A stretch of DNA of 64,000 bases from Bacteroidia bacterium (lineage in GTDB: Bacteria; Bacteroidota; Bacteroidia; Flavobacteriales_D; Cryomorphaceae): positions 372,001-436,000 of the forward strand of contig JAUICL010000003.1 of the NCBI GenBank assembly GCA_030427905.1. Direction: 5' to 3'. Below the pieces are notes generated by a model. The model ran no database searches and had not been told where the DNA came from. It saw only the letters and a list, made by a program, of their open reading frames with translations. Every line of letters begins with the position of its first letter. Within the stretch, counting starts at the first letter, position 1. Of the stretch, positions 1 to 64,000 are shown piece by piece. The translations under genes were made by a program, and so were the position numbers.

Positions 1-616
1 AAGCGAGCTGAAGCTCAGATTCAGATTTGATAGACGGACTGAGCTTCACGAGCGTTTCCGTTTTCGGAGTATATCGCTCCTTGACCCCTTCCATGATCAT
101 CACCGCTCCAGTTTCCAAAAGTCTTTTGAGAATAGGTTGATACTTTTTCACCCCGAGCACCTTCGAAATCTCATCGGCCGATAGCACTTCGCGGTTCGAA
201 ATAGCTTCTACAACCGTCATCTCACGCTCCGTAAAACCAGTGGTATCTCCATCGAAAGCTGGATTTAAGATAAAGGAACTCTCGCTCGATAGTCGCAATC
301 CAGCAGGCAATGAAGCCAGTAAAACTTCGCCTCGGTGACAGAGATAATAGGTCGACATCCATTCCCAAAACTTGATTTGCTTCTGCGTAACTATTGGGTC
401 AGTTTCGAGTATGCTATCAACGTACTTCGCTGTATAGTTTTTGGGCGGATTCTCATGAATGGCAATCACTACTCCAGTCATCAATTTCTGGACACCGAAA
501 GGCACTATCACACGCATCCCGATTTGAATGTAGTCATTCAAATCTTGTGGAATGCGATAGGTAAAGGCATTGGGCACCGCCAAGGGCAAGACAATATCTG
601 CGAAGTAGGTTTTCAA
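1..616 (-). CDS. priA: Primosomal protein N' (PriA), N-terminal part, truncated by window edge
   Basis: PriA is the replication-restart helicase that reloads the replisome at stalled forks. The minus strand is open from the TTG at 616-614 to the left edge and reads YFADIVLPLAVPNAFTYRIP near the start, which is typical of the PriA 3'-DNA-binding domain. It continues with a conserved stretch around KFWEWMSTYYLCHRGEV and LLASLPAGLRL, followed by a winged-helix-like part. About 205 codons are visible; the helicase core and zinc sites lie outside the window. No in-frame ATG was found near the start of the conserved domain, so TTG is chosen; this start is moderately sure. It is divergent from the symporter gene. 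Confidence 0.85.
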   Translation of the reverse strand, partial: MKTYFADIVLPLAVPNAFTYRIPQDLNDYIQIGMRVIVPFGVQKLMTGVVIAIHENPPKNYTAKYVDSILETDPIVTQKQIKFWEWMSTYYLCHRGEVLLASLPAGLRLSSESSFILNPAFDGDTTGFTEREMTVVEAISNREVLSADEISKVLGVKKYQPILKRLLETGAVMIMEGVKERYTPKTETLVKLSPSIKSESELQLA

Positions 617-731
617 ATAATTCTGTTCAACTAATTGGAGAGCGAATTTACTTCAAATTACCAACAAAGATTAGTGGCAAGTTGATTGCCCCACTTCACC
701 ACGCTCATGACAATTGAGTTATTTTTCGACT

Positions 732-2489
732 ATGGAATTACACTTTGTAGATTGGCTAATCATAGCCGGATTTCTAATTATCAGCTTATTGATCGGACTG
801 TATTTTAGAAAGCGTGCATCCAAAAGTTTGGTCAGTTTTTTCTTAGGCGATCGCGATATGCCTTGGCTTATTGCCGGTATCTCGATGGTAGCCACCACTT
901 TTGCTGCAGACACACCACTTGCTGTAACAGAACTAGTTGGACAAAATGGAATTTCCGGAAACTGGCTCTGGTGGAGTTTTCTGGCAGGTGGAATGCTGAC
1001 CACTTTTTTCTTCGCCAAGCTCTGGCGCCGGGCTGGTGTCTTGACCGAAATCGAACTGATCGAGCTTCGCTATGGTGGAGTTCCAGCCAAAATACTTCGC
1101 GCATTCAAGAGTGTGTATCTGGGACTTTTCATGAATATCATGATCATCGGTTGGGTGAATCTCGCCATGATTTCAATCCTACAGGCCTTTTTCGGACTCG
1201 AACTTTCAACGGTATACTGGATTCTAGGTGGCGCAATGATCTTTGCAGCCATCTACACTTCCCTTTCCGGAATTTGGGGCGTAGCGGTGACGGATGTGGT
1301 CCAGTTTTGTGTGGCGATCACTGGAACGATTATTCTTTCAGTTATTGTAGTCAATCAACCCGAAGTAGGTGGTTTAACTGGTCTTCGGACTTCCTTGCCC
1401 GATTCACTTTTTAGCTTCTTTCCCACTATCGGTGGTGATGATGGATTACAAAGTTTGTCGATTGGCGTTGGGTCATTTCTAGCCTATCTCGGTGTGCAGT
1501 GGTGGGCCAGCTGGTATCCCGGTCAGGAGCCAGGTGGTGGCGGATACGTTGCTCAGCGAATGATGAGTACTCGTACGGAGAAGGGAGCCGTGTATGCTAC
1601 GCTACTCTTCCAAGTCGCACATTATTGTCTTCGTCCATGGCCTTGGATATTGGTTGCTCTGTCGTGTCTTCTCATCTATCCCGAAATGAATCCCATGACC
1701 AACGAAGGTGTAACAGCCGCAGAATTCGGAAAAACATACGTCTGGGCCATGCGCGACTTTCTTCCAATTGGACTCAAGGGTCTATTGCTGGCTTCCTTTC
1801 TTGCAGCCTACTTGAGTACCATTTCCACTCAACTCAACTGGGGAGCTGGGTATTTGGTGAATGATTTGTATAAGCGTTTTATCAATCCCAATCTAAGTGA
1901 AAAGGGATATGTAGGTGCTTCGCGTATTACGACCGTTATATTGATGGCACTCGGTTTAGCAGTTACCACTCAAATGACATCCATCAGTGGAGTGTGGTCA
2001 TTTATCATGGAGTGCGGAGCCGGGCTCGGACTCGTCCTGATTCTGCGCTGGTATTGGTGGCGGATCAACGCCTGGAGCGAGATTTCCGCAACGGTTGCAC
2101 CATTCGTGGCTTTCACCGTATCTCGATACGGATTCGGTTGGGAGTTTCCCAACAGTTTCTTCTTCACCGTCGGATTTACCACTATCACGTGGATAATTGT
2201 GACTTTGCTCACGAGTCCAGAATCGAATGCCGTATTGACGCGATTTTACAACCAAGTAAAACCGGATGGAAACTGGGCACCGTTTCGCAGTGAAGATGAG
2301 ACCAAAACAAGTCTATTCCCTTTGTTCACTTGTTGGATATCGGCCGTGGTGCTCGCCTACAGCATTCTATTTTTGACAGGAAAGATTCTTTTTTCCGAAT
2401 GGAATTCAGCACTAGTTTATGGGGCAGTTTGCGGCGTTAGTGCCATCGCTTTGATTTGGGGATTAAAACGAACATCGATTTGGCGATAA
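732..2489 (+). CDS. Sodium:solute symporter (SSS family)
   Basis: Predicted inner-membrane Na+-coupled transporter of the sodium/solute symporter family, 585 residues. The protein is hydrophobic throughout, with about 13-14 likely membrane spans. The N-terminal span is followed by a charged loop and the stretch FFLGDRDMPWLIAGISM, the place where SSS proteins carry their first conserved helix break. The substrate cannot be told from sequence; sugars, amino acids and carboxylates are all used in this family. I prefer ATG 732 over an in-frame TTG at 714, because membrane span 1 begins directly after it and no conserved residue is lost. It is a single gene, divergent from priA. Confidence 0.85.
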   Translation: MELHFVDWLIIAGFLIISLLIGLYFRKRASKSLVSFFLGDRDMPWLIAGISMVATTFAADTPLAVTELVGQNGISGNWLWWSFLAGGMLTTFFFAKLWRRAGVLTEIELIELRYGGVPAKILRAFKSVYLGLFMNIMIIGWVNLAMISILQAFFGLELSTVYWILGGAMIFAAIYTSLSGIWGVAVTDVVQFCVAITGTIILSVIVVNQPEVGGLTGLRTSLPDSLFSFFPTIGGDDGLQSLSIGVGSFLAYLGVQWWASWYPGQEPGGGGYVAQRMMSTRTEKGAVYATLLFQVAHYCLRPWPWILVALSCLLIYPEMNPMTNEGVTAAEFGKTYVWAMRDFLPIGLKGLLLASFLAAYLSTISTQLNWGAGYLVNDLYKRFINPNLSEKGYVGASRITTVILMALGLAVTTQMTSISGVWSFIMECGAGLGLVLILRWYWWRINAWSEISATVAPFVAFTVSRYGFGWEFPNSFFFTVGFTTITWIIVTLLTSPESNAVLTRFYNQVKPDGNWAPFRSEDETKTSLFPLFTCWISAVVLAYSILFLTGKILFSEWNSALVYGAVCGVSAIALIWGLKRTSIWR

Positions 2490-2549
2490 GTTGAAACTGA
2501 TTTTGTCAGCAGTCCCTACGAAAAGGGTAATTTCGAAAATATTGAAACC

Positions 2550-3455
2550 ATGACTATGACGTCCATCAATAAAACATTACTAGTTGGCCTTGCCCTTGGA
2601 GCATTGGCCCTTAGCTCCTGTCACGAAAGGCAGGTAACAAGTGAAAAAGACATTAGCAACGTTGAAGTGGACAGTACAAAATCGTCTGTACTCAACGTGG
2701 CTGGAGAATTGTTTGGAATTCCTTCGCCGATCCAAACAGCCATTTTGGTTAAAAATTCGGGCGCACCCTTCGAAGCCGAAAAGCTGGGAGACCCACAGCG
2801 CGCTGGTGCCTTAGTCTCCAGAACCGATATGGCACTAAATATGGGAATTGCCGGTACAGACATGGCTTATGCTTCGCTTTACAACGATGGTCAACGCGCT
2901 CTTAAGCAATTCAAAGCACTAGAAACTCTTGCTGAAAAATTGGAGGTAAAAGGTGCTATCGACGTTGAGCTGATGAAGAGGCTTGGTGGCCATGTAGGCA
3001 ATGCCGATTCACTACTCATTCTCAGCGGACAATTTTACCGAGCAGCCGATGCCTATCTCAAAGAAAACGATCGGGTAGATATTGCCACTTTGGTACTCGC
3101 CGGTGGTTGGATCGAATCTACTTTCCTGACCTGTGTAGCTGCAGAGAGCGGAATAGATGAAGCTAAACAACGTATAGCCGAACAGAAAGTGACCATTGAA
3201 ACACTCTGCAACATTTTACATAAACTCGGCGATGAAAACTTGACGGATAGTCCATTCCTGACTAAAATGGATAGTTTGAACATGGCTTACGACAACGTGA
3301 TTCGTACCTATTCATACAAACCATCGATAACGAATGCCGAAGCCAAAAAAACGACCATAAAGAGTCAGACCATATTTATAATGAAACCTGAAACTCAAAA
3401 AGAGATTTCTTCGAGAGTTTCCGAGCTCCGACAATTAATCCTGCAAGCATCATGA
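2550..3455 (+). CDS. Putative lipoprotein, conserved in Bacteroidota, function unknown
   Basis: The 301-residue product begins with a hydrophobic signal segment ending in LALSSC, a lipobox with Cys24 as the probable lipidated residue, so it should be anchored in an envelope membrane. The mature part is mostly helical and hydrophilic, with repeated acidic-basic stretches and no recognisable catalytic motif. A second ATG two codons downstream (2556) could equally be the start. The sequence TAATTTCG at 2528-2535 resembles a Bacteroidota -7 element. The stop overlaps the next gene by four bases (ATGA), so the two are almost certainly co-translated. I do not recognise the function. Confidence 0.75.
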   Translation: MTMTSINKTLLVGLALGALALSSCHERQVTSEKDISNVEVDSTKSSVLNVAGELFGIPSPIQTAILVKNSGAPFEAEKLGDPQRAGALVSRTDMALNMGIAGTDMAYASLYNDGQRALKQFKALETLAEKLEVKGAIDVELMKRLGGHVGNADSLLILSGQFYRAADAYLKENDRVDIATLVLAGGWIESTFLTCVAAESGIDEAKQRIAEQKVTIETLCNILHKLGDENLTDSPFLTKMDSLNMAYDNVIRTYSYKPSITNAEAKKTTIKSQTIFIMKPETQKEISSRVSELRQLILQAS

Positions 3456-3871
3456 AAAATCTGAGACTCGTATTACTCCTTCTCTGCTCATCCTTCCTAG
3501 GCTTTAATAGCTTTGCCCAATGCGATAGTACCGCAACCTTGGCGGCCAAAGCCCTAGGTCAAGACTACATTTCTGATGGTCAGGTGTATCGCGCCTTGCT
3601 CTTCGAAGATCAAGAAGCTGAATTTCACACCACCTTTTTTGGCGGATCCAATTATAGGATATCATCCTATTTAGGCCTTGTGGGCGAACAACTCGTATTT
3701 ACCTTAGAAGACACCGATGGAAACGTGCTTTTCTCAAATGCCGATCACGGGAATAGCGTCTACTGGGATTTCGAATTTGAACATACCATCGACGCCAAAG
3801 TGAAAGCTCATATTGACTTAACGAAACAAAAATCAGGATGTGCCGTACTATTAATCGGATTTGAGCGATAA
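3452..3871 (+). CDS. Small secreted protein, unknown function
   Basis: A 139-residue protein with a clear Sec signal peptide (about residues 1-22, ending SFAQ). The mature domain is rich in beta-type residues, around YRISSYLGLVGEQLVFTL and a WDFEFEHTIDAKVKAHIDL stretch, suggesting a small beta-sandwich. The alternation resembles periplasmic ligand-binding sandwich domains, but no family can be named. It overlaps the preceding lipoprotein gene by four bases, so the pair probably act together in the envelope. A strong intrinsic terminator follows 20 bases after its stop. Confidence 0.7.
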   Translation: MKNLRLVLLLLCSSFLGFNSFAQCDSTATLAAKALGQDYISDGQVYRALLFEDQEAEFHTTFFGGSNYRISSYLGLVGEQLVFTLEDTDGNVLFSNADHGNSVYWDFEFEHTIDAKVKAHIDLTKQKSGCAVLLIGFER

Positions 3872-3890
3872 ACGTTTAAATGAACGACTT

Positions 3891-3923
3891 GAAAAGCGCC
3901 TCGAATTCGGGGCGCTTTTTTTA
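3891..3923 (+). terminator. Rho-independent terminator after the 2550-3871 operon
   Basis: AAAAGCGCC at 3892-3900 pairs with GGCGCTTTT at 3911-3919, and the loop region itself contains the palindrome CGAATTCG. A run of seven T follows. It lies between the stop at 3871 and the ATG at 3937 and argues against any start upstream of 3937 for the ABC transporter gene. Confidence 0.85.
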
Positions 3924-3936
3924 TACCCTTAAAACT

Positions 3937-6900
3937 ATGAGCGAACGAATACTGAACGCACTGCTGCAATTGTTTGCAATTATTGCACGATTCGATCCTG
4001 ACCATACCGATGGCCTGATTGGCCGTCAAATTGTGGAGTCCTTCCTAAAGGAAAGACTCCCTGTAACTGTTGTAAATAGTTACCTAGAGAATTTTGACGA
4101 GTACGTTGAGAAGTACCAAAAAGTCTCCAAGAGAAAGAATGGCGAGAAGAAACGGACATCTGTAAACTCCGTGAAAGTACTTCGGATTTGCACGCAGATA
4201 AACGAAGAACTTACCCAACGGCAGAAAGTCATTGTATTGATTCGCCTACTGGAGTTTGTTCACACCCATACCGAAGTTTCTGAATTGGAAGATGAGTTCG
4301 TCAATACCGTGGCGGACACTTTTAATTTTGACCTAGAAGAGTTTAGACTTGCAAAACACTTCGTTGGTGAGCTTGAAACGGAGTTGATTGAATCTCCAAA
4401 CGTGATGTATATCACGGATAGCACTGATTCGGGAGCTGGATTCGGAAAGCACTTTCTCTGCGAAGGTCTAGAAGGATACATTCGCGTTCTGAGACTTCCT
4501 AGTGTCAATCTTCATTTCATTAAGTACAGAGGGGAAGGAAGCTATAATATCTCAGGTCAAGTGGTATATAGCGATCGCTTCTACGTTCTGAACCAAGGAG
4601 CATCTATTAGGGGTAGTAAGATCAAACCGATCTACTACAGCGATTTGATCGGAGCATTTCTCAACGATGGTAATCGCGAGAAAATCTACTTCCGCGCCGA
4701 CCATGTTGAGTACAAATTCAAACGTGGAAACATCGGACTACAAGATGTAAACCTGTACGAAGAAGACGGCAGGCTAGTCGGAATAATGGGAGCCAGCGGT
4801 AGTGGAAAATCTACCTTGCTGAATGTCCTAAATGGAAACTTAAATCCGTCGAATGGTAAAATCACCATCAACGGCATCGATATTCATCACGAGTCAGACT
4901 CGTTGGAAGGACTGATCGGATATGTGGCTCAAGACGATCTACTCGTTGAAGAGCTTACGGTTTTTCAAAACTTATTCTACAACGCCAAGCTCTGCTTTGG
5001 CCAAAAATCGAGCGAAGAGATTACTGACCTTGTCAACGAACTTCTCTCGACTCTTGGTCTTTCTGAGACTTCTGATCTCAAAGTTGGGAATCCATTGGAT
5101 AAAACCATTAGTGGTGGTCAGCGAAAAAGGCTAAACATCGCCCTAGAGCTGATCAGAGAACCTGCTGTGCTTTTCGTCGATGAGCCTACATCGGGTCTTT
5201 CATCTCGCGATTCAGAAAATATTATGGACTTACTCAAAGAGCTAAGCTTGAAGGGTAAGTTGATTTTTGTGGTTATTCACCAGCCATCTTCAGACATCTT
5301 CAAGATGTTTGATCGCCTATTGGTAATGGACAATGGTGGCTACCCCATCTACTACGGAAACCCCGTTGACAGCTTGGTATACTTCAAGAAAATGGTTGAT
5401 CACATCAACTGTGATGAAGCGGAGTGTCACATTTGTGGAAATGTTCAGACCGAAGAAATCTTCAACATCATCGAATCGAAGGTTGTAGATGAATTTGGAA
5501 ACCTGACCCATCAGCGAAAAATTACGCCAAAGGAGTGGAATGAGCTGTATAAAGAAAACATCGAGACCGAGTTTCCAGAATACCAAGAAGCGCAGCCAAT
5601 ACCAGAAACTGGATTTACCATTCCGACAAAGATCAAGCAGTTCGGTGTGTTTATGAAGCGGGATATTCTTTCGAAGCTCACAAATCGCCAGTACGTTCTG
5701 ATCAACCTTTTGGAAGCCCCTGCTCTGGCTATGATTTTGGCTTTCTTTATGCGGTTTTTTATTCCAGGTGGATTGGGCGAAAGCTACATCTTCCGCGAAA
5801 ACGAAAATATCCCTGTATACATTTTCATTTCGGTGATTGTGGCTCTCTTCATTGGACTTACGGTGAGTTCAGAAGAGATCATTCGCGACAAGAAAATCAG
5901 GCAGCGCGAGTCTTTCCTGAATCTTTCGCGAAGCAGCTACTTGTACAGTAAAATCGGAATCATGCTCGCCATTTCGGCACTGCAAATGTTCCTTTTTGTC
6001 ATTATCGGAAACTACATTCTCGAAATTCAGGGCATGACTTTGCCTTACTGGCTCATCCTATTCTCGACTTGTTCTTTTGCCAATATCCTTGGGCTCAACA
6101 TTTCGGCGAGCTTCAATTCGGCGAAGGTTATTTACATTCTCATTCCTATTATTATCATCCCACAGCTCTTGTTTAGTGGAATCATCGTACGCTTTGATAA
6201 GCTCAACCCCATTTTTGCATCGCAAGAAGGTGTGCCGTGGATCGGAAACATCATGGCGAGTCGCTGGGCATACGAAGCTATTGCTGTGACCCAATACAAG
6301 TGGAACGACTACGAGCGTGAGTTCTTTGAATTGGAAAAGCGCAAAAAGTTTTCGAACTGGAAAAAGGACTACTGGCTCACCGAGCTTCGAAACAAGGTCG
6401 CTACCGTTGAGCGCACCATGCAATCTGGCGATGACCTGGCCGTGGTTGAAAACGACTTACTCGTGATTAAAAACGAAATTGAAAAAGAAAACAATTTTCT
6501 AAAAAACCTCGACTTTAAACAAGCCGATATGCTCACGCCTGAGCATGTAGACAAAGATGTTCTCAAGGCCCTACGTGGTCACCTTGATGCGCTCAATGAG
6601 CACTACAAGCGCGTCTATTTAAAAGCTGACAAGTCGAAAGAAACGACCATCTACGCCATGACTAAAACCAATGACGAAGGTGTAGAATTTCAAAACTTAA
6701 TCAACGATCACAAGAACGATCAACTCGAAGTATTCGCTACAAATCGGAACGATGTGAATTACATTGTAGAGCACAATGGAGAACTCATTCAGAAGAAAGA
6801 TCTAATCTACCTAATGCCCTACAATAGCAGTTTTTTTGAAGCACATTTTTACGCGCCAGCAAAGAATCTTTTCGGTCGTTTTATCGACACGTTCTACGCC

Positions 6901-7032
6901 AACATCCTCGTACTTTGGGGAATGACTATCACACTAGCTATTTGCCTATTCTTCAACGTATTTCCAAGAGCCATCAGCTTATTGGAAAGAGGAATGGAAC
7001 TCAGCTCTATCAAAATAAAAAAGCGGGATTAA
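3937..7032 (+). CDS. TerB-like domain / ABC transporter (ABCG-type ATPase and permease) fusion
   Basis: A single 1031-residue chain. Residues 1 to about 150 are helical, and the stretch KVIVLIRLLEFVHTHTE with acidic residues after it resembles tellurite-resistance TerB-like domains. A beta-rich segment follows (about 155-260, possibly FHA-like, inference). The ABC domain has Walker A GASGSGKST (Lys291), signature SGGQRKR (about 392) and Walker B LFVDEP (Asp415). The ABC2-type membrane part starts near residue 590 with several spans. A long helical, probably coiled-coil insert lies between the last two spans (about 790-985). The domain order ATPase-then-permease is that of ABCG half-transporters. 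The substrate is unknown. The start at ATG 3937 is chosen because an in-frame extension to 3880 would run through the terminator hairpin. Confidence 0.85.
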   Translation: MSERILNALLQLFAIIARFDPDHTDGLIGRQIVESFLKERLPVTVVNSYLENFDEYVEKYQKVSKRKNGEKKRTSVNSVKVLRICTQINEELTQRQKVIVLIRLLEFVHTHTEVSELEDEFVNTVADTFNFDLEEFRLAKHFVGELETELIESPNVMYITDSTDSGAGFGKHFLCEGLEGYIRVLRLPSVNLHFIKYRGEGSYNISGQVVYSDRFYVLNQGASIRGSKIKPIYYSDLIGAFLNDGNREKIYFRADHVEYKFKRGNIGLQDVNLYEEDGRLVGIMGASGSGKSTLLNVLNGNLNPSNGKITINGIDIHHESDSLEGLIGYVAQDDLLVEELTVFQNLFYNAKLCFGQKSSEEITDLVNELLSTLGLSETSDLKVGNPLDKTISGGQRKRLNIALELIREPAVLFVDEPTSGLSSRDSENIMDLLKELSLKGKLIFVVIHQPSSDIFKMFDRLLVMDNGGYPIYYGNPVDSLVYFKKMVDHINCDEAECHICGNVQTEEIFNIIESKVVDEFGNLTHQRKITPKEWNELYKENIETEFPEYQEAQPIPETGFTIPTKIKQFGVFMKRDILSKLTNRQYVLINLLEAPALAMILAFFMRFFIPGGLGESYIFRENENIPVYIFISVIVALFIGLTVSSEEIIRDKKIRQRESFLNLSRSSYLYSKIGIMLAISALQMFLFVIIGNYILEIQGMTLPYWLILFSTCSFANILGLNISASFNSAKVIYILIPIIIIPQLLFSGIIVRFDKLNPIFASQEGVPWIGNIMASRWAYEAIAVTQYKWNDYEREFFELEKRKKFSNWKKDYWLTELRNKVATVERTMQSGDDLAVVENDLLVIKNEIEKENNFLKNLDFKQADMLTPEHVDKDVLKALRGHLDALNEHYKRVYLKADKSKETTIYAMTKTNDEGVEFQNLINDHKNDQLEVFATNRNDVNYIVEHNGELIQKKDLIYLMPYNSSFFEAHFYAPAKNLFGRFIDTFYANILVLWGMTITLAICLFFNVFPRAISLLERGMELSSIKIKKRD

Positions 7033-7046
7033 CCCGCTTTTTTTAA
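7017..7046. terminator. Intrinsic terminator, probably bidirectional
   Basis: The run AAAAAGCGGG (7018-7027) pairs with CCCGCTTTTT (7033-7042) around a five-base loop that contains the stop codon of the ABC gene. It is flanked by A on the left and T on the right, so it can end transcription from both the ABC gene and the convergent siaC-like gene. Confidence 0.8.
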
Positions 7047-7063
7047 TTCTTTTCAAAGTCTGA

Positions 7064-7447
7064 TTACAGCTCTTCTACTTTGACCATATCAAAGTCAATG
7101 TCGATAATGGCATCGTAGTCTTCACCTGCTTCCAGCATATCTTCATCATCTTCTTCGTAGTGCCAGATTACGGAGACATCCTTACCCGCTTTTTTAATCT
7201 GCTCAAGCTTCTTAAAAACATCTAGTATACATTTTGAGCTACTGGTGTTGAAGTACTCAAGCTGCATATGCACTTCCGTTTTATCTTTTGCACTTTGGGC
7301 ATATGTATCGATCCACTGGAAGAGTGGCTTGTAAAAATCAATTGAATTTTCGGGGATTGATCTCCCTTTTATAAGTAAGACTCCCGACTCCGAGTTGAAA
7401 TTGACAGTTGGTGTTTTTGGTGTTCCGTCAATAGAAATATTCTCCAT
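7064..7447 (-). CDS. siaC: SiaC-family regulatory phosphoprotein (DUF1987)
   Basis: A 127-residue protein matching the DUF1987/SiaC family: N-terminal IDGTPKTPTVNF, then a central LEYFNTSSSKCILDVF motif and an acidic C-terminus. In Pseudomonas SiaC is phosphorylated by SiaB on a threonine (Thr68) in this same motif, and its phospho-state controls a diguanylate cyclase and aggregation. Here the threonine of YFNTSSSK is also residue 68. The gene starts five bases after the siaB-like gene, so the kinase and its substrate are co-expressed. No SiaA-type phosphatase or diguanylate cyclase lies in this window. The partner in this organism is unknown. Confidence 0.85.
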   Translation of the reverse strand: MENISIDGTPKTPTVNFNSESGVLLIKGRSIPENSIDFYKPLFQWIDTYAQSAKDKTEVHMQLEYFNTSSSKCILDVFKKLEQIKKAGKDVSVIWHYEEDDEDMLEAGEDYDAIIDIDFDMVKVEEL

Positions 7448-7452
7448 AAGGA

Positions 7453-8007
7453 TTAATCTTGTTTTACTTTCACATTAAGGCTAAAAAACGAGCTCCCATT
7501 GGCAAAGGGGATAAAGCCAAACTCTAACTTCTCACCACTTTTTCTGGCAATGTCTATCATACCAAGACCGCCGCCGCCTTTTTCAGACATTTTACCATTG
7601 GCCAGTACAGATTTGTACAAGTCTTTCACTTCATCTTTGGTCATCCCGTTTATCTCTTCCAGTCGCTCCTTAAGCATGTCGGCATTGTTGGTCAAAACAA
7701 AGTTTCCAGTAATGATGGAGTACCCGGTAACATTTTTAGCGACCATAACTATGACCGATGGCGTGTCTTCACCGCTTCCTTCGGGTGGTCTTTCGATGTG
7801 GTGGTGTAAGTTCTGGAGACATTCAACCAAGATGTTGAACATCCGTTTTTTCACTTTGGCACTCTCTCCAAATAGGTCGAGTTTGCGCTCTATAATCAGC
7901 AAAATGGAAGAGAGAAGCTCACTTGACATATCTCCCTTAAAAGAGAGCATGATGTTCTTCTTCTCCATTGTATCATATAGATCAAATATCTCCTGTATTT
8001 GCGTCAA
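7453..8007 (-). CDS. siaB: SiaB-family protein kinase (GHKL-like, DUF6272)
   Basis: A 184-residue protein of the SiaB family, the serine/threonine kinase that phosphorylates SiaC. It has the N-terminal pattern MLSFKGDMSSELLSSILLII, a helical N-box-like part with LVECLQNLHHH (about residues 60-72), and the glycine-rich GKMSEKGGGGLGMIDIARKS (about 140-158), consistent with a GHKL ATP-binding fold. The start is TTG at 8007; the next in-frame ATG, 13 residues on, would remove the conserved N-terminal helix. It is first in the two-gene operon. The sequence CAAAAATA at 8024-8031 reads TATTTTTG on the coding strand, a fair -7 element. Confidence 0.85.
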   Translation of the reverse strand: MTQIQEIFDLYDTMEKKNIMLSFKGDMSSELLSSILLIIERKLDLFGESAKVKKRMFNILVECLQNLHHHIERPPEGSGEDTPSVIVMVAKNVTGYSIITGNFVLTNNADMLKERLEEINGMTKDEVKDLYKSVLANGKMSEKGGGGLGMIDIARKSGEKLEFGFIPFANGSSFFSLNVKVKQD

Positions 8008-8152
8008 TGGAATTGAATTTTCTCAAAAATACATTTTTGCCTTCCCTACCCCTTTCTGAAGGGGTAATTGTTTCATCATTGACTTGTTAATTAAATTAGA
8101 AGGAAGTATTGTAGTTTCGCACCTTGCAAATTGATAGGCAAAACGCCCTTTT

Positions 8153-8890
8153 ATGAGATCTGATTCTTGGTATCGATCGTGGTTTAACTCCCCTTACTAC
8201 CACCTACTCTATCGCAATAGAGATCAGGTAGAAGCTGCCATGTTTATTGATAATTTGCTGAAATACTTTGCTCCCAAAAATGATGCAACTTTTTTGGATC
8301 TAGCCTGTGGAAAAGGAAGACATAGTGTATACATCAACCAAAAGGGGTTTCGGGTCACAGGATTAGACTTGTCGGAGTTCAATATCGAAAGAGCCAAAAG
8401 ATTGGAGACCGATGGGCTGCACTTTGACGTGCACGACATGCGCCACCCTTATCGAGAAGCGACGTTTGACTATATCGTAAATCTCTTTACCAGCTTTGGG
8501 TATTTTGATTCGATCGAAGATAATTTGGACGTATTGAAATCAGCTAACTTCAACCTAAAACCAAAGGGGATCTTTTTGCTCGATTTTATGAATTCGAATG
8601 TCGTGATCAATGGGTTGATTTCGGAAAGCCGAGAAGAGATTGATGGAGTGAAATTCGAGATCAGCCGTACTGTAGCCGATGGATTTATCGTCAAAAAAAT
8701 AAAGGTGATAAACCAGGATCAGGTCCATGAATTCGAAGAGCGTGTGAGAGCATTTGGAATCAATGACTTGATGGGTATGTTTCAGCGAGCTGGGTTTGAA
8801 GTACTCGACACATTTGGAGATTATCACCTCAATGCATTTAAACCAGCTTCGTCTGAAAGACTCATCCTAATTGCCAGAAAAACGAAATGA
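8153..8890 (+). CDS. Class I SAM-dependent methyltransferase
   Basis: A 245-residue Rossmann-fold methyltransferase. Motif I is FLDLACGKGRHSVY at about residues 47-60, the acidic residue ending strand 2 is in VTGLDLS, and motif IV is in the FDYIVNLFTSFGYF region near residue 105. The C-terminal part (beta strands around VHEFEERVRAFGINDLMGMF) is like many small-molecule methyltransferases of the Methyltransf_25/11 type. The substrate cannot be read from sequence. Its stop overlaps the ZIP transporter start by four bases (ATGA), so the two are translationally coupled, which hints at but does not prove a link to metal metabolism. Confidence 0.85.
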   Translation: MRSDSWYRSWFNSPYYHLLYRNRDQVEAAMFIDNLLKYFAPKNDATFLDLACGKGRHSVYINQKGFRVTGLDLSEFNIERAKRLETDGLHFDVHDMRHPYREATFDYIVNLFTSFGYFDSIEDNLDVLKSANFNLKPKGIFLLDFMNSNVVINGLISESREEIDGVKFEISRTVADGFIVKKIKVINQDQVHEFEERVRAFGINDLMGMFQRAGFEVLDTFGDYHLNAFKPASSERLILIARKTK

Positions 8891-9615
8891 ACCTATTAGA
8901 TATACTGATGCCAATCTTGGCAGGGCTTATTGGTGGGGCACTGGGCATCTACCTTCATGGGCGGATGACCAAAAACGTAAAAATCCTACTCGCATTTTCG
9001 GGTGCATACCTACTTGCCTTATCTGTACTGCATTTACTGCCCGAAATCTACCAAAGTCTTGGCCGTCAGGCTGGTTACTTTATCCTGGTCGGGTTTCTGC
9101 TTCAGATCTTGATGGATTTTTTTTCCAAAGGCGTTGAACACGGGCACATTCATGCCAGTGACCGAGAATCGAAGGTTTTTCCTTTGGGAATATATGTGAG
9201 TCTTTTCATCCACTCAGCTATCGAAGGTATGCCATTGGCAGACTCTATTGAAATTGATCATGTACACCACTCCCACCACGAGGCATTGCTCACAGGAATC
9301 GTGGTCCACAAAGTCCCTGAAGCCATAGCCTTGGCAGCCCTTCTTTACCACTTTTTTGAGTCGAAAGCACGGGTATTTCTCTACATTTTTATTTACACTT
9401 TAGCCACTCCGATTGGTATGCTTGTTGGCTCTTGGGTCTTGTCAAATTCATCAGCCAATCCAGAGTATGTGTACGGTGCTGTACTAGCGGTGGCCGTCGG
9501 AATTTTCCTACACGTGGCTACCACCATCATATTCGAAGCCGAAGAACACCACAAACTGAGCTGGAAGAAAATGGCGGCAATAATAGCCGGTTTGCTACTC
9601 GTGTTGCTGATGTAA
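8887..9615 (+). CDS. ZIP-family divalent metal transporter
   Basis: A 242-residue inner-membrane protein with about eight spans, moving Zn2+, Fe2+ or similar into the cytoplasm in characterised relatives. The metal-binding helix motifs are visible: HSAIEG at 109-114 (TM4) and HKVPEA at 141-146 (TM5). A His-rich loop between them (HVHHSHHE, 125-132) and a second His cluster at 85-89 (EHGHIH) are typical metal-sensing loops. It is coupled to the methyltransferase gene by a four-base overlap. Which metal it carries is not determined. Confidence 0.9.
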   Translation: MNLLDILMPILAGLIGGALGIYLHGRMTKNVKILLAFSGAYLLALSVLHLLPEIYQSLGRQAGYFILVGFLLQILMDFFSKGVEHGHIHASDRESKVFPLGIYVSLFIHSAIEGMPLADSIEIDHVHHSHHEALLTGIVVHKVPEAIALAALLYHFFESKARVFLYIFIYTLATPIGMLVGSWVLSNSSANPEYVYGAVLAVAVGIFLHVATTIIFEAEEHHKLSWKKMAAIIAGLLLVLLM

Positions 9616-9679
9616 ATTCCTGTCTATTATTCGATAGACAAAAGCAATGATCATAGCTAGAAATCACCTTATTCTAACT

Positions 9680-9687
9680 TAACTTTG
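9680..9687 (+). promoter_or_regulatory. -7 promoter element of the peroxiredoxin gene
   Basis: TAACTTTG matches the Bacteroidota consensus TAnnTTTG and lies 22 bases upstream of the ATG. No convincing -33 TTG is at the usual distance. Confidence 0.45.
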
Positions 9688-9709
9688 CAGTAAATTAAAT
9701 CGATAAAAA

Positions 9710-10339
9710 ATGTCAGTACTAGTAGGAAAAAAAGCGCCAGGATTTAGCGCTGCTGCCGTTGTTGACGGTCAAAATATTGTTTCAGATTTCACATTGGAGC
9801 AGTTCAAAGGAAAATACGTGTTACTTTTCTTCTACCCGAAAGATTTCACATTTGTTTGCCCAACTGAGCTTCACGCATTCCAAGAGAAATTGGAAGAGTT
9901 CAAAATGAGAAATGTTGAAGTTATTGCTGTATCTACAGATACTGAGCAGTCTCACTGGGGATGGCTTCAAATGGGAAAAAATGCCGGAGGTATCAAAGGT
10001 GTTACTTACCCAATCGTTGCTGACACGAACAAAACAATCTCAAGCAACTACGACGTTCTAGCTGGAGACTTCTACTACGATGAAGCGGGTATGCTTCAGG
10101 CTGAGGGTGAGCTTATCGCTTACCGTGGGCTTTTCCTTATCGACAAAGAAGGAGTGGTTAAGCACCAAATAGTAAACGACCTTCCTCTTGGAAGAAACGT
10201 GGAAGAAGCGTTGAGAATGGTTGATGCCCTTCAGTACTTCGAAGAAAACGGTGAAGTTTGCCCAGCAAACTGGACAAAAGGTAAAGTAGCGATGTCTGCA
10301 ACGCATGACGGAGTAGCTGAGTACCTTTCAGCAAACTAA
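9710..10339 (+). CDS. Peroxiredoxin (AhpC/TSA family, typical 2-Cys)
   Basis: A 209-residue thiol peroxidase that reduces H2O2 and organic peroxides in the cytoplasm. The peroxidatic cysteine is Cys50 in FTFVCPTE, and the resolving cysteine is about residue 184 in the GEVCPANW motif. The C-terminal extension after it is of the usual 2-Cys length. Codon use is strikingly regular (AAC, TTC, GGA, CTT), as expected for a highly expressed gene. It is monocistronic, with a -7 element upstream and a strong terminator downstream. No OxyR or AhpF gene is adjacent, so reduction probably uses thioredoxin. Confidence 0.95.
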   Translation: MSVLVGKKAPGFSAAAVVDGQNIVSDFTLEQFKGKYVLLFFYPKDFTFVCPTELHAFQEKLEEFKMRNVEVIAVSTDTEQSHWGWLQMGKNAGGIKGVTYPIVADTNKTISSNYDVLAGDFYYDEAGMLQAEGELIAYRGLFLIDKEGVVKHQIVNDLPLGRNVEEALRMVDALQYFEENGEVCPANWTKGKVAMSATHDGVAEYLSAN

Positions 10340-10350
10340 TCTGACTCAAG

Positions 10351-10391
10351 ATAAAAAAAGACCCCTGGCGATTTCGTCAGGGGTTTTTTAT
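10351..10391. terminator. Bidirectional terminator between peroxiredoxin and kinase-like genes
   Basis: ACCCCTG at 10361-10367 pairs with CAGGGGT at 10378-10384, preceded by a run of A and followed by six T. It serves both convergent genes; its left-hand end reaches almost to the peroxiredoxin stop and its right-hand end covers the last bases of the opposite gene. Confidence 0.85.
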
Positions 10392-11374
10392 TTGGTGTTT
10401 TTTTTGTCCAAAAATGCAATGGCTTCACTGTTCTTCGACAAGGCATGCCGATGTAATTTTTGGTGAGATGGCATCCACCCGAGCAGAAAGCGATTGAAAT
10501 CAGCCCAGGCCAGCGGATACAGCTCTCGCCATTCAGCCTCAAGCTTTTCAACATCCACATCCTGCATAGCCATAGCCTGGCGCAGCACTGCGAAATAGTA
10601 GTCCAGCAAGTGATCTTCATAGAGTTCACAGGCTTCGCTAGAAAAGCAGCTTCCTAAGAAATAAGCAACGTCTTTGACACCCACCCCGCCACCTACGTAT
10701 TGAAAATCGACGGCAGCTACCCGGTCATTTTCTCCAAAGCAAAAATTAGCCACTTTGGCATCACCGTGTACGATGGTTTGATAGTGAGCTGAACCCAGAA
10801 CTTGGTCGATCTCGCCTGCTCTCGCCTTAAGCTCTGATTGATCCATAGCATCCCACTCATCAGGCCGTGTGTTTAAGTGCCAATAAGTTCCCGTTTGCCA
10901 CAATTTATCCGGGACGGCATGAATGAAATTCGCGTGAAAACCCGCTAACCACTTGACGACAGATTCAGCTTCGGTCAAATTGCAAGCCTGCTTGAGATCG
11001 GGAAATTTTGGACTCAAATCTTCCAGAATCATCCATTGCACGTGGCCTTCTTCGCCCGCAGAAATAAGGTCGGGCACTTTAATTTGTGTTGGGAGTCGAC
11101 CTGCATAGTGCTGATACCACGCCCATTCTACTCGGTAAGACTTTAGCTTGCGCTGATGTGATTGGTTTCCCGCCCAACCACGAGGGTGTTCCCCCTTTTG
11201 AGATAAGTCGATATACTTCAGGATAACTGAAGATTTTGCCCCACCGCTCAAATATATTCGATAAATAGCACCGTAATCACTCCATAGGGATTGGATTTTT
11301 TCAATACTCACTAACTCGCCAATGCCAGATATACTGGCAATCTTCTCTACGTATTTTGGAAACTGAAACTCCAC
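10388..11374 (-). CDS. Aminoglycoside/choline phosphotransferase-like kinase (EcKinase-like)
   Basis: A 328-residue protein with the protein-kinase-like fold of small-molecule kinases. The catalytic loop is [12 protein letters not shown] (His203-Asp205, Asn210) and the metal-binding motif is AVDFQYVG (Asp223), in the form typical of the choline/ethanolamine and ecdysteroid-kinase-like families. The N-lobe has an Ile-Leu-Lys (ILKY, residues 51-54) that likely holds ATP. There is no reason to call it a resistance gene. The substrate is unknown. The start is GTG at 11374. The terminator overlaps the end of the gene. Confidence 0.8.
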
Positions 11375-11407
11375 TACCTAACTCTGCTACTGAACAAGAA
11401 GGACAAA

Positions 11408-11848
11408 CTATTTCGCCGGCATAAACCGATCAGCTGTATCTGGAGATGGCATCATACAATAGTCCTTTTTGCCAAACCATTTGTACCGGTTTCGTGCGAT
11501 GAATTGATAAACGGCATCGCGAAGAAACTTCGGAATGATCCAGAAAACACCCATCAAAGGCCACAATCCACCCAGGCCACCAGCGATTTTCAAAGCCGCC
11601 GAACTTCTGTCGTAAACTTTTCCACTCGAATAGACCAGTATGCTATCAAACCCTTTGATTTGCGGAAACTCTTCAGCCACTCTTTCGGCAATAGGCCAAG
11701 TCAAACTCGCGAATTTGAACTGGCGAGATTTGTCTCTTCGAATGACAAATTGTACGGTTGAATTGCAGAGGTTGCAGACTCCGTCAAACAAGACCAGGTA
11801 GTGCTTTCCTTCGAACTGATTTAATTCTTGATTTTTTGACGAAGTCAT
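11408..11848 (-). CDS. DCC-family thiol-disulfide oxidoreductase (DUF393)
   Basis: A 146-residue protein with the family hallmark LVLFDGVCNLCNSTV (CxxC at Cys25 and Cys28) and the downstream pattern FKFASL. The C-terminal WFGKKDYCMMPSPD stretch is also normal for this family. Members are thioredoxin-like but their partners are little known. I chose ATG 11848; an in-frame TTG at 11866 would add six residues that look non-coding. The gene is divergent from glyA and precedes the kinase-like gene on the same strand with a gap of about 33 bases. Confidence 0.9.
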   Translation of the reverse strand: MTSSKNQELNQFEGKHYLVLFDGVCNLCNSTVQFVIRRDKSRQFKFASLTWPIAERVAEEFPQIKGFDSILVYSSGKVYDRSSAALKIAGGLGGLWPLMGVFWIIPKFLRDAVYQFIARNRYKWFGKKDYCMMPSPDTADRFMPAK

Positions 11849-11881
11849 GAGCACAAAATTAAGCAATCATGAAGTATTTTC

Positions 11882-11889
11882 TAATTTTG
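11882..11889 (+). promoter_or_regulatory. -7 promoter element of glyA
   Basis: TAATTTTG fits TAnnTTTG exactly and lies 23 bases before the glyA ATG. The -33 box is not obvious. Confidence 0.4.
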
Positions 11890-11912
11890 AAGTTTTCCTG
11901 AAATCATAATAA

Positions 11913-13190
11913 ATGAAAAGAGATACCGCCGTTTTTGACATTATCCAAAAAGAAAAGGAACGTCAATTAGAAGGAATAGAACTTATCGCATCTGAAAACT
12001 TTGTAAGTGATCAAGTGATGGAAGCCATGGGTTCTGTCATGACCAACAAATACGCCGAAGGACTTCCCGGTAAGCGTTATTACGGCGGATGTGAATTTGT
12101 GGATCAAACCGAGAATTTGGCGATAGATCGACTGAAAGAACTTTTTGGTGCCACTTGGGCCAATGTGCAGCCCCATAGTGGAGCTCAGGCCAATGCAGCA
12201 GTGATGCTCGCTGTTTTGAAGCCAGGCGATAAAATCATGGGCTTTGACCTTTCTCATGGTGGTCACCTCACACATGGTTCACCAGTCAATTTTTCAGGCA
12301 AGCTCTACGTTCCGTGTTTTTACGGAGTAGAAAAAGAAACGGGTATGATCGACTACGACAAGCTCGAGGAGAATGCGAAAAAAGAAATGCCCAAACTCAT
12401 CATCTGTGGAGCTTCAGCATATTCTCGTGACTGGGACTATGCTCGTTTGCGAGCTATTGCAGATTCGATTGGCGCCCTTTTGCTAGCCGATATTTCGCAT
12501 CCGAGTGGATTGATTGCCTGCGGTATTTTGAACAATCCATTTCCGCATTGTCACATCGTAACATCCACGACGCACAAGACACTTCGCGGGCCTCGCGGTG
12601 GAATCATCATGATGGGTGAAGACTTCGATAATCCATGGGGGATCAAAACGCCAAAAGGAGTGGTTCGCAAGATGTCTTCACTGCTCGACTCGGCCGTTTT
12701 TCCAGGCACGCAAGGTGGACCATTAGAACACGTTATTGCTGCAAAGGCCGTAGCCTTTGGCGAAGCACTTTCGGATGAGTACAAAACCTATTGCAAGCAA
12801 GTGGTCGAAAATGCGCAAGCTATGGCCAAAGCTTTTGTTGATCGCGGTTACCAGGTAATCAGTGGTGGAACCGACAACCACAGCATGTTGATCGATCTGC
12901 GTTCGAAGTCGATTACCGGAAAAGAAGCCGAAAACACTCTGATCAAAGCCGATATCACGGTAAATAAAAACATGGTGCCATTCGACGATAAATCGCCGTT
13001 TGTAACAAGTGGAATGCGAGTTGGAACTCCAGCTATCACTACTCGGGGCCTTAAAGCTGATCAAATGGATGGAATCGTTGATTTAATCGATCGCGCGCTG
13101 ATGAGCAAAGACGATGATGGAAAGTTGAGTGAAATTAAAAGAGAAGTAAATGAGCTAATGAAGGTGTTTCCCCTTTTTGCTCAAGCATAA
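11913..13190 (+). CDS. glyA: Serine hydroxymethyltransferase
   Basis: Converts serine plus tetrahydrofolate to glycine plus 5,10-methylene-THF, the main supply of one-carbon units. The 425-residue length is standard. Diagnostic stretches are LIASENFVS near the N-terminus, [12 protein letters not shown], and the PLP site [13 protein letters not shown] with Lys222 as the Schiff-base lysine. It leads an apparent three-gene run with fahA and the rel/spoT gene, each separated by 18 bases, which looks like positional rather than pathway grouping. Confidence 0.97.
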
Positions 13191-13208
13191 ATATTAGGAG
13201 ATTTTAAA

Positions 13209-14483
13209 ATGAGTATACCTGCAAACGACCCGAAGAAGCGATCTTGGATCGACGTTGATAAAAACAGTGATTTTCCCATTCAAAACATTCCATTTGGAGT
13301 GTATAGCACAGAAGCCACAGGTGTCCGTGTATGTACGGCCATTAGTGATTTTGTTGTCGATTTATTCGAACTAGCCAAGGCCGGTCTGTTGGCCAATGTG
13401 GGCATCGAAGAGTCGGCATATGCCCAGCCTGTTTTGAACTCCGTGATGAAAAGCGGAAAGGCAGGGATTCGCAAATTGAGAAGCCGCCTATCAGAGCTTT
13501 TGGATGAAAACAATAGCGATCTGCGCGACGACGCTGCTCTTCGCGAACTGGTTATCAAGAAGCAAACTGACGTAGAAATGTTGCTACCGGTTCAAGTAGG
13601 TGACTACACCGACTTTTACTCAAGTATTGAGCATGCTACCAACGTAGGAACTATGTTTCGCGACCCGAACAATGCTTTGCTTCCAAATTGGAAACACATT
13701 CCTGTAGGGTATCACGGTCGTAGTTCATCCATCATTCCTTCAGGCGTGCCTATTCACCGTCCGGTTGGACAAACGCGTCCCGACGATAGCGCGCCACCCG
13801 TATTTGGTCCATGTAAGCTACTCGATTTTGAGCTTGAAACGGCATTTGTGACTTTCGAAGGAAAACCACTTGGAGATCGCATCTCAACGAGCGAAGCCGA
13901 CGACTATATTTTTGGATTAATGCTATTCAACGATTGGTCGGCTCGAGACATTCAGAAGTGGGAGTATGTTCCACTTGGGCCGTTTCTCGCTAAGAATTTC
14001 GCATCTTCCGTATCGCCATGGATCGTTACCCTCGACGCTCTCGAGCCTTTCCGTGTGGAAGGTCCAAAGCAAGACCCTCCGGTACTTCCTTACCTCGAGT
14101 GCGAAGGAAACAAGAATATTGACCTAAACTTGAGCGTACTGATCAAGCCTGAAAATAGTGACGAGCACACGGTTTGTGAATCTAACTTCAAGTATATGTA
14201 CTGGAGTATGAACCAGCAACTCGCTCACCACACGGTAAACGGCTGCAACGTGAAGTGTGGAGACATGATGGGGTCTGGAACCATTTCAGGAAAAGAGCCT
14301 TCTAGTTACGGATCTATGCTGGAGCTATCATGGAAGGGAACAAAACCAATCCAAATGCCTGATGGATCAGAACGCAAATTCTTGCAAGATGGCGATACAG
14401 TTATCATGCGTGGCCATTGCCAAAAAGATGGTGTTCGCGTTGGGTTTGGTGAAGTGAGTAATAAGATTCTACCCGCTAAATAA
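13209..14483 (+). CDS. fahA: Fumarylacetoacetase
   Basis: Last step of tyrosine/phenylalanine catabolism: hydrolyses fumarylacetoacetate to fumarate and acetoacetate. The 424-residue protein has the FAH N-terminal domain and the C-terminal hydrolase domain. The metal/catalytic region is DYTDFYSSIEHATN (Asp135, His142), with the same seven-residue spacing as Asp126/His133 of the mouse enzyme. WSARDIQ and GSGTISG motifs follow. An AGGAG sits eight bases before the ATG, a rare Shine-Dalgarno match in this lineage. No other tyrosine-degradation gene is nearby. Confidence 0.95.
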   Translation: MSIPANDPKKRSWIDVDKNSDFPIQNIPFGVYSTEATGVRVCTAISDFVVDLFELAKAGLLANVGIEESAYAQPVLNSVMKSGKAGIRKLRSRLSELLDENNSDLRDDAALRELVIKKQTDVEMLLPVQVGDYTDFYSSIEHATNVGTMFRDPNNALLPNWKHIPVGYHGRSSSIIPSGVPIHRPVGQTRPDDSAPPVFGPCKLLDFELETAFVTFEGKPLGDRISTSEADDYIFGLMLFNDWSARDIQKWEYVPLGPFLAKNFASSVSPWIVTLDALEPFRVEGPKQDPPVLPYLECEGNKNIDLNLSVLIKPENSDEHTVCESNFKYMYWSMNQQLAHHTVNGCNVKCGDMMGSGTISGKEPSSYGSMLELSWKGTKPIQMPDGSERKFLQDGDTVIMRGHCQKDGVRVGFGEVSNKILPAK

Positions 14484-14501
14484 GTCGCGCATTAAGCCCC
14501 T

Positions 14502-16715
14502 ATGAACCTAGACAATATAGACTTAGAACAAGAGAAGAAGGAGATTCTTTCGAGCTACCGCGGATTGCTTCGAGTGGCGAAACACGTCAAGACCCCAGAA
14601 GACAAAAAAATTGTCAGAAAAGCTTTTGATGTAGCGCTCGAAGCGCACAAAGACATGCGAAGAAAATCGGGTGAGCCATACATCTACCACCCGATAGCCG
14701 TAGCGCGAATAGTAGCCGAAGAAATAGGTCTGGGAACAACAGCCATCGTGAGCGCATTGCTTCACGATACGGTAGAAGACACGGAGCTTACACTCGACGA
14801 CGTAGAGCATCTTTTTGGAGATAAAGTTCGGTCTATCATTGACGGTCTCACCAAAATAGCCGACGTCTTTGACACCACGGTAAGCATTCAGGCCGAGAAC
14901 TTCAAGAAGATGCTTCTCACCCTGAGTGATGATGTCCGGGTGATTTTGATCAAACTCGCCGATAGGCTGCACAATATGCGGACGCTTGAAAGCATGCGAC
15001 GCGATAAGCAGCTCAAAATCGCTAGCGAGACATCTTTTATGTACGCACCCCTGGCCCACCGCTTGGGACTGTACTCCATCAAAACGGAACTAGAAGATTT
15101 AGCTCTCAAATACACAGAGCCAGAAGAGTACAACGAAATTACAACCAAGCTCAAAAAAGGTCAGGCCGTCCGTACACGCTTTATCAATCGATTCACCCTT
15201 CCAATCAGAAGAGAGCTTGATAAGGAAGGATTCAATTATGTGGTCAAGAGTCGACCAAAGTCCATTCACAGCATTTGGAATAAGATTCACACCAAGAATA
15301 TTCCATTCGAAGAAATCTACGACCTTTTTGCTGTACGAATCATCATAGACACGCCACCCGAGCGTGAGAAAGCCGACTGTTGGAAGATATACTCTATCGT
15401 GACTGACTTTTACCAACCAAACCCCGATAGGCTGCGAGATTGGATCTCAACTCCTAAATCGAACGGATACGAATCGCTGCACACCACAGTGATGAGCCCG
15501 ACGGGAAAATGGGTGGAAGTTCAGATCAGAACCGAGCGCATGGACGAAGTAGCCGAAATGGGTTACGCCGCCCACTGGAAGTACAAATCGCAAACAGACG
15601 AAGAAGGCAGCTTGGATATCTGGCTCTCTCGAATTCGGGAAATGCTCGATAGCAATAGCGAAGAAGCCATCGATTTCATCGACGATTTTAAGCTCAACTT
15701 ATTTAGTGATGAGATTTTTGTTTTCACCCCACAGGGAGAACTCAAAACACTTCCATCCAGAGCCACAGCGCTCGACTTTGCTTTCGACATTCACTCTCAG
15801 GTGGGTGAATCATGTATTGGTGCCAAGGTCAATCAAAAACTGGTACCGCTGAGTCACCCGCTCAAAAGTGGCGACCAGATTGAAATTCTAACTTCCAAAA
15901 AGCAAAAAGCGAAGGAAGATTGGTTGAACTTTGTGGTTACGGCCAAGGCAAAATCTAAAATCAAAACTGCATTAAAAGAAGAGCAAAAGCAGATTGCCAG
16001 TCTCGGAAAGGAGCAAGTTCAAAGAAAATTTAAGAGTCTTGGAGTTACGTTCAACAGTAGAAATGTAAGTGAACTCGAAAAATTCTACGGGTACAAAGCA
16101 GCATTAGATCTATACCACGATATAGCGAAGGACAAGATCTCGCTCAAAAAAATGAAGGGCTTCACCATTGAGAAGAACAATATTCATTTTGAGAAAGAAG
16201 ATACCCCTGTAAACCAACCAGGCAAAGGCCCAAAAACAAAAACCCCTGGCCACAAGGACACCTTGTTTGTTGGCGATGACGAAAAAGACGTTCCCTATAA
16301 GCTAGCTCCTTGCTGCAATCCCATACCAGGCGATGATGTTTTTGGCTTCGTAACCATCAATGATGGAATTAAGATTCACCGGGTCAACTGCCCCAACGCC
16401 GTACAGCTTCGTTCCAACTATGCGTATCGCGTAATTAAAGCTAAGTGGCAGAGTCAAAAAGAGAAAGAGTTTATCGCCTATGTGTACTTCAAGGGAATTG
16501 ACGATATCGGACTAGTATCCAACATTACCCAACTCATTTCAAACGACCTGAATGTCAACATGAAGTCGATTGGATTTGAGAGTAATGACGGCGTTTTTGA
16601 CGGTCATGTGAGCGTGTATGTTTACGATACCGACCACCTCAACGATTTGATCGACCAACTCAAGCAAGTGGAAGGCGTATTGACAGTTACACGTGGTGAA
16701 CAACCAGATGAATAA
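14502..16715 (+). CDS. Bifunctional (p)ppGpp synthetase/hydrolase, RelA/SpoT family
   Basis: Makes and degrades the alarmone (p)ppGpp. The 737-residue protein has the full long-RSH layout. The HD hydrolase domain has His63 and His88-Asp89 in LLHDTVED. The synthetase domain includes DLFAVRIIID and the GYESLHTTV motif (about 325). The TGS domain starts at EIFVFTPQGEL (about 405). A Cys-containing linker (LAPCCNPIPGDD) and a C-terminal ACT domain with IDDIGLVSNITQ follow. Both active sites look intact, so it is probably the Rel/SpoT-type bifunctional enzyme. It is third in the glyA-fahA run. Confidence 0.95.
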   Translation: MNLDNIDLEQEKKEILSSYRGLLRVAKHVKTPEDKKIVRKAFDVALEAHKDMRRKSGEPYIYHPIAVARIVAEEIGLGTTAIVSALLHDTVEDTELTLDDVEHLFGDKVRSIIDGLTKIADVFDTTVSIQAENFKKMLLTLSDDVRVILIKLADRLHNMRTLESMRRDKQLKIASETSFMYAPLAHRLGLYSIKTELEDLALKYTEPEEYNEITTKLKKGQAVRTRFINRFTLPIRRELDKEGFNYVVKSRPKSIHSIWNKIHTKNIPFEEIYDLFAVRIIIDTPPEREKADCWKIYSIVTDFYQPNPDRLRDWISTPKSNGYESLHTTVMSPTGKWVEVQIRTERMDEVAEMGYAAHWKYKSQTDEEGSLDIWLSRIREMLDSNSEEAIDFIDDFKLNLFSDEIFVFTPQGELKTLPSRATALDFAFDIHSQVGESCIGAKVNQKLVPLSHPLKSGDQIEILTSKKQKAKEDWLNFVVTAKAKSKIKTALKEEQKQIASLGKEQVQRKFKSLGVTFNSRNVSELEKFYGYKAALDLYHDIAKDKISLKKMKGFTIEKNNIHFEKEDTPVNQPGKGPKTKTPGHKDTLFVGDDEKDVPYKLAPCCNPIPGDDVFGFVTINDGIKIHRVNCPNAVQLRSNYAYRVIKAKWQSQKEKEFIAYVYFKGIDDIGLVSNITQLISNDLNVNMKSIGFESNDGVFDGHVSVYVYDTDHLNDLIDQLKQVEGVLTVTRGEQPDE

Positions 16716-16755
16716 GATTCGCTACATTTCATGGTGCTAATTAGGTCCAATTGGC

Positions 16756-16763
16756 TAATTTTG
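16756..16763 (+). promoter_or_regulatory. -7 promoter element of the fur-STAS-purA run
   Basis: TAATTTTG fits TAnnTTTG and lies 17 bases before the GTG start of the Fur-like gene. Confidence 0.45.
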
Positions 16764-16780
16764 TCCTTTAATTCTACTGC

Positions 16781-17254
16781 GTGTCTACGTTAGAGCTACA
16801 AGAAAAAGTAAAAAACATTTTCTCTGCTTATCTGGAGCAGAATGGCCACAGGAAGACTCCTGAACGATTTGCCATACTCAATGAAATCTATGATTACGAA
16901 GGTCACTTCGATATTGAGTCGCTCTACATCAAAATGAAAAACAAGAATTACCGCGTTAGCCGAGCTACCTTGTACAATACAATGGATCTCTTACTGGCGT
17001 GCAATCTTGTTCGGAAGCATCAGTTTGGTAAAAATTTAGCCCAATTTGAAAAGTCGCACGAGAGTAAGCAGCACGATCACGTGATCTGCACGGATACGGG
17101 TGAAGTGCTTGAGTTTTGCGACCCACGAATTGAAACCATCAAACGCACCATCGAAGAAATACTCGATGTAAAAGTGCTCCACCATAGCCTTTATTTTTAC
17201 GCGGTAAGAGATCAAAATGCGTCTTCGGACGACACCCAAAACAATAATAATTAA
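16781..17254 (+). CDS. Fur-family transcriptional regulator
   Basis: A 157-residue metal-responsive repressor type. The winged-helix part contains [15 protein letters not shown] and the recognition-helix pattern [13 protein letters not shown]. The dimerisation part has [17 protein letters not shown], where the His-x-His metal site is kept. The usual CxxC pair of the structural zinc site is reduced to CTDT, so that site is probably absent. The start is GTG at 16781. It is followed after three bases by the STAS gene, then purA. Iron, zinc or peroxide sensing cannot be told apart here. Confidence 0.9.
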
Positions 17255-17257
17255 CCC

Positions 17258-17611
17258 ATGGCATTCTCATACAATTTGAACAAATCCAGTGATGTTGTCA
17301 CCCTCGAAATGAGTGGCAAACTGGTAGATAAGGTAGAGGCGATAGAGGTTCGCGTTGAGATTGATGAAGAGCTTGAAGAAGGTACTTCGAGATTTATCAT
17401 TGACCTGAGCGAGCTCGAGTATATGAACAGCACAGGGCTTAATATCTTGATCAACCTGATGAATAAAGCCAGGAATGAAGGTGGAGAAGCTGTGATTGTT
17501 GGTGCAAAGCCACGGATAAAATCTCTGTTTACAGTAACCAAACTGGACTCTGTTTTCACAATGAAAACAAATCGTGCAGAAGCAGAAGATCATTTTAAAG
17601 AACTTCAGTAA
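17258..17611 (+). CDS. STAS-domain protein, anti-sigma factor antagonist-like
   Basis: A 117-residue single STAS domain. The helix-2 motif is DLSELEYMNSTGLNILI, with Ser58 at the position where SpoIIAA-type antagonists are phosphorylated by an anti-sigma kinase. It presumably switches partners by phosphorylation. No anti-sigma kinase or sigma factor is adjacent; it sits between the Fur-like gene and purA (9-base gap to purA). The phosphorylation role is family knowledge, not shown by this sequence. Confidence 0.85.
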   Translation: MAFSYNLNKSSDVVTLEMSGKLVDKVEAIEVRVEIDEELEEGTSRFIIDLSELEYMNSTGLNILINLMNKARNEGGEAVIVGAKPRIKSLFTVTKLDSVFTMKTNRAEAEDHFKELQ

Positions 17612-17620
17612 GACATAGTC

Positions 17621-18907
17621 ATGAGTACAAAAGTGGACGTGCTTCTCGGCCTTCAATGGGGCGATGAAGGAAAGGGAAAAATTGTGGATGTTTTGACACC
17701 ACATTACGATGTGATCGCCAGGTTTCAAGGTGGGCCAAATGCTGGTCACACATTGGAATTCAACGAAATAAAACACGTGCTACACACCATTCCGTCTGGA
17801 ATTTTTCACCCCGACAAAGTCAACTTGGTTGGTAATGGTGTGGTAATAGACCCGATTATTTTCAAGAAAGAGATTGACGCCCTCGAAAAGATGGGTGTGG
17901 ACATCAAAAAATCCCTTCAGATTTCTCGAAAGGCTCACGTTATTCTTCCTACTCACTGTGCTTTAGATGGCGCAAGTGAAGCGGAAAAGGGGAAAAAGAA
18001 AATTGGGTCAACACTAAAAGGTATCGGCCCAACGTATATGGATAAAACCGGACGAAATGGTCTGCGAATTGGCGATTTATTCTTAGCCGACTTCCAAGAG
18101 CGCTACGACTCGCTTAAGTCAAAGCACTTGCGCATACTTTCGCATTACGACTTTGAGTACGACATTACCGAAAAAGAGAAAGCTTGGTTTGAAGGAGTGG
18201 AGAAAATCAAAACGCTTCAAATCATCGATTCTGAACAAACGGTTAATGATTTCTTGAAATCAGATCGCAAAGTTTTGGCCGAAGGAGCTCAGGGAAGTTT
18301 GCTCGATATCGATTTTGGTAGCTATCCCTTCGTTACTTCTTCAAATACCGTAACAGCTGGTGCCTGCACTGGATTGGGTGTAGCCCCCACTCGCATTGGC
18401 GAAGTGATCGGAATATTTAAAGCCTACTGTACCCGCGTCGGTAGCGGTCCATTTCCTACAGAACTGTTTGATGAAACTGGTGAAACCTTGCGAAAAGAAG
18501 GACATGAGTTTGGCGCTACTACTGGCCGACCTCGTCGGTGTGGGTGGATTGACCTTCCGGCATTGAAATACGCCATCATGATCAATGGAGTAACTCAGCT
18601 GAATATGACTAAAGCTGATGTTCTTTCGGTTTTTGATGAAATCAAAGTGTGTACGCATTACACCTACGATGGGGAGCGCATGGATTACTTGCCATACGAC
18701 TTAAACACGGATCTTCTGAAACCAGTATACGAAACACTTCCGGGGTGGAAAACGGACCTAACAGGACTTACTGCCGAATCTGACTTTCCAGCCGAGCTGA
18801 GCGCCTATATTGATTACCTCGAAGAAAAACTCGAAGTACCGATCACAGTGGTGTCTGTAGGACCAAACCGTAGTCAGACCATACAAAGGACTGCCGTACC
18901 AGCCTGA
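17621..18907 (+). CDS. purA: Adenylosuccinate synthetase
   Basis: First committed step from IMP to AMP: GTP-dependent joining of IMP and aspartate. The 428-residue length is standard. The N-terminal P-loop-like motif is GLQWGDEGKGK (10-20), with Asp14 and Lys17 in catalytic positions, followed by GGPNAGHTLEF with His and the GTP/IMP loops. Further on are the GSTLKGIGPTYMDK and TTTGRPRRCGW-type stretches (here ATTGRPRRCGW). It is last in the fur-STAS-purA run. Confidence 0.97.
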   Translation: MSTKVDVLLGLQWGDEGKGKIVDVLTPHYDVIARFQGGPNAGHTLEFNEIKHVLHTIPSGIFHPDKVNLVGNGVVIDPIIFKKEIDALEKMGVDIKKSLQISRKAHVILPTHCALDGASEAEKGKKKIGSTLKGIGPTYMDKTGRNGLRIGDLFLADFQERYDSLKSKHLRILSHYDFEYDITEKEKAWFEGVEKIKTLQIIDSEQTVNDFLKSDRKVLAEGAQGSLLDIDFGSYPFVTSSNTVTAGACTGLGVAPTRIGEVIGIFKAYCTRVGSGPFPTELFDETGETLRKEGHEFGATTGRPRRCGWIDLPALKYAIMINGVTQLNMTKADVLSVFDEIKVCTHYTYDGERMDYLPYDLNTDLLKPVYETLPGWKTDLTGLTAESDFPAELSAYIDYLEEKLEVPITVVSVGPNRSQTIQRTAVPA

Positions 18908-18915
18908 TAGCTTTG
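18908..18915 (+). promoter_or_regulatory. Possible -7 element of the OstA-like gene
   Basis: TAGCTTTG begins directly after the purA stop and fits TAnnTTTG. Transcription would start near 18921, which suits the ATG at 18942 better than the one at 18930. Confidence 0.35.
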
Positions 18916-18941
18916 GCACCAAATTTGAAATGCCCGGAGTC

Positions 18942-20519
18942 ATGAATTTGAAGCACATCCTTACAAGCTTCGTTCTGGTTTTGGTTGCTATCTCTGGGGC
19001 CTATAGTCAGAATCAAATAGAGCTTCTAGGAGCCAAAAGCTTGAAATTCGACAAGCATATGGGCCTGGATGCGCAGCGCCTTATTGGCAATGTTAAGTTT
19101 CGCCACAAAGGAGCGCTTATGTACTGCGATAGCGCCTATTTGTACAACGAGAACAACAGCCTTGACGCCTTCGGCAATGTCAAAATTGTACAAGGCGATA
19201 CCTTGACACTCCTGAGCAACACCCTTTTCTACGACGGAATTACGGAGCTTATTGAAGTACGAGATAGCGTGCGTCTCAAGGACAAGGACATGACTCTGAC
19301 AACGGATATTCTGGACTACGATCGCCCGATGAGTACAGCCGTATTTCGACAAGGCGGAGTGATTACTTCCAGGGTGAATGACAATACACTTTCATCAAAA
19401 AGTGGTGTTTACAATTCAGAGACCAAGATGTTCTTCTTCCGCGATAGCGTCTTGCTCGAAAACCCAAAGTATCGCGTTGAAACGGACACACTCAATTATG
19501 CGAGCAATACCGAAGTGGCATACTTCGAAGGCCCCACGTTTATTTACTCAGATGAGAACACCATTTACTGCGAAAATGGCTGGTACGACACCAAAAACGA
19601 CCTGAGCCAGTTTAATGAAAACGCTTACTTAGACAACGGGAAGCAAAAATTGAGCGGAGACAGCCTGGCTTACGATCGAAACAAAGGGGTCGGTGAAGCA
19701 TACATCAATGTCCAGGTCGTAGACACGGTAGATCGATACATTCTCACAGGGCAACAAGGATACTACGATGATCTGGGGGGAAAAAGCAAGGTAACCGGTG
19801 AACCGGAGTTCATCTTGTACGACAAACAAGACTCGCTCTTTCTCCACGGCGATACCTTGATCGCACTAGCCGATTCGATCAAGGGCGATCGGATACTCGT
19901 ATACCCACACGTCAAGTTTTTTAGAAAAGATCTGCAAGGAGCGGCTGATTCGCTGGTTTACCTTGAAGCCGATAGTATGATTCATATGTATCGCGACCCG
20001 GTGCTTTGGGCCGAAGACATGCAGATAACTGGAGATACCATACAAATCAAATCCTTCGGCGGAGAAATCAAGAATCTCTTCGTATTCGAGCACGCCTTTA
20101 TGGTCAACAAAATCGACTCTACGAAATACAACCAGATCAAGGGTAAATCACTGACCGGATATTTTCAAAACAATGAATTGACTCGGGTGGAGATTAAAGG
20201 AAATGGCGAATCGATTTACTATGCGGCTGAAAGCACACCAGACTCACTGGCGAATGACTCCATTCCCCCACCGCAGAAATTTATCGGCGTCAATAAAGCT
20301 ATTTGTAGCAACATTGCCATCTACGTAAAGCGCAATCAAATTGATAGAATCGTTTTTCTCAAAAAGCCAGATGGAGCCTTTTTCCCGGTATCTAAGTTTC
20401 CGGCAGACGAGGCAATTTTTGATGGATTTGAATGGCAAGAGTACAGAAGGCCAAAGTCGCGTTCAGAAATCTTCAATTTCGAAGACGCCCCTGTCGAACC
20501 TACCGTCGATACACCTTAA
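18942..20519 (+). CDS. OstA-like/LptA-type periplasmic protein for LPS export
   Basis: A 525-residue exported protein with signal peptide (about 1-22, ending AYSQ) and a long series of OstA/LptA-like beta repeats. Each carries a D-x-L-x-Y or similar strand (for example ALMYCDSAYLYNE, TLTLLSNTLFYDG, TLNYASNTEVAYFEG). The repeats should form a beta-jellyroll bridge for LPS across the periplasm. It is longer than proteobacterial LptA, as is usual in Bacteroidota. The start is set at ATG 18942, where the signal peptide begins; ATG 18930 is also in frame. It meets the LptD-like gene tail to tail with a four-base overlap. Confidence 0.85.
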   Translation: MNLKHILTSFVLVLVAISGAYSQNQIELLGAKSLKFDKHMGLDAQRLIGNVKFRHKGALMYCDSAYLYNENNSLDAFGNVKIVQGDTLTLLSNTLFYDGITELIEVRDSVRLKDKDMTLTTDILDYDRPMSTAVFRQGGVITSRVNDNTLSSKSGVYNSETKMFFFRDSVLLENPKYRVETDTLNYASNTEVAYFEGPTFIYSDENTIYCENGWYDTKNDLSQFNENAYLDNGKQKLSGDSLAYDRNKGVGEAYINVQVVDTVDRYILTGQQGYYDDLGGKSKVTGEPEFILYDKQDSLFLHGDTLIALADSIKGDRILVYPHVKFFRKDLQGAADSLVYLEADSMIHMYRDPVLWAEDMQITGDTIQIKSFGGEIKNLFVFEHAFMVNKIDSTKYNQIKGKSLTGYFQNNELTRVEIKGNGESIYYAAESTPDSLANDSIPPPQKFIGVNKAICSNIAIYVKRNQIDRIVFLKKPDGAFFPVSKFPADEAIFDGFEWQEYRRPKSRSEIFNFEDAPVEPTVDTP

Positions 20520-23149
20520 AGGAAGAACCGTTCTTCGCTTGAGAAGCTTCTGTTTCGCTCGAGTTTCAAGTCTTGCAGCATCGATGATTTGATATTGATC
20601 GATAGGTTGTAGCTGCGTCGCAATCCGAAGGGAACCACTCTGGCACTAAGCTCCCAACAATTGAGATCTACCGTCACATAAAAGGTGGTTGGGGTCAACT
20701 CATCGAGAACGAAATCGTACCCAGACATAAACCTCACTTTGATTCTTTTGAATAGCTCAAAATCACCATTTACCTGAATACTTTGCGTTAGCGCTATGGT
20801 ATCATTGAGCATCCACGATTCTTGCTCAAATTCAGAAAACCGCCTTCTCTGCGCATTTAGGCTATAGCCAAAACTGATATTCCAGGGAATCGAAAAGTCG
20901 TCGAACCACCCACCTTTGATCGGTTCCAGAGCAGGTGTTTCATCATCGTTCTCTCCCTCCACCAAGATCTCCTCTTCTTCCGGAGCTTTATTCTTCTTAA
21001 ACATGGCACTTCCAAAGCCATTCGAATTAATAGCTACCTGCCCCCGTTCGAAGCTCGCAACTGTTCTGGACGTTTCCCACAAAAAGGCATCCACACGCTT
21101 AATACTTCCGTCATTGTCTACCACATAGGTGTATGGCTCAAATGCTCCTTGGAAAGTCAGGTTCACGTATTTCGACACCTTAGTTCTTCCCGAAAGGCTG
21201 ATTGGAGTCAATCTCAAGGAATCGGCAGCAAAATTGTAGCTCGTGCTGGCCGTGATATTTTCGAAGATCGGAACCTTGGTAAACTTGCTGGTGGTATCGC
21301 GCCGGTTGAGCACTTTCGCCTCAATATTGTTGACCAAGGAGAAGGTCACTAGATTTGATTTACCCGATGGCGGTCCGCCGAATATGGCCGCTTCGTATGG
21401 GCTGTAGGATGAGAGCTGTCCATCAGTACCGTAAAAGCCGTACTCTCTCGGGTCAAAATCGGGTCGGTAGCTGTAGGTAACAGATGGGGTCAGGGTATGC
21501 CGGATTGCTTTCAGGTTACCGTCGCCCGTGAATGCGTACATCCCGTAGAGTTTGGTAGTAAAAGAAGTGCTAAAACTCCAATCGTTATTTCGGTCAAAAC
21601 CGTAGATCGTGTCCGTCTCAAACTGGCCAGTCGTTTCATTATACTTTCGGCCGCGGGTTTGGAAATACCATCGCTCGCGGTAACTGATACTCGGGTTAAT
21701 GCTTAGTGGCCCTGCCTTCAAAGAAGTAGAAACCGATGCGGTGTGCCGGAATCCATTCTGAAAACTTTGGCTCAAGTTGTTCCAATTGTCAAGGGCTAAC
21801 TCTTCTTCTTGAACCGTCAAAGTATTCTTGAACGTACCGGAATAATTCAACCCAATCTTTTCGTAGAAGGCCTGCTTGGGATTGTCGTTGAAAAGACCGT
21901 CGAGGGGAAAGGTTCGAGCGCGGTTGGCGGTTATCTCGGGTAGAGTGAAGCTGTAGCGCCCAGTTTGAGAGTTTTGCTCGTGCCCTGCATTCAGCGCCAA
22001 TGACCAAGGCGAATCATAAAAGCCCTGTTGGTACCGGATATTCGACCGAAAGGTGTTTGTCAAGAAATCAGATTGGCTCGAGTTCAGGTTGTTCTGGTAG
22101 TTTTGGGTACTACCCGCTCTAATATCAGCCGAAAAACTAGAATTTGGCTTTGCCTTTGCGTCTTGCTGGTGTCGCCAGGTGATAAAAAAGTTTGTTTGCT
22201 CTGAGTAGTTAGAAAGGTCCTTATCTCCCAATACATTCTTATTGTACTCCAGGTCGAATGCTCCGTCGAACTTATATCGCTTCTTATACCTTGTTATATT
22301 CTCAACTCCCCAGCTACCTCGCGAGTAGATATCAAAAAGGAATTTGGTATCAACCTGATCGCCAAGGGGCGCATAAAATCCCCCATCAGCTAGAAAGTAC
22401 CCCTGCGATTGGGCATTTCCGTAACTCGGGATGATCAGACCAGCCTGTCGCTTTTCAGCATTGGGGAAAAAGCCAAAGGGAAAGGCCAAGGGAGTTGGTA
22501 TTTTACCTAGCGCCATATATCCTGGGCCCGTCACAATCTTATCATCCTTGATCACCTTGAGTTTCCCAATCTTAAAACGCGTTTTGGCGTTGGGATCCTG
22601 GCAAGGACAATACTCTCCATTTCTTACGTAAATAACGTTGTTGTCTTGGGTGGTTTTAACTTGCTTTCCCGTAAGCGTCCCTTCTATTACGCCCGTTTCC
22701 ACGTGTTTAACAAATGCCTTCTTGGACCTGAAGTTATAGTCCATCTCCTGAGCTGAAAATTCAGAATCACCTTGTTTGAAAACTGGTGTGCCGTGCCACA
22801 TACCCAGCGTATCTTGAGTTCCTTCGGCATGTACCGTGTAGGTCGAAAAGTCGTATACGATGCGCTCCGCCTGAAGATTGATATCCTGATAAGAAACCAC
22901 CGCATCCCCGTAGAGATACACTTTCTTGTTTTGAATATCGTTTATAATGGAGTCTCGCGCATTGTAAGAAACCTCGCTCTGAATCACTTCTGGCTCGGTT
23001 TCTGGAATAGAGACACTATCAAGTTGGGAAACTTGCGTCGAATCAAGCCCAAAAGAAATCGAATCCTGCAAAGACTCAGACGGTGTTGGTACTGCCGTTG
23101 AGTCACCGGGAGTTTGGGCGTGCATTTTTCCGCCAGCAATTATGAACAC
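20516..23149 (-). CDS. lptD: LPS-assembly protein LptD homologue
   Basis: Outer-membrane translocon that inserts LPS into the outer leaflet. At least 877 residues. An N-terminal OstA-like periplasmic domain has repeated strands and the stretch NGEYCPCQDPNAKTRFKIG. The diagnostic FPFGFFPNAEKRQAGLIIPS leads into a long C-terminal barrel ending with a phenylalanine-containing strand. The true start is uncertain. GTG 23149 gives a truncated signal peptide, whereas the same frame is open back to ATC 23197 and reads a much better signal peptide (finding below). It is convergent with the OstA-like gene and divergent from the amidase gene. Confidence 0.9.
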   Translation of the reverse strand: MFIIAGGKMHAQTPGDSTAVPTPSESLQDSISFGLDSTQVSQLDSVSIPETEPEVIQSEVSYNARDSIINDIQNKKVYLYGDAVVSYQDINLQAERIVYDFSTYTVHAEGTQDTLGMWHGTPVFKQGDSEFSAQEMDYNFRSKKAFVKHVETGVIEGTLTGKQVKTTQDNNVIYVRNGEYCPCQDPNAKTRFKIGKLKVIKDDKIVTGPGYMALGKIPTPLAFPFGFFPNAEKRQAGLIIPSYGNAQSQGYFLADGGFYAPLGDQVDTKFLFDIYSRGSWGVENITRYKKRYKFDGAFDLEYNKNVLGDKDLSNYSEQTNFFITWRHQQDAKAKPNSSFSADIRAGSTQNYQNNLNSSQSDFLTNTFRSNIRYQQGFYDSPWSLALNAGHEQNSQTGRYSFTLPEITANRARTFPLDGLFNDNPKQAFYEKIGLNYSGTFKNTLTVQEEELALDNWNNLSQSFQNGFRHTASVSTSLKAGPLSINPSISYRERWYFQTRGRKYNETTGQFETDTIYGFDRNNDWSFSTSFTTKLYGMYAFTGDGNLKAIRHTLTPSVTYSYRPDFDPREYGFYGTDGQLSSYSPYEAAIFGGPPSGKSNLVTFSLVNNIEAKVLNRRDTTSKFTKVPIFENITASTSYNFAADSLRLTPISLSGRTKVSKYVNLTFQGAFEPYTYVVDNDGSIKRVDAFLWETSRTVASFERGQVAINSNGFGSAMFKKNKAPEEEEILVEGENDDETPALEPIKGGWFDDFSIPWNISFGYSLNAQRRRFSEFEQESWMLNDTIALTQSIQVNGDFELFKRIKVRFMSGYDFVLDELTPTTFYVTVDLNCWELSARVVPFGLRRSYNLSINIKSSMLQDLKLERNRSFSSEERFFL

Positions 23150-23280
23150 AATCGCAAGGAAAAATACTAGAACGCTATGGTTTCCGCTGGATTTGATTTA
23201 TCTATTTTAGTTAATGATTGACTCAAAAAAACAGTCCAAAACTAGTATTTAGAAAGCAATAAAAGGACCGATTTTTTCAA

Positions 23281-24444
23281 ATGCATCGCAGGTTAAATAA
23301 GTGGACATGGCTCGGACTCGCAATTCTATTCGTTTCGAGCGGCTTCTTCCTAGCATCTTCCATGCCAAAGAAGGAAAAAGAAACAGCTATTCAGCGAATC
23401 GTAATCGACGCCGGACACGGAGGTAAAGACCCTGGGAACCTGGGAACTGGCCGGTATAAAGTAACGGAGAAAACGGTTGCCCTCGATGTAGCCCTCCAAG
23501 TAGGAGAGTACATCGAAAAAGCTTTTCCAGATGTGGAAGTGCTTTACACCAGAGACAGCGACAATTTTCTTGAGCTACACGAACGCACGAAGTTTGCCAA
23601 TACAAAAGAAGCTGATCTTTTCATCTCGATTCACTGTGATGCCTTCACAAAATCCACAGCTATTGGGTGTGGGTCTTACGTGATGGGGGCGGCTAAAACC
23701 GATGCCAACTTGCGCATGGCACAGCGCGAAAACAGAGCCATGCTCCTCGAAGACAACCAGCAAGACAATTACGATGGGTTTGACCCAAATTCACCTGAAG
23801 GTCTAATAGAGCTGAGCTTGCGACAGAATGCGCACATCCACCAGAGTTTAAAATTTGCCAAGTACGTGCAAGACCAAATGCGCACACGAGTGGGGCGAAT
23901 CGATCGTGGGGTTAAACAAGCACCATTCTGGGTCATCTCTTTTACCACCATGCCCAGTGTACTCATTGAGCTCGGTTTCTTAACTAATCCCAATGAAGAA
24001 GATTTTCTCAATTCCGAACAGGGACGAGACTACATGGCTTCGGCCATATACAGAGCTTTCAAAGAGTACAAGAAAAGCCTGGAAGAAATTGAATCAACTG
24101 TAGGCAGCATTGCCAATACAGAAGAGAGCGTTGATGAAGAAAAGCCAGAAACTGGCGATGAAGTAGCTAATACTGGGGTGGTCTTTAAAGTTCAGCTACT
24201 CACATCATCTGCACAAGTTGAACTCAAGCCTGAGAACTTCGAAGGCTTGGAAAACGTATCAGAATACCGCGATAACGATATGTATAAATATCTTTATGGC
24301 GCCAGTACCACGTATGAAGGTGCTAAGAATCTACAGAAAGCCGCTCGTAAAAAGGGCTATAAAGGGGCTTTTGTTGTAGCATTTGACAATGAAAATAACC
24401 GAATCGCACTTGAGAAAGCGATTAAAATGGCCCAGGCTAAATAA
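23281..24444 (+). CDS. N-acetylmuramoyl-L-alanine amidase (Amidase_3) with C-terminal SPOR-like module
   Basis: Cleaves the amide between MurNAc and the stem peptide during septum splitting. A membrane/signal segment covers 10-27. The catalytic domain has VIDAGHGGKDPGN (zinc His46), EKTVALD (zinc Glu63), SIHCDAF (zinc His118) and LIELGFLTN (catalytic Glu230). An acidic linker (about 270-296) leads to a C-terminal domain starting VVFKVQLLTSS and ending GAFVVAFDNENNRI. That domain resembles SPOR domains that bind denuded septal glycan. It leads a row with the MCE, Fe-S and conserved small protein genes. Confidence 0.92.
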   Translation: MHRRLNKWTWLGLAILFVSSGFFLASSMPKKEKETAIQRIVIDAGHGGKDPGNLGTGRYKVTEKTVALDVALQVGEYIEKAFPDVEVLYTRDSDNFLELHERTKFANTKEADLFISIHCDAFTKSTAIGCGSYVMGAAKTDANLRMAQRENRAMLLEDNQQDNYDGFDPNSPEGLIELSLRQNAHIHQSLKFAKYVQDQMRTRVGRIDRGVKQAPFWVISFTTMPSVLIELGFLTNPNEEDFLNSEQGRDYMASAIYRAFKEYKKSLEEIESTVGSIANTEESVDEEKPETGDEVANTGVVFKVQLLTSSAQVELKPENFEGLENVSEYRDNDMYKYLYGASTTYEGAKNLQKAARKKGYKGAFVVAFDNENNRIALEKAIKMAQAK

Positions 24445-24453
24445 GACTGAAAA

Positions 24454-25491
24454 GTGAAAATGCGGAAGGAAACTAAAATAGGACTGATTGCTTTTATTTC
24501 ACTGGCTATCATATACCTAGGACTCAATTTCTTAAAAGGTGAGCACGTCTTTGGTAATCAGGATGTATACTACGGTGTTTATGAGCGAATAAATGGCCTG
24601 GAAGTATCCAACCCCGTTATGCTCAACGGGTTTAAAATAGGCCAGGTAAAGAAGATTGAAATTTTGAATGACGGGTCTGGAAAACTCAAAGTGACCATGC
24701 TCGTCCATGAAGACCTGGACATTCCCAAAGATTCGAAAGCCCTGCTCAAGGCAGGAGACCTATTGGGGTCTATGCAGATACACATCATATTGGGTGAAAG
24801 CACCGAAATGGCCCAGTCTGGCGATATGCTGCAACCAGATGTTGAAGGTGATCTAGTGGAAGAAGTAAACGCCCAATTGCGCCCGATTAAGGTGAAGGCC
24901 GAAAGCCTCATATCTTCTGTGGATTCGGTGATTCGGGTTATTGAAGGAATTCTCAATGCTGAGTCTCAGCAAAACCTCGTAGAGAGCTTTACTGGGATAA
25001 ACCGAGCTGTAAGGAACCTTGAAAAGACCACCGTTCGTCTCGATACCTTAGTTCGCGAAGAACGCCAACGCATCAAGGCCATTTTTATGAATGTGGAATC
25101 GGTCACTTCCACCCTTGCCGAAAACGGAGATGAACTAGATCGGATTATCAACAACTTCGCAGACATTAGTGATACACTAGCGCAAGCCAATATTGCCGAA
25201 ACCGTGGTGAAGGCTAACGCAGCACTCGAAGATGTGGAGTCGGTCATGACTAAAATCAACAACGGTGAAGGTAGCCTGGGGATGTTGATCAACAATCCTG
25301 ATCTCTACAATAATTTAGAATCTGCCTCGAATAACTTAGATTTGCTTGTTGAGGATATTCGAATCAACCCGAACAGATATGTACAAGTTTCTGTGTTCGG
25401 AAGAAAAAACAAGAATATCCAACTTTCAAAAGCCGAGCTGGAGCAGCTAAAAGAGTACATCAATAGCAGCGAAGGCGAAGGCAGCGAATAG
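24454..25491 (+). CDS. MCE-domain protein (MlaD-like lipid transport)
   Basis: A 345-residue protein with one N-terminal membrane anchor (KIGLIAFISLAIIYLGLNFL) and a single MCE domain at about 38-115 (GLEVSNPVMLNGFKIGQVKK, then the AGDLLGSMQIHIILG loop). The C-terminal half is helical and probably coiled-coil. MCE proteins bind phospholipid for transport between membranes as part of Mla-type ABC systems. The matching ATPase and permease (MlaFE) are not in this window. GTG 24454 is taken as start; ATG 24460 two codons on is equally possible. Confidence 0.85.
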   Translation: MKMRKETKIGLIAFISLAIIYLGLNFLKGEHVFGNQDVYYGVYERINGLEVSNPVMLNGFKIGQVKKIEILNDGSGKLKVTMLVHEDLDIPKDSKALLKAGDLLGSMQIHIILGESTEMAQSGDMLQPDVEGDLVEEVNAQLRPIKVKAESLISSVDSVIRVIEGILNAESQQNLVESFTGINRAVRNLEKTTVRLDTLVREERQRIKAIFMNVESVTSTLAENGDELDRIINNFADISDTLAQANIAETVVKANAALEDVESVMTKINNGEGSLGMLINNPDLYNNLESASNNLDLLVEDIRINPNRYVQVSVFGRKNKNIQLSKAELEQLKEYINSSEGEGSE

Positions 25492-25497
25492 TAGCCT

Positions 25498-26817
25498 ATG
25501 GGAATTTCAAATATTGTATTTGCAGTGCTCCTAATTGGAGCGGCTGCCTTGTTCGGCTTTCAGGTTTCTAAAATCCGTCGAAACATTCTTCTCGGTAAGG
25601 ATGTAGACCGGAACGACAGGTCCGGAGAGCGTTGGAAACTGATGGCGCGTGTAGCTTTGGGCCAATCGAAAATGGTAACCAGACCCGTATCTGGACTACT
25701 CCACATTCTGGTTTACGCGGGCTTCGTAATCATCAACATCGAAGTGCTTGAAATAGTCATTGATGGCGTTTTTGGTACACACCGGGTACTTTCGTTTATG
25801 GGTGGATTTTACAGCTTTCTGATTGGAAGTTTTGAAATTCTAGCCCTACTCGTACTCTTAGCTTGTGTGGTCTTTTTGATTCGGAGAAACATTGCGCACA
25901 TCGCCCGGTTTCGATCTAGAGAAATGACTGGTTGGCCAAAGAGCGATGCCAATATCATTCTGATCGTGGAGATTCTTTTGATGAGCGCTTTGCTGACTAT
26001 GAACGCTTCCGATCAACTGCTTCAAGCTATGGGATCTGATCACTATGTGCGGGCTGGAGCTTTTCCAGTTAGCCAATTTATCACTCCCCTACTCGCTGGA
26101 ATGAGCGAAGGACAGCTCATCATGGTGGAGCGAGCAACCTGGTGGTTTCACATCGTTGGAATTTTGCTTTTCTTGAATTACCTACCCATCTCAAAGCACT
26201 TCCACATTCTTCTGGCATTCCCTAACGTATATTATTCAAATCTGAAGGCGAAGGGTGAAATGACCAATATGGAAAAGGTAACTCAAGAGGTGAAGTTGAT
26301 GATGGATCCGAATGCCGACCCATACGCTGCACCGGCAGAGCCAACTGGCGAGCCCGAGCGGTTTGGAGCTAAGGACGTTCGCGATCTCACCTGGAAAAAC
26401 TTGATGGACGCCTACACCTGCACCGAATGTGGTCGATGTACTTCGTCGTGCCCAGCAAACATTACAGGAAAACTCCTTTCACCGAGAAAAATCATGATGG
26501 ATACGCGTGATCGTCTGGTGGAAGTTGGAAAGAATATCGACAAACACGGAGCCGACTACGATGATGGAAAATCATTGCTCGGCGATTACATTACCGAAGA
26601 AGAACTATGGGCGTGTACCACCTGCAACGCTTGTGTGCAGGAATGCCCGGTGAATATCAGCCCGCTCGAGATCATTGTTGATCTGAGAAGGTATTTGGTG
26701 ATGGAAGAATCCAAATCTCCAACCGAACTGACTGGTATGTTTAACAATGTCGAGAACAATGGTGCGCCTTGGGCGTTTCCTCAAGCCGACAGATTAAAAT
26801 GGGCCGAAGAAGCTTAA
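25498..26817 (+). CDS. Membrane-bound Fe-S oxidoreductase subunit (HdrD/GlpC-like with quinone-type membrane part)
   Basis: A 439-residue protein. The N-terminal half has about six hydrophobic spans of the nitrate-reductase-gamma type. A soluble part follows with two [4Fe-4S] motifs: CTECGRCTSSCP (from about Cys308) and CTTCNACVQECP (from about Cys373). This layout is shared by HdrD/DsrK-like electron carriers. It is followed after 10 bases by a CCG-domain partner, so the two form a complex that likely passes electrons to or from the quinone pool. The physiological donor is unknown. Confidence 0.85.
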   Translation: MGISNIVFAVLLIGAAALFGFQVSKIRRNILLGKDVDRNDRSGERWKLMARVALGQSKMVTRPVSGLLHILVYAGFVIINIEVLEIVIDGVFGTHRVLSFMGGFYSFLIGSFEILALLVLLACVVFLIRRNIAHIARFRSREMTGWPKSDANIILIVEILLMSALLTMNASDQLLQAMGSDHYVRAGAFPVSQFITPLLAGMSEGQLIMVERATWWFHIVGILLFLNYLPISKHFHILLAFPNVYYSNLKAKGEMTNMEKVTQEVKLMMDPNADPYAAPAEPTGEPERFGAKDVRDLTWKNLMDAYTCTECGRCTSSCPANITGKLLSPRKIMMDTRDRLVEVGKNIDKHGADYDDGKSLLGDYITEEELWACTTCNACVQECPVNISPLEIIVDLRRYLVMEESKSPTELTGMFNNVENNGAPWAFPQADRLKWAEEA

Positions 26818-26827
26818 TGAAGAAGAT

Positions 26828-27622
26828 ATGAGCGAGATGATTAAAGTACCGACAATGGCCGAAATGATGGCGGCAGGAGATTCACCCGATGTATTGTTTT
26901 GGGTAGGCTGCGCTGGTAGTTTCGACGACCGCGCGAAGAAGATCACCAAGGCTATCGTGAAAATCCTGAACAAGGCCAACGTAAAGTTTGCGGTTCTTGG
27001 AGCTGAAGAAGGCTGTACGGGAGACCCCGCGCGACGTGCTGGAAACGAGTTCTTGTTTCAGATGCAGGCCATGATGAATATTCAGGTTTTGGATGCATAC
27101 GAAATCAAAAAGATCGTTACGGGTTGTCCGCACTGCTTCAATACCATGAAAAACGAATATCCACAGCTCGGCGGAAACTACGAAGTGATTCACCACAGCC
27201 AGCTGATTCAGGAGCTAATTGACACCGGAAAACTTCAAATAGAAGGTGGTGGAGCCTTCAAAGGAAAGAAAATCACCTTCCACGACCCTTGCTACCTCGG
27301 CCGCGCAAACGATGTATATGAAGCGCCGCGCGCACTACTCGAAAAGCTCGACGCCGAATTGGTCGAAATGAAGCGCTGTCGTGCCAAAGGTCTCTGCTGT
27401 GGTGCCGGTGGAGCCCAAATGTTTAAAGAAGCAGAAAAAGGAAATAAGGAAGTAAACATCGAGCGCACAGAAGAAGCACTCGAAGTAAAACCAGCCATCA
27501 TCGCCACGGGTTGCCCGTTTTGCAACACCATGATGACCGATGGAGTCAAAAACTTCAATAAAGAAGAAGAAACTTCCGTACTCGATATTGCCGAACTCAT
27601 TTCTCAAGCCGCCGACCTATGA
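26828..27622 (+). CDS. CCG-domain Fe-S oxidoreductase (HdrB-like)
   Basis: A 264-residue soluble partner of the preceding protein. Cysteine-rich (CCG) motifs are visible in order: WVGCAGSFDDR (about 22), EEGCTGDPARRAG (about 60), TGCPHCFNT (about 98), FHDPCYLGR (about 153), GLCCGAGGAQ (about 190) and TGCPFCNTMM (about 224). These hold the non-cubane or [4Fe-4S] centres in heterodisulfide-reductase-like proteins. The heterodisulfide substrate itself is not expected here. It overlaps the next gene by four bases. Confidence 0.85.
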   Translation: MSEMIKVPTMAEMMAAGDSPDVLFWVGCAGSFDDRAKKITKAIVKILNKANVKFAVLGAEEGCTGDPARRAGNEFLFQMQAMMNIQVLDAYEIKKIVTGCPHCFNTMKNEYPQLGGNYEVIHHSQLIQELIDTGKLQIEGGGAFKGKKITFHDPCYLGRANDVYEAPRALLEKLDAELVEMKRCRAKGLCCGAGGAQMFKEAEKGNKEVNIERTEEALEVKPAIIATGCPFCNTMMTDGVKNFNKEEETSVLDIAELISQAADL

Positions 27623-28131
27623 CGATGATAGATCAAGCCTTAACCGTAAATTATCCATCCCATCTTGCCGATGGAGCGAGAGTCTGGATATACCAATGCA
27701 CGCGGGAGTTTACCGGTGCTGAGTCCAAAGCCATCGCCGAAGCTTGTGAGCGCTTTACCACGGATTGGGCTGCCCATGGGAAGAACCTGACCGCTGGCTA
27801 CGGTATTTACTTCAATCGATTTATCTGTCTATTTGTAGATGAAACCGCTCATAATGCCTCGGGTTGTTCTATCGATAGCTCCGTTCATTTCATCCAAGAA
27901 ATTGAGCGCAGCTTGAAAGTATCGCTCTTTGGTAGAACCGACGTGGCCTACGTCACGGCATCAGGCGAAATCGAAACCGTTCACATGAACGATGTTTCTA
28001 GAGCAAAAGAACTCGGTCATCTCAATGGAGAGTCTATCGTATTCAATAATTTGGTTGCGACACTCGGTGAGATGAAATCGGGTTGGATGGTGCCAATCTC
28101 AAGCAGTTGGCACGCTCGCCTATTGCGCTAA
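27619..28131 (+). CDS. Conserved hypothetical protein (often mislabelled ABC transporter ATPase)
   Basis: A 170-residue soluble protein with the stretches GARVWIYQCTREFTGAE, AAHGKNLTAGYGIYFNRFI and CSIDSSVHFIQEIE. Relatives in Flavobacteriia carry the name ABC transporter ATPase, but no Walker A, signature or Walker B is present, so I treat the function as unknown. The ATGA overlap with the Fe-S gene shows translational coupling. Its end overlaps the convergent phosphatase gene by 12 bases. Confidence 0.8.
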   Translation: MTMIDQALTVNYPSHLADGARVWIYQCTREFTGAESKAIAEACERFTTDWAAHGKNLTAGYGIYFNRFICLFVDETAHNASGCSIDSSVHFIQEIERSLKVSLFGRTDVAYVTASGEIETVHMNDVSRAKELGHLNGESIVFNNLVATLGEMKSGWMVPISSSWHARLLR

Positions 28132-28887
28132 TTGCGTATCGCAGTTTTTTACCTGAATACACTGCCCGGAGTTTAGCTCCAAAGCTGTCAGCATCCCGTA
28201 ATAGGGTATTTGCGAGCGTACACAGGCACTATCTAGACTCAGGGAATTCTGATTGGTTTTGATGGCTTTTACGATGGTCTTTCGGGAAACGGGAACGTGA
28301 CCATGAATTACTCTCTTGGCTCCGAGTGCTGTTTCATCAAAGACGAAAGACCGAATCCAATTCATCGACTTCCATTTCTTTAAGGGTTTTTCGCAAGCCG
28401 TGTTGAATCCGGCGTGAACAAGTAGATCATCTCCACTGCGATAATAGTGCGGTAACACTTCCATAAACGCGACATACTTAGCGATGCGCTTGGTGGAAAC
28501 CTGCGCAAATTGAAGCGCACATTGCCGATTCAGGAATGACTTCCACTCCCCCGCTCCTGCGTGATAGGTGGATAGGAAAATCTCTTCGTGATTGCCAAGC
28601 AAGGGGTAAACTTGATACCCTTCTTCCCAAAGCGAGATGACCTTATCCATCACCAAAGCTGAGTAGGGTCCACGATTAATCAAGTCTCCCAAAAGAAAAA
28701 GCTGATCTTGTTTCGAAAGCTCAATGCGATCCAAAAGGGTCAGAAAGGACTCAAGACTGCCGTGAATGTCGCCAATGGCCCAACGCCTTCCACTTTCAGG
28801 AAGCGGAATCTCGTAGGCCCGACCTTTTTTATCGATCGGATTTTTCGGCAAGCCATTCCAGGCTTTCATGGCTTTCTTAAAACCCAT
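28120..28887 (-). CDS. PPP-family serine/threonine phosphatase-like metallophosphoesterase
   Basis: A 255-residue protein with all PPP-family metal motifs: GDIHG (39-43), GDLINRG (67-73) and GNHE (98-101), followed by the HAG and later VIHGHVPV histidine motifs. The form is close to bacterial PrpA/PrpB and to diadenosine tetraphosphatase-type enzymes. The substrate may be phosphoprotein or dinucleotide. It starts one base after the stop of the S9 peptidase gene, so the two are co-transcribed, but no functional link is evident. Confidence 0.88.
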   Translation of the reverse strand: MGFKKAMKAWNGLPKNPIDKKGRAYEIPLPESGRRWAIGDIHGSLESFLTLLDRIELSKQDQLFLLGDLINRGPYSALVMDKVISLWEEGYQVYPLLGNHEEIFLSTYHAGAGEWKSFLNRQCALQFAQVSTKRIAKYVAFMEVLPHYYRSGDDLLVHAGFNTACEKPLKKWKSMNWIRSFVFDETALGAKRVIHGHVPVSRKTIVKAIKTNQNSLSLDSACVRSQIPYYGMLTALELNSGQCIQVKNCDTQLAQ

Positions 28888-28888
28888 T

Positions 28889-31024
28889 CTACTCTTCCAC
28901 CTGATTGTGCATCTCCACGTAGTCGAGCACTTTGGTCATCAAGTGCACGCGATCTTTTCCGCGCACATTGTGCTTATGGCCGGGATAGACAAAGAAATCG
29001 ACTTGTTTCTGAGCATCCACGAAGGCCTCGATCAAGGTGTAGGAGTGCTGTGGCACCACCACATCGTCATCCAGCCCATGGATCAGAAGGAGTTTTCCTT
29101 CCAAGTTTGAAACGTGGTTTTTCAGGTCAGCGGCTTCGTACCCAGCAGGGTTTTGCTCTGGCGTATCCATGTAGCGCTCCCCGTACATCACTTCGTAAAG
29201 ATCCCAATCAGTAACAGGGCCACCGGCTACACCTACGGTGAATACATCGGGGTGCTTTAGCATAAGTGATGTAGTCATAAACCCACCGTAGCTCCAGCCG
29301 TGAACGGCAATGCGATCGCCATCTACATAATTCAAGGTCTTCAAATACTTCACTCCAGCAATTTGATCGTCGAGCTCCACCGTTCCGAGATTTCGGAAGA
29401 TGGCCTGTTCGAATTCGATTCCGCGATTAGCCGATCCACGCCCGTCAACGGTAAAGACGATATAGCCACGATTTGCCATATGATACATCCACATCGACGC
29501 GCCATAGCGGTAATTTTCTGTGATCAGCTGGGCATGGGGGCCACCGTAGACGTACACCAAAACAGGGTATTCTTCCTTCGGGTCAAATTCGTAAGGCTTG
29601 ATGATACGACACTGGAGCAGGGTTCCATCATCGGCCGTGATAACCGGTGTTTGCACTTCACCAATCTGGTACTCCGTCAATGGATTCTCTGATGTCTTCA
29701 AGGTTTTTATCAGCTTACCTGATGCATTTCTTATGAGCACTTCACTCCCGATATCGCGAGCCTGACGCTTTGTAATCATATTGCCATCATCGCTTAGATA
29801 CACCGAAAAAGAACCAGGTTTCTCATTGATTTGCTTCTGAGTTTTTCCATCCAAGCTGAATTTCACAATCTTCTCCGCCATCAGGTCGGTGGTCATTTCA
29901 ACGAGAACAGACTTTTCGCCATCCATGGTTCCAATCAGACTCTTCACCGCTTCTTTGCCCGACGTCACCTGGTTGATCAAGTCACCGTTCTTACTGTATC
30001 GGTACAAGTGATTGAATCCGTCCCGCTCACTAAACCAAAGGAATTCTTCTCCATCTTTGATAAAGTGTGGAGCGTGCTCGGGCTCGACGTATTCGGCGTC
30101 GGTTTCTTCAAAAAGCGTTTTCAGAAATGCTCCCGTTTTCGCATCGTAGGTGTTGAGCATCATTCGGTTTTGGTCTCGATTGAGCTCGGCCAGATAGGCT
30201 ATGCTCGAACTTGGATCGAAAGTAAAATTAGTCAGGTAATGATCGAGTGGTTCCGTGGTTTGGAGATACACCGGCGCTTCCATACCCATGTGATAAACAC
30301 CAACCTTGGCATGGTGGCTGTTTTGCCCAGCCATAGGATACTTGATTAAATCGACTTTTCCAGGCACCGACTCATAGTTAGCCAGCGGGTAGTCGGTCAC
30401 CATCGTCTCGTCCATTTGGTAGAAACCAAGGGCATCTCCCTTTTCACTCCAAAAAAGTCCGTTAACAATCCCAAACTCGGAGCGGTGGATAGCGATACCT
30501 GCCGACACGCCTTCGGGAAGTGAAGTCAATCGCTTTTGGCCGTCCTTGGATGAGATATACACATCGCGGTCAATGGTGTAGGCCATAGCTTTGGATGCTT
30601 TAGAAAATGTCAGATTCGCCGCTTCGGTGGGAAGGTCGTATAGCTTGGTAGCCGTTTTATTCTTGGTGTTGTATTCGATTATTGCGTTACCCGATTTCGC
30701 AGCAAATGAAGAAGCGCTTGTCCATCCCTGCGGACGGATCGACCTAAGAGAATCCACTTCAATTTTTGTAAGCGCCGCATTGAGATCATCTAGAGTAATG
30801 CTACTTGTTTTCTTTCCCTTCGAGCTATACACGTCTATGTCTTTGCCTTCACCCCTGGCGATAAACTCCGTACCCGAAATCCACTCCACACCAGAGAGAT
30901 CATCGGGATACAAGTCTCCGAACTGCTCCATAATGGCGGTGTTTAAATCGAGTAGTTTCTTGTCTTGAGCTGATAAGTTGGAAACAAGAGAAAACCCAAT
31001 CAGGAAAAGGGAAAGTCTGCGCAT
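28889..31024 (-). CDS. S9-family prolyl oligopeptidase (dipeptidyl peptidase IV-like)
   Basis: A 711-residue exported serine peptidase. The signal peptide is residues 1-20 (MRRLSLFLIGFSLVSNLSAQ). A beta-propeller follows over about 60-460, with repeated blades and WFSERDGFNHLYRY. The alpha/beta hydrolase has the nucleophile elbow HGWSYGGFMT, then the acid in HGLDDDVV and His in PGHKHN. DPP IV-like enzymes cleave X-Pro dipeptides from peptides in the periplasm. ATG 31024 is preferred over TTG 31045, since the signal peptide starts there. A -7 element lies upstream. Confidence 0.92.
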   Translation of the reverse strand: MRRLSLFLIGFSLVSNLSAQDKKLLDLNTAIMEQFGDLYPDDLSGVEWISGTEFIARGEGKDIDVYSSKGKKTSSITLDDLNAALTKIEVDSLRSIRPQGWTSASSFAAKSGNAIIEYNTKNKTATKLYDLPTEAANLTFSKASKAMAYTIDRDVYISSKDGQKRLTSLPEGVSAGIAIHRSEFGIVNGLFWSEKGDALGFYQMDETMVTDYPLANYESVPGKVDLIKYPMAGQNSHHAKVGVYHMGMEAPVYLQTTEPLDHYLTNFTFDPSSSIAYLAELNRDQNRMMLNTYDAKTGAFLKTLFEETDAEYVEPEHAPHFIKDGEEFLWFSERDGFNHLYRYSKNGDLINQVTSGKEAVKSLIGTMDGEKSVLVEMTTDLMAEKIVKFSLDGKTQKQINEKPGSFSVYLSDDGNMITKRQARDIGSEVLIRNASGKLIKTLKTSENPLTEYQIGEVQTPVITADDGTLLQCRIIKPYEFDPKEEYPVLVYVYGGPHAQLITENYRYGASMWMYHMANRGYIVFTVDGRGSANRGIEFEQAIFRNLGTVELDDQIAGVKYLKTLNYVDGDRIAVHGWSYGGFMTTSLMLKHPDVFTVGVAGGPVTDWDLYEVMYGERYMDTPEQNPAGYEAADLKNHVSNLEGKLLLIHGLDDDVVVPQHSYTLIEAFVDAQKQVDFFVYPGHKHNVRGKDRVHLMTKVLDYVEMHNQVEE

Positions 31025-31042
31025 AGCGATTAAAAATTTTCC

Positions 31043-31050
31043 CAAATATA
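31043..31050 (-). promoter_or_regulatory. -7 promoter element of the S9 peptidase gene
   Basis: The minus strand reads TATATTTG, an exact TAnnTTTG, 19 bases before the ATG at 31024. Confidence 0.45.
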
Positions 31051-31133
31051 CATTTTGGGGAGAAGTGGATGGGATTGGGTGGATGAGAAATAAAAATGAA
31101 AGCTAGTGCTATCGGTGATATTGGATGCACCAG

Positions 31134-32459
31134 TTATCGCTTGAGACTTACAGTAGATTTCGTCGAAGCAGATTCTCCAATAGAATTGGTATAAGACATC
31201 ACGCAATAATACACTCCTTCAGGGTGGGGTTCACCAGTTGATGAGTTCCCATTCCAGCGCGGACGGGTGGAACTAGCATCGTAGATCACCGTACCCCAAC
31301 GATTTAATATTTGCATTTGGTGAACTCCAATATTACCCAGGACAGCCGCTTCCAAATAGTCATTTTTTCCATCCCCATTTGGAGTAAAAATATTCGGGAT
31401 AATAAAAAGCTCACCATCAATGCAATCCTCAACTAGGCGTACTGTAGCAGTATCAGCATATACACATGCATTCTTGGTTACCTCGACCCAATACTCACCC
31501 CCATCTGAGATGTAGTATGGATCACTTTGAGAGCCATCTTGCCAAACGATTGACGCGAACGGTAGGCTAGAGATCGAGTACTCCAATTCAGAACCTTCAC
31601 AAACATAAGGTGACCCCAGAAAGTCCGCATCAATTCTATTAAGTTTCAGCCCATCACTCATGCAACCGGTTGGAAATATGGAACATTTTCCTGAGTTTCC
31701 AGGAAAAAAGAATGCCACAGCATCAACATCCACAGGTCCCTCTCCACCATTCCAATATTGCTCTTCTCCGCGGTAGAAAATATTATAGTCTCCAACTCCA
31801 ACAATGCCACCAAGTGTCGTTGGTGTTATCAGCTCATCGCCTGTAAAATAAAACCCAAAGTTTGGGCAAATTTCCAGTGGACTTTCTGCTTCTGGAATTT
31901 GCCCTGTAGCTTGTAGCTGATTTTTTGAGGGGATGCCATCTAAGCATTTATAGGCACCACCATACACGTTTGCACAGCACTGAAGTCCTTCACTCTTCCA
32001 AACCCAGCCCTCAAACCCAACTTGTAGAAAATAGGCACTCTGATCTGGTGTAGTTTCTCCGGTAATCAGGTTTCCCGTTAGATGGGTTGCAATGCTAGAT
32101 ATAGAGCCACTAGCCTCGAAACAGCATGAAACTTCATATTGGTAATACACTTTACCGCCGGAATTGATAAAACTTTCAATACTCGGCAGGTATGAAGTGT
32201 AGTCGCGATTGCCAAAGAAGCAAAGCCAATCGTAACCATTCTCAGGGTCTTCACATGTTGATGCAAAGCCAGATGGAAGAATGCCCGTATTGGAAGTATC
32301 AACAGTGATTTCGTTACCCAAACTAATGATGACTTCCGCAATTTCATCGGACAACCTGATATAGTTATCATCACCGGTGATGATGTATAACCTTTCGGAG
32401 AAGGCCACCTTTGAAAGGCCTAGAAAAATAGTCATCAACACTAGTCTGGCAGCGATCAT
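31134..32459 (-). CDS. Type IX secretion substrate with type B (gliding motility-associated) C-terminal domain
   Basis: A 441-residue exported protein. The signal segment is 1-21. The N-terminal domain (about 22-270) begins LYIITGDDNYIRLSDEIAE and contains a WLCFFGNRDYTSYLP stretch and several cysteine pairs. It looks alpha/beta but I cannot name it. A PKD/Ig-like segment (about 285-345, with GGEYWVEVT) leads to the C-terminal signal NIFTPNGDGKNDYLEA, then NRWGTVIYD and PEGVYYCV. This is the standard type B sorting domain read by the type IX secretion system. The protein should be secreted or surface bound. The N-terminal role is unknown. Confidence 0.85.
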   Translation of the reverse strand: MIAARLVLMTIFLGLSKVAFSERLYIITGDDNYIRLSDEIAEVIISLGNEITVDTSNTGILPSGFASTCEDPENGYDWLCFFGNRDYTSYLPSIESFINSGGKVYYQYEVSCCFEASGSISSIATHLTGNLITGETTPDQSAYFLQVGFEGWVWKSEGLQCCANVYGGAYKCLDGIPSKNQLQATGQIPEAESPLEICPNFGFYFTGDELITPTTLGGIVGVGDYNIFYRGEEQYWNGGEGPVDVDAVAFFFPGNSGKCSIFPTGCMSDGLKLNRIDADFLGSPYVCEGSELEYSISSLPFASIVWQDGSQSDPYYISDGGEYWVEVTKNACVYADTATVRLVEDCIDGELFIIPNIFTPNGDGKNDYLEAAVLGNIGVHQMQILNRWGTVIYDASSTRPRWNGNSSTGEPHPEGVYYCVMSYTNSIGESASTKSTVSLKR

Positions 32460-32562
32460 TTAAAACTCATTTTTATCGTTTTGTCATTGACATAGGCCAT
32501 GATTAATACACTCAGGCTTATGTCTGAGCGAGAGTATGATGTATAAATATCTAATACCAACT

Positions 32563-33453
32563 TCACTCATATTCTACTCCATACAACAAGAGCCCATCCA
32601 ATATTTGGTCTTCAAAAAGTTTTTCCACTTCCTTTTCTTCCTGTGATGTCGCATCCAGATTAATCTGATAAACACCAGGCGGGCGAACAAATTTAATCAG
32701 GTCTAATGAACATTCAGCCTTATCCCAGTTACTCTCGAGACGATAAAAACTGCTATGGATAATTAGATTCTCATCGGGAATGTAGAAATAAAACGACACC
32801 GAATCTGCATTGTGTCGTGCATCAATCGGTTCGCTGCCATCTGGCATCTTTACCGGTTTCCAGAGATAACCACTATAAGCATTCGGAACATTGAAATTCC
32901 CATTGGCTTTTTTAAATTCAACTATAGCTTCATATACTTCTTTCTTAGATGAATGGAACGTGTATCTTTTAATTTTTCCTTGTGTTCCACTTGTAGCTAG
33001 GAATGTGAAGATGGTAAAACTCACTATAACAGGACGCCCCACTTTATACAGAACGTCCTTTGAATTGATAATTTTTTTTTCTCGTGCTTCATGGAAGTAC
33101 CCAAAAGGCAAAACGACCAAAGCAATCAAATCCGAATAGTCTATTATACGTCCAATATTATAAGGAGCATATGAATTCCATAGTACAATAAGCGTTTCAG
33201 AAAACGGGCTTTTCCAATAAACGAACATTACTGCTATAGAAATGTAGATTGCTTTCTTCCATTTTTTCTTAAAAACAACACCCCAGAAATAGGCAAATGC
33301 ATATAAGCCAACAAAATCACTTAGTTTTCCTGTAAACCAATTGCCAAACGCTTGTTTGAATATGAAATCATTCAAAAATAAAAGGACAATCGAAATCAAA
33401 AATGTGATATGAAAAATATCATCAATATTTTTCCCATTTTGTCTATTCATCAT
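32563..33453 (-). CDS. Membrane protein of unknown function (TGKLSDFxGL motif)
   Basis: A 296-residue protein with about five N-terminal spans and a soluble C-terminal half. The first loop carries NWFTGKLSDFVGLYAFAYFW, a motif I associate with a group of uncharacterised Bacteroidota membrane proteins. The C-terminal half (about 165-296) is a soluble beta-rich domain with no recognisable motif. It is AT-rich compared with housekeeping genes nearby. The stop is 103 bases before the type IX substrate gene. Function unknown. Confidence 0.7.
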   Translation of the reverse strand: MMNRQNGKNIDDIFHITFLISIVLLFLNDFIFKQAFGNWFTGKLSDFVGLYAFAYFWGVVFKKKWKKAIYISIAVMFVYWKSPFSETLIVLWNSYAPYNIGRIIDYSDLIALVVLPFGYFHEAREKKIINSKDVLYKVGRPVIVSFTIFTFLATSGTQGKIKRYTFHSSKKEVYEAIVEFKKANGNFNVPNAYSGYLWKPVKMPDGSEPIDARHNADSVSFYFYIPDENLIIHSSFYRLESNWDKAECSLDLIKFVRPPGVYQINLDATSQEEKEVEKLFEDQILDGLLLYGVEYE

Positions 33454-33595
33454 TTGTTTTATTTAATCTATCATTGCGGCGAAGTTAGGGTTCATTACCT
33501 GCGGTGCACCAGAAAACAATAAAAGGCTCAATTGCAAAAACGCTGCATGAACTTTACCTACTAATGGGCTTGAAATCAAAAAGTAGAGTTTGAAC

Positions 33596-33684
33596 GCACC
33601 GCGCGGGTTTGAAACCCCGCGGAATATACTTGAACTAGTTATTGAGACAGGGCCGCAGGGTTGCAAACCCTGCGAAGCACGGTA
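33596..33684 (-). repeat. Paired-hairpin repeat element, copy 1 (complete)
   Basis: Two inverted repeats in series. The first is CCGCG-CGGGTTT/AAACCCCGCGG around 33599-33622. The second is CGCAGGGTT/AACCCTGCG around 33654-33674, with TTGAACTAGTTATTGAGACAG between them. The element ends against the stop codon of the lipoprotein gene at 33685. The same architecture, with matching flanks, recurs at 34142-34223. Confidence 0.75.
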
Positions 33685-34116
33685 TCAGTCAGGAAAATAC
33701 ACATACCACTCCAAGCTATCCAAATCACTTTCGTTTAAATCAAATCTTTTGAGAACGTGATTACCCTGGACGATTTCACTCCACGGATAAAAATCAATTG
33801 TATCAGGAGAGAATAAATAAATCATCACTATACCATCACCTGCCTTATCAAAATACTCATTAAAATAAGAATATAGAATTATCTCACTTTTGGGTTCAAC
33901 AATTCTCGAGCCATAGTTCAGACTATTAATAGGGAATGACAAATCACTCAAAGCTGTGTCAGCCGGCTGATTGAATTCATAATGAACTATAAGGCGCTCA
34001 TCTGAATTATTCACAACTGTTATTTTGGAGTCAACGGCAATATCACTGTCCATTATAGGACACCCAAATAAGATTAATACTAATCCGAAGTAAAATAAAT
34101 ATTTAATGAGTTTCAT
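33685..34116 (-). CDS. Small lipoprotein, paralogue of the 35739-36140 product
   Basis: A 143-residue lipoprotein with signal segment and lipobox LILFGC (Cys19). The mature part opens with VVNNSDERLIVHY and ends ENGNHVLKRFDL-like (here NHVLKRFDLNESDLDSLEW) then YVYFPD. The C-terminal pattern, Leu-basic-basic-Phe-acidic-Leu then an acidic helix and a Tyr/Phe-Pro end, is also found in the product at 35739-36140, so the two are probably distant paralogues. Function unknown; likely surface or periplasmic anchoring. It is AT-rich. Confidence 0.7.
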   Translation of the reverse strand: MKLIKYLFYFGLVLILFGCPIMDSDIAVDSKITVVNNSDERLIVHYEFNQPADTALSDLSFPINSLNYGSRIVEPKSEIILYSYFNEYFDKAGDGIVMIYLFSPDTIDFYPWSEIVQGNHVLKRFDLNESDLDSLEWYVYFPD

Positions 34117-34141
34117 TGAATTTTGTTTTAAGTCACTACTC

Positions 34142-34223
34142 GCACCGCGTGGGTTTGTAACCCCGCGGAAAATCTTGAACTAACCATTGAAACATTGCCA
34201 CAAGCCCTAAAACACGGAATCAA
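34142..34223 (-). repeat. Paired-hairpin repeat element, copy 2 (second hairpin degraded)
   Basis: GCACCGCG, the palindrome GGGTTTGTAACCC, then CGCGGAA and TTGAACTAA follow copy 1 closely through the first hairpin and spacer. The second hairpin is decayed (GCCACAAGCCCTAAAACACGG), but the final ACACGGAATCA matches the end of copy 1. It sits just 3' of the 34228-34503 gene, as copy 1 sits 3' of its gene. Confidence 0.7.
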
Positions 34224-34227
34224 TACC

Positions 34228-34503
34228 CTAACTTTTAATGTTCCATAGCTCTTCGAATCTACTTTCGGTCAGGTCGTTGTGCTGGTCAGTTTTCAACTCT
34301 AATTGCGCTAGATCAAACAGTCCATATTCTCCGTATTCAAAATCACTATCTGGAAACCGATGAACAACGCGTAAATTCTTATTCAAACCTATTTCTCTGA
34401 CTACGAAACCACGGTTATCGATCTCAATAAACAAAGTGTCAATAGCAGAGCAAAAGTCTTTAAAGTCGATGAATGATTGGTCTATTTGAAAGTACATGTT
34501 CAT
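34228..34503 (-). CDS. Hypothetical protein, 91 residues
   Basis: A small acidic protein beginning MNMYFQIDQSFIDF and ending LTESRFEELWNIKS. It has no signal peptide or membrane span. It fits the coding run of the neighbouring lipoprotein genes, with similar AT-rich composition. No family recognised. It is taken as real because of its position, its spacing and its ATG start, but the evidence is limited. Confidence 0.5.
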   Translation of the reverse strand: MNMYFQIDQSFIDFKDFCSAIDTLFIEIDNRGFVVREIGLNKNLRVVHRFPDSDFEYGEYGLFDLAQLELKTDQHNDLTESRFEELWNIKS

Positions 34504-34552
34504 TTAAGCTTCTAAATATCTCATAAGGTTTGTGTCACGTCGATCGCATCCC

Positions 34553-35173
34553 TTATTCACCAGTACTTAACAACTCCTCCACCGAAACGCAAGACGCAGT
34601 CAGTGTATCTTCGATAAATATCATGCTGGTCTTTTTAATGATCGCTGAGTCTTCCAACCAAATAAGCTCGGGTGGAAAAACAAACCGAATTTCGCTCATC
34701 TCCCTTATTCGCTCATAGCTTTCTTTGCTTAGTTTGTAGTGGCGATAAGCAGAAGAGAGCGGTGGAAGAATTTGGGCATCCATGTTTCCAAATTCTTCGA
34801 ATTCGAATACTGTTTTAGGTAGTTGAGTAATGATCATTTTCAACGTATCACCATCCACTACCACGGTATTAATGCCTTGCTCTCTGCTCGATACTTCTGC
34901 TTTTTGAGAACAGTCTTCCAAGATCACATCTGTCTTCACAAACTTGATGAAAAGAGAGTCATTAGACCTATTTTCCATTTTTAACGAAATCAAATGGGGC
35001 TTGATAGAATCAACTGTCAGCAAAACCCTGCCCCGATTTATCTCACCAGTGAATTTTATTGTCTTCTCGGTGCGGTCAACTCTTCCATTCAACTCCCTAC
35101 TCGTTTCACATTGAGTCAAGATGCCAACGAGGAGACTTGAAATCAAAAGTGCTTTGGCGATGTTGTATATCAT
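34553..35173 (-). CDS. Putative lipoprotein, unknown function
   Basis: A 206-residue product with an N-terminal hydrophobic segment ending LVGILTQC, a weak lipobox (Cys22; Gln at -1 is unusual). The mature part has strands around GRVLLTVDSIKPHLISLKM and a later QILPPLSSAYRHYKLS. It resembles beta-sandwich envelope proteins but no family is recognised. It is part of the AT-rich minus-strand set of small exported proteins. Confidence 0.65.
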   Translation of the reverse strand: MIYNIAKALLISSLLVGILTQCETSRELNGRVDRTEKTIKFTGEINRGRVLLTVDSIKPHLISLKMENRSNDSLFIKFVKTDVILEDCSQKAEVSSREQGINTVVVDGDTLKMIITQLPKTVFEFEEFGNMDAQILPPLSSAYRHYKLSKESYERIREMSEIRFVFPPELIWLEDSAIIKKTSMIFIEDTLTASCVSVEELLSTGE

Positions 35174-35203
35174 AAAGGTGATTCAAGTTATGTAGAAGAC
35201 GTC

Positions 35204-35677
35204 TTATTCATCCTCCAACACAAGCTCATCAGGAACATTCAATTCAATTCGTTTTGAGCGATATTCTTCTTCGCGGTAAGGTCCAAAAACATTCGAGTAA
35301 GTTTTGGTCTCAGGATTAAAAGAAAGGTCTTGGGTTTTATCAATAATCCAAAATAGCTGATCTCTCCTCCTTTGGATAGCCTCTTTACATCTACGATATG
35401 ACCTTTTATCGTAGGAATTCATCTTCTGAAAACACTCAATATTGCACTCACAAATACTATCAATCGGAATCTGTTTCAATAGAATGAATCCACTGTTGGA
35501 TGTTGCCTTTACTACATGACCCCGAACTATTATCCTATTCATTGTGTCAGACACAACAACATAGCTGTTCGGGTCACACTGGAGCTTATATGTACCCCCC
35601 AAATCTTCGAATCGTCCGCAACCAGCTAATATTGAGAGCAATACAAAAACCATTAAGAAAGCTAATCTTCGTTTCAT
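35204..35677 (-). CDS. Putative lipoprotein, unknown function
   Basis: A 157-residue product with signal segment and strong lipobox SILAGC (Cys20). The mature part has four cysteines (around CDPNSY, ICECNIECFQ and RRCKEA), which could pair in the envelope, and a basic helix KEAIQRRRDQLFWII. No family recognised. It lies 30 bases upstream of the 34553-35173 gene, in the same direction. Confidence 0.65.
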   Translation of the reverse strand: MKRRLAFLMVFVLLSILAGCGRFEDLGGTYKLQCDPNSYVVVSDTMNRIIVRGHVVKATSNSGFILLKQIPIDSICECNIECFQKMNSYDKRSYRRCKEAIQRRRDQLFWIIDKTQDLSFNPETKTYSNVFGPYREEEYRSKRIELNVPDELVLEDE

Positions 35678-35738
35678 AAATTATTCTGGTACAATGAAAT
35701 AATCCCTTTTCTTGGGTATACTTACCCGCGAAACGTAT

Positions 35739-36140
35739 TTAAGGATATGTTATTCTAAAATCAGTTGCCTGCAATTCCTCACGTGTGAGTTCGAACTTTC
35801 TGAGAATTGTATTTCGAGCTTGAATGGAGTCACAAGGGTAATATTCTGAAGGATCATTATAATTTGATGCCGCAACAATGTAGATTTCCAAAGATGTGCT
35901 CCCGATGTTCTTTTCTATACAAGAATTATAAGGTTGGTAATTAAAAGCTTCTCCTGCATCGAGATGTTCACCATCTAAACGACACAAACCATCGCTGTTC
36001 TTTATCGCAATACTGGCAACGATTGTGGTGTCCGACTCATTCTCAATAATCAAACCTTCGTGGCAAGGATTTTCCCTTCCACAATTGGACATACTCAGAA
36101 TCAAACAAACAAGTGGAGTTAACAACAGAATTGGTCTCAT
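35739..36140 (-). CDS. Small lipoprotein, paralogue of the 33685-34116 product
   Basis: A 133-residue lipoprotein with lipobox ILSMSNC (Cys20). The mature part has IIENESDTTIVASIAI and ends ILRKFELTREELQATDFRI then TYP. The first motif (an Asn-rich start, acid, Thr/Arg, Ile-Val) and the C-terminal pattern match those of the 33685 gene, suggesting an old duplication. It is first in the run of minus-strand lipoprotein genes. Function unknown. Confidence 0.7.
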   Translation of the reverse strand: MRPILLLTPLVCLILSMSNCGRENPCHEGLIIENESDTTIVASIAIKNSDGLCRLDGEHLDAGEAFNYQPYNSCIEKNIGSTSLEIYIVAASNYNDPSEYYPCDSIQARNTILRKFELTREELQATDFRITYP

Positions 36141-36310
36141 TTTTAAATTTTCATTTACAAGTCTCTAATAATCAGTTTCGCTCCGCACGATTTCTTTAGC
36201 GACACAGTCAAACTGCTCTACGAGTTTTATCGTTACGCTACAATTTCGAAATCTCATAACTCGCCTCCTGTCTCGGTTTAATAAGCCCAAATTACAAATT
36301 TCTCGCTCCA

Positions 36311-36350
36311 TGTGGGTTTAAAAATCCCCCACAGCCGAGAACCACAGAAT
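36311..36350. repeat. Possible degraded third copy of the hairpin repeat
   Basis: TGTGGG (36311-36316) and CCCACA (36328-36333) pair around GTTTAAAAATCC-like sequence, followed by ACCACAGAATCCATCA. This resembles the GTGGGTTT...ACACGGAATCA order of copy 2, but is much decayed and could be coincidence. Confidence 0.35.
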
Positions 36351-36374
36351 CCATCATCTTCCTTTTCCTTTCCC

Positions 36375-36382
36375 TAAATTTG
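36375..36382 (+). promoter_or_regulatory. -7 element almost at the start codon (possible leaderless mRNA)
   Basis: TAAATTTG fits TAnnTTTG and ends only five bases before the ATG at 36388. With the usual 6-7 base distance, transcription would begin at or next to the start codon. Confidence 0.45.
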
Positions 36383-36387
36383 CAGCC

Positions 36388-36840
36388 ATGCGCTTGCAAC
36401 AACTGATACTTGCTATGGCTCTGGCCGGGTTCTTCCTTTCGGGAATGAATCTGGAAATTGAGCCGAGACCCGTAACCTGGGAGATGCTGGGTATGATTCA
36501 GTTTAAGGAAGAGTACGACGAGAACTCGGGGACCTTCTACGACAAGCCCGTCTTTTCGCCCATGCTCAAGAATCTGGAAGATCAGGAAATCAAAATCACA
36601 GGCTACGTGATCCCCATGGATGTGGAGCTCAACTACTACGTGGTGAGCAAATACCCGTTTAGCTCGTGCTTTTTCTGCGGTGGTGCTGGACCCGAGACGG
36701 TGATCGATCTCCAGCTCGTCGATAAATCGCTCAAATTCGAAAACGACGAAAGGGTGACTTTCTGCGGGAAATTGAGGTTGAACAAGGGAACCTTTTTTGA
36801 ACTTCCTTACATTCTAAACGAAGCCCAAGTCTGCGAGTGA
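36388..36840 (+). CDS. Exported protein resembling DUF3299
   Basis: A 150-residue exported protein with signal segment 1-20. The mature domain has WEMLGMIQFK, the strand KITGYVIPMDVELNYYVVSK, then the hallmark SSCFFCGGAGPETVIDLQ, and ends with FCGKLRLN. This is the usual layout of the small DUF3299 family of periplasmic proteins, whose role is unknown. The CxxC may bind metal or be redox active. Its last base abuts the convergent gene at 36841. Confidence 0.75.
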   Translation: MRLQQLILAMALAGFFLSGMNLEIEPRPVTWEMLGMIQFKEEYDENSGTFYDKPVFSPMLKNLEDQEIKITGYVIPMDVELNYYVVSKYPFSSCFFCGGAGPETVIDLQLVDKSLKFENDERVTFCGKLRLNKGTFFELPYILNEAQVCE

Positions 36841-37575
36841 TTAGAATTGGTAGTCGATCTCGTAGGACTCTCTGAGCAGATGGCCTTCCGAATCGGTAAC
36901 CTTGATCAATAAACGCCCGGGGATGTCTTCCTGGTAATCGATAAAAAGCGAATCGGCCTGCTGATCAAAAGAAAAAGTGTTGGTGGTATCACCAATGCTG
37001 TAGGTCAGCCCCTCTATCCCACTTCCATCCACGTCCAAGAGATCGATCTCCACCGTGCTCAACGAATCAGCGTCGAAAGCCGTGCCCGAAAAGCTCAGGG
37101 TGTCGCCAAGCTCTAGCTCTATGATATTTCCTTGAATGGGCGGATTGGTTTCGAAATCGATCAGGGATGGAGCCTGATCAGGTCGATCGATGCTGAAATA
37201 AAGCACCGAGTCAACCGTTCCGTTTCCACGCTCATCTGATGCCTGAACAGAAACCGAATAGTATCCAGCCAGTGCCGAATCTGGAACGGTAAACTGATAA
37301 ACTCCGGTGTAAGATCTTCCTGAAATATCGTCCACCCGAAGCACTTTCCAAGCACCAAAAGACTTGCTAAAAGCTTCTTCGATAAGAATCCGAATCTGCT
37401 TGAGCTCTTCATTGTCGGAACAAGAAACAGAAACACTGATGGTTTCTCCCACTTCTACCACATCGGGAGTCACAGCGTACTGCGTAAGCACAGGATCAGT
37501 TTCATCATCGCTCACCTTGCTACATGCAACGATGGCCAGACTCAAAAGGAAAAATACAGAAAGGTGCTTCCACAT
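36841..37575 (-). CDS. DUF4625-like lipoprotein
   Basis: A 244-residue lipoprotein with lipobox SLAIVAC (Cys18). The mature part has Ig-like strands typical of DUF4625 domains (EVGETISVSVSCSDNEELKQ, then a W and a SGRSYTGVYQF pattern, and GYYSVSVQASDERGN). A second similar sandwich follows from about 145 (GNIIELELGDTLSFSG). Probably an adhesion or scaffold lipoprotein at the surface, function unknown. The gene is exactly adjacent to the convergent 36388 gene. Confidence 0.7.
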   Translation of the reverse strand: MWKHLSVFFLLSLAIVACSKVSDDETDPVLTQYAVTPDVVEVGETISVSVSCSDNEELKQIRILIEEAFSKSFGAWKVLRVDDISGRSYTGVYQFTVPDSALAGYYSVSVQASDERGNGTVDSVLYFSIDRPDQAPSLIDFETNPPIQGNIIELELGDTLSFSGTAFDADSLSTVEIDLLDVDGSGIEGLTYSIGDTTNTFSFDQQADSLFIDYQEDIPGRLLIKVTDSEGHLLRESYEIDYQF

Positions 37576-37602
37576 GCCACAAAGATAGATTACCGCGACA
37601 TT

Positions 37603-38049
37603 CTACAAATCTCTCGCCATAACAAAGTGCAGTCCAACTCGCGGCACCATAAAAATCTCGCTTTTCACATCGAAGCCTAGTTTCTCGTAAAACACCACTG
37701 CGTGTTCGCGGGCGTTGCACCATATGATTTGGTAGCCACGCCCAGCCGATTCTTTTATAGCAAACTCAACCAATTTTCTCCCCAGCCCCATTCCGCGAAA
37801 TACCGACTTGGCGGCCATTCCCCTGAGTTGGATTGATGATCGATCGCCAACGTACGGCGACTTCGATTCGAAAAAACTAGCGATACAGCCGAGCTCACCA
37901 TCTACAAAACCACCGACATGAAAGGTGGAGCGATCGTGATCCTCTTTGTATTGATACTCGTAAACTTCGTTGGGAACAGTCAAAACGTCCACCCGCAAAT
38001 CGTAGCACTCTTCGGGTGTGATCAATTTGAATTCGATGTTCTCTCTCAT
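37603..38049 (-). CDS. GNAT-family N-acetyltransferase
   Basis: A 148-residue acetyl-CoA-dependent transferase. The acetyl-CoA loop is SVFRGMGLGRKLVEFAIKES (V/R-G-x-G-x-G/R type, about 88-107), followed by the typical NAREHAVVFYEKLGF helix and strand. The substrate is unknown. Its stop is 28 bases after the start of the DUF4625-like gene, and it begins one base before the Mpo1-like gene ends, so they are probably co-transcribed. Confidence 0.85.
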   Translation of the reverse strand: MRENIEFKLITPEECYDLRVDVLTVPNEVYEYQYKEDHDRSTFHVGGFVDGELGCIASFFESKSPYVGDRSSIQLRGMAAKSVFRGMGLGRKLVEFAIKESAGRGYQIIWCNAREHAVVFYEKLGFDVKSEIFMVPRVGLHFVMARDL

Positions 38050-38050
38050 C

Positions 38051-38530
38051 TTATATCGGAATGCCGACCTTCTTGTAAATAAAATGAAGTAGCCAGGCCG
38101 GGCCGATCATTAAGAACTTGAGATCGTCAAAGAAAGATGGCTTTGCACCTTCTATTTTATGACCAATAAACTGACCGATCCATGCACCAACAAAAATGGC
38201 CAGGTAAATGACCCAGGCATTGGAATGGTCCGTATTGACCTGAAATACAATTTGGAGAATGATAGCGCTAATAACCGTCATTCCCAGGCCTATCGAAAAA
38301 CTGAGTCTAAAAAAGAAGACCATGCCAAACAAAATGAGTAGGGTTCCTACGTGGATGTATGGTGCTATTGCTTCAGGAAAAAGGCTGGAGACAAACCCGA
38401 AAGGGATCAGCGATAAAAGCCCGATAATGCTGAAGAAAATGAGCGGAACACAAATCCAGTGTATCGCCTTATTCGTTTTGTTTACGTGGCTGACGCCGTA
38501 GGCATCAAACCAATCTTGCATGGTCTTCAT
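38051..38530 (-). CDS. Mpo1-like protein (DUF962)
   Basis: A 159-residue membrane protein with the family start ahead of HVNKTNKAIHWICVPLIFFS and about four to five spans, ending with a GHKIEGAKPSFFDDLKFL stretch. The related yeast Mpo1 is an iron-dependent alpha-oxidation dioxygenase of 2-hydroxy fatty acids. The conserved histidines (HVNKTNKAIH and GHKIEG) are present here. Whether bacterial members have the same activity is not known from sequence. It lies in the same direction as the acetyltransferase. Confidence 0.8.
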   Translation of the reverse strand: MKTMQDWFDAYGVSHVNKTNKAIHWICVPLIFFSIIGLLSLIPFGFVSSLFPEAIAPYIHVGTLLILFGMVFFFRLSFSIGLGMTVISAIILQIVFQVNTDHSNAWVIYLAIFVGAWIGQFIGHKIEGAKPSFFDDLKFLMIGPAWLLHFIYKKVGIPI

Positions 38531-38577
38531 AATGTGATTTAATGGTCAATGAATATAGTTATTCCTGACCAATCAAA

Positions 38578-39612
38578 TCACTTCCAAATAGCGGCCCACG
38601 GCCCTACGCCAACAGTGTATGACGCAATGAGCTCACCTGCAGCGCTGTAGTGGTAGGTAGTTCCCGATCCAGAAAATCCTGCTGCATCGTTCAAAAGAAT
38701 CTCTCCTGAAGCCGGATCAACAGAGAATCCGTAGGAACTGAAATCCGTTTCTATAAATGATTCTGAAGGGAAATCTGTGTCGGTTACCGACATTTTGTAC
38801 ACGTGCTCGTTCATCAGAATGAAAAGCTCATCTCCATCGTCGGTTGCACTAATGTTTCCGCCAATTCCCGTTCCTTCAGGAAAGGCATGGGTAAACTCGA
38901 CCGATAGATCGGCAGGGTTAACGCGCACCAAAGCAGGATCGTAGGCCGGCGCCCAGTTCTCATCATATCCACCTTCACATAGCACCCACACTTTGCCTTG
39001 ATTGTCCAGAACCATATCCTTTGGTCCATTCTCAATTTCTATGCTATCCAAAATCTCATCTGTGTTCGGATCGATCATAAATACGGATGTTCCGCTTGGA
39101 GCCGTAGCCCAAACTTCGCCGTCAACTTCGAGCATTCGCTCTATAGCTACTCCAGTATCGATTGATCCTAAACTAGCTCCTGTTACAGGGTTGATGATGT
39201 AGATAGAAGTTGAATTAAAGTCAGACACATAAGCCTTCGCATCACTAATAAAGTGGATGTACCTCGGTGAAGAAAATCCTTCCATGGTGCGAATACTCAC
39301 TAGGGTATTTGGATCAACTACTTCTATTTTTTGTGAATTGTTTACCACAAGGTAAAGCTCATCGTTGTAAAGGGACATGCTCTGCAAAATATCACCAAGC
39401 AGCGCACCACCGTTCGCATTAGAATAAGCGTCGTTTGTCTCTTCTCCAGTTGTCGTGTTGATGATGCTCACGCTGGCATCCGAAGTCATAAAGTTTCCTT
39501 GGTTTCCGATGATAATAGACTGCTCTGGTACCTGAACGGGTGGAGTTGAATCATCTTCAGAGCAAGCGATAAGAAAGAGCCCAAGGCCCCAAAACAAGTG
39601 TTTAAATTTCAT
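38578..39612 (-). CDS. BtuG-like surface beta-propeller lipoprotein (YncE/DUF5074 type)
   Basis: A 344-residue lipoprotein with lipobox LFLIAC (Cys17) and repeated propeller blades such as SVSIINTTTGEETNDAYSN, IEVVDPNTLVSI and VWVLCEGGYDE. It starts nine bases after the stop of the BtuB-like gene behind a cobalamin riboswitch, so the position is that of BtuG, the high-affinity B12-capturing propeller described in Bacteroides. B12 binding is inferred from context and fold; the sequence alone cannot prove it. Confidence 0.75.
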   Translation of the reverse strand: MKFKHLFWGLGLFLIACSEDDSTPPVQVPEQSIIIGNQGNFMTSDASVSIINTTTGEETNDAYSNANGGALLGDILQSMSLYNDELYLVVNNSQKIEVVDPNTLVSIRTMEGFSSPRYIHFISDAKAYVSDFNSTSIYIINPVTGASLGSIDTGVAIERMLEVDGEVWATAPSGTSVFMIDPNTDEILDSIEIENGPKDMVLDNQGKVWVLCEGGYDENWAPAYDPALVRVNPADLSVEFTHAFPEGTGIGGNISATDDGDELFILMNEHVYKMSVTDTDFPSESFIETDFSSYGFSVDPASGEILLNDAAGFSGSGTTYHYSAAGELIASYTVGVGPWAAIWK

Positions 39613-39621
39613 GATAGATAG

Positions 39622-41481
39622 TTAATTGTATTTGATTTTTATTCCCAGTTGAAACCACCTGCCCGGCATCGGGTAGGAAGCGCGGAGTTGGTAGTCTGCA
39701 TCTAAGGCGTTGTTGATGGCTCCGAAGAGCGTGAATTCGAAATCAGAAATGGCTTTGGAAGCCGAGGCCTGGACATCCAAATTGAAATAAGGATCGAGTG
39801 AACGACTGTGGTCGATGGTGGTGAATCGTGTAGACTCTACCCTTCCGATCACGTCGAGACTAAAAATCCCATATCGTGCTCCTTCCTGCCATACACCAAT
39901 AAACTCGGGCGTGTAGATGAGCTGCTTTTGGGCATCATCGTCGGTTTGAAACGTACGGTTGTAGGCTCCCGAAATCTGGTGTTTGAACAGAACGACTTTC
40001 CCATGTGTCGCAGCGAAGGAAAGCTCCGCTCCGTACGATCTCACTTCTTTGTAGTTCTGTGGCGACCAGTAGGCAGGCCCGGGAACCCATTGAATCCAGT
40101 CTTCCACAAGGCGGTGGTAGGCATTCAACTCCCACTCCATTTTCACCCGTTTCCCGAATGAATGTTTGAAAAAGAAATCCTGATTGAATCCCGACTCTGG
40201 CTTCAAATTGGGATCGCCACCAGGATTCCAGTACAGATCGTTGAGACTCGGCACGCGATAGGTTTTCCCCAGACCAATACCCATCGAAATATTGGCGAAA
40301 TGATGGGCATAAGCCATGTGATAGGTCAAAGGCAATGAAGTACCATTCAAACATTCCTGCCGCAGGTTTAGGGTGACTTGATCCCTCTTGCTAAAATCCC
40401 AACTGAATCCCCCCAAGATGGCTGGAGAGTCGCGCGTCTCAGCTTCATCGTACGCTTCGGCTTCAGATATGGACTGCCGCCAGACTCCTTGAAGAAAAGC
40501 TTGAAAACTCTCTGTTCCCCTTTCAATTTTCACTTGGTTGTGCCAAGTCTGAAACGAAGATGTGTCTGCCACTGAAGGTAAACTCGTATAGAGCAATTCG
40601 CCATAGTCCCATGCTGAGATCACTTCGATGTTGTAAAGCCCTAGTTTCTGGTCGTAGGTCAGTTGTAGCCGGGCATTTTCATCTTCCTGATAGCTGTTGG
40701 AACTTTTCTGGGTGAGATTGGGCGGAATCTCTCGGTAGGTATCGTTGTACCACCCGTAGAATTCAAATCGCGACTTCTCCCCGGGCGCGAATTCCAAGAG
40801 CTGAGTCACACCGCGCGTTTTGAAAAAGGCATCGGGCTGGGGACCTTCTTCGGCATTTACTGTGTTTGGAAGCCTGTCAAAGTCGTTTTGGGATTCACGA
40901 TAGTAGAACTGGGTTTGGCTACGGAGATTTCTAGTGCCAATCATCGCTTTGGTGTGGGAGCCGCGCTGCCCAAAACTTCCCACCGAAAAAGTTTGTTCCA
41001 CCCCATTTGTCGAATCGGCACGTGTACTCAATCCAAGAGTCCCACCTATTGCACCACTTCCCAAGTACGATGACGTTCCCGATTGGATGAGCTGGGCTTG
41101 ATCGTATGCGCCGATGGGCAATAGAGAAATATCAGCAGAACCCAAACTCGGATTTTCAAAGGGAACAGACTGAACAAGCACCTGCGATTGTCCTGTTCCA
41201 GAGCCACGAAGCGAAAGTCCGAAGCTCGCTCCCGGCCCATAGCCACGCAGATTCACAGGTAGACTTCTTCGCAAGAAATCAATCCCGTCGGTGGATGGAA
41301 TGACCATCGCCTTTTCGATGTCGATCACATCGACTTCTGCATCGGCGTGCCAGGCTTCATACCGATCAGCTTCAATCTCCACGAGATCAATGTTCACCGT
41401 ATCAACCTGACCAAAACCAGCCACCACGTACATCATCCCAAGCGTGCAAAGCAACGACTTGCGAATCCAATTAAAACCCAT
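39622..41481 (-). CDS. btuB: TonB-dependent receptor, BtuB-like (vitamin B12 uptake)
   Basis: A 619-residue outer-membrane transporter. The signal peptide is 1-25. A TonB-box-like start (VNIDLVEIEADRYEAW) and the plug domain follow (FLRRSLPVNLRGYGPGASFG, VLVQSVPFENPSLGSADISL). A 22-strand barrel ends in a C-terminal aromatic (FQLGIKIKYN). The upstream cobalamin riboswitch and the BtuG-like partner point to corrinoid uptake. The substrate is inferred from regulation, not from the receptor sequence. The ATG 41481 lies about 95 bases after the riboswitch. Confidence 0.88.
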   Translation of the reverse strand: MGFNWIRKSLLCTLGMMYVVAGFGQVDTVNIDLVEIEADRYEAWHADAEVDVIDIEKAMVIPSTDGIDFLRRSLPVNLRGYGPGASFGLSLRGSGTGQSQVLVQSVPFENPSLGSADISLLPIGAYDQAQLIQSGTSSYLGSGAIGGTLGLSTRADSTNGVEQTFSVGSFGQRGSHTKAMIGTRNLRSQTQFYYRESQNDFDRLPNTVNAEEGPQPDAFFKTRGVTQLLEFAPGEKSRFEFYGWYNDTYREIPPNLTQKSSNSYQEDENARLQLTYDQKLGLYNIEVISAWDYGELLYTSLPSVADTSSFQTWHNQVKIERGTESFQAFLQGVWRQSISEAEAYDEAETRDSPAILGGFSWDFSKRDQVTLNLRQECLNGTSLPLTYHMAYAHHFANISMGIGLGKTYRVPSLNDLYWNPGGDPNLKPESGFNQDFFFKHSFGKRVKMEWELNAYHRLVEDWIQWVPGPAYWSPQNYKEVRSYGAELSFAATHGKVVLFKHQISGAYNRTFQTDDDAQKQLIYTPEFIGVWQEGARYGIFSLDVIGRVESTRFTTIDHSRSLDPYFNLDVQASASKAISDFEFTLFGAINNALDADYQLRASYPMPGRWFQLGIKIKYN

Positions 41482-41575
41482 GAATTTTCATTTCATGCGT
41501 TCGGAACGATAAGTATAACCGAGTAAACCCAGTGCCCATCTCGCCTTTTTTCCCGAAAGCTCAATTAGTTAATAC

Positions 41576-41752
41576 GCCAGGCAGGTCTTCTGACTTACTC
41601 CGATCTTTCAGCCTTCCCATTCCGACTCAGCGGAGCAGTGGCAGTGATTTGAAAGATTAAAAAGGAGCTTACAGCAGCGGGTACTGTTCAGGATTTTCAC
41701 CTGATTCCCGTTTTAATTCGAATCCCTAGTAGTAGGGCTCAAAACCTAACGG
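41576..41752 (-). ncRNA. Cobalamin riboswitch (AdoCbl type)
   Basis: The minus strand has the ordered hallmarks: TTAGGTTTTGAGCC at the 5' end, then GGGAATCAGGTGAAAATCC, the CAGTACCCGCTGCTGTAAGC core, GCCACTG, GGGAAGGCTG, and the 3' B12 box AGTCAGAAGACCTGCCTGG. It controls the downstream B12 uptake genes (receptor and propeller). The region between the riboswitch and the ATG at 41481 has no strong T-run hairpin, so control is probably at translation or by a weaker structure. The rest of the 41482-41885 gap holds only promoters. Confidence 0.93.
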
Positions 41753-41755
41753 CGG

Positions 41756-41784
41756 CAAATGTACGAGAATATGAATAAGAACAA
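41756..41784 (-). promoter_or_regulatory. Promoter of the riboswitch-btuB-btuG operon
   Basis: The minus strand reads TTG (41784-41782), an 18-base spacer, then TACATTTG (41763-41756), the full Bacteroidota -33/-7 layout. Transcription would start near 41749, right at the 5' end of the riboswitch fold. Confidence 0.7.
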
Positions 41785-41853
41785 CCATTTTGATGAAATT
41801 CAGCCTTGATGGAATTGGCTGAATGATGAGGTGATTATGAACTTCAGACTAAC

Positions 41854-41861
41854 TATATTTG
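41854..41861 (+). promoter_or_regulatory. -7 promoter element of trkA
   Basis: TATATTTG is an exact TAnnTTTG, 24 bases before the chosen ATG at 41886. The -33 box is not convincing. Confidence 0.45.
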
Positions 41862-41885
41862 CTCTTTGGTAGAAGGATTTCTTCA

Positions 41886-43226
41886 ATGAGAGTAATAATC
41901 GCTGGCGCTGGCGAGGTGGGTTTTCACCTAGCCAAGCTCCTTACTAAGGAAGGACATAATATTTCGGTTATCGACAAGAATGCCGAGCGCCTTCAACATA
42001 TCTTAAATCATCTGGATCTCGACGGTATCAATGGAAGCTCCACTTCTATTGGTGTCCTTTCTCAAGCCGACGCGCAGAAAGCCGATTTGGTAATCGGGGT
42101 CACGAGTAGCGAAGATGTGAACCTGACGACTTGTATCATCGCCAAGAATTTGGGGGCGAAAAAGACGATTGCAAGGATCTCAAACGTTGAGTTTTTGCTC
42201 AGCAAAGAAAAACTGGATCTGTGCCGGGTTGGAATCGATGAGCTGATCTCACCAGCTTCACTGGCAGCACGCGAGATAAAACGCCTGTGCAAGGAAAGTG
42301 CATTGACCGATTTCATCGAATTCGATAAGGGTAAACTTTCTCTAATCGGCATCAAGGTGGAGCACAATACGCGTGTGGCGGGCAAAACCATGAGCGAAAC
42401 GGGTTTTCTCGAACGCGACAGGGAGTTTATTCCAGTAGCTATTCTGAGAAACAATGAGACGATCATGCCGAATGAATCGACTCGCTTCTTAGTAAACGAT
42501 CACGCTTATTTTATTGCCAATCCGAGCGGTTTGGAGAAAGTTCTTGAGATTTTCAAGAAGGATCGAATTGACATCAAGCACTTGATGATTCTCGGTGGAA
42601 GTTCGGTGGGATACCACGCGGCCAAGCTCTTGAGCAAGAAGTATCGGGTGAAATTGGTTGAACCTGATAAACAGCGATGTATAGAGCTCGCTGAAATGCT
42701 TCCTGACACGCTTGTGATCAACGCCGATGGACGCAATGTCGATGCACTCGAGGATGAGAATCTTTCGGAAATGGATGCCTTCGTGGCCGTTACTGGCAAT
42801 AGTGAAACGAACATTATAACCAGTCTGGTAGCGAAAAACCACGGAGTAGACAAGACCATTGCCCTAGTAGAAAACATGAACTACATCCACCTTTCTCAGA
42901 GTATCGGGGTGGATACGTTGATCAATAAAAAGCTGATCGCCGCTAACTTTATTTTTCGGGATATCAGACGCGGCGAGATTCTATCGCTCACCACCCTGCA
43001 CGGTGCCGATGTAGAAGTGCTGGAATTTGAAGTCACACCCAAGTCTAAGATCATCGGCGAAAGGCTCGATAGTTTGAAATTGCCAAAGTCAGCCATTATC
43101 GGTGGGGTCATTCGAAATGAAAAAGGCTATATTCCAGACCGCGGATTTGAATTTGAAGAACGAGATCACGTCGTTATTCTATCTAAACCACAGTGTATTA
43201 GTAAAGTAGAAGGCTTCTTCAGGTGA
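41886..43226 (+). CDS. trkA: Trk potassium uptake system regulator TrkA
   Basis: Cytoplasmic ring protein gating the TrkH channel; binds NAD(H)/ATP. The 446 residues hold two tandem RCK domains. The first starts MRVIIAGAGEVGFHLA with the Gly-rich dinucleotide loop and IDKNAERLQ; the second starts about residue 228 with IKHLMILGGSSVGYH. Each is followed by an RCK_C part (for example KLSLIGIKVEHNTRVAG). ATG 41886 is chosen; an upstream TTG at 41859 adds nine residues before a normal start. It overlaps trkH by four bases (GTGA). Confidence 0.95.
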   Translation: MRVIIAGAGEVGFHLAKLLTKEGHNISVIDKNAERLQHILNHLDLDGINGSSTSIGVLSQADAQKADLVIGVTSSEDVNLTTCIIAKNLGAKKTIARISNVEFLLSKEKLDLCRVGIDELISPASLAAREIKRLCKESALTDFIEFDKGKLSLIGIKVEHNTRVAGKTMSETGFLERDREFIPVAILRNNETIMPNESTRFLVNDHAYFIANPSGLEKVLEIFKKDRIDIKHLMILGGSSVGYHAAKLLSKKYRVKLVEPDKQRCIELAEMLPDTLVINADGRNVDALEDENLSEMDAFVAVTGNSETNIITSLVAKNHGVDKTIALVENMNYIHLSQSIGVDTLINKKLIAANFIFRDIRRGEILSLTTLHGADVEVLEFEVTPKSKIIGERLDSLKLPKSAIIGGVIRNEKGYIPDRGFEFEERDHVVILSKPQCISKVEGFFR

Positions 43227-44683
43227 AAATAAACTTTGTCGGCATCCTGAATATCCTGAGTGTCTTGTTGTTTATCAACGCGATACTCATGGCGCTGTGC
43301 ATTCCTTTTTCAATTTATTATCAAGACAATACCTTGATGAGCTGGGTTTACTCGGTGGTCATCAGTCTTTTTCTGGGTGGATCGCTCTGGTCGGTGACCT
43401 ACAAGAGCAAAAAGAGTAGCCAAATCAAAAAGCGCGACGGGTACATCATTGTTACCTTGAGCTGGGTTGTTATGGCCTTGTCGGGATCCGTTCCCTTTAT
43501 GCTCACCGGCGCCATTCCCAGTTTTACCGATGCCTTTTTTGAGAGCATCTCTGGCTTCACCACCACAGGAGCATCAATATTGGACAATATCGAAGAAATG
43601 CCACAGAGCATTTTGTTTTGGCGAAGCCTTACCCAGTGGATCGGTGGATTGGGGTTTATCGTATTAGTTATTAGCGTACTCCCTTCGCTGGGCATCGGTG
43701 GGATGCAGCTATTCCTAGCTGAAGCACCGGGCATCACAGCCGATAAGATCAAGCCGCGGATTCAAGACACGGGTAAGAGACTTTGGTTTCTATACATTGG
43801 TATGACCCTGCTCGAAACCATTCTTTTACTTTTCGGTGGAATGAGCTTTTTCGATGCCATAAATCACAGCTTGACTACGGTGTCTACGGGTGGGTTCTCA
43901 ACCAAGCAGGCTAGTGTGGCGCATTTCGAATCGGCCTACATAGAGTATATCATCACTATTTTCATGTTTCTTGGCGGAACGTCCCTAGTCCTTATTTACC
44001 TGACTTTAAAAGGCAAATTCAAGAAAATACTGAGCAATGAAGAGTTTCGGGCCTATGCCCTCATTACCCTGTTCACCATCTTGCTCGTCACATTTATTTT
44101 GGCACTCTACAATGACCTTCCCTTCGGAGAGTCATTCCGTCTGTCAGCCTTCCAGGTGGTATCTGTTCTGACTACAACGGGGTTTGCCAGTGATGATTTC
44201 ACGGCTTGGGGCGGCAGTATCGCGCTCATCTTTTTCACTTTGATGTTTATCGGTGGAAGTGCTGGTTCTACATCAGGCGGGGTCAAAATTGTACGCCACC
44301 TGATCATTGCCAAAAACTCCATTATTGAATTTAAACGCCAGCTTCACCTTTCGGCGATCATTCCGGTTCGTTTCAATGGAAAAGCGGTGGCTCACGAAAT
44401 AACGAGAAACATCTTAGCCTTCGTGATCATCTATATCACCATTTTTGGAATTGGCTCGGTCGTCATCTCACTCTTAGGCATGGATGCCATTTCGGCTATG
44501 GGATCGGTAGCCACCTGCCTAGGTAATGTCGGGCCAGGTTTGGGAACTACAGGACCGGCGCACTCTTACGCACATGTTCCCCAGGCAGCCAAGTGGATAT
44601 TTGGTGGCCTTATGGTCATTGGTCGTCTCGAAATTTTTACTGTACTCATCATTTTCACCCGATACTTTTGGAGAAGCAACTAA
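43223..44683 (+). CDS. trkH: Trk potassium channel subunit TrkH
   Basis: A 486-residue membrane channel of the Trk/Ktr/HKT superfamily, with four repeated membrane-pore-membrane units. Pore-loop and filter regions are SGFTTTGASI (about 108), STGGFSTKQ (about 223), TTTGFASDDF (about 315) and LGNVGPGLGTTGP (about 435). The GTG start at 43223 overlaps the TrkA stop. Its end overlaps the HAD gene start by 16 bases. The paired RCK protein and channel are consistent with a normal K+ uptake system. Confidence 0.95.
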   Translation: MKINFVGILNILSVLLFINAILMALCIPFSIYYQDNTLMSWVYSVVISLFLGGSLWSVTYKSKKSSQIKKRDGYIIVTLSWVVMALSGSVPFMLTGAIPSFTDAFFESISGFTTTGASILDNIEEMPQSILFWRSLTQWIGGLGFIVLVISVLPSLGIGGMQLFLAEAPGITADKIKPRIQDTGKRLWFLYIGMTLLETILLLFGGMSFFDAINHSLTTVSTGGFSTKQASVAHFESAYIEYIITIFMFLGGTSLVLIYLTLKGKFKKILSNEEFRAYALITLFTILLVTFILALYNDLPFGESFRLSAFQVVSVLTTTGFASDDFTAWGGSIALIFFTLMFIGGSAGSTSGGVKIVRHLIIAKNSIIEFKRQLHLSAIIPVRFNGKAVAHEITRNILAFVIIYITIFGIGSVVISLLGMDAISAMGSVATCLGNVGPGLGTTGPAHSYAHVPQAAKWIFGGLMVIGRLEIFTVLIIFTRYFWRSN

Positions 44684-45330
44684 TTAAAGCGGTCATCTAC
44701 GACATGGATGGCCTAATGATTGATTCGGAGCCTTTTTGGCGACGTGCAGAAATTCAGGGTTTTGGAGAAGTGGGAATTACGCTCACCGAAGACGATTGCA
44801 GGGAAACCATGGGCTACCGTCTCGATGAAGTGGTAGAGCTCTGGTATACGCGTCAGCCCTGGCATTCGAAATCGAAGAAGGAAGTAGAAAATCGGATTTT
44901 GGAGCTAGTCATAGACTTGGTTCGAAAAGAAGGAGAACCCCTACCTGGGCTTCTCAATTCGATTGATTTGTTCAAATCGCATGGGGTCAAATTAGCTTTG
45001 GCTTCGTCTTCACCCATGAACTTGATCAATGCTGTACTCGACCGTCTCAAAATCAGGGGTGAGTTTGAAGTGGTGCACTCTGCCGAATTTGAAGAATGGG
45101 GAAAACCCCACCCGGCTGTCTTTATATCCGCTGCAAAAAAGCTCGATGTCGCTCCGCAAAACTGCCTGGTATTGGAAGATAGTTTTCATGGGTTGATAGC
45201 AGGCTTGGCTGCCAAAATGCGCGTAGTGGCTGTGCCAGATTCGCACTGGTACACCAACGAAAAACTGAAGGCCGCTGACCTTGTTTTGAAGAGCTTGACG
45301 GAACTAAGTCCTTCGGTTTTAATGAGCTAA
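44668..45330 (+). CDS. HAD-superfamily phosphatase, hexitol phosphatase/beta-phosphoglucomutase-like
   Basis: A 220-residue HAD-IA hydrolase. Motif I is YDMDGLMIDSE (nucleophile Asp12, Asp14), motif II is LALASSS (about 112), motif III is the Lys in EEWGKPHP (about 148), and motif IV is VLEDSFHG (about 171). The pattern is close to the HxpB/YniC subgroup, which remove phosphate from sugar or hexitol phosphates. The substrate is not fixed. TTG 44668 is chosen, 16 bases inside the trkH end. A longer frame to 44593 exists but would only add trkH-overlapping residues. Confidence 0.88.
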   Translation: MEKQLIKAVIYDMDGLMIDSEPFWRRAEIQGFGEVGITLTEDDCRETMGYRLDEVVELWYTRQPWHSKSKKEVENRILELVIDLVRKEGEPLPGLLNSIDLFKSHGVKLALASSSPMNLINAVLDRLKIRGEFEVVHSAEFEEWGKPHPAVFISAAKKLDVAPQNCLVLEDSFHGLIAGLAAKMRVVAVPDSHWYTNEKLKAADLVLKSLTELSPSVLMS

Positions 45331-45360
45331 CATTTTTCGTTTTTCTTCGTACAAAAGGCC

Positions 45361-46227
45361 ATGAAGATTCTTCTTACGGCTTTTAGTCTATTCATTTTTG
45401 CCATTGGGTTGGATTGTTCAGCCCAAGCTGATCTCTCCAAAGCGCGTGATTTATACGCTCAAGATCAATTTGAAGAAGCGCTCGTTGTAGCCAATTCCAT
45501 GCTCGATGAAAACAGCTCAGATTACGATGCACTTTTTATTAAAGCCAATTGCCACCAGAAGCTCGAAAGCTATGGTCAGGCGATAACGACGTACAAAGCC
45601 GCGAGCAAAATTGAATCTTCAGACTGCATGCTACACACCAACTGGGGCGCAGCTATCATGAATAGTGGCGACCTGAAGCGAGCAGAAAAGAAATTGGAAG
45701 AAGCCATTGAATGTGATCCTTCAAATGCGCAAGCTCATTACTTTCTCGGAAACCTGTACTACTACGGGTTCCGCTCCAGATCGGCCGCGAAGGCCTACGA
45801 ACAGGCCATCGCTTTGGAGCCCAATCACCGAGATGCCAACTATATGCTCGCCGCCACCAACGCCGAATTGGGCAAATTCGAGCAGGCACTAGCCGGATTC
45901 GAAAAGGTACATGAAATAGATCCAGAACTCGAAGAAGTAGCCTTAAACATGGCGATCATTTACATTGAGAATGATCGATTTGAAGAGGGGAAAGAATTGC
46001 TCGAAAAGGTGAATCCAAGAAACTTGAAGAACAAGGAGATGTACTTTTATTACCTCGCCGAAACACAATACTTTGGGGAGAAAGATCCGGAAGCCGCTTG
46101 TGAGACGTATAAGAAAGCAGCAGATTTGGGCGATATGGAAGCGAAGGACATCTACTTTCGCCACTGCTTGAACAAAGAAGAACGCGAAGCAGAGCGCAAG
46201 AAGCGGACAATTCGAATGTCGTTTTAA
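45361..46227 (+). CDS. Exported tetratricopeptide-repeat protein
   Basis: A 288-residue protein with signal peptide 1-21 (ending LDCSAQ) and about six TPR units, each with the Trp/Ala-Tyr-Ala-Pro spacing. Examples are the repeat with AHYFLGNLYYYGFRSRSAAK and the one with DANYMLAATNAELGKFEQAL. The last turn is basic (KEEREAERKKRTI). A protein-protein interaction scaffold, probably periplasmic or outer-membrane associated. Partners unknown. The 46228-46379 gap after it shows no gene or clear terminator. Confidence 0.82.
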   Translation: MKILLTAFSLFIFAIGLDCSAQADLSKARDLYAQDQFEEALVVANSMLDENSSDYDALFIKANCHQKLESYGQAITTYKAASKIESSDCMLHTNWGAAIMNSGDLKRAEKKLEEAIECDPSNAQAHYFLGNLYYYGFRSRSAAKAYEQAIALEPNHRDANYMLAATNAELGKFEQALAGFEKVHEIDPELEEVALNMAIIYIENDRFEEGKELLEKVNPRNLKNKEMYFYYLAETQYFGEKDPEAACETYKKAADLGDMEAKDIYFRHCLNKEEREAERKKRTIRMSF

Positions 46228-46379
46228 CACGTGATTACCGAGATAACCGCCACGACTTAATTTAACACTAAAAGTTTCAAATTTGCACGCTGTGAGCCAA
46301 TCAAAGCCATTGCCACCTTGGTGAACTGACGATGCACTCTGGTAAATAATTAGGTTTGCCAATTTTGGGGCCTTACCTT

Positions 46380-47813
46380 TTAATACCTATTATATAGCTG
46401 AAGTAAATATCGTTCGATTCGTTTTCGGATCTCGACACTACTCATGTCATAGTTGTTGACTAACACCGCCACGCCCAATTCGCGACCCGTGAAGGTTTGC
46501 ATGTGGCCCGCATAAGCTTTTACCCCACTCATACTTCCACTTTTGGCTTTGAAATTTCCATCCAAGTGGCTGTTTTTACCAAAGTACCGCATACTGCCTT
46601 CGTGGCCGGCTGTAGGCAGTTGATCTAGTATCACATTGTAATCCTGATTTCGAAGAGATACGAGCAATGCCGTGACCTGAGTGGCCGAAACGGCCGTAAA
46701 TCGGCTCAGCCCACTACCGTCGTATCCAAAATACCTGGAATTGATGTGAAACTTCTGATCCATAATAGTCATGAGTTCTTCCAGCCCGCCTTCTATGGTC
46801 GGTGTGCCGGATTTCACCCCCAATTGTACCAACAGCGCTTCGGCATAAAGGTTATCGCTCTTTTGGTTGATGTGCCTGACGAGTTCCCTGAGATGTGGCG
46901 ACGCATACCTATCCACCACTTTAAGTGTCGCCGACTCTCGATAGGTCTTTTCTTCTACGATCAATCGGCCACTGATGCCGATTCCATTGTTCTCCATTGC
47001 AGTCTTTAGCTGATTAGCAGCAAACAACGGTGGATTGGGTAGGCTTCCTTTTACGGTATATGTTCTCGATCCGGCTGGAAGGGTTCCCCTGACAATGCGC
47101 TTGTTTGACCCCGGCGCACCGTATATGTAGGCGTGGTCGCCGCGCTTCTCACTGGCCACCACTTCCGAGACAATTTGAAGGCCCGGAACTTCAGGTCTGA
47201 TTTCCTTGATTTTGGCTACTTCCCCTGGTACATCTGGTACTTCAAAGTCGATGTAATAGGTATTATCATTGATATTTAAGCCTGATACGGAAGCACCGTA
47301 ATAATTCCCCATATCTTCCCAAGTGCGGGTTCCGGGCAATTCAAGTCCTTGAAAATGAGTTGCGTTTGCGATAATGTTCCCATCAACATAGCGGATGCCA
47401 TATTGGGCTAGCGCCGCAGTCCAACCACTCATCAGCTCTTCGAGACTCGGCCCCATGAATCGAGAACCCAGGCTAGGATCTCCACCGCCTACGATGATCA
47501 CATTCCCGCGGAGTGTATCTTTCATCACCTTTCCATCGACTGCGAGCGTGGTTTGGAATTTGAAATCGCTACCGAGTGAAGCCGCTGCCGCGCTTGTGGT
47601 GAATAGCTTCCAGACCGAAGCAGGACAGAGCAGCTGGTCAGCTCCGGACTCATCCAAGACTTCACCCGTTACCAGATCTACCACCGAGATGGAGATTGAA
47701 GCTCCCTTGAGATCTTCATCATTCACCAAGCCTTCGGCCGGACCTTGCGCCATAACGGGGCCCAAAAAAGATGAGATGAGTATGAAGGCAAAGACTTTTA
47801 AGGATGCTCGCAT
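46380..47813 (-). CDS. D-alanyl-D-alanine carboxypeptidase/endopeptidase (PBP4, DacB type)
   Basis: Periplasmic class C penicillin-binding protein trimming the stem peptides of peptidoglycan. The 477 residues have a signal peptide (1-22) and the SxxK motif PASVWKLF (Ser66, Lys69). A large insertion domain carries a DPSLGSRFMGPS stretch. The SxN motif is KSDNLYAE and the KTG-type motif is FKAKSGSMSGVKA. It is divergent from the asparagine synthetase gene and stands alone on its strand. Confidence 0.92.
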   Translation of the reverse strand: MRASLKVFAFILISSFLGPVMAQGPAEGLVNDEDLKGASISISVVDLVTGEVLDESGADQLLCPASVWKLFTTSAAAASLGSDFKFQTTLAVDGKVMKDTLRGNVIIVGGGDPSLGSRFMGPSLEELMSGWTAALAQYGIRYVDGNIIANATHFQGLELPGTRTWEDMGNYYGASVSGLNINDNTYYIDFEVPDVPGEVAKIKEIRPEVPGLQIVSEVVASEKRGDHAYIYGAPGSNKRIVRGTLPAGSRTYTVKGSLPNPPLFAANQLKTAMENNGIGISGRLIVEEKTYRESATLKVVDRYASPHLRELVRHINQKSDNLYAEALLVQLGVKSGTPTIEGGLEELMTIMDQKFHINSRYFGYDGSGLSRFTAVSATQVTALLVSLRNQDYNVILDQLPTAGHEGSMRYFGKNSHLDGNFKAKSGSMSGVKAYAGHMQTFTGRELGVAVLVNNYDMSSVEIRKRIERYLLQLYNRY

Positions 47814-47882
47814 GGAAAAGCTCTTTCTTATTTAATGCAAAGAATGGACTTTTGGTATACATTCGCCTAAAACAATTGCAGA

Positions 47883-49742
47883 TTGTGCGGAATAGTTGGC
47901 ATATGGACTAAAGATCATTCATCGCGTGAAGGCGCAATTAAAGGAATGGTCAACACCATTTTGCACCGTGGCCCAGATCACCACAGCGACACATCAAAAG
48001 GTGCGGTGTCACTGGGACACACCCGTCTTTCAATAATTGATACTAGTTCCGATTCAAACCAGCCCATGGCCGACGAGTCTGGAAACTACCTGATCACCTT
48101 CAACGGTGAGATCTACAACTTTAAAGACCTTCGAAATGATCTAGAAAAAAACCACGGCATGCAGTTCCGGACATCGGGCGATACCGAAGTTCTGCTCAAG
48201 GGTCTTATTGCTGAAGGAGTTAATTTTTTAAAAAAGGTCAATGGCTTCTTCGCCTTTGGGTTTTACAATCACCAAAAAGAAGAACTTCTTTTAGCACGAG
48301 ATCGGTTTGGGATCAAGCCCTTGTTTTACGCCGAAGAAGCAGGAGCCTTTTTGTTTGGAAGCTCGCTCGAATCGGTATCATCACAACTGAAAACCAAATC
48401 GCTAGATCGTCATTCACTAGCCAAATACATTCAACACAGCTACGTTCCTGCACCGGACACCATGCTCAAGGAGGTGAAGAAGCTTCTGCCCGGACACTTT
48501 TTGAAAGTGGACGAAAGTGGTGTGGAAGCAAAAAAGTACTACGAACTTCCCGAAGTTGATGGCGGAAACACGAAGTCTCTCGAAGCTAGTTTTGAAGAAC
48601 TCTTGAGAAAATCGGTTCGCCGACGCTTGGTATCTGATGTTCCCGTGGGAACTTTTTTGAGCGGCGGTTACGACTCTTCCGTCATTTCGATGATAGCGCG
48701 TGATGAGCAGCCCGAAATTCCCGCTTTCTCTATCGGGTTTCCACAACATCCTTACTATGACGAGAGCCAAAAAGCCGCTCGAATTGCCAAACACTTGGGC
48801 CTGGAACATCATATCATTCCGGTCGATTCTAAATTGCTTGACGATGCCCTGCCAGAAGTTCTAGATGCCATAGACGAACCCTTCGCAGACTCTTCAGCCG
48901 TTTTGGTAAACATCCTTTCGAAATATACGCGCAAGTCAGTTAAGGTAGCGCTTAGCGGCGATGGAGCGGACGAGCTGATGGGTGGTTACAACAAGCACAG
49001 AGCTCTACTACAATCGGTCGAGACGGGATTTGTGAATCAAAGTTTGAAGGCTATTTCTCCTGTTTTGCAATCGGTGCCAGAATCCCGAAACAGCGCCATA
49101 CTCGATAAGCTTCGCAAAGTGAAGCGGTACAGCCACGGATTAAAAATGGATTTTCCCGAGCGATATGAAGCCTGGGCGAGTTTCACGCCAAAAACATTGG
49201 TTTCCGAATTGCTCATTGACTACCCCAGCACCAACGGACTTTCATACGGTCTTGTGGAAACTGATTTTAACACCGTCCTGAAGGCAGATATGGATTTGGT
49301 TTTGGCCAATGATATGCTTCCCAAAGTCGATTTGATGAGCATGTACCAAGGCCTTGAAGTACGGGTTCCGTTTCTAGATCACGAGTTAGTTGAATTTTTG
49401 TTCAAGCTTCCAGCAGAGAAGAAAATGACCAAATCAGCCGGAAAAATTTTGCTTAAGAAAGCGTTTGAAAATCGCTTTCCCGAAGGCTTCTTTGAAGGAA
49501 AGAAACGGGGATTTGAAGCACCTCTCACGCATTGGTTGCAAGGGCCACTCGAAGGGTTGCGCTCAAAATACCTTTCCGAATCTTTTATCAAATCACAAGG
49601 CATTTTCAACTACAAGGTGGTTCAAAGCCTCGAAAGAAAGGCCATTGGCCCCATACCTGGAGATGCTCCACATACCATCTGGGCCATTTTGGTTTTCCAG
49701 ACTTGGTATGAGAAAAACTTCACTCCCTCGCGAGAAGTGTAA
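47883..49742 (+). CDS. asnB: Asparagine synthetase, glutamine-hydrolysing (AsnB type)
   Basis: Makes asparagine from aspartate, ATP and glutamine; in polysaccharide loci such proteins often modify sugars or lipids instead. 619 residues starting MCGIVGIW (TTG 47883 as start), with Cys2 as the glutaminase nucleophile. The synthetase P-loop is FLSGGYDSSV (Ser260, Gly-Gly, Asp-Ser), followed by the IDEPFADSSA and SGDGADELMGGY motifs. It opens the exopolysaccharide locus, which suggests a role there, but general asparagine synthesis cannot be excluded. Confidence 0.92.
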   Translation: MCGIVGIWTKDHSSREGAIKGMVNTILHRGPDHHSDTSKGAVSLGHTRLSIIDTSSDSNQPMADESGNYLITFNGEIYNFKDLRNDLEKNHGMQFRTSGDTEVLLKGLIAEGVNFLKKVNGFFAFGFYNHQKEELLLARDRFGIKPLFYAEEAGAFLFGSSLESVSSQLKTKSLDRHSLAKYIQHSYVPAPDTMLKEVKKLLPGHFLKVDESGVEAKKYYELPEVDGGNTKSLEASFEELLRKSVRRRLVSDVPVGTFLSGGYDSSVISMIARDEQPEIPAFSIGFPQHPYYDESQKAARIAKHLGLEHHIIPVDSKLLDDALPEVLDAIDEPFADSSAVLVNILSKYTRKSVKVALSGDGADELMGGYNKHRALLQSVETGFVNQSLKAISPVLQSVPESRNSAILDKLRKVKRYSHGLKMDFPERYEAWASFTPKTLVSELLIDYPSTNGLSYGLVETDFNTVLKADMDLVLANDMLPKVDLMSMYQGLEVRVPFLDHELVEFLFKLPAEKKMTKSAGKILLKKAFENRFPEGFFEGKKRGFEAPLTHWLQGPLEGLRSKYLSESFIKSQGIFNYKVVQSLERKAIGPIPGDAPHTIWAILVFQTWYEKNFTPSREV

Positions 49743-49777
49743 TTATTTTACCTTCGCCCTGACCTGTTTGAAACACT

Positions 49778-50956
49778 ATGCCAAGGGTATTACGAATTAT
49801 AAATCGCTTCAATCTCGGTGGGCCCACATACAATGCAGCCTATCTCACCAAGTATCTACCAGATAGATACGAGACGCTGCTATTGGGTGGAATGAAAGAT
49901 TCTACAGAAGACAGCTCGCAGTTTATCGTTGAAAACCTGGGCATTACCCCGAAGGTGCTTCCGGAGATGAAACGCGCTATCAATCCCTGGCAAGACTACA
50001 GCGCATACAAAAGTGTTCAACGCGTAATTGAAGAATTTAAGCCAGACATCGTTCATACACACGCTTCAAAGCCTGGAGCCATTGGACGGTTTGCCGCGCA
50101 TAAAATGAAGGTGCCGGTGATCATACACACCTTCCATGGCCACGTTTTTCACTCGTACTTTGGGCCAGCAATGACAGGCTTCTACAAAGGATTGGAGCGG
50201 AAGTTGGCGAATATCAGTACCAAGATTATCGCCATTAGCGAACGTCAAAAGGAAGAACTTTCAGGAATTCACGGCATTTGTGCTCCGGAAAAGATTGAAG
50301 TCGTGCCTTTAGGTTTTGACCTACAGCGATTTCAAGACGGAATCGAAGAAAAGCGAAAAGTTTTTCGGGATGAGTTTAGAATTGGCGATGAAGATGTGGC
50401 GATTGGAATAATTGGCCGTTTGGTTCCTATTAAAAATCACAGGCTATTTCTGGAATCGATTGCATGGATCAAGGAAAGAACAACCAAGAAAATAAAAGCA
50501 TTCATTGTAGGTGATGGCGAGTCGAGGCAAGAACTTGAAAATATCTGTCTAGATCTGAATCTGACATTCAGCAATGATTCGGATGATATCGTTGATGTCT
50601 ATTTCACCTCTTGGGTCAAGAATGTAGACTTTGTAAACGCAGGTGTGGATATTGTGACCCTAACATCGCTGAACGAAGGAACACCAGTGAGTCTGATCGA
50701 AGCCCAAGCTTCAAACAGAGCCATTGTCAGCACACGTGTTGGTGGTATTGAGAATGTTGTCATACCCAATGAAACGGCCTTATTGAGTGAACCAGATGAT
50801 ATGGAAGGGTTCAAAAATAACTTACTCAGATTGGTGGAAGAAAAGGAATTGAGAGATCGCTTTGGAGAAAAAGGATGGGCCTTTGTGAAGGATAAATTCC
50901 ACTTTGAAAGACTTGTTAGCGATATAACAAACCTTTACGATCGCCTATTGGCATAA
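49778..50956 (+). CDS. GT4-family glycosyltransferase
   Basis: A 392-residue transferase with two Rossmann lobes. The N-terminal donor-recognition start is LRIINRFNLGGPTYNAAYL. The C-terminal lobe has IIGRLVPIKNHRLFLES, the DIVTLTSLNEGTPVSLIEAQ motif (nucleotide-sugar acidic pair) and VGGIENVV. Retaining GT4 enzymes transfer hexoses in capsule and LPS synthesis. The sugar is unknown. TACCTTCG at 49749-49756 may be a -7-like element. It precedes the Wza-like exporter gene. Confidence 0.88.
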   Translation: MPRVLRIINRFNLGGPTYNAAYLTKYLPDRYETLLLGGMKDSTEDSSQFIVENLGITPKVLPEMKRAINPWQDYSAYKSVQRVIEEFKPDIVHTHASKPGAIGRFAAHKMKVPVIIHTFHGHVFHSYFGPAMTGFYKGLERKLANISTKIIAISERQKEELSGIHGICAPEKIEVVPLGFDLQRFQDGIEEKRKVFRDEFRIGDEDVAIGIIGRLVPIKNHRLFLESIAWIKERTTKKIKAFIVGDGESRQELENICLDLNLTFSNDSDDIVDVYFTSWVKNVDFVNAGVDIVTLTSLNEGTPVSLIEAQASNRAIVSTRVGGIENVVIPNETALLSEPDDMEGFKNNLLRLVEEKELRDRFGEKGWAFVKDKFHFERLVSDITNLYDRLLA

Positions 50957-50999
50957 TTTTAATACTTTCGACTACCGAAATAGAAGTTAAGATTACCGA

Positions 51000-51782
51000 A
51001 TGAGGAATACCTTATTTTGGCTCGCTCTAGGACTCTTTCTGGGTAGCTGTACGATCAATAAAGATATCATGTTTAAAACTCCGACAGACTACGAGTATGC
51101 GGAGCTAAGCGACACACTAGACACAGAAGCCAAAATCACACCCAACAACCTATTACAGCTGAACTTCTACACTGGTAATGGTTACCTTTTGATAGAAAAC
51201 AGCATAGGAACTAGCCAACTGGCAGGTACAACCCGGAACAATAGTAATATGAATCGGGGGGCCAACAACCAAATCACATACTTGGTTGATAAAGATGGGA
51301 CGGTGAAATTACCTGTGCTGGGAAGGATAAAGATTGCCGGATACAGCATCAGAGATGCAGAGTACATGCTAGAAGACCTTTATTCCCAATATTACAACGA
51401 GCCATTTGTACAGCTAGAAGTTAGCAATAATCGGGTGATAGTTTCGCCAGGATCGGGCGGTGAAGCAAGGGTGATCACCTTAGTAAACGCCAATACCACA
51501 CTACTCGAAGCACTTGCACTGGCTGGAGGAATTGCCGACCGGGGAATTGCGAGTAAAATCAAGCTGATCAGGTACAATAAAGATACCGACAAGAGGGATG
51601 TTTATTTGATAGACCTATCGACTATCGAAGGTCTAGAACTGGCCGACATGATTGTCCAGCCCAATGATATAATCTACGTTGAGCCATTGCCACTTCTTGC
51701 CAGCGAGCTCGTGAGAGAAATCGCTCCGATTATTACCCTTGTCACAACAGCAGCCCTATTAATAGCACTGATTCAAAACTAA
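51000..51782 (+). CDS. Wza-like polysaccharide export lipoprotein
   Basis: A 260-residue outer-membrane polysaccharide export protein. The lipobox is LFLGSC (Cys17). The Poly_export domain follows, with the strands ITYLVDKDGTVKLPVLGRIK and the AEYMLEDLYSQYYNEPFVQL pattern. A SLBB-like part has TLLEALALAGGIADRG. A C-terminal membrane helix (about 240-260) is present. It forms the outer-membrane channel with the adjacent Wzc-like kinase. TACTTTCG at 50963-50970 could be its -7 element. Confidence 0.92.
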   Translation: MRNTLFWLALGLFLGSCTINKDIMFKTPTDYEYAELSDTLDTEAKITPNNLLQLNFYTGNGYLLIENSIGTSQLAGTTRNNSNMNRGANNQITYLVDKDGTVKLPVLGRIKIAGYSIRDAEYMLEDLYSQYYNEPFVQLEVSNNRVIVSPGSGGEARVITLVNANTTLLEALALAGGIADRGIASKIKLIRYNKDTDKRDVYLIDLSTIEGLELADMIVQPNDIIYVEPLPLLASELVREIAPIITLVTTAALLIALIQN

Positions 51783-51788
51783 GAGCGG

Positions 51789-54245
51789 ATGTATAACGAA
51801 GATATATCCAATCTAAATAACAATTTTGAGAGCTATCGGGAGCGATTAACAAATTTCAGCAATGAATTTGAGCTCGGACTTTTCCTTCATATCCTGAGGA
51901 AAAACATCTATCTCATCGTTCTCATGGTGGTTATTGCTTTGACAGGTTCTGCCATTTATTTGAGGTACACCGCCCCGGTTTACCAAGCCAAAACCATCAT
52001 CCAGCTCAGTAGCAGCGACAATGCAAAGCAGGTACTCAATGTGAACCAACTTCACGAAGACAATTCTCTTTTGGCGGAGATTGAGCTTATGAAGTCGAAG
52101 CTTTTGATGACGCGCGTGGTTAAAAAGCTTCCGCTGGATATCACTTATTACGAAAAAGGGGAAGTTCTAATCGACCAACGCTATCCAGCCAGCTCCTTTG
52201 TTGTTGAATTATCGCAGATAGCTGACTCCAGCATTATGGACTCACCGATTTATGTGCGGTTTGAACCCAACAACACCTACCACCTAGAGTACAAAGGAGC
52301 AAAGCTGGGACAAACCGAAAAAATTGGCCGGGTAGTAACCAACCGATATTTCACATACAAACTATTGGTAATCGATGCCAATCACTTTAACCGGGTGGAA
52401 AATGAAGAGATTGAATTCTTCTTCAAGCTAAACCGTCCTGGAACACTCGCAAGCAAGTACATCAGACAAATGGGTGTCAAAATCCTGAACAATACGGCTC
52501 AAACGATCGAGATCAGTATGAAGGATAACAATCCAGGCATAGCGCGCGATTTCGTTAAAGCGCATTCGGTTGAGTACATCAAATTTGATCTGGAAAACCG
52601 AGAACAAAGCGCCACGAGTATCCTTCGATTTATCGATAGCCAGCTCGACACCGTGTACCGAAACCTAAGAGACTCGGAACTTCAACTCAACAATTACAAA
52701 AAGGAGAACAAGATCTCGAATCTCGACAACCTATCATCATTATTCTTCGATTACTTCCGACAGTACGAAGATGAGATCGTTCAAGTGGAACTCGAGGAAA
52801 GTATGCTCAAGCAAATGCTCGAAGCTATCGACAGCACCGATGATGGGCTCGATGTATACAATATGATCCCACTTTTGATGGGGACAAAGTATGAAACTTC
52901 GATAGCAACAATGCTCGATAAATTGCGCGACCTTCTTGTTCAAAGAGAAGACATTCAATTTGATCTGAAGGAAGGTAGCTCGCGGATCCAAGCGCTCGAC
53001 TACAGCATAAACATCCAAACCAATCTCATTCTTGAGTCCGTGCGATCAGCACTCGACAAACTCGATATGCGCAAGGAATTCCTTCAGGAAAAAATAGCCG
53101 AGTATGAGAACAGCTTTGGTGAACTACCGCAAAAAGAGCTTGAGTTTGCTCGCTTGAAGCGCTTGTTTGACATCAATGAAAAGTACTATACACTCCTGCT
53201 TGAGAAAAAGACGCAGTATCGCATTTCACAAGCTGGATATGTCCCTGAAAACCGAATTCTAGAGCAAGCCATCAGCTCTAATCAGCCCATTTCACCGAAG
53301 AAAAATCTCATTACAACAGGGGCTATTCTGGCTGGTGTGCTGATCAGCCTTTTAATCATTTTGGTGAAATATCTCCTGCATTCCAACATCACTTCTCTAA
53401 GTGAAATAACGAAACTTTCGAATGCTTCGATCACCATTTTAGGGATGGTTCCCAAGTACAAAAAAGACATCCCGACATCTCAGCTTCTCATCGACAAAAG
53501 TCCCAAGTCGATGATATCTGAAGCGTTTAGAAGCTTGCGAACGAATCTGCAATTCATGGGGCACGCCAGCAAGGGCGATGCCAAGGTAGTGGCCATTACT
53601 TCCACCACTTCGGGAGAGGGAAAAACCTTTGTAACGATCAACCTGGCCGGGATTATTTCGTACTCCGGGCAGAAGGTTATCGTCATTGACCTCGATATGC
53701 GTAAACCAAAAATCCACATTGGGTTTGATGTTGACAACGTAAAGGGGATGAGTACCGTTCTGATCGGAAAGTCTAATCTCGAAGACTGTATTCAGCACAG
53801 TAATGTAGACCATTTGGACTTTATCACGGCCGGCCCTATTCCGCCAAATCCCGCCGAGCTCATCATTAGTGAGCGAATGCAAGAGGTACTTGTGGAGCTC
53901 AAAGAAAAATATGACGTAATCATCATTGACAACCCACCTGTAGGTCTCGTTACAGACGGTATTCAGATGATCAAACAAGCCGATCACCCGATCTTTATCT
54001 TCCGAGCCGATTTCTCGAAGAAGCAATACGTACAGATGGTCGATCGACTAATTAATGAAAATGACCTTCACAAGCTGTCCGTAGTACTCAACTGTGTAGA
54101 TGTAGACCGAAACAAATATGGCTATAGCTACGGTTATGGTTATGGGTACGGTTATGGATACGGCTATGGATATGGTTACGGCTACTACGACGACAACAAG
54201 AAGGATTCGCACGAGTCGTGGTTGAGCCGGATATTTAAGAGTTAA
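51789..54245 (+). CDS. Wzc-like polysaccharide co-polymerase and tyrosine kinase with Tyr-Gly tail
   Basis: An 818-residue inner-membrane protein controlling exopolysaccharide chain length and export. A Wzz domain lies between two spans (about 32-55 and about 510-530), with a long coiled-coil periplasmic part. The cytoplasmic BY-kinase has Walker A SGEGKTF (Lys612), Walker A' VIDLDMRKPK and Walker B IIIDNPPVGL. The C-terminal tail, residues 777-800, is an alternation of 13 tyrosines with glycine, ending in YYDDNKKD. Tyrosine clusters here are the usual autophosphorylation sites, but this one is unusually repetitive. It overlaps rfbC by one base. Confidence 0.93.
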   Translation: MYNEDISNLNNNFESYRERLTNFSNEFELGLFLHILRKNIYLIVLMVVIALTGSAIYLRYTAPVYQAKTIIQLSSSDNAKQVLNVNQLHEDNSLLAEIELMKSKLLMTRVVKKLPLDITYYEKGEVLIDQRYPASSFVVELSQIADSSIMDSPIYVRFEPNNTYHLEYKGAKLGQTEKIGRVVTNRYFTYKLLVIDANHFNRVENEEIEFFFKLNRPGTLASKYIRQMGVKILNNTAQTIEISMKDNNPGIARDFVKAHSVEYIKFDLENREQSATSILRFIDSQLDTVYRNLRDSELQLNNYKKENKISNLDNLSSLFFDYFRQYEDEIVQVELEESMLKQMLEAIDSTDDGLDVYNMIPLLMGTKYETSIATMLDKLRDLLVQREDIQFDLKEGSSRIQALDYSINIQTNLILESVRSALDKLDMRKEFLQEKIAEYENSFGELPQKELEFARLKRLFDINEKYYTLLLEKKTQYRISQAGYVPENRILEQAISSNQPISPKKNLITTGAILAGVLISLLIILVKYLLHSNITSLSEITKLSNASITILGMVPKYKKDIPTSQLLIDKSPKSMISEAFRSLRTNLQFMGHASKGDAKVVAITSTTSGEGKTFVTINLAGIISYSGQKVIVIDLDMRKPKIHIGFDVDNVKGMSTVLIGKSNLEDCIQHSNVDHLDFITAGPIPPNPAELIISERMQEVLVELKEKYDVIIIDNPPVGLVTDGIQMIKQADHPIFIFRADFSKKQYVQMVDRLINENDLHKLSVVLNCVDVDRNKYGYSYGYGYGYGYGYGYGYGYGYYDDNKKDSHESWLSRIFKS
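54117..54188 (+). repeat. In-frame Tyr-Gly codon repeat inside the Wzc-like gene
   Basis: 24 codons of alternating TAT/TAC and GGT/GGC/GGA/GGG (one Ser). Both codons for Tyr and all four for Gly are mixed, so the protein pattern is kept while DNA repeats are broken up. Confidence 0.85.
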
Positions 54246-54793
54246 TGACAATAGAAAGATTTGAAATTGAAGATTTACTGCTAATCAAACCAGCGGTATT
54301 CGAAGACGAAAGGGGCTATTTTTTTGAAAGCTTTAATCAGGAGCGTTTCAAGAAAGCCACAGGTTTATACCTCGATTTTGTTCAGGACAACGAATCAAAA
54401 TCGGACAAAAATGTTCTTCGCGGTCTTCATTTTCAAGTACCACCCTATGAGCAAGGAAAACTCGTAAGGGTGGTGAGCGGAGCGGTTTTGGATGTTGCCG
54501 TAGATCTGCGAAAGAACTCCCCTACCTTCGGTCGGTATCAATCTGTGGTATTGTCGGCTGAAAATAAGCACCAGTTTTATGTGCCACCAGGATTTGCACA
54601 TGGATTTGCCGTCCTGGAAGACAATACCATATTTTGCTATAAATGTACCGGGTATTACAACAAGGAAAGTGAAAGAGCCCTCAAATGGAACGATCCAGAA
54701 ATTCAGATCGACTGGGGGATAAAAGATCCAATTCTTTCTGAAAAGGATCACAAATTCAGCTTATCTTGGGGTAACCTGACCTCCCCGTTTTAA
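54245..54793 (+). CDS. rfbC: dTDP-4-dehydrorhamnose 3,5-epimerase
   Basis: Makes dTDP-4-keto-L-rhamnose by double epimerisation. The 182-residue cupin has RGYFFESFNQERF, the catalytic His62 in RGLHFQ, the Lys72 region EQGKLVRVV, and the YVPPGFAHGFAVL motif (112-124). Length and motifs are normal. rfbA, rfbB and rfbD are not in this window, so the rhamnose pathway must be completed elsewhere. It is translationally coupled to the Wzc-like gene by a one-base overlap. Confidence 0.95.
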   Translation: MTIERFEIEDLLLIKPAVFEDERGYFFESFNQERFKKATGLYLDFVQDNESKSDKNVLRGLHFQVPPYEQGKLVRVVSGAVLDVAVDLRKNSPTFGRYQSVVLSAENKHQFYVPPGFAHGFAVLEDNTIFCYKCTGYYNKESERALKWNDPEIQIDWGIKDPILSEKDHKFSLSWGNLTSPF

Positions 54794-54796
54794 GAT

Positions 54797-55912
54797 ATGA
54801 TAGACCAAATAAGCCTTGTAGTACTCTTCTGTTTCTTCTTTTTTGGAATGACAGCCTTCTCGCTGCTCATCAACAGTATCCTCCTTCGCTTCATCAAGAC
54901 CCTAGGTACGAAAAACCAGCCAGGCATGGTAGTGCGGTGGAGTTCGGAAACCAAACCAGCTATTGGCGGCTTAGCCTTTTACATCGTTTTTCTCATTAGT
55001 CTTTGTGTGTATTCCATCGTATTCGACCCAATTGAAGTGTTCAAAAACACAGCCATCCTCGGGCTCTTATGCGCCGCCACGTTGGGCTTTTTAATGGGAC
55101 TTACCGATGATGCGTACAATACCAAGCCTTTGCTCAAACTTGGCGTTCAAGTACTCTGTGGATTGATTCTAGTATTTTCCGGAACAACAATTGACGCATC
55201 TGGATCCCTTCTATTTAATCAGTTTTTGACAATTGCTTGGGTGGTTGGCATCATGAATTCCATCAATATGCTCGACAATATGGATGGTATTTCTACATCT
55301 GTATCGGCCTTTGTGCTTGTTGCCGCCCTGATCTATATGAGTGGCCACGGTAGTTTTATGGATGTCGATTTTCTACTATTAACTGGAATTCTATCCGCTT
55401 TGGTTGGCTTCTTGTTTTACAATTGGAATCCGAGCAGCATTTTTATGGGCGACACAGGGAGTCAGTTCCTCGGCGTAATTCTAGGGTATATTGGTATTAA
55501 GTACTGTTGGAATGCCGAACCGCTTTCACAAATTTCGTCCCCACTTATGGGAGTGTCAACATTGCTAATCGTGTTTTTACTTCCAATCATCGACACTACT
55601 GTAGTCACGATAAACCGCTTGCGAATCGGCCAGTCCCCATTCGTGGGTGGGCGCGATCACACAACTCACAATCTCTCGTACATCGGGCTTTCAGACCGAC
55701 AAGTGGCCATAGCCTTCTGTATCACATCGGCCCTATCTGTCCTTTTTTACAGTGTCATAATTTTCTATTCAGAATCAAACAATTACTTCACTTTTGGGTT
55801 AACACTTTCGTACTTTTTGGTCGTATTTTTGTTTCTGTTTGGAGTAACTGAATACAATAAAAAACGTAAACCGGAAGAAAGTGCTACAAATCCAGAAATT
55901 GTGAATCAATAG
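54797..55912 (+). CDS. WecA/MraY-type undecaprenyl-phosphate sugar-phosphotransferase
   Basis: A 371-residue membrane enzyme that starts a polysaccharide or O-antigen chain by moving sugar-1-phosphate to undecaprenyl phosphate. About 11 spans. The motifs are LMGLTDDAYNTKP (Asp104, Asp105), NMLDNMDGIS (about 157), FMGDTGSQFLG (about 217) and the cytoplasmic GRDHTTHNL. The His-containing last loop fits the WecA branch rather than MraY. It is followed by the lytic transglycosylase gene after one base. Confidence 0.9.
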   Translation: MIDQISLVVLFCFFFFGMTAFSLLINSILLRFIKTLGTKNQPGMVVRWSSETKPAIGGLAFYIVFLISLCVYSIVFDPIEVFKNTAILGLLCAATLGFLMGLTDDAYNTKPLLKLGVQVLCGLILVFSGTTIDASGSLLFNQFLTIAWVVGIMNSINMLDNMDGISTSVSAFVLVAALIYMSGHGSFMDVDFLLLTGILSALVGFLFYNWNPSSIFMGDTGSQFLGVILGYIGIKYCWNAEPLSQISSPLMGVSTLLIVFLLPIIDTTVVTINRLRIGQSPFVGGRDHTTHNLSYIGLSDRQVAIAFCITSALSVLFYSVIIFYSESNNYFTFGLTLSYFLVVFLFLFGVTEYNKKRKPEESATNPEIVNQ

Positions 55913-55913
55913 T

Positions 55914-56921
55914 ATGACATCAAAATACTCCCCTACTCTAAAGTTTGCGCTCGTTTCGGGCCTTCTCGTTTTGGCTATAGGCCTCGGATGGATTCTCGGT
56001 ACATCATTCAAATCTGACGAACAAGGAGCTGATCTCTCCTACCAGCGTTACTTCAACGAAAACTACCGCATTTTTTCACTGAACACTCCAACCCAGATGA
56101 CCTTTGGTGAAGAACGGGTGCCATTAGAAATCCTTGACATTAGAGAAAAACTAGACAGAGAACTATTGGTCAACACCTACTGGCAATCTCAAACCCTGCT
56201 TTTTCACAAGAGAGCCAATAGATGGTTTCCTGAAATTGAAGCAATTCTGAAAGAAGAAGGCGTGCCTGAAGACTTTAAATACCTGGCAGTTATAGAAAGT
56301 GGCCTTACCAATGTAGTATCTCCTGCGGGAGCCACTGGTTTTTGGCAAATCATGAAGCGAACAGGGAGAGACTACGGTCTGGAAGTAAACAATGAAGTAG
56401 ATGAGCGATACCACGTCGAGAAATCTACCCGAGCAGCTTGCTCATACCTCAAAGAAGCCTACGAAAAATTTGGTTCCTGGACCATGGCTGCAGCATCGTA
56501 CAACATGGGTAAGAGTGGCCTGAGCCGCCAGACCGACCGTCAACAAGTCTATAACTACTACGACCTTTTACTCAATGAGGAAACAGGACGCTACCTGTAT
56601 CGAATTTTGGCTGCAAAGGAAATCTTAAATAAGCCAGCTCAATACGGCTTTCATTTCCGTCCACAGGATTTGTACCCACCTTATGACACCAAGGTGATTA
56701 CAATTGATCAATCTGTTGACAATTTCGCCGAATTCGCACTTGACGAAGGCGTAAATTACAAGATTCTCAAAACGCTAAACCCGTGGTTGCGGGATTCATT
56801 CTTGACCAACTCAAGGGGCAAAACGTATGAAATTAAGTTGCCAGCAGGTGCAGAGTCTGGACTGGTTCCTTACGAACTTTATGCGCCTACTGATTCAACC
56901 ACAACCGATACAATCAAGTAA
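55914..56921 (+). CDS. Membrane-bound lytic transglycosylase (SLT domain, MltD-like)
   Basis: Cleaves glycan strands of peptidoglycan to leave 1,6-anhydroMurNAc. 335 residues: N-terminal membrane helix (about 10-28), then the SLT domain with the catalytic Glu128 in YLAVIESGLTN. The GATGFWQIM and AASYNMG motifs follow. A C-terminal part (about 255-320) has the DNFAEFALDEGVNYKILKTL pattern of a LysM-like binding module. It lies directly after the WecA-like gene. Confidence 0.92.
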   Translation: MTSKYSPTLKFALVSGLLVLAIGLGWILGTSFKSDEQGADLSYQRYFNENYRIFSLNTPTQMTFGEERVPLEILDIREKLDRELLVNTYWQSQTLLFHKRANRWFPEIEAILKEEGVPEDFKYLAVIESGLTNVVSPAGATGFWQIMKRTGRDYGLEVNNEVDERYHVEKSTRAACSYLKEAYEKFGSWTMAAASYNMGKSGLSRQTDRQQVYNYYDLLLNEETGRYLYRILAAKEILNKPAQYGFHFRPQDLYPPYDTKVITIDQSVDNFAEFALDEGVNYKILKTLNPWLRDSFLTNSRGKTYEIKLPAGAESGLVPYELYAPTDSTTTDTIK

Positions 56922-56933
56922 TAGAATAATCCA

Positions 56934-59756
56934 TTGGAGGTAGAAGGGAAAGAAGAGATTGAAGTATATGGCGCTCGGGTTCACAACCTAAAAAACATTG
57001 ATGTTCGGATTCCACGAAACAAGCTCGTAGTGATTACGGGATTGAGCGGAAGCGGAAAATCATCCCTCGCATTTGACACCATCTATGCAGAAGGACAGAG
57101 AAGGTACATGGAAACGTTCTCAGCATATGCCCGTCAGTTTATGGGTGATATGGAACGGCCAGATGTCGACAAAATCACAGGGCTCAGTCCAGTGATAAGC
57201 ATCGAACAAAAAACCATCAGCAAAAGCCCGCGATCAACGGTAGGAACCATTACAGAGATTTACGATTTTCTCCGCTTGCTATATGCACGAATTGGCGATG
57301 CCTATTCTTATGAGACAGGTGAGCGAATGGTTCAGTACAGTGAAGATCAGATTATCGATTTAATCCTCGATAAGTACGCCGACAAACGCATTTCTATCCT
57401 TGCACCACTGGTGAAGGGAAGAAAAGGACATTACCGTGAGCTCTTCGAGCAAATTGCCAAACAGGGCTTTGTAAGAGTGCGCGTAGACGGAACTATACGC
57501 GAAATAGTTCCAGATATGAAAGTAGATCGCTACAAGATCCACGACATCGAAGTCGTTGTAGATCGAATTGTGGCGCGCGCTGGTGATATTGACCGACTTC
57601 GACAGAGTATCGGTCAAGCCCTCGACATGGGAAATGGCACCCTACTTATTCAGGATTACGAAACTGAAGAAGCTACGCACTTCAGTAAAAACCTGATGTG
57701 CCCCACCACGGGAATTTCATACCCCGAACCAGAGCCAAATCTATTTTCATTCAACTCACCATATGGTGTATGCAAGCGCTGCAACGGTATCGGAAAAATA
57801 AGCGAAGTAGAGCTAGAAAAGCTCATTCCAGATCCAAAAAAGAGTATTCGAAAAGGCGGAATCGCTCCACTGGGCGCGTATAAAAACAATTGGATTTTCA
57901 ACCAAGTTGAAGCCCTGCTTGAAAAGTACGGACACACACTTAACACGCCTATCAGAGAGATAGATGATGACCTGCTCAACAAGCTGATGACAGGTACTGA
58001 CGAAACCTTGAAAATTAGCGGACAAAGTGGTGTAAACCAATACAGTGTGCAGTTTGAAGGAATTGTCAATTTCATCAAACGACAAGCTACAGACAGTGCA
58101 TCGAAGCCGATCCAACGCTGGGCCCAAAGTTTTATGAGCGAGGTGGAGTGTCCCATTTGTGAAGGAACCAGATTGCGAAAAGAAGCGCTTTACTTTAGGG
58201 TACTTGACCTAAACATAGCTCAAGCATCTCATCTCGGTATCGATCGTTTCGATGACTGGGTGGATGGAATTAGCGACAAACTTTCGAATCGAAAGCAAGT
58301 CATTGCGAAAGATATTTTGAAAGAAATCAAGAGCCGATCTGGATTTCTAAGAGACGTAGGATTAGACTATCTGGCTTTAGATCGAAGTGCTAAAACACTC
58401 TCGGGTGGAGAAGCACAGCGCATCAGGCTTGCTACTCAAATAGGAAGCAAACTTGTGGGGGTGCTTTATATCTTGGATGAACCAAGCATTGGACTGCACC
58501 AGCGCGACAACGATAGACTCATTGAGTCGCTCAAGCAATTGCGCGATGTTGGAAACTCGGTGATCGTTGTGGAGCACGACAAGGATATGATTCTAGCTGC
58601 TGATGAAGTTTTAGACATTGGACCGGGTGCCGGAGCTCATGGTGGTGAGCTCGTTAGCCAAGGCAAGGGTGCCAAGTTGGATTCTAAAAACTCGATTACT
58701 GCAAAGTACATTTCTGGAGAATACCAAATCGAAGTCCCTAAGAAGCGAAGAAAAGGCAATGGGGACAAACTCACCATTACTGGGGCATCTGGAAATAACT
58801 TGAAGAATATTAAAGTAGATTTTCCGCTTGGACGCTTTATTTGTGTGACCGGGGTTTCTGGAAGTGGCAAATCCACGTTGATAAACCAGACACTTTACCC
58901 CATACTCAATAATCACGTGTACAAGGGGGTAGCCCAGCCTCTGGCTTTTAAAAAGGCCGCTGGATTGGAGCATATCGATAAAGTTATTGAGATCGATCAA
59001 TCGCCGATTGGGCGCACACCCCGTAGCAATCCAGCCACCTATACTGGCGTTTTTACCGATATCCGAAATCTCTTTGCGCAGCTTCCAGAGGCAAAAATAA
59101 GGGGGTACAAAGCGGGAAGATTTTCGTTCAACACAGCAGGTGGGCGCTGCGAAACCTGCAAAGGAGCTGGCTTGAGAACCATTGAAATGAACTTTTTGCC
59201 CGATGTTTATGTGGCCTGCGAAACGTGCCAAGGTAAACGCTACAATAGAGAGACTTTGGAAGTGCGCTACCGCGGAAATTCGATTAGTGACGTTCTCGAC
59301 ATGACCATCGAGCGAGCTTGCACCTTTTTCTCTGACTATCCGAAAATAAAGCAGAAGCTCCAAACATTGAATGACGTCGGCTTAGGATATCTCACCCTGG
59401 GGCAGCAATCGACCACCCTATCAGGTGGTGAAGCCCAGCGAATAAAACTTTCAGCGGAGCTTTCAAAGAAAGGTACGGGCAGCACTTTTTACATTCTCGA
59501 CGAGCCTACTACCGGTCTTCATTTCGAAGATATCAAACACCTGATTGTTGTACTAAACCGCTTGGTGGACAACGGAAATACCGTTTTGGTAGTAGAGCAC
59601 AACCTTGATGTAATAAAGGTAGCCGATTACGTTATAGACATGGGACCTGAAGGGGGCCAAGGTGGTGGAAATGTTGTAGCAACTGGAACGCCCGAACAGG
59701 TGGCCAAAAAAGGGGCTGGTTACACCGCCAAATACATTAAAGAAGAACTGAAATGA
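56934..59756 (+). CDS. uvrA: Excinuclease ABC subunit A
   Basis: Damage-recognition ATPase of nucleotide excision repair. The 940 residues have the duplicated ABC layout: Walker [10 protein letters not shown] (Lys42), signature [11 protein letters not shown], a second Walker [10 protein letters not shown] and a second signature [11 protein letters not shown]. The second zinc site is complete (CETCKGAG and CETCQGKR), but the first reads CPTT then CKRC, lacking one cysteine. The start is TTG at 56934. The ATGA overlap with the next gene couples it to a LOG-family protein. Confidence 0.96.
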
Positions 59757-60463
59757 GCGATAGTGAAAAGCGAATAAAGCACGCGTTTGAAGAAAAAACG
59801 TGGAACGAGATTAAGACAAACGACAGCTGGGCCATTTTTAAGATTATGTCTGAGTTTGTCGAGGGATTCGAAAAACTTTCGAGAATACCACCTTGTGTGA
59901 GCATTTTCGGATCAGCCCGTTTTAAGCCGGATCATCCAGCCTACATCGCAGCCGAAAACATAGCTTTTGAACTCAGTCGGAAAGGATACGGTGTCATAAC
60001 CGGTGGTGGCCCTGGTATAATGGAAGCCGGAAACAAAGGAGCGCACCGCGGAGGCGGAGTGAGCGTAGGTCTGAATATCGAACTTCCTTTTGAACAGACT
60101 GACAATCCTTATATAGACCGGGACAAACTCATTGAGTTTGATTACTTCTTTGTTCGAAAAGTCATGTTCGTAAAGTATTCTCAAGGATTCGTGGTGATGC
60201 CAGGTGGATTTGGAACACTCGATGAACTTTTCGAGGCCCTTACCCTGATTCAAACTGATAAAATTGGTCGCTTCCCTATTATCCTGTTTGACAGGTCTTA
60301 TTGGAGCGGTTTGCTCGATTGGATCAAAACCACTTTGAGAGATCAATACCAAAGCATTAGTCCTGATGACCTATCTCTTATTCAGGTAGTTGATACCGTT
60401 CCAGAAGTCATCGATTGTATCGAAACATTCTACAATAAATACAACCTCAAGCCTAATTTTTGA
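59753..60463 (+). CDS. LOG-family protein (TIGR00730 Rossmann fold)
   Basis: A 236-residue protein with the LOG hallmarks: GGGPGIMEAGNKGAHRGGG (from about 84) and PGGFGTLDELFEAL (from about 149). In plants, LOG enzymes free cytokinin bases from nucleotide monophosphates; in bacteria many act on AMP or other nucleotides. The catalytic Arg and Glu of these motifs are in place. It overlaps uvrA by four bases, a linkage that seems positional. Confidence 0.9.
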   Translation: MSDSEKRIKHAFEEKTWNEIKTNDSWAIFKIMSEFVEGFEKLSRIPPCVSIFGSARFKPDHPAYIAAENIAFELSRKGYGVITGGGPGIMEAGNKGAHRGGGVSVGLNIELPFEQTDNPYIDRDKLIEFDYFFVRKVMFVKYSQGFVVMPGGFGTLDELFEALTLIQTDKIGRFPIILFDRSYWSGLLDWIKTTLRDQYQSISPDDLSLIQVVDTVPEVIDCIETFYNKYNLKPNF

Positions 60464-60538
60464 TCATTTCTCTGTAGTTTCAACACATTCCTGTTTGAAA
60501 TTTTGAATTTCGAGCACGAGGCTGCCGTGACATATCGA

Positions 60539-60546
60539 TAGATTTG
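60539..60546 (+). promoter_or_regulatory. -7 promoter element of the 60584-62038 gene
   Basis: TAGATTTG fits TAnnTTTG and lies 37 bases before the ATG. No clear -33 TTG. Confidence 0.4.
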
Positions 60547-60583
60547 TTACAATACGCTAAGTAAATCGAAATCAGACATCAAG

Positions 60584-62038
60584 ATGATCAAGAACATTCT
60601 CATCGGACTGAATGTACTGGGTATACTTCTACTCGGAGGCCTTCAAAAAGAAGCAGTTGAGATTACGCAAGACATTCCCGTAGCCATGCAACCAGGCCAG
60701 GAAGTCGTTGTTACAGTCGAAATTGACAAGTCGGATGTAACGGGATTCGCCAAATATCAAGTTACGCTAGACGAAGGTTTGACCGCTGAAGTTGTGGATG
60801 GAGCGGGTGCCTCGTTCACATTCAACGCTCAGAAGGCAAAGTTCATCTGGATGACGTTGCCGAGTTCAAAAAAGTTTACGCTCACCTATCGAATCATTGC
60901 CGATCCTACAGCTGGTGGGTCATTGAATGTTGACTCTCGATTCTCCTATATATACCAAAACGAACGCAAAAACTTTGATGTACCAACTCACCAAATTGGA
61001 GTTGGCACCGTTGGCGAAATGGCCGCCGATATACTGAAAGAAGAAAAATCGCCAGAAGCACCTGCCAATGAAGAAGCGTCAGTGTTGGCAGAGCGCACCA
61101 TTACTAACGTAGGAGTCAACCAATGGAAGGTGGATGTGGTTTTTAAAAAATCGAATCTGAGTGGGTTTGCCAAAGTTGAAGAGAATGTGCCACAAGGGTA
61201 TACGGTAATTGACTTAAAATCGAGTGGAGCTGTTTTTTCGCTAAACGACCAAGCGGTAAAGTACATTTGGTATGATGTGCCCCAAACTGAAGAAACACGC
61301 GTTACTTACAAGCTTATTCCAGTTGTGGCCATGAATGGTGAAGAGCCAATTATCAACGGATCGTTTTCATACCTGAAGGGAGAAGAGACCATGAATATCC
61401 CGATTGGAATTGGTATCGAAGAAATGGTAGCCGAAGAAACCAAAGCCACCACAGAACCTGAAGAAACTGAATCGACAGAAGTTGAAGCTGAAACCGAGTC
61501 CGAAGGCTCGGCGAATCCTGCGGGAACAGTTGCTGGTGGTGCAGTTGTAGCAGGATCCATTGCCGCAGCTACTATTGAAAAGAAAGAGGACTCGGAGCCA
61601 GAAATAGAGCCGGAAAAAGTAGAAGAAAAGGAGCCAGTAGTCAAAGAAACTCCAGTTGTAGAAGAAACAATAGCAGAAGAGAAGCCTGAGCCAAAGCCAG
61701 AAAAAAATGCGGTGGACGGAAACATAGTAGATGTCCCAATGCCTGAAACAGGAGTTTATTACCGCGTGCAAATTGCAGCCGGTAAAAACAATGTAAAGCG
61801 CGAAGAATTTGCGAAGCGATACACGTTTAACGAGGACTTAAAACTCGAGAGCATTGATGGCTGGTTTAAGTATACCACTGGGCATCACCAAGTGTATAAA
61901 GCAGCAAGAGATGACCGTACGCGCATTACGGCGAAGTACCAGAAGTTTAAAGGACCATTTGTAACAGCCTATAACGATGGTGAGCGCATAACTGTGCAAG
62001 AAGCATTGATGATCACCAATCAAAAATGGTATCAATAA
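60584..62038 (+). CDS. Exported two-domain protein with acidic linker and SPOR-like C-terminus
   Basis: A 484-residue exported protein. A signal/membrane segment (1-22) is followed by two similar beta-domains, about 26-145 and 170-280. Both have a ...GFAK...EG/GY...GA-FS/FT...A-K-F/Y-IW core (for example VTGFAKYQVTLDEGL and LSGFAKVEENVPQGY). A long Glu/Pro/Lys-rich linker holds a short hydrophobic Ala/Gly/Val stretch (about 313-330, AGGAVVAGSIAA), which may be a membrane helix. The C-terminal SPOR-like module starts YYRVQIAAGKNN and ends FVTAYNDGERI. The function is probably envelope scaffolding, not known. Confidence 0.75.
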   Translation: MIKNILIGLNVLGILLLGGLQKEAVEITQDIPVAMQPGQEVVVTVEIDKSDVTGFAKYQVTLDEGLTAEVVDGAGASFTFNAQKAKFIWMTLPSSKKFTLTYRIIADPTAGGSLNVDSRFSYIYQNERKNFDVPTHQIGVGTVGEMAADILKEEKSPEAPANEEASVLAERTITNVGVNQWKVDVVFKKSNLSGFAKVEENVPQGYTVIDLKSSGAVFSLNDQAVKYIWYDVPQTEETRVTYKLIPVVAMNGEEPIINGSFSYLKGEETMNIPIGIGIEEMVAEETKATTEPEETESTEVEAETESEGSANPAGTVAGGAVVAGSIAAATIEKKEDSEPEIEPEKVEEKEPVVKETPVVEETIAEEKPEPKPEKNAVDGNIVDVPMPETGVYYRVQIAAGKNNVKREEFAKRYTFNEDLKLESIDGWFKYTTGHHQVYKAARDDRTRITAKYQKFKGPFVTAYNDGERITVQEALMITNQKWYQ

Positions 62039-62102
62039 TGACCGATAAAAAAGCTGCTTAAAATGGAACAAAACGCACCTTAAGCAGTATACGAGATACA
62101 TT

Positions 62103-64000
62103 ATGAAAAGCCCCATTCATCATATAGCGCTTGTCATTTGCGCTTGTTGTATCTCTTTTTCGACTTATTCTCAAGAAGATACAACGAGTACAAATGCCGG
62201 TATCGAACTCAACCGGCCAATGCTCGAGTTGGGGGTAGGTACCTTTAATTATTTCGGTGATGTTGGAAAACTAAACGGAATTGGTTCCACCAGCCACCTG
62301 AATTGGGGATATCGCATCGCATTCAAAAACCAGTTGTCAAATTCATTCAACGCCGACCTTTTCTTCCTTTTTGGAAGTATTACGGCGAACGAAAGACTCG
62401 TAGACAATGATGTAAACTTTGAATCGAAAATTCGCATGGGAGGGCTATCTATCAGCTATAATTTCAACGCCCTGCTACCCGAAGATCGAAAGGTTACGCC
62501 TTACATCTCTCTGGGTATTGCTTCGTACGACTTTAGCACCAAAAGTGATTTGTATGATGCGCAAGGACGATTTTACAATTATTGGGACGACGGTTCCATT
62601 CGAGACATCGCTCAAAACGACCCCAATGCTGGGAACGCCGTTGAAATTCAACGCGACTATGATTACGAGACGGATTTAAGAAAATTCTCAGATCGCGAGG
62701 GCGATTACGACCTTAGGGCAGTCACCATTCCAGTTGGGATTGGAGCTGAACTGGAGATGACTCCTTCGTTTACCTTAAGGCTAGGAACTGAGTTTCACAT
62801 TGGACTCTCTGACAATCTAGACAATATTAATGATGACTCGTATGAGTCGACCCGAAGTGGGAACGATCATTTTATGTATTCCAGCATCGGGCTAGCCTAC
62901 AATTTAAAACACAAAAAGAAGGCGCCTAAAGAGTCTTTCCTACCGATGAGTGAAGACTTGCTCGCACTCGAATATGAAGATGAAGACCAAGACGGGATAG
63001 CTGACATCATAGACCATTGCCCAGGAACTCCAGCTGAAGCTGATGTCGATGAATTTGGATGTCCACTGGATGGCGATAAGGACGGTGTGCCAGACTATCT
63101 CGATCTCGAACCGAATTCAGTCGCAGATGCCAAAGTTAATTCCGATGGAGTTGCGCTTACAGATGAAGAGATAAGCGCCATGTATAAGGCCTATTTGAGT
63201 GACTCCGGTGAAATGACCTATGTGAAGTCTGCTACCTATACAGCCGATCTGAAACTTAAGCGCAAGATCAGCCAGTCAAATGGCTATCGTGTGACAATCC
63301 TCGATAGCGATGACCTGAGTAGCGATGAAATTGCAAGTCTTCTTTCTATTAAAGACGTGAAGTTCATTGAAACGGCTTCTGGTGGGCAATACTATCTAGG
63401 AACTTACCAATCACTCACAGAAGCGGTTGAAAAACAGATGATGGTTTATCAATTCGACACTGAAATTGAACATTTGGTAGACGGTCAAGCCACAATGGTA
63501 GGCCAAGAAGATATAGCAGGGGTAATGGAAGGTATCGACGCCTCTCATATCGATCCAGACGTAGTGGTATTCCGTGTACAGATCGGTGCGTATCGGTACA
63601 GATTATCAAAAGATGTCTTCAAAGAAGTTCCTGATTTACTTGTGATTGAAGGAAACGACGGGTTGACCCGGTATGTATCTGGATCTTTCTACACGATACA
63701 AGAAGCTGCAGAGCACAAAGTTGACCTACTCCTGAAAGGTTTTGAAGGAGCGTTCGTAACAGCGTATCGCGGTGGTAAACGAATCAAGCTAAAAGAAGCT
63801 GGAGCCACAGTAAATTCAAAGGAAAACATCGAAGCCAAGGAATCTGGGCAGATAAACAAAGACCTCGTAAAATACACCGTTAAAATCGGAGCATTTGAAG
63901 GTCGTGTACCTGCAGAAACATTGGGTGAGTTTATGAATCTTGGTGGTGTGAGACCAGTGCGAAACACAGATGGAATTACCACCTACGTTTATGGTATGTA
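62103..64000 (+). CDS. Outer-membrane barrel with TSP3-type repeats and SPOR-like modules (3' truncated by window)
   Basis: Translation from ATG 62103 is open to the right edge (632 codons). The signal peptide is about 1-23 (ending STYSQ). An outer-membrane beta-barrel domain follows to about 290, with alternating aromatic strands such as NADLFFLFGSITA. Two calcium-binding TSP3-like repeats come next: DEDQDGIADIIDHCPGTPAE and DGDKDGVPDYLDLEPNS. At least three SPOR-like modules follow, at about 63283-63440, 63562-63800 and 63868 onward. OmpA-like proteins use this layout to tie the outer membrane to peptidoglycan, but no OmpA C-terminal domain is seen before the edge. Confidence 0.75.
   Translation, partial: MKSPIHHIALVICACCISFSTYSQEDTTSTNAGIELNRPMLELGVGTFNYFGDVGKLNGIGSTSHLNWGYRIAFKNQLSNSFNADLFFLFGSITANERLVDNDVNFESKIRMGGLSISYNFNALLPEDRKVTPYISLGIASYDFSTKSDLYDAQGRFYNYWDDGSIRDIAQNDPNAGNAVEIQRDYDYETDLRKFSDREGDYDLRAVTIPVGIGAELEMTPSFTLRLGTEFHIGLSDNLDNINDDSYESTRSGNDHFMYSSIGLAYNLKHKKKAPKESFLPMSEDLLALEYEDEDQDGIADIIDHCPGTPAEADVDEFGCPLDGDKDGVPDYLDLEPNSVADAKVNSDGVALTDEEISAMYKAYLSDSGEMTYVKSATYTADLKLKRKISQSNGYRVTILDSDDLSSDEIASLLSIKDVKFIETASGGQYYLGTYQSLTEAVEKQMMVYQFDTEIEHLVDGQATMVGQEDIAGVMEGIDASHIDPDVVVFRVQIGAYRYRLSKDVFKEVPDLLVIEGNDGLTRYVSGSFYTIQEAAEHKVDLLLKGFEGAFVTAYRGGKRIKLKEAGATVNSKENIEAKESGQINKDLVKYTVKIGAFEGRVPAETLGEFMNLGGVRPVRNTDGITTYVYGM

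Follow-up and report, generated by a model that had tools for sequence, protein, structure and literature searches.

The window, by which we mean the whole 64,000-nucleotide stretch of DNA analyzed here, contains an intact open reading frame for a 1031-residue protein (3937-7032, forward strand) that we call the TerB-ABCG exporter. Along its chain, a TerB-type helical head is followed by a small beta domain, an ABCG ATPase, and a permease with a helical insert before the last membrane helix. Upstream lie genes for a lipoprotein (LP) and a small protein with a signal-like start (SP), and downstream lie genes for SiaC- and SiaB-family proteins. The reading we favor, at a probability of roughly 0.5, is that of an envelope exporter that cooperates with a lipoprotein and a secreted partner; its gating would take place via the TerB/FHA-like head, and a SiaABC partner switch is the likely controller.

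Architecture of the TerB-ABCG Exporter

The reading frame opens with an ATG at 3937, and its stop codon ends at 7032. A second in-frame ATG is present upstream at 3880; because relatives begin at the methionine corresponding to 3937, that position is the likely start. The AlphaFold2 model of the chain has a mean pLDDT of 82.5 and a pTM of 0.70. A sequence-only reading of this DNA had described a TerB-like region fused to a complete ATPase and permease with a long helical insert. The anatomy it proposed stands, but it overlooked the FHA-like domain, the LP and SP genes upstream, and the SiaC/SiaB neighbors.

The combination of ATPase and permease on a single chain is clear from Pfam, which assigns ABC_tran (E = 5.4e-33) and ABC2_membrane (E = 5.7e-17). 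With the ATPase ahead of the permease and an ABCG fold, the protein is of the ABCG type. Fold comparison, in which the matches of the exporter model span residues 247-1011, returns ABCG2, ABCG5, and ABCG25 at Z scores of 30-33 (about 32), rmsd values of 2.7-4.1, and 22-25% identity. The ATPase domain (4684-5397, forward strand; residues 250-487) contains Walker A at 285-293, the Q-loop at Q332, the signature SGGQ at 392-395, Walker B at D415/E416, and the H-loop at H448. These elements are kept in 77 of 77 aligned sequences, the exceptions being position 292, with one Ser-to-Thr change, and position 285, with two unknown letters. Because these residues are conserved, ATP-driven transport by the exporter is likely on the basis of its sequence. 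The D-loop of the window protein, SGLSSRDS, conforms to the SGLSS.DS found in seven proteins (L001, L021, L022, L024, L025, L031, and L032) and differs from the SGLD form of L026 and L027 (SGLDPKTD); L026 is an FHA-ABC protein by Pfam, and L027 aligns to the FHA part of L026. Five PADLOC matches to defense systems have their best stretches in the ATPase domain, and we set aside a role as a defense system.

A CxxC pair, C497 and C500 (5425-5436, forward strand), lies in the linker between the ATPase and the permease. Both cysteines are invariant in the 77 aligned sequences, and L020, from outside that set, does not have them. Across a dimer, the pair might provide a site for a metal or a disulfide.

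The permease helices up to the pre-insert region occupy 5629-6300 (residues 565-788), followed by the helical insert with its beta hairpins (6301-6888, residues 789-984) and by the last membrane helix (6889-6951, residues 985-1005 in the model), all on the forward strand. The insert claimed by the sequence-only reading is evident both in the predicted structure and in the alignment: all 77 sequences have 189-237 residues ahead of the last membrane helix, and these are mainly helical, with model helices at 791-830, 834-854, 873-908, and 912-925. By analogy with the loop that ABCG proteins carry before their last membrane helix, the insert is expected to lie outside the inner membrane.

The TerB-type head (3937-4371, forward strand; residues 1-145) is modeled as seven helices across residues 3-144, with two low-confidence loops. 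Its resemblance to TerB had been proposed together with a profile search that could refute it, and that search came out positive. Scanned alone, residues 1-150 match PF05099 with an E of 4.4e-6 and 27.4 bits against a cut-off of 24.4, covering residues 30-140; scanned as a whole, the exporter chain scores 22.2 bits, under the same cut-off. We assembled 87 homologous N-termini (the window protein, 77 from named loci, and 9 from other genomes). In a Pfam scan, TerB is matched at E ≤ 0.01 by 80 of the 87 heads (best 2.1e-12) and the next family by 4. In the window's clade, the head has an enlarged, variable first loop; in L022 and L029, from outside the order, this loop is compact, and the two match TerB at 31.2 and 36.5 bits. 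A profile of the heads searched against PDB sequences returned no TerB chain at E ≤ 1.

The link to tellurite suggested for this head is unsupported here. A search of the genome for TerD found none, the one other TerB protein is located elsewhere, and we do not favor a role in tellurite resistance in a genome lacking TerD. That other TerB protein (L147; G000:C3:295289-295627, in a 249-residue frame) scores 70 bits, a better match to TerB than that of the exporter head. In the locus L050, an additional 243-residue TerB-like reading frame (L050:10001-10732; 20.9 bits, below the cut-off) is found just 5′ of a full exporter gene and is either a stand-alone head or a remnant.

Between the head and the ATPase, residues 150-245 (4384-4671, forward strand) form mainly strands in the AlphaFold2 model. 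In a Pfam scan of 52 such beta domains, no family other than FHA has more than one match, and FHA is matched weakly, by 6 of the 52 (best E 0.013); the domain of the window protein itself gives no match to FHA (PF00498) at E ≤ 0.5. When a profile was compared with 11 FHA domains, the second half of the domain aligned to FHA with a probability of 60.8 and an E of 8e-5 for that single comparison, and an unrelated beta protein used as a control gave a probability of 0.2. The phosphothreonine site of FHA domains consists of GR, S..H, and S-x-N-G. This site does not appear in the beta-domain consensus set beside the FHA alignment. We therefore describe the domain as remotely FHA-like and reject its assignment as a true FHA domain, as the window protein lacks both a profile match and the phosphothreonine-binding motif. 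A search of this genome for FHA domains at E ≤ 0.001 found none.

Distribution

The TerB-ABCG fusion is no one-off but is widespread in the order, being present at E ≤ 1e-30 in 31 of 40 genomes, its own included. In a sample of 296 genomes from the phylum, in which two candidates were scored per genome, 9 have a match at E ≤ 1e-40. Five of these have near-full-length matches (G000, G015, G086, G183, and G223), two have longer TerB-headed proteins (G312 and G320, with TerB scores of 39.4 bits in L024 and 34.1 bits in L031), and two have FHA-ABC proteins (G177 and G217). The longer TerB-ABCG form occurs outside the class (L024 and L031). Four proteins from outside the class, L024, L025, L031, and L032, have 1201-1309 residues, and the spacing from TerB to the ATPase is about 325-335 residues in L024 and L031 versus about 130 in the window protein.

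From a pattern scan of named genomes, we kept the best 80 of 547 loci, to which the counts per 80 given below refer. Their titles are mostly Flavobacteriales or only Bacteroidetes/Bacteroidota/Bacteroidia, with some Bacteroidales, Marinilabiliales, and Salinivirgaceae.

LP and SP Genes Upstream of the Exporter

LP (2550-3455, forward strand) encodes a 301-residue helical lipoprotein whose lipobox residue, Cys24, is invariant in 50 of 50 aligned rows. SP (3452-3871, forward strand) overlaps LP by 4 bases and encodes a 139-residue protein with a start that, judged by eye, resembles a signal peptide. Neither belongs to a known family. The LP model is helical, with a pLDDT of 83.8, and no known fold could be assigned to it: the best Foldseek E is 0.62, and the best Z by VIA is 6.7 over 191 residues at an rmsd of 6.2, under the stated noise level for helical models. 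Among the matches listed (25 of 30), no Pfam family is matched by more than 3 of 50 LP members (best single E 0.00097). For SP, we rejected both ArlS_N, matched by 13 of 53 members (best 0.014), and BspA_v, matched by 5 of 53 (best 0.0055), neither of which is matched by the window SP; the single match of SP in the PDB is BspA, at an E of 0.032.

Of the 31 exporter-bearing genomes, 29 have an LP gene no more than 1 kb from the exporter. In the other two, a contig end coincides with the start of the exporter match (G013) or LP is found on other contigs (G033). Within the best 80 of 547 named loci, LP is present in 59 and SP in 58, and LP is located 5′ of the exporter on the same strand in 57 of the 59, with L078 (downstream) and L082 (opposite strand) as the exceptions. 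Crocinitomix catalasitica ATCC 23190 and Brumimicrobium salinarum LHR20 are among the strains in which the exporter, LP, and SP occur together. The distance from SP to the exporter is 505-646 bp in 9 of the 56 loci from this set where both genes were measured. Each of these nine wide gaps contains a further reading frame of 159-180 residues, and seven of the nine frames resemble the one that immediately precedes the exporter gene of L038 and L043. LP and SP were not found in L038 and L043, the contig of the latter beginning 1.1 kb before the exporter. Signal-like starts are seen in the wide-gap frames, for example, L035:9500-9994, L049:9506-9985, and seven more, to which L038:9507-9995 and L043:608-1111 are similar. 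A gene for a sodium/solute symporter (window 714-2489) is situated 5′ of LP and recurs in 6 of the best 80 of 547 named loci.

A terminator-like hairpin followed by a T-run (3891-3920, forward strand) separates SP from the exporter gene. Only RNA folding shows it, with -23.1 kcal/mol for the segment 3873-3926; it is listed neither by the terminator scan nor by a perfect-stem search. The latter, which is stricter, finds terminator-like hairpins in 10 of 47 relatives with an SP-exporter gap of 200 bp or less. Given these hairpins before the exporter, we regard the upstream genes as a conserved cluster that is perhaps not always one transcript. In addition, a pair of LP- and SP-like genes adjoins polA (recognized by eye), with no exporter, in all four of the stretches fetched for LP paralogues. 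Because such pairs occur without the exporter, LP-SP is a module in its own right. The polA-adjoining pairs are located at L137:8165-9534, L138:6218-7599, L139:7683-9149, and L140:6431-7748.

SiaC and SiaB Genes Adjoining the Exporter

Downstream, a two-way terminator-like hairpin detected by the terminator scan (7017-7043) lies between the exporter gene and a convergent siaC gene (7064-7447, reverse strand; PF09345), which is followed by a gene for a SiaB-family kinase (7453-8007, reverse strand; PF19788, with NF038262 above its cut-off). The encoded SiaC keeps Y65-F-N67-T68-S69, numbered as the Pseudomonas aeruginosa phosphosite. We assign the pair to the SiaABC type on the basis of a phosphosite-bearing SiaC adjoining a SiaB-family kinase, with scores that stay below the NCBIfam equivalogs for SiaC (NF038265, 99.7 of 150 bits) and SiaB (NF038264, 86.9 of 225 bits). 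PDB 6kko contains two chains, named DUF1987 protein and putative serine phosphatase by the depositors, to which the SiaC and SiaB of the window are matched (E = 1.2e-18 and 9.2e-16). No SpoIIE phosphatase was found in the window locus, and the genome's five SpoIIE matches are all outside the window.

The proximity of SiaC to the exporter recurs across the order. SiaC is located within 600 bp of the exporter in 18 of the 31 exporter-bearing genomes, own included, where SiaC copy numbers and genome sizes lead to an expectation of about 0.06 within 1 kb. Seventeen of the 18 adjacent genes are downstream and convergent, and one is upstream on the same strand. In the other 13 genomes, SiaC is found beyond 600 bp, so tight linkage is not needed. 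Exporter-bearing genomes contain 1 to 9 copies of SiaC. Counted anywhere in the genome, SiaC accompanies the exporter in all 31 genomes that have it, versus 2 of 9 exporter-free genomes that contain SiaC (Fisher 1.9e-6, ignoring kinship), and the presence of LP by genome gives the same counts.

The best 80 of 547 named loci show this arrangement as well. At least 20 have SiaC directly downstream and convergent, a lower bound in view of contig ends, and 17 of these also have SiaB. Five of the 20 are titled Bacteroidales, Marinilabiliales, or Salinivirgaceae. The phosphosite reads YFNTS in 19 of the 20 SiaC proteins and YVNTS in the remaining one. The one case with SiaC upstream of the exporter, L142, has on one strand and in this order genes for CheB, CheR, a sub-threshold GAF protein, a GAF-PAS-SpoIIE phosphatase, SiaB, two consecutive SiaC proteins, the exporter, LP, and a 158-residue protein; the last has a signal-like start and is not matched by the SP profile.

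We also compared the SiaC-binding stalk motif of SiaD with the exporter. By family mean, head residues 77-94 score highest of the 1013 positions; in the window protein alone, they tie for second. Because this is equaled by 63 of 400 shuffled motifs, the likeness is not significant, and we treat the suggestive match as a lead only.

Proposed Mechanism and Alternatives

The ABCG fold suggests a half-size ABCG pump that would act as a homodimer in the inner membrane. The cytosolic TerB and degenerate FHA-like head lies directly before the ATPase, as the regulatory FHA does in FHA-ABC exporters, and may control it. On the periplasmic side, the enlarged outer loop would meet LP and SP, as their conserved linkage suggests, and the exporter probably acts with lipoprotein and secreted partners. 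A partner switch is the likeliest step of control: by analogy with SiaC and SiaD, unphosphorylated SiaC would bind the head, and phosphorylation by SiaB at T68 would release it. An envelope lipid, lipoprotein, or glycolipid as the cargo is a guess.

The even odds we give this reading reflect evidence in both directions. In its favor are the ABCG fold, the conserved ATPase motifs, the TerB similarity of 80 of 87 heads, the FHA likeness, the linkage of LP/SP and of SiaC, the L142 array, and the YFNTS site. Weighing against it are the 13 of 31 genomes without a close SiaC, the orientation of siaC and siaB facing the exporter across a two-way terminator, and the hairpin between SP and the exporter, as well as the equivalog scores, the LP-SP pairs lacking an exporter, and the nonsignificant match to the SiaD motif.

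Direct gating by a TerB sensor, the idea raised by the sequence-only reading, is plausible; in the form in which the head gates the exporter by binding a ligand or metal, with the Sia genes being neighbors for other reasons, we consider it unlikely. Such gating would fit the TerB similarity of 80 of the 87 heads, the recurrence of the fusion in a longer form (L024 and L031), and the 13 of 31 genomes without SiaC within 600 bp, but the first TerB loop is expanded and variable in the clade, the SiaC linkage is far above chance, and the genome has no TerD. The phosphorylation switch next door is likelier to be the controller than is the sensing of tellurite or a metal by TerB, and we think that the SiaC/SiaB neighbors are a better clue to control than the idea of a TerB sensor.

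The genes could instead be neighbors, perhaps co-regulated, whose proteins do not touch, with SiaABC controlling, for example, attachment and the exporter serving as an unregulated envelope pump. The same-strand array of L142 and the occurrence of SiaC in every one of the 31 exporter-bearing genomes but in 2 of the 9 others (kinship ignored) make this quite improbable, although the convergence of 17 of 18 adjacent cases, the 1 to 9 SiaC copies per exporter-bearing genome, and the two-way terminator separating the exporter and siaC all speak for it. Least probable of the three is an ABC unit that acts as a mechanotransmitter, pulling on or delivering LP/SP and not moving a substrate through the membrane, which the large conserved helical insert and the two conserved exported partners would suit but which sits poorly with a permease that retains the ABCG fold, a fold for whose eukaryotic members transport is established.

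Returning to the envelope exporter controlled by a partner switch, its boldest form is a tentative proposal: a SiaABC-type switch might directly gate the ABC exporter by binding the TerB/FHA-like head, with LP and secreted proteins docking on the outer loop. The outcome would be a trans-envelope export machine under signal control and a new output class for partner switches. An exporter as the target of a partner switch would, if true, extend the scheme to transport. A testable role would become available for an exporter locus that is conserved in the order and its relatives but uncharacterized, and LP and SP would offer a first functional approach to two families that have no Pfam match.

Comparison with Known Systems

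The head matches the TerB family profile (PF05099) and differs in its expanded first loop, its fusion to an exporter, and its occurrence in a genome without TerD. With ABCG exporters such as human ABCG2 and ABCG5/G8 and plant ABCG25, the window protein shares the ATPase-permease order, the fold, about 22-25% identity, and the ATPase motifs; it differs in its TerB and beta-domain head, its D-loop SGLSSRDS in place of the SGLD form of L026 and L027, its CxxC linker, and the 189-237-residue insert before the last membrane helix. Among the papers listed in a literature search, judged by titles and the beginnings of abstracts and with subscription journals mostly outside its scope, none concerns a TerB-ABCG fusion or SiaC beside an exporter.

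The FHA-ABC exporter Rv1747 of Mycobacterium tuberculosis similarly places cytosolic regulatory domains on an exporter and is described as under stress-protein and kinase control (PMC5549992, PMC3908365). Rv1747 carries a pair of FHA domains, and binding of a phosphothreonine partner has been demonstrated for one of them (PMC5549992, PMC3908365), whereas the window protein combines a TerB head with an FHA-like domain lacking the phosphothreonine motif.

The SiaABCD switch of P. aeruginosa, as described in PMC8457831, shares with the present loci the SiaB- and SiaC-family proteins, the N67-T68-S69 site, and, in L142, an adjoining SpoIIE phosphatase. According to that text, SiaB phosphorylates T68 of SiaC and thereby stops SiaC from binding its target, and DUF1987 proteins are suggested to commonly modulate adjacent proteins (PMC8457831). 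The partner-switch targets named there and in the abstracts covered are diguanylate cyclases and sigma factors. The known SiaC target in P. aeruginosa, SiaD, is a diguanylate cyclase (PMC8457831), whereas the neighbor of SiaC here is an ABC exporter.
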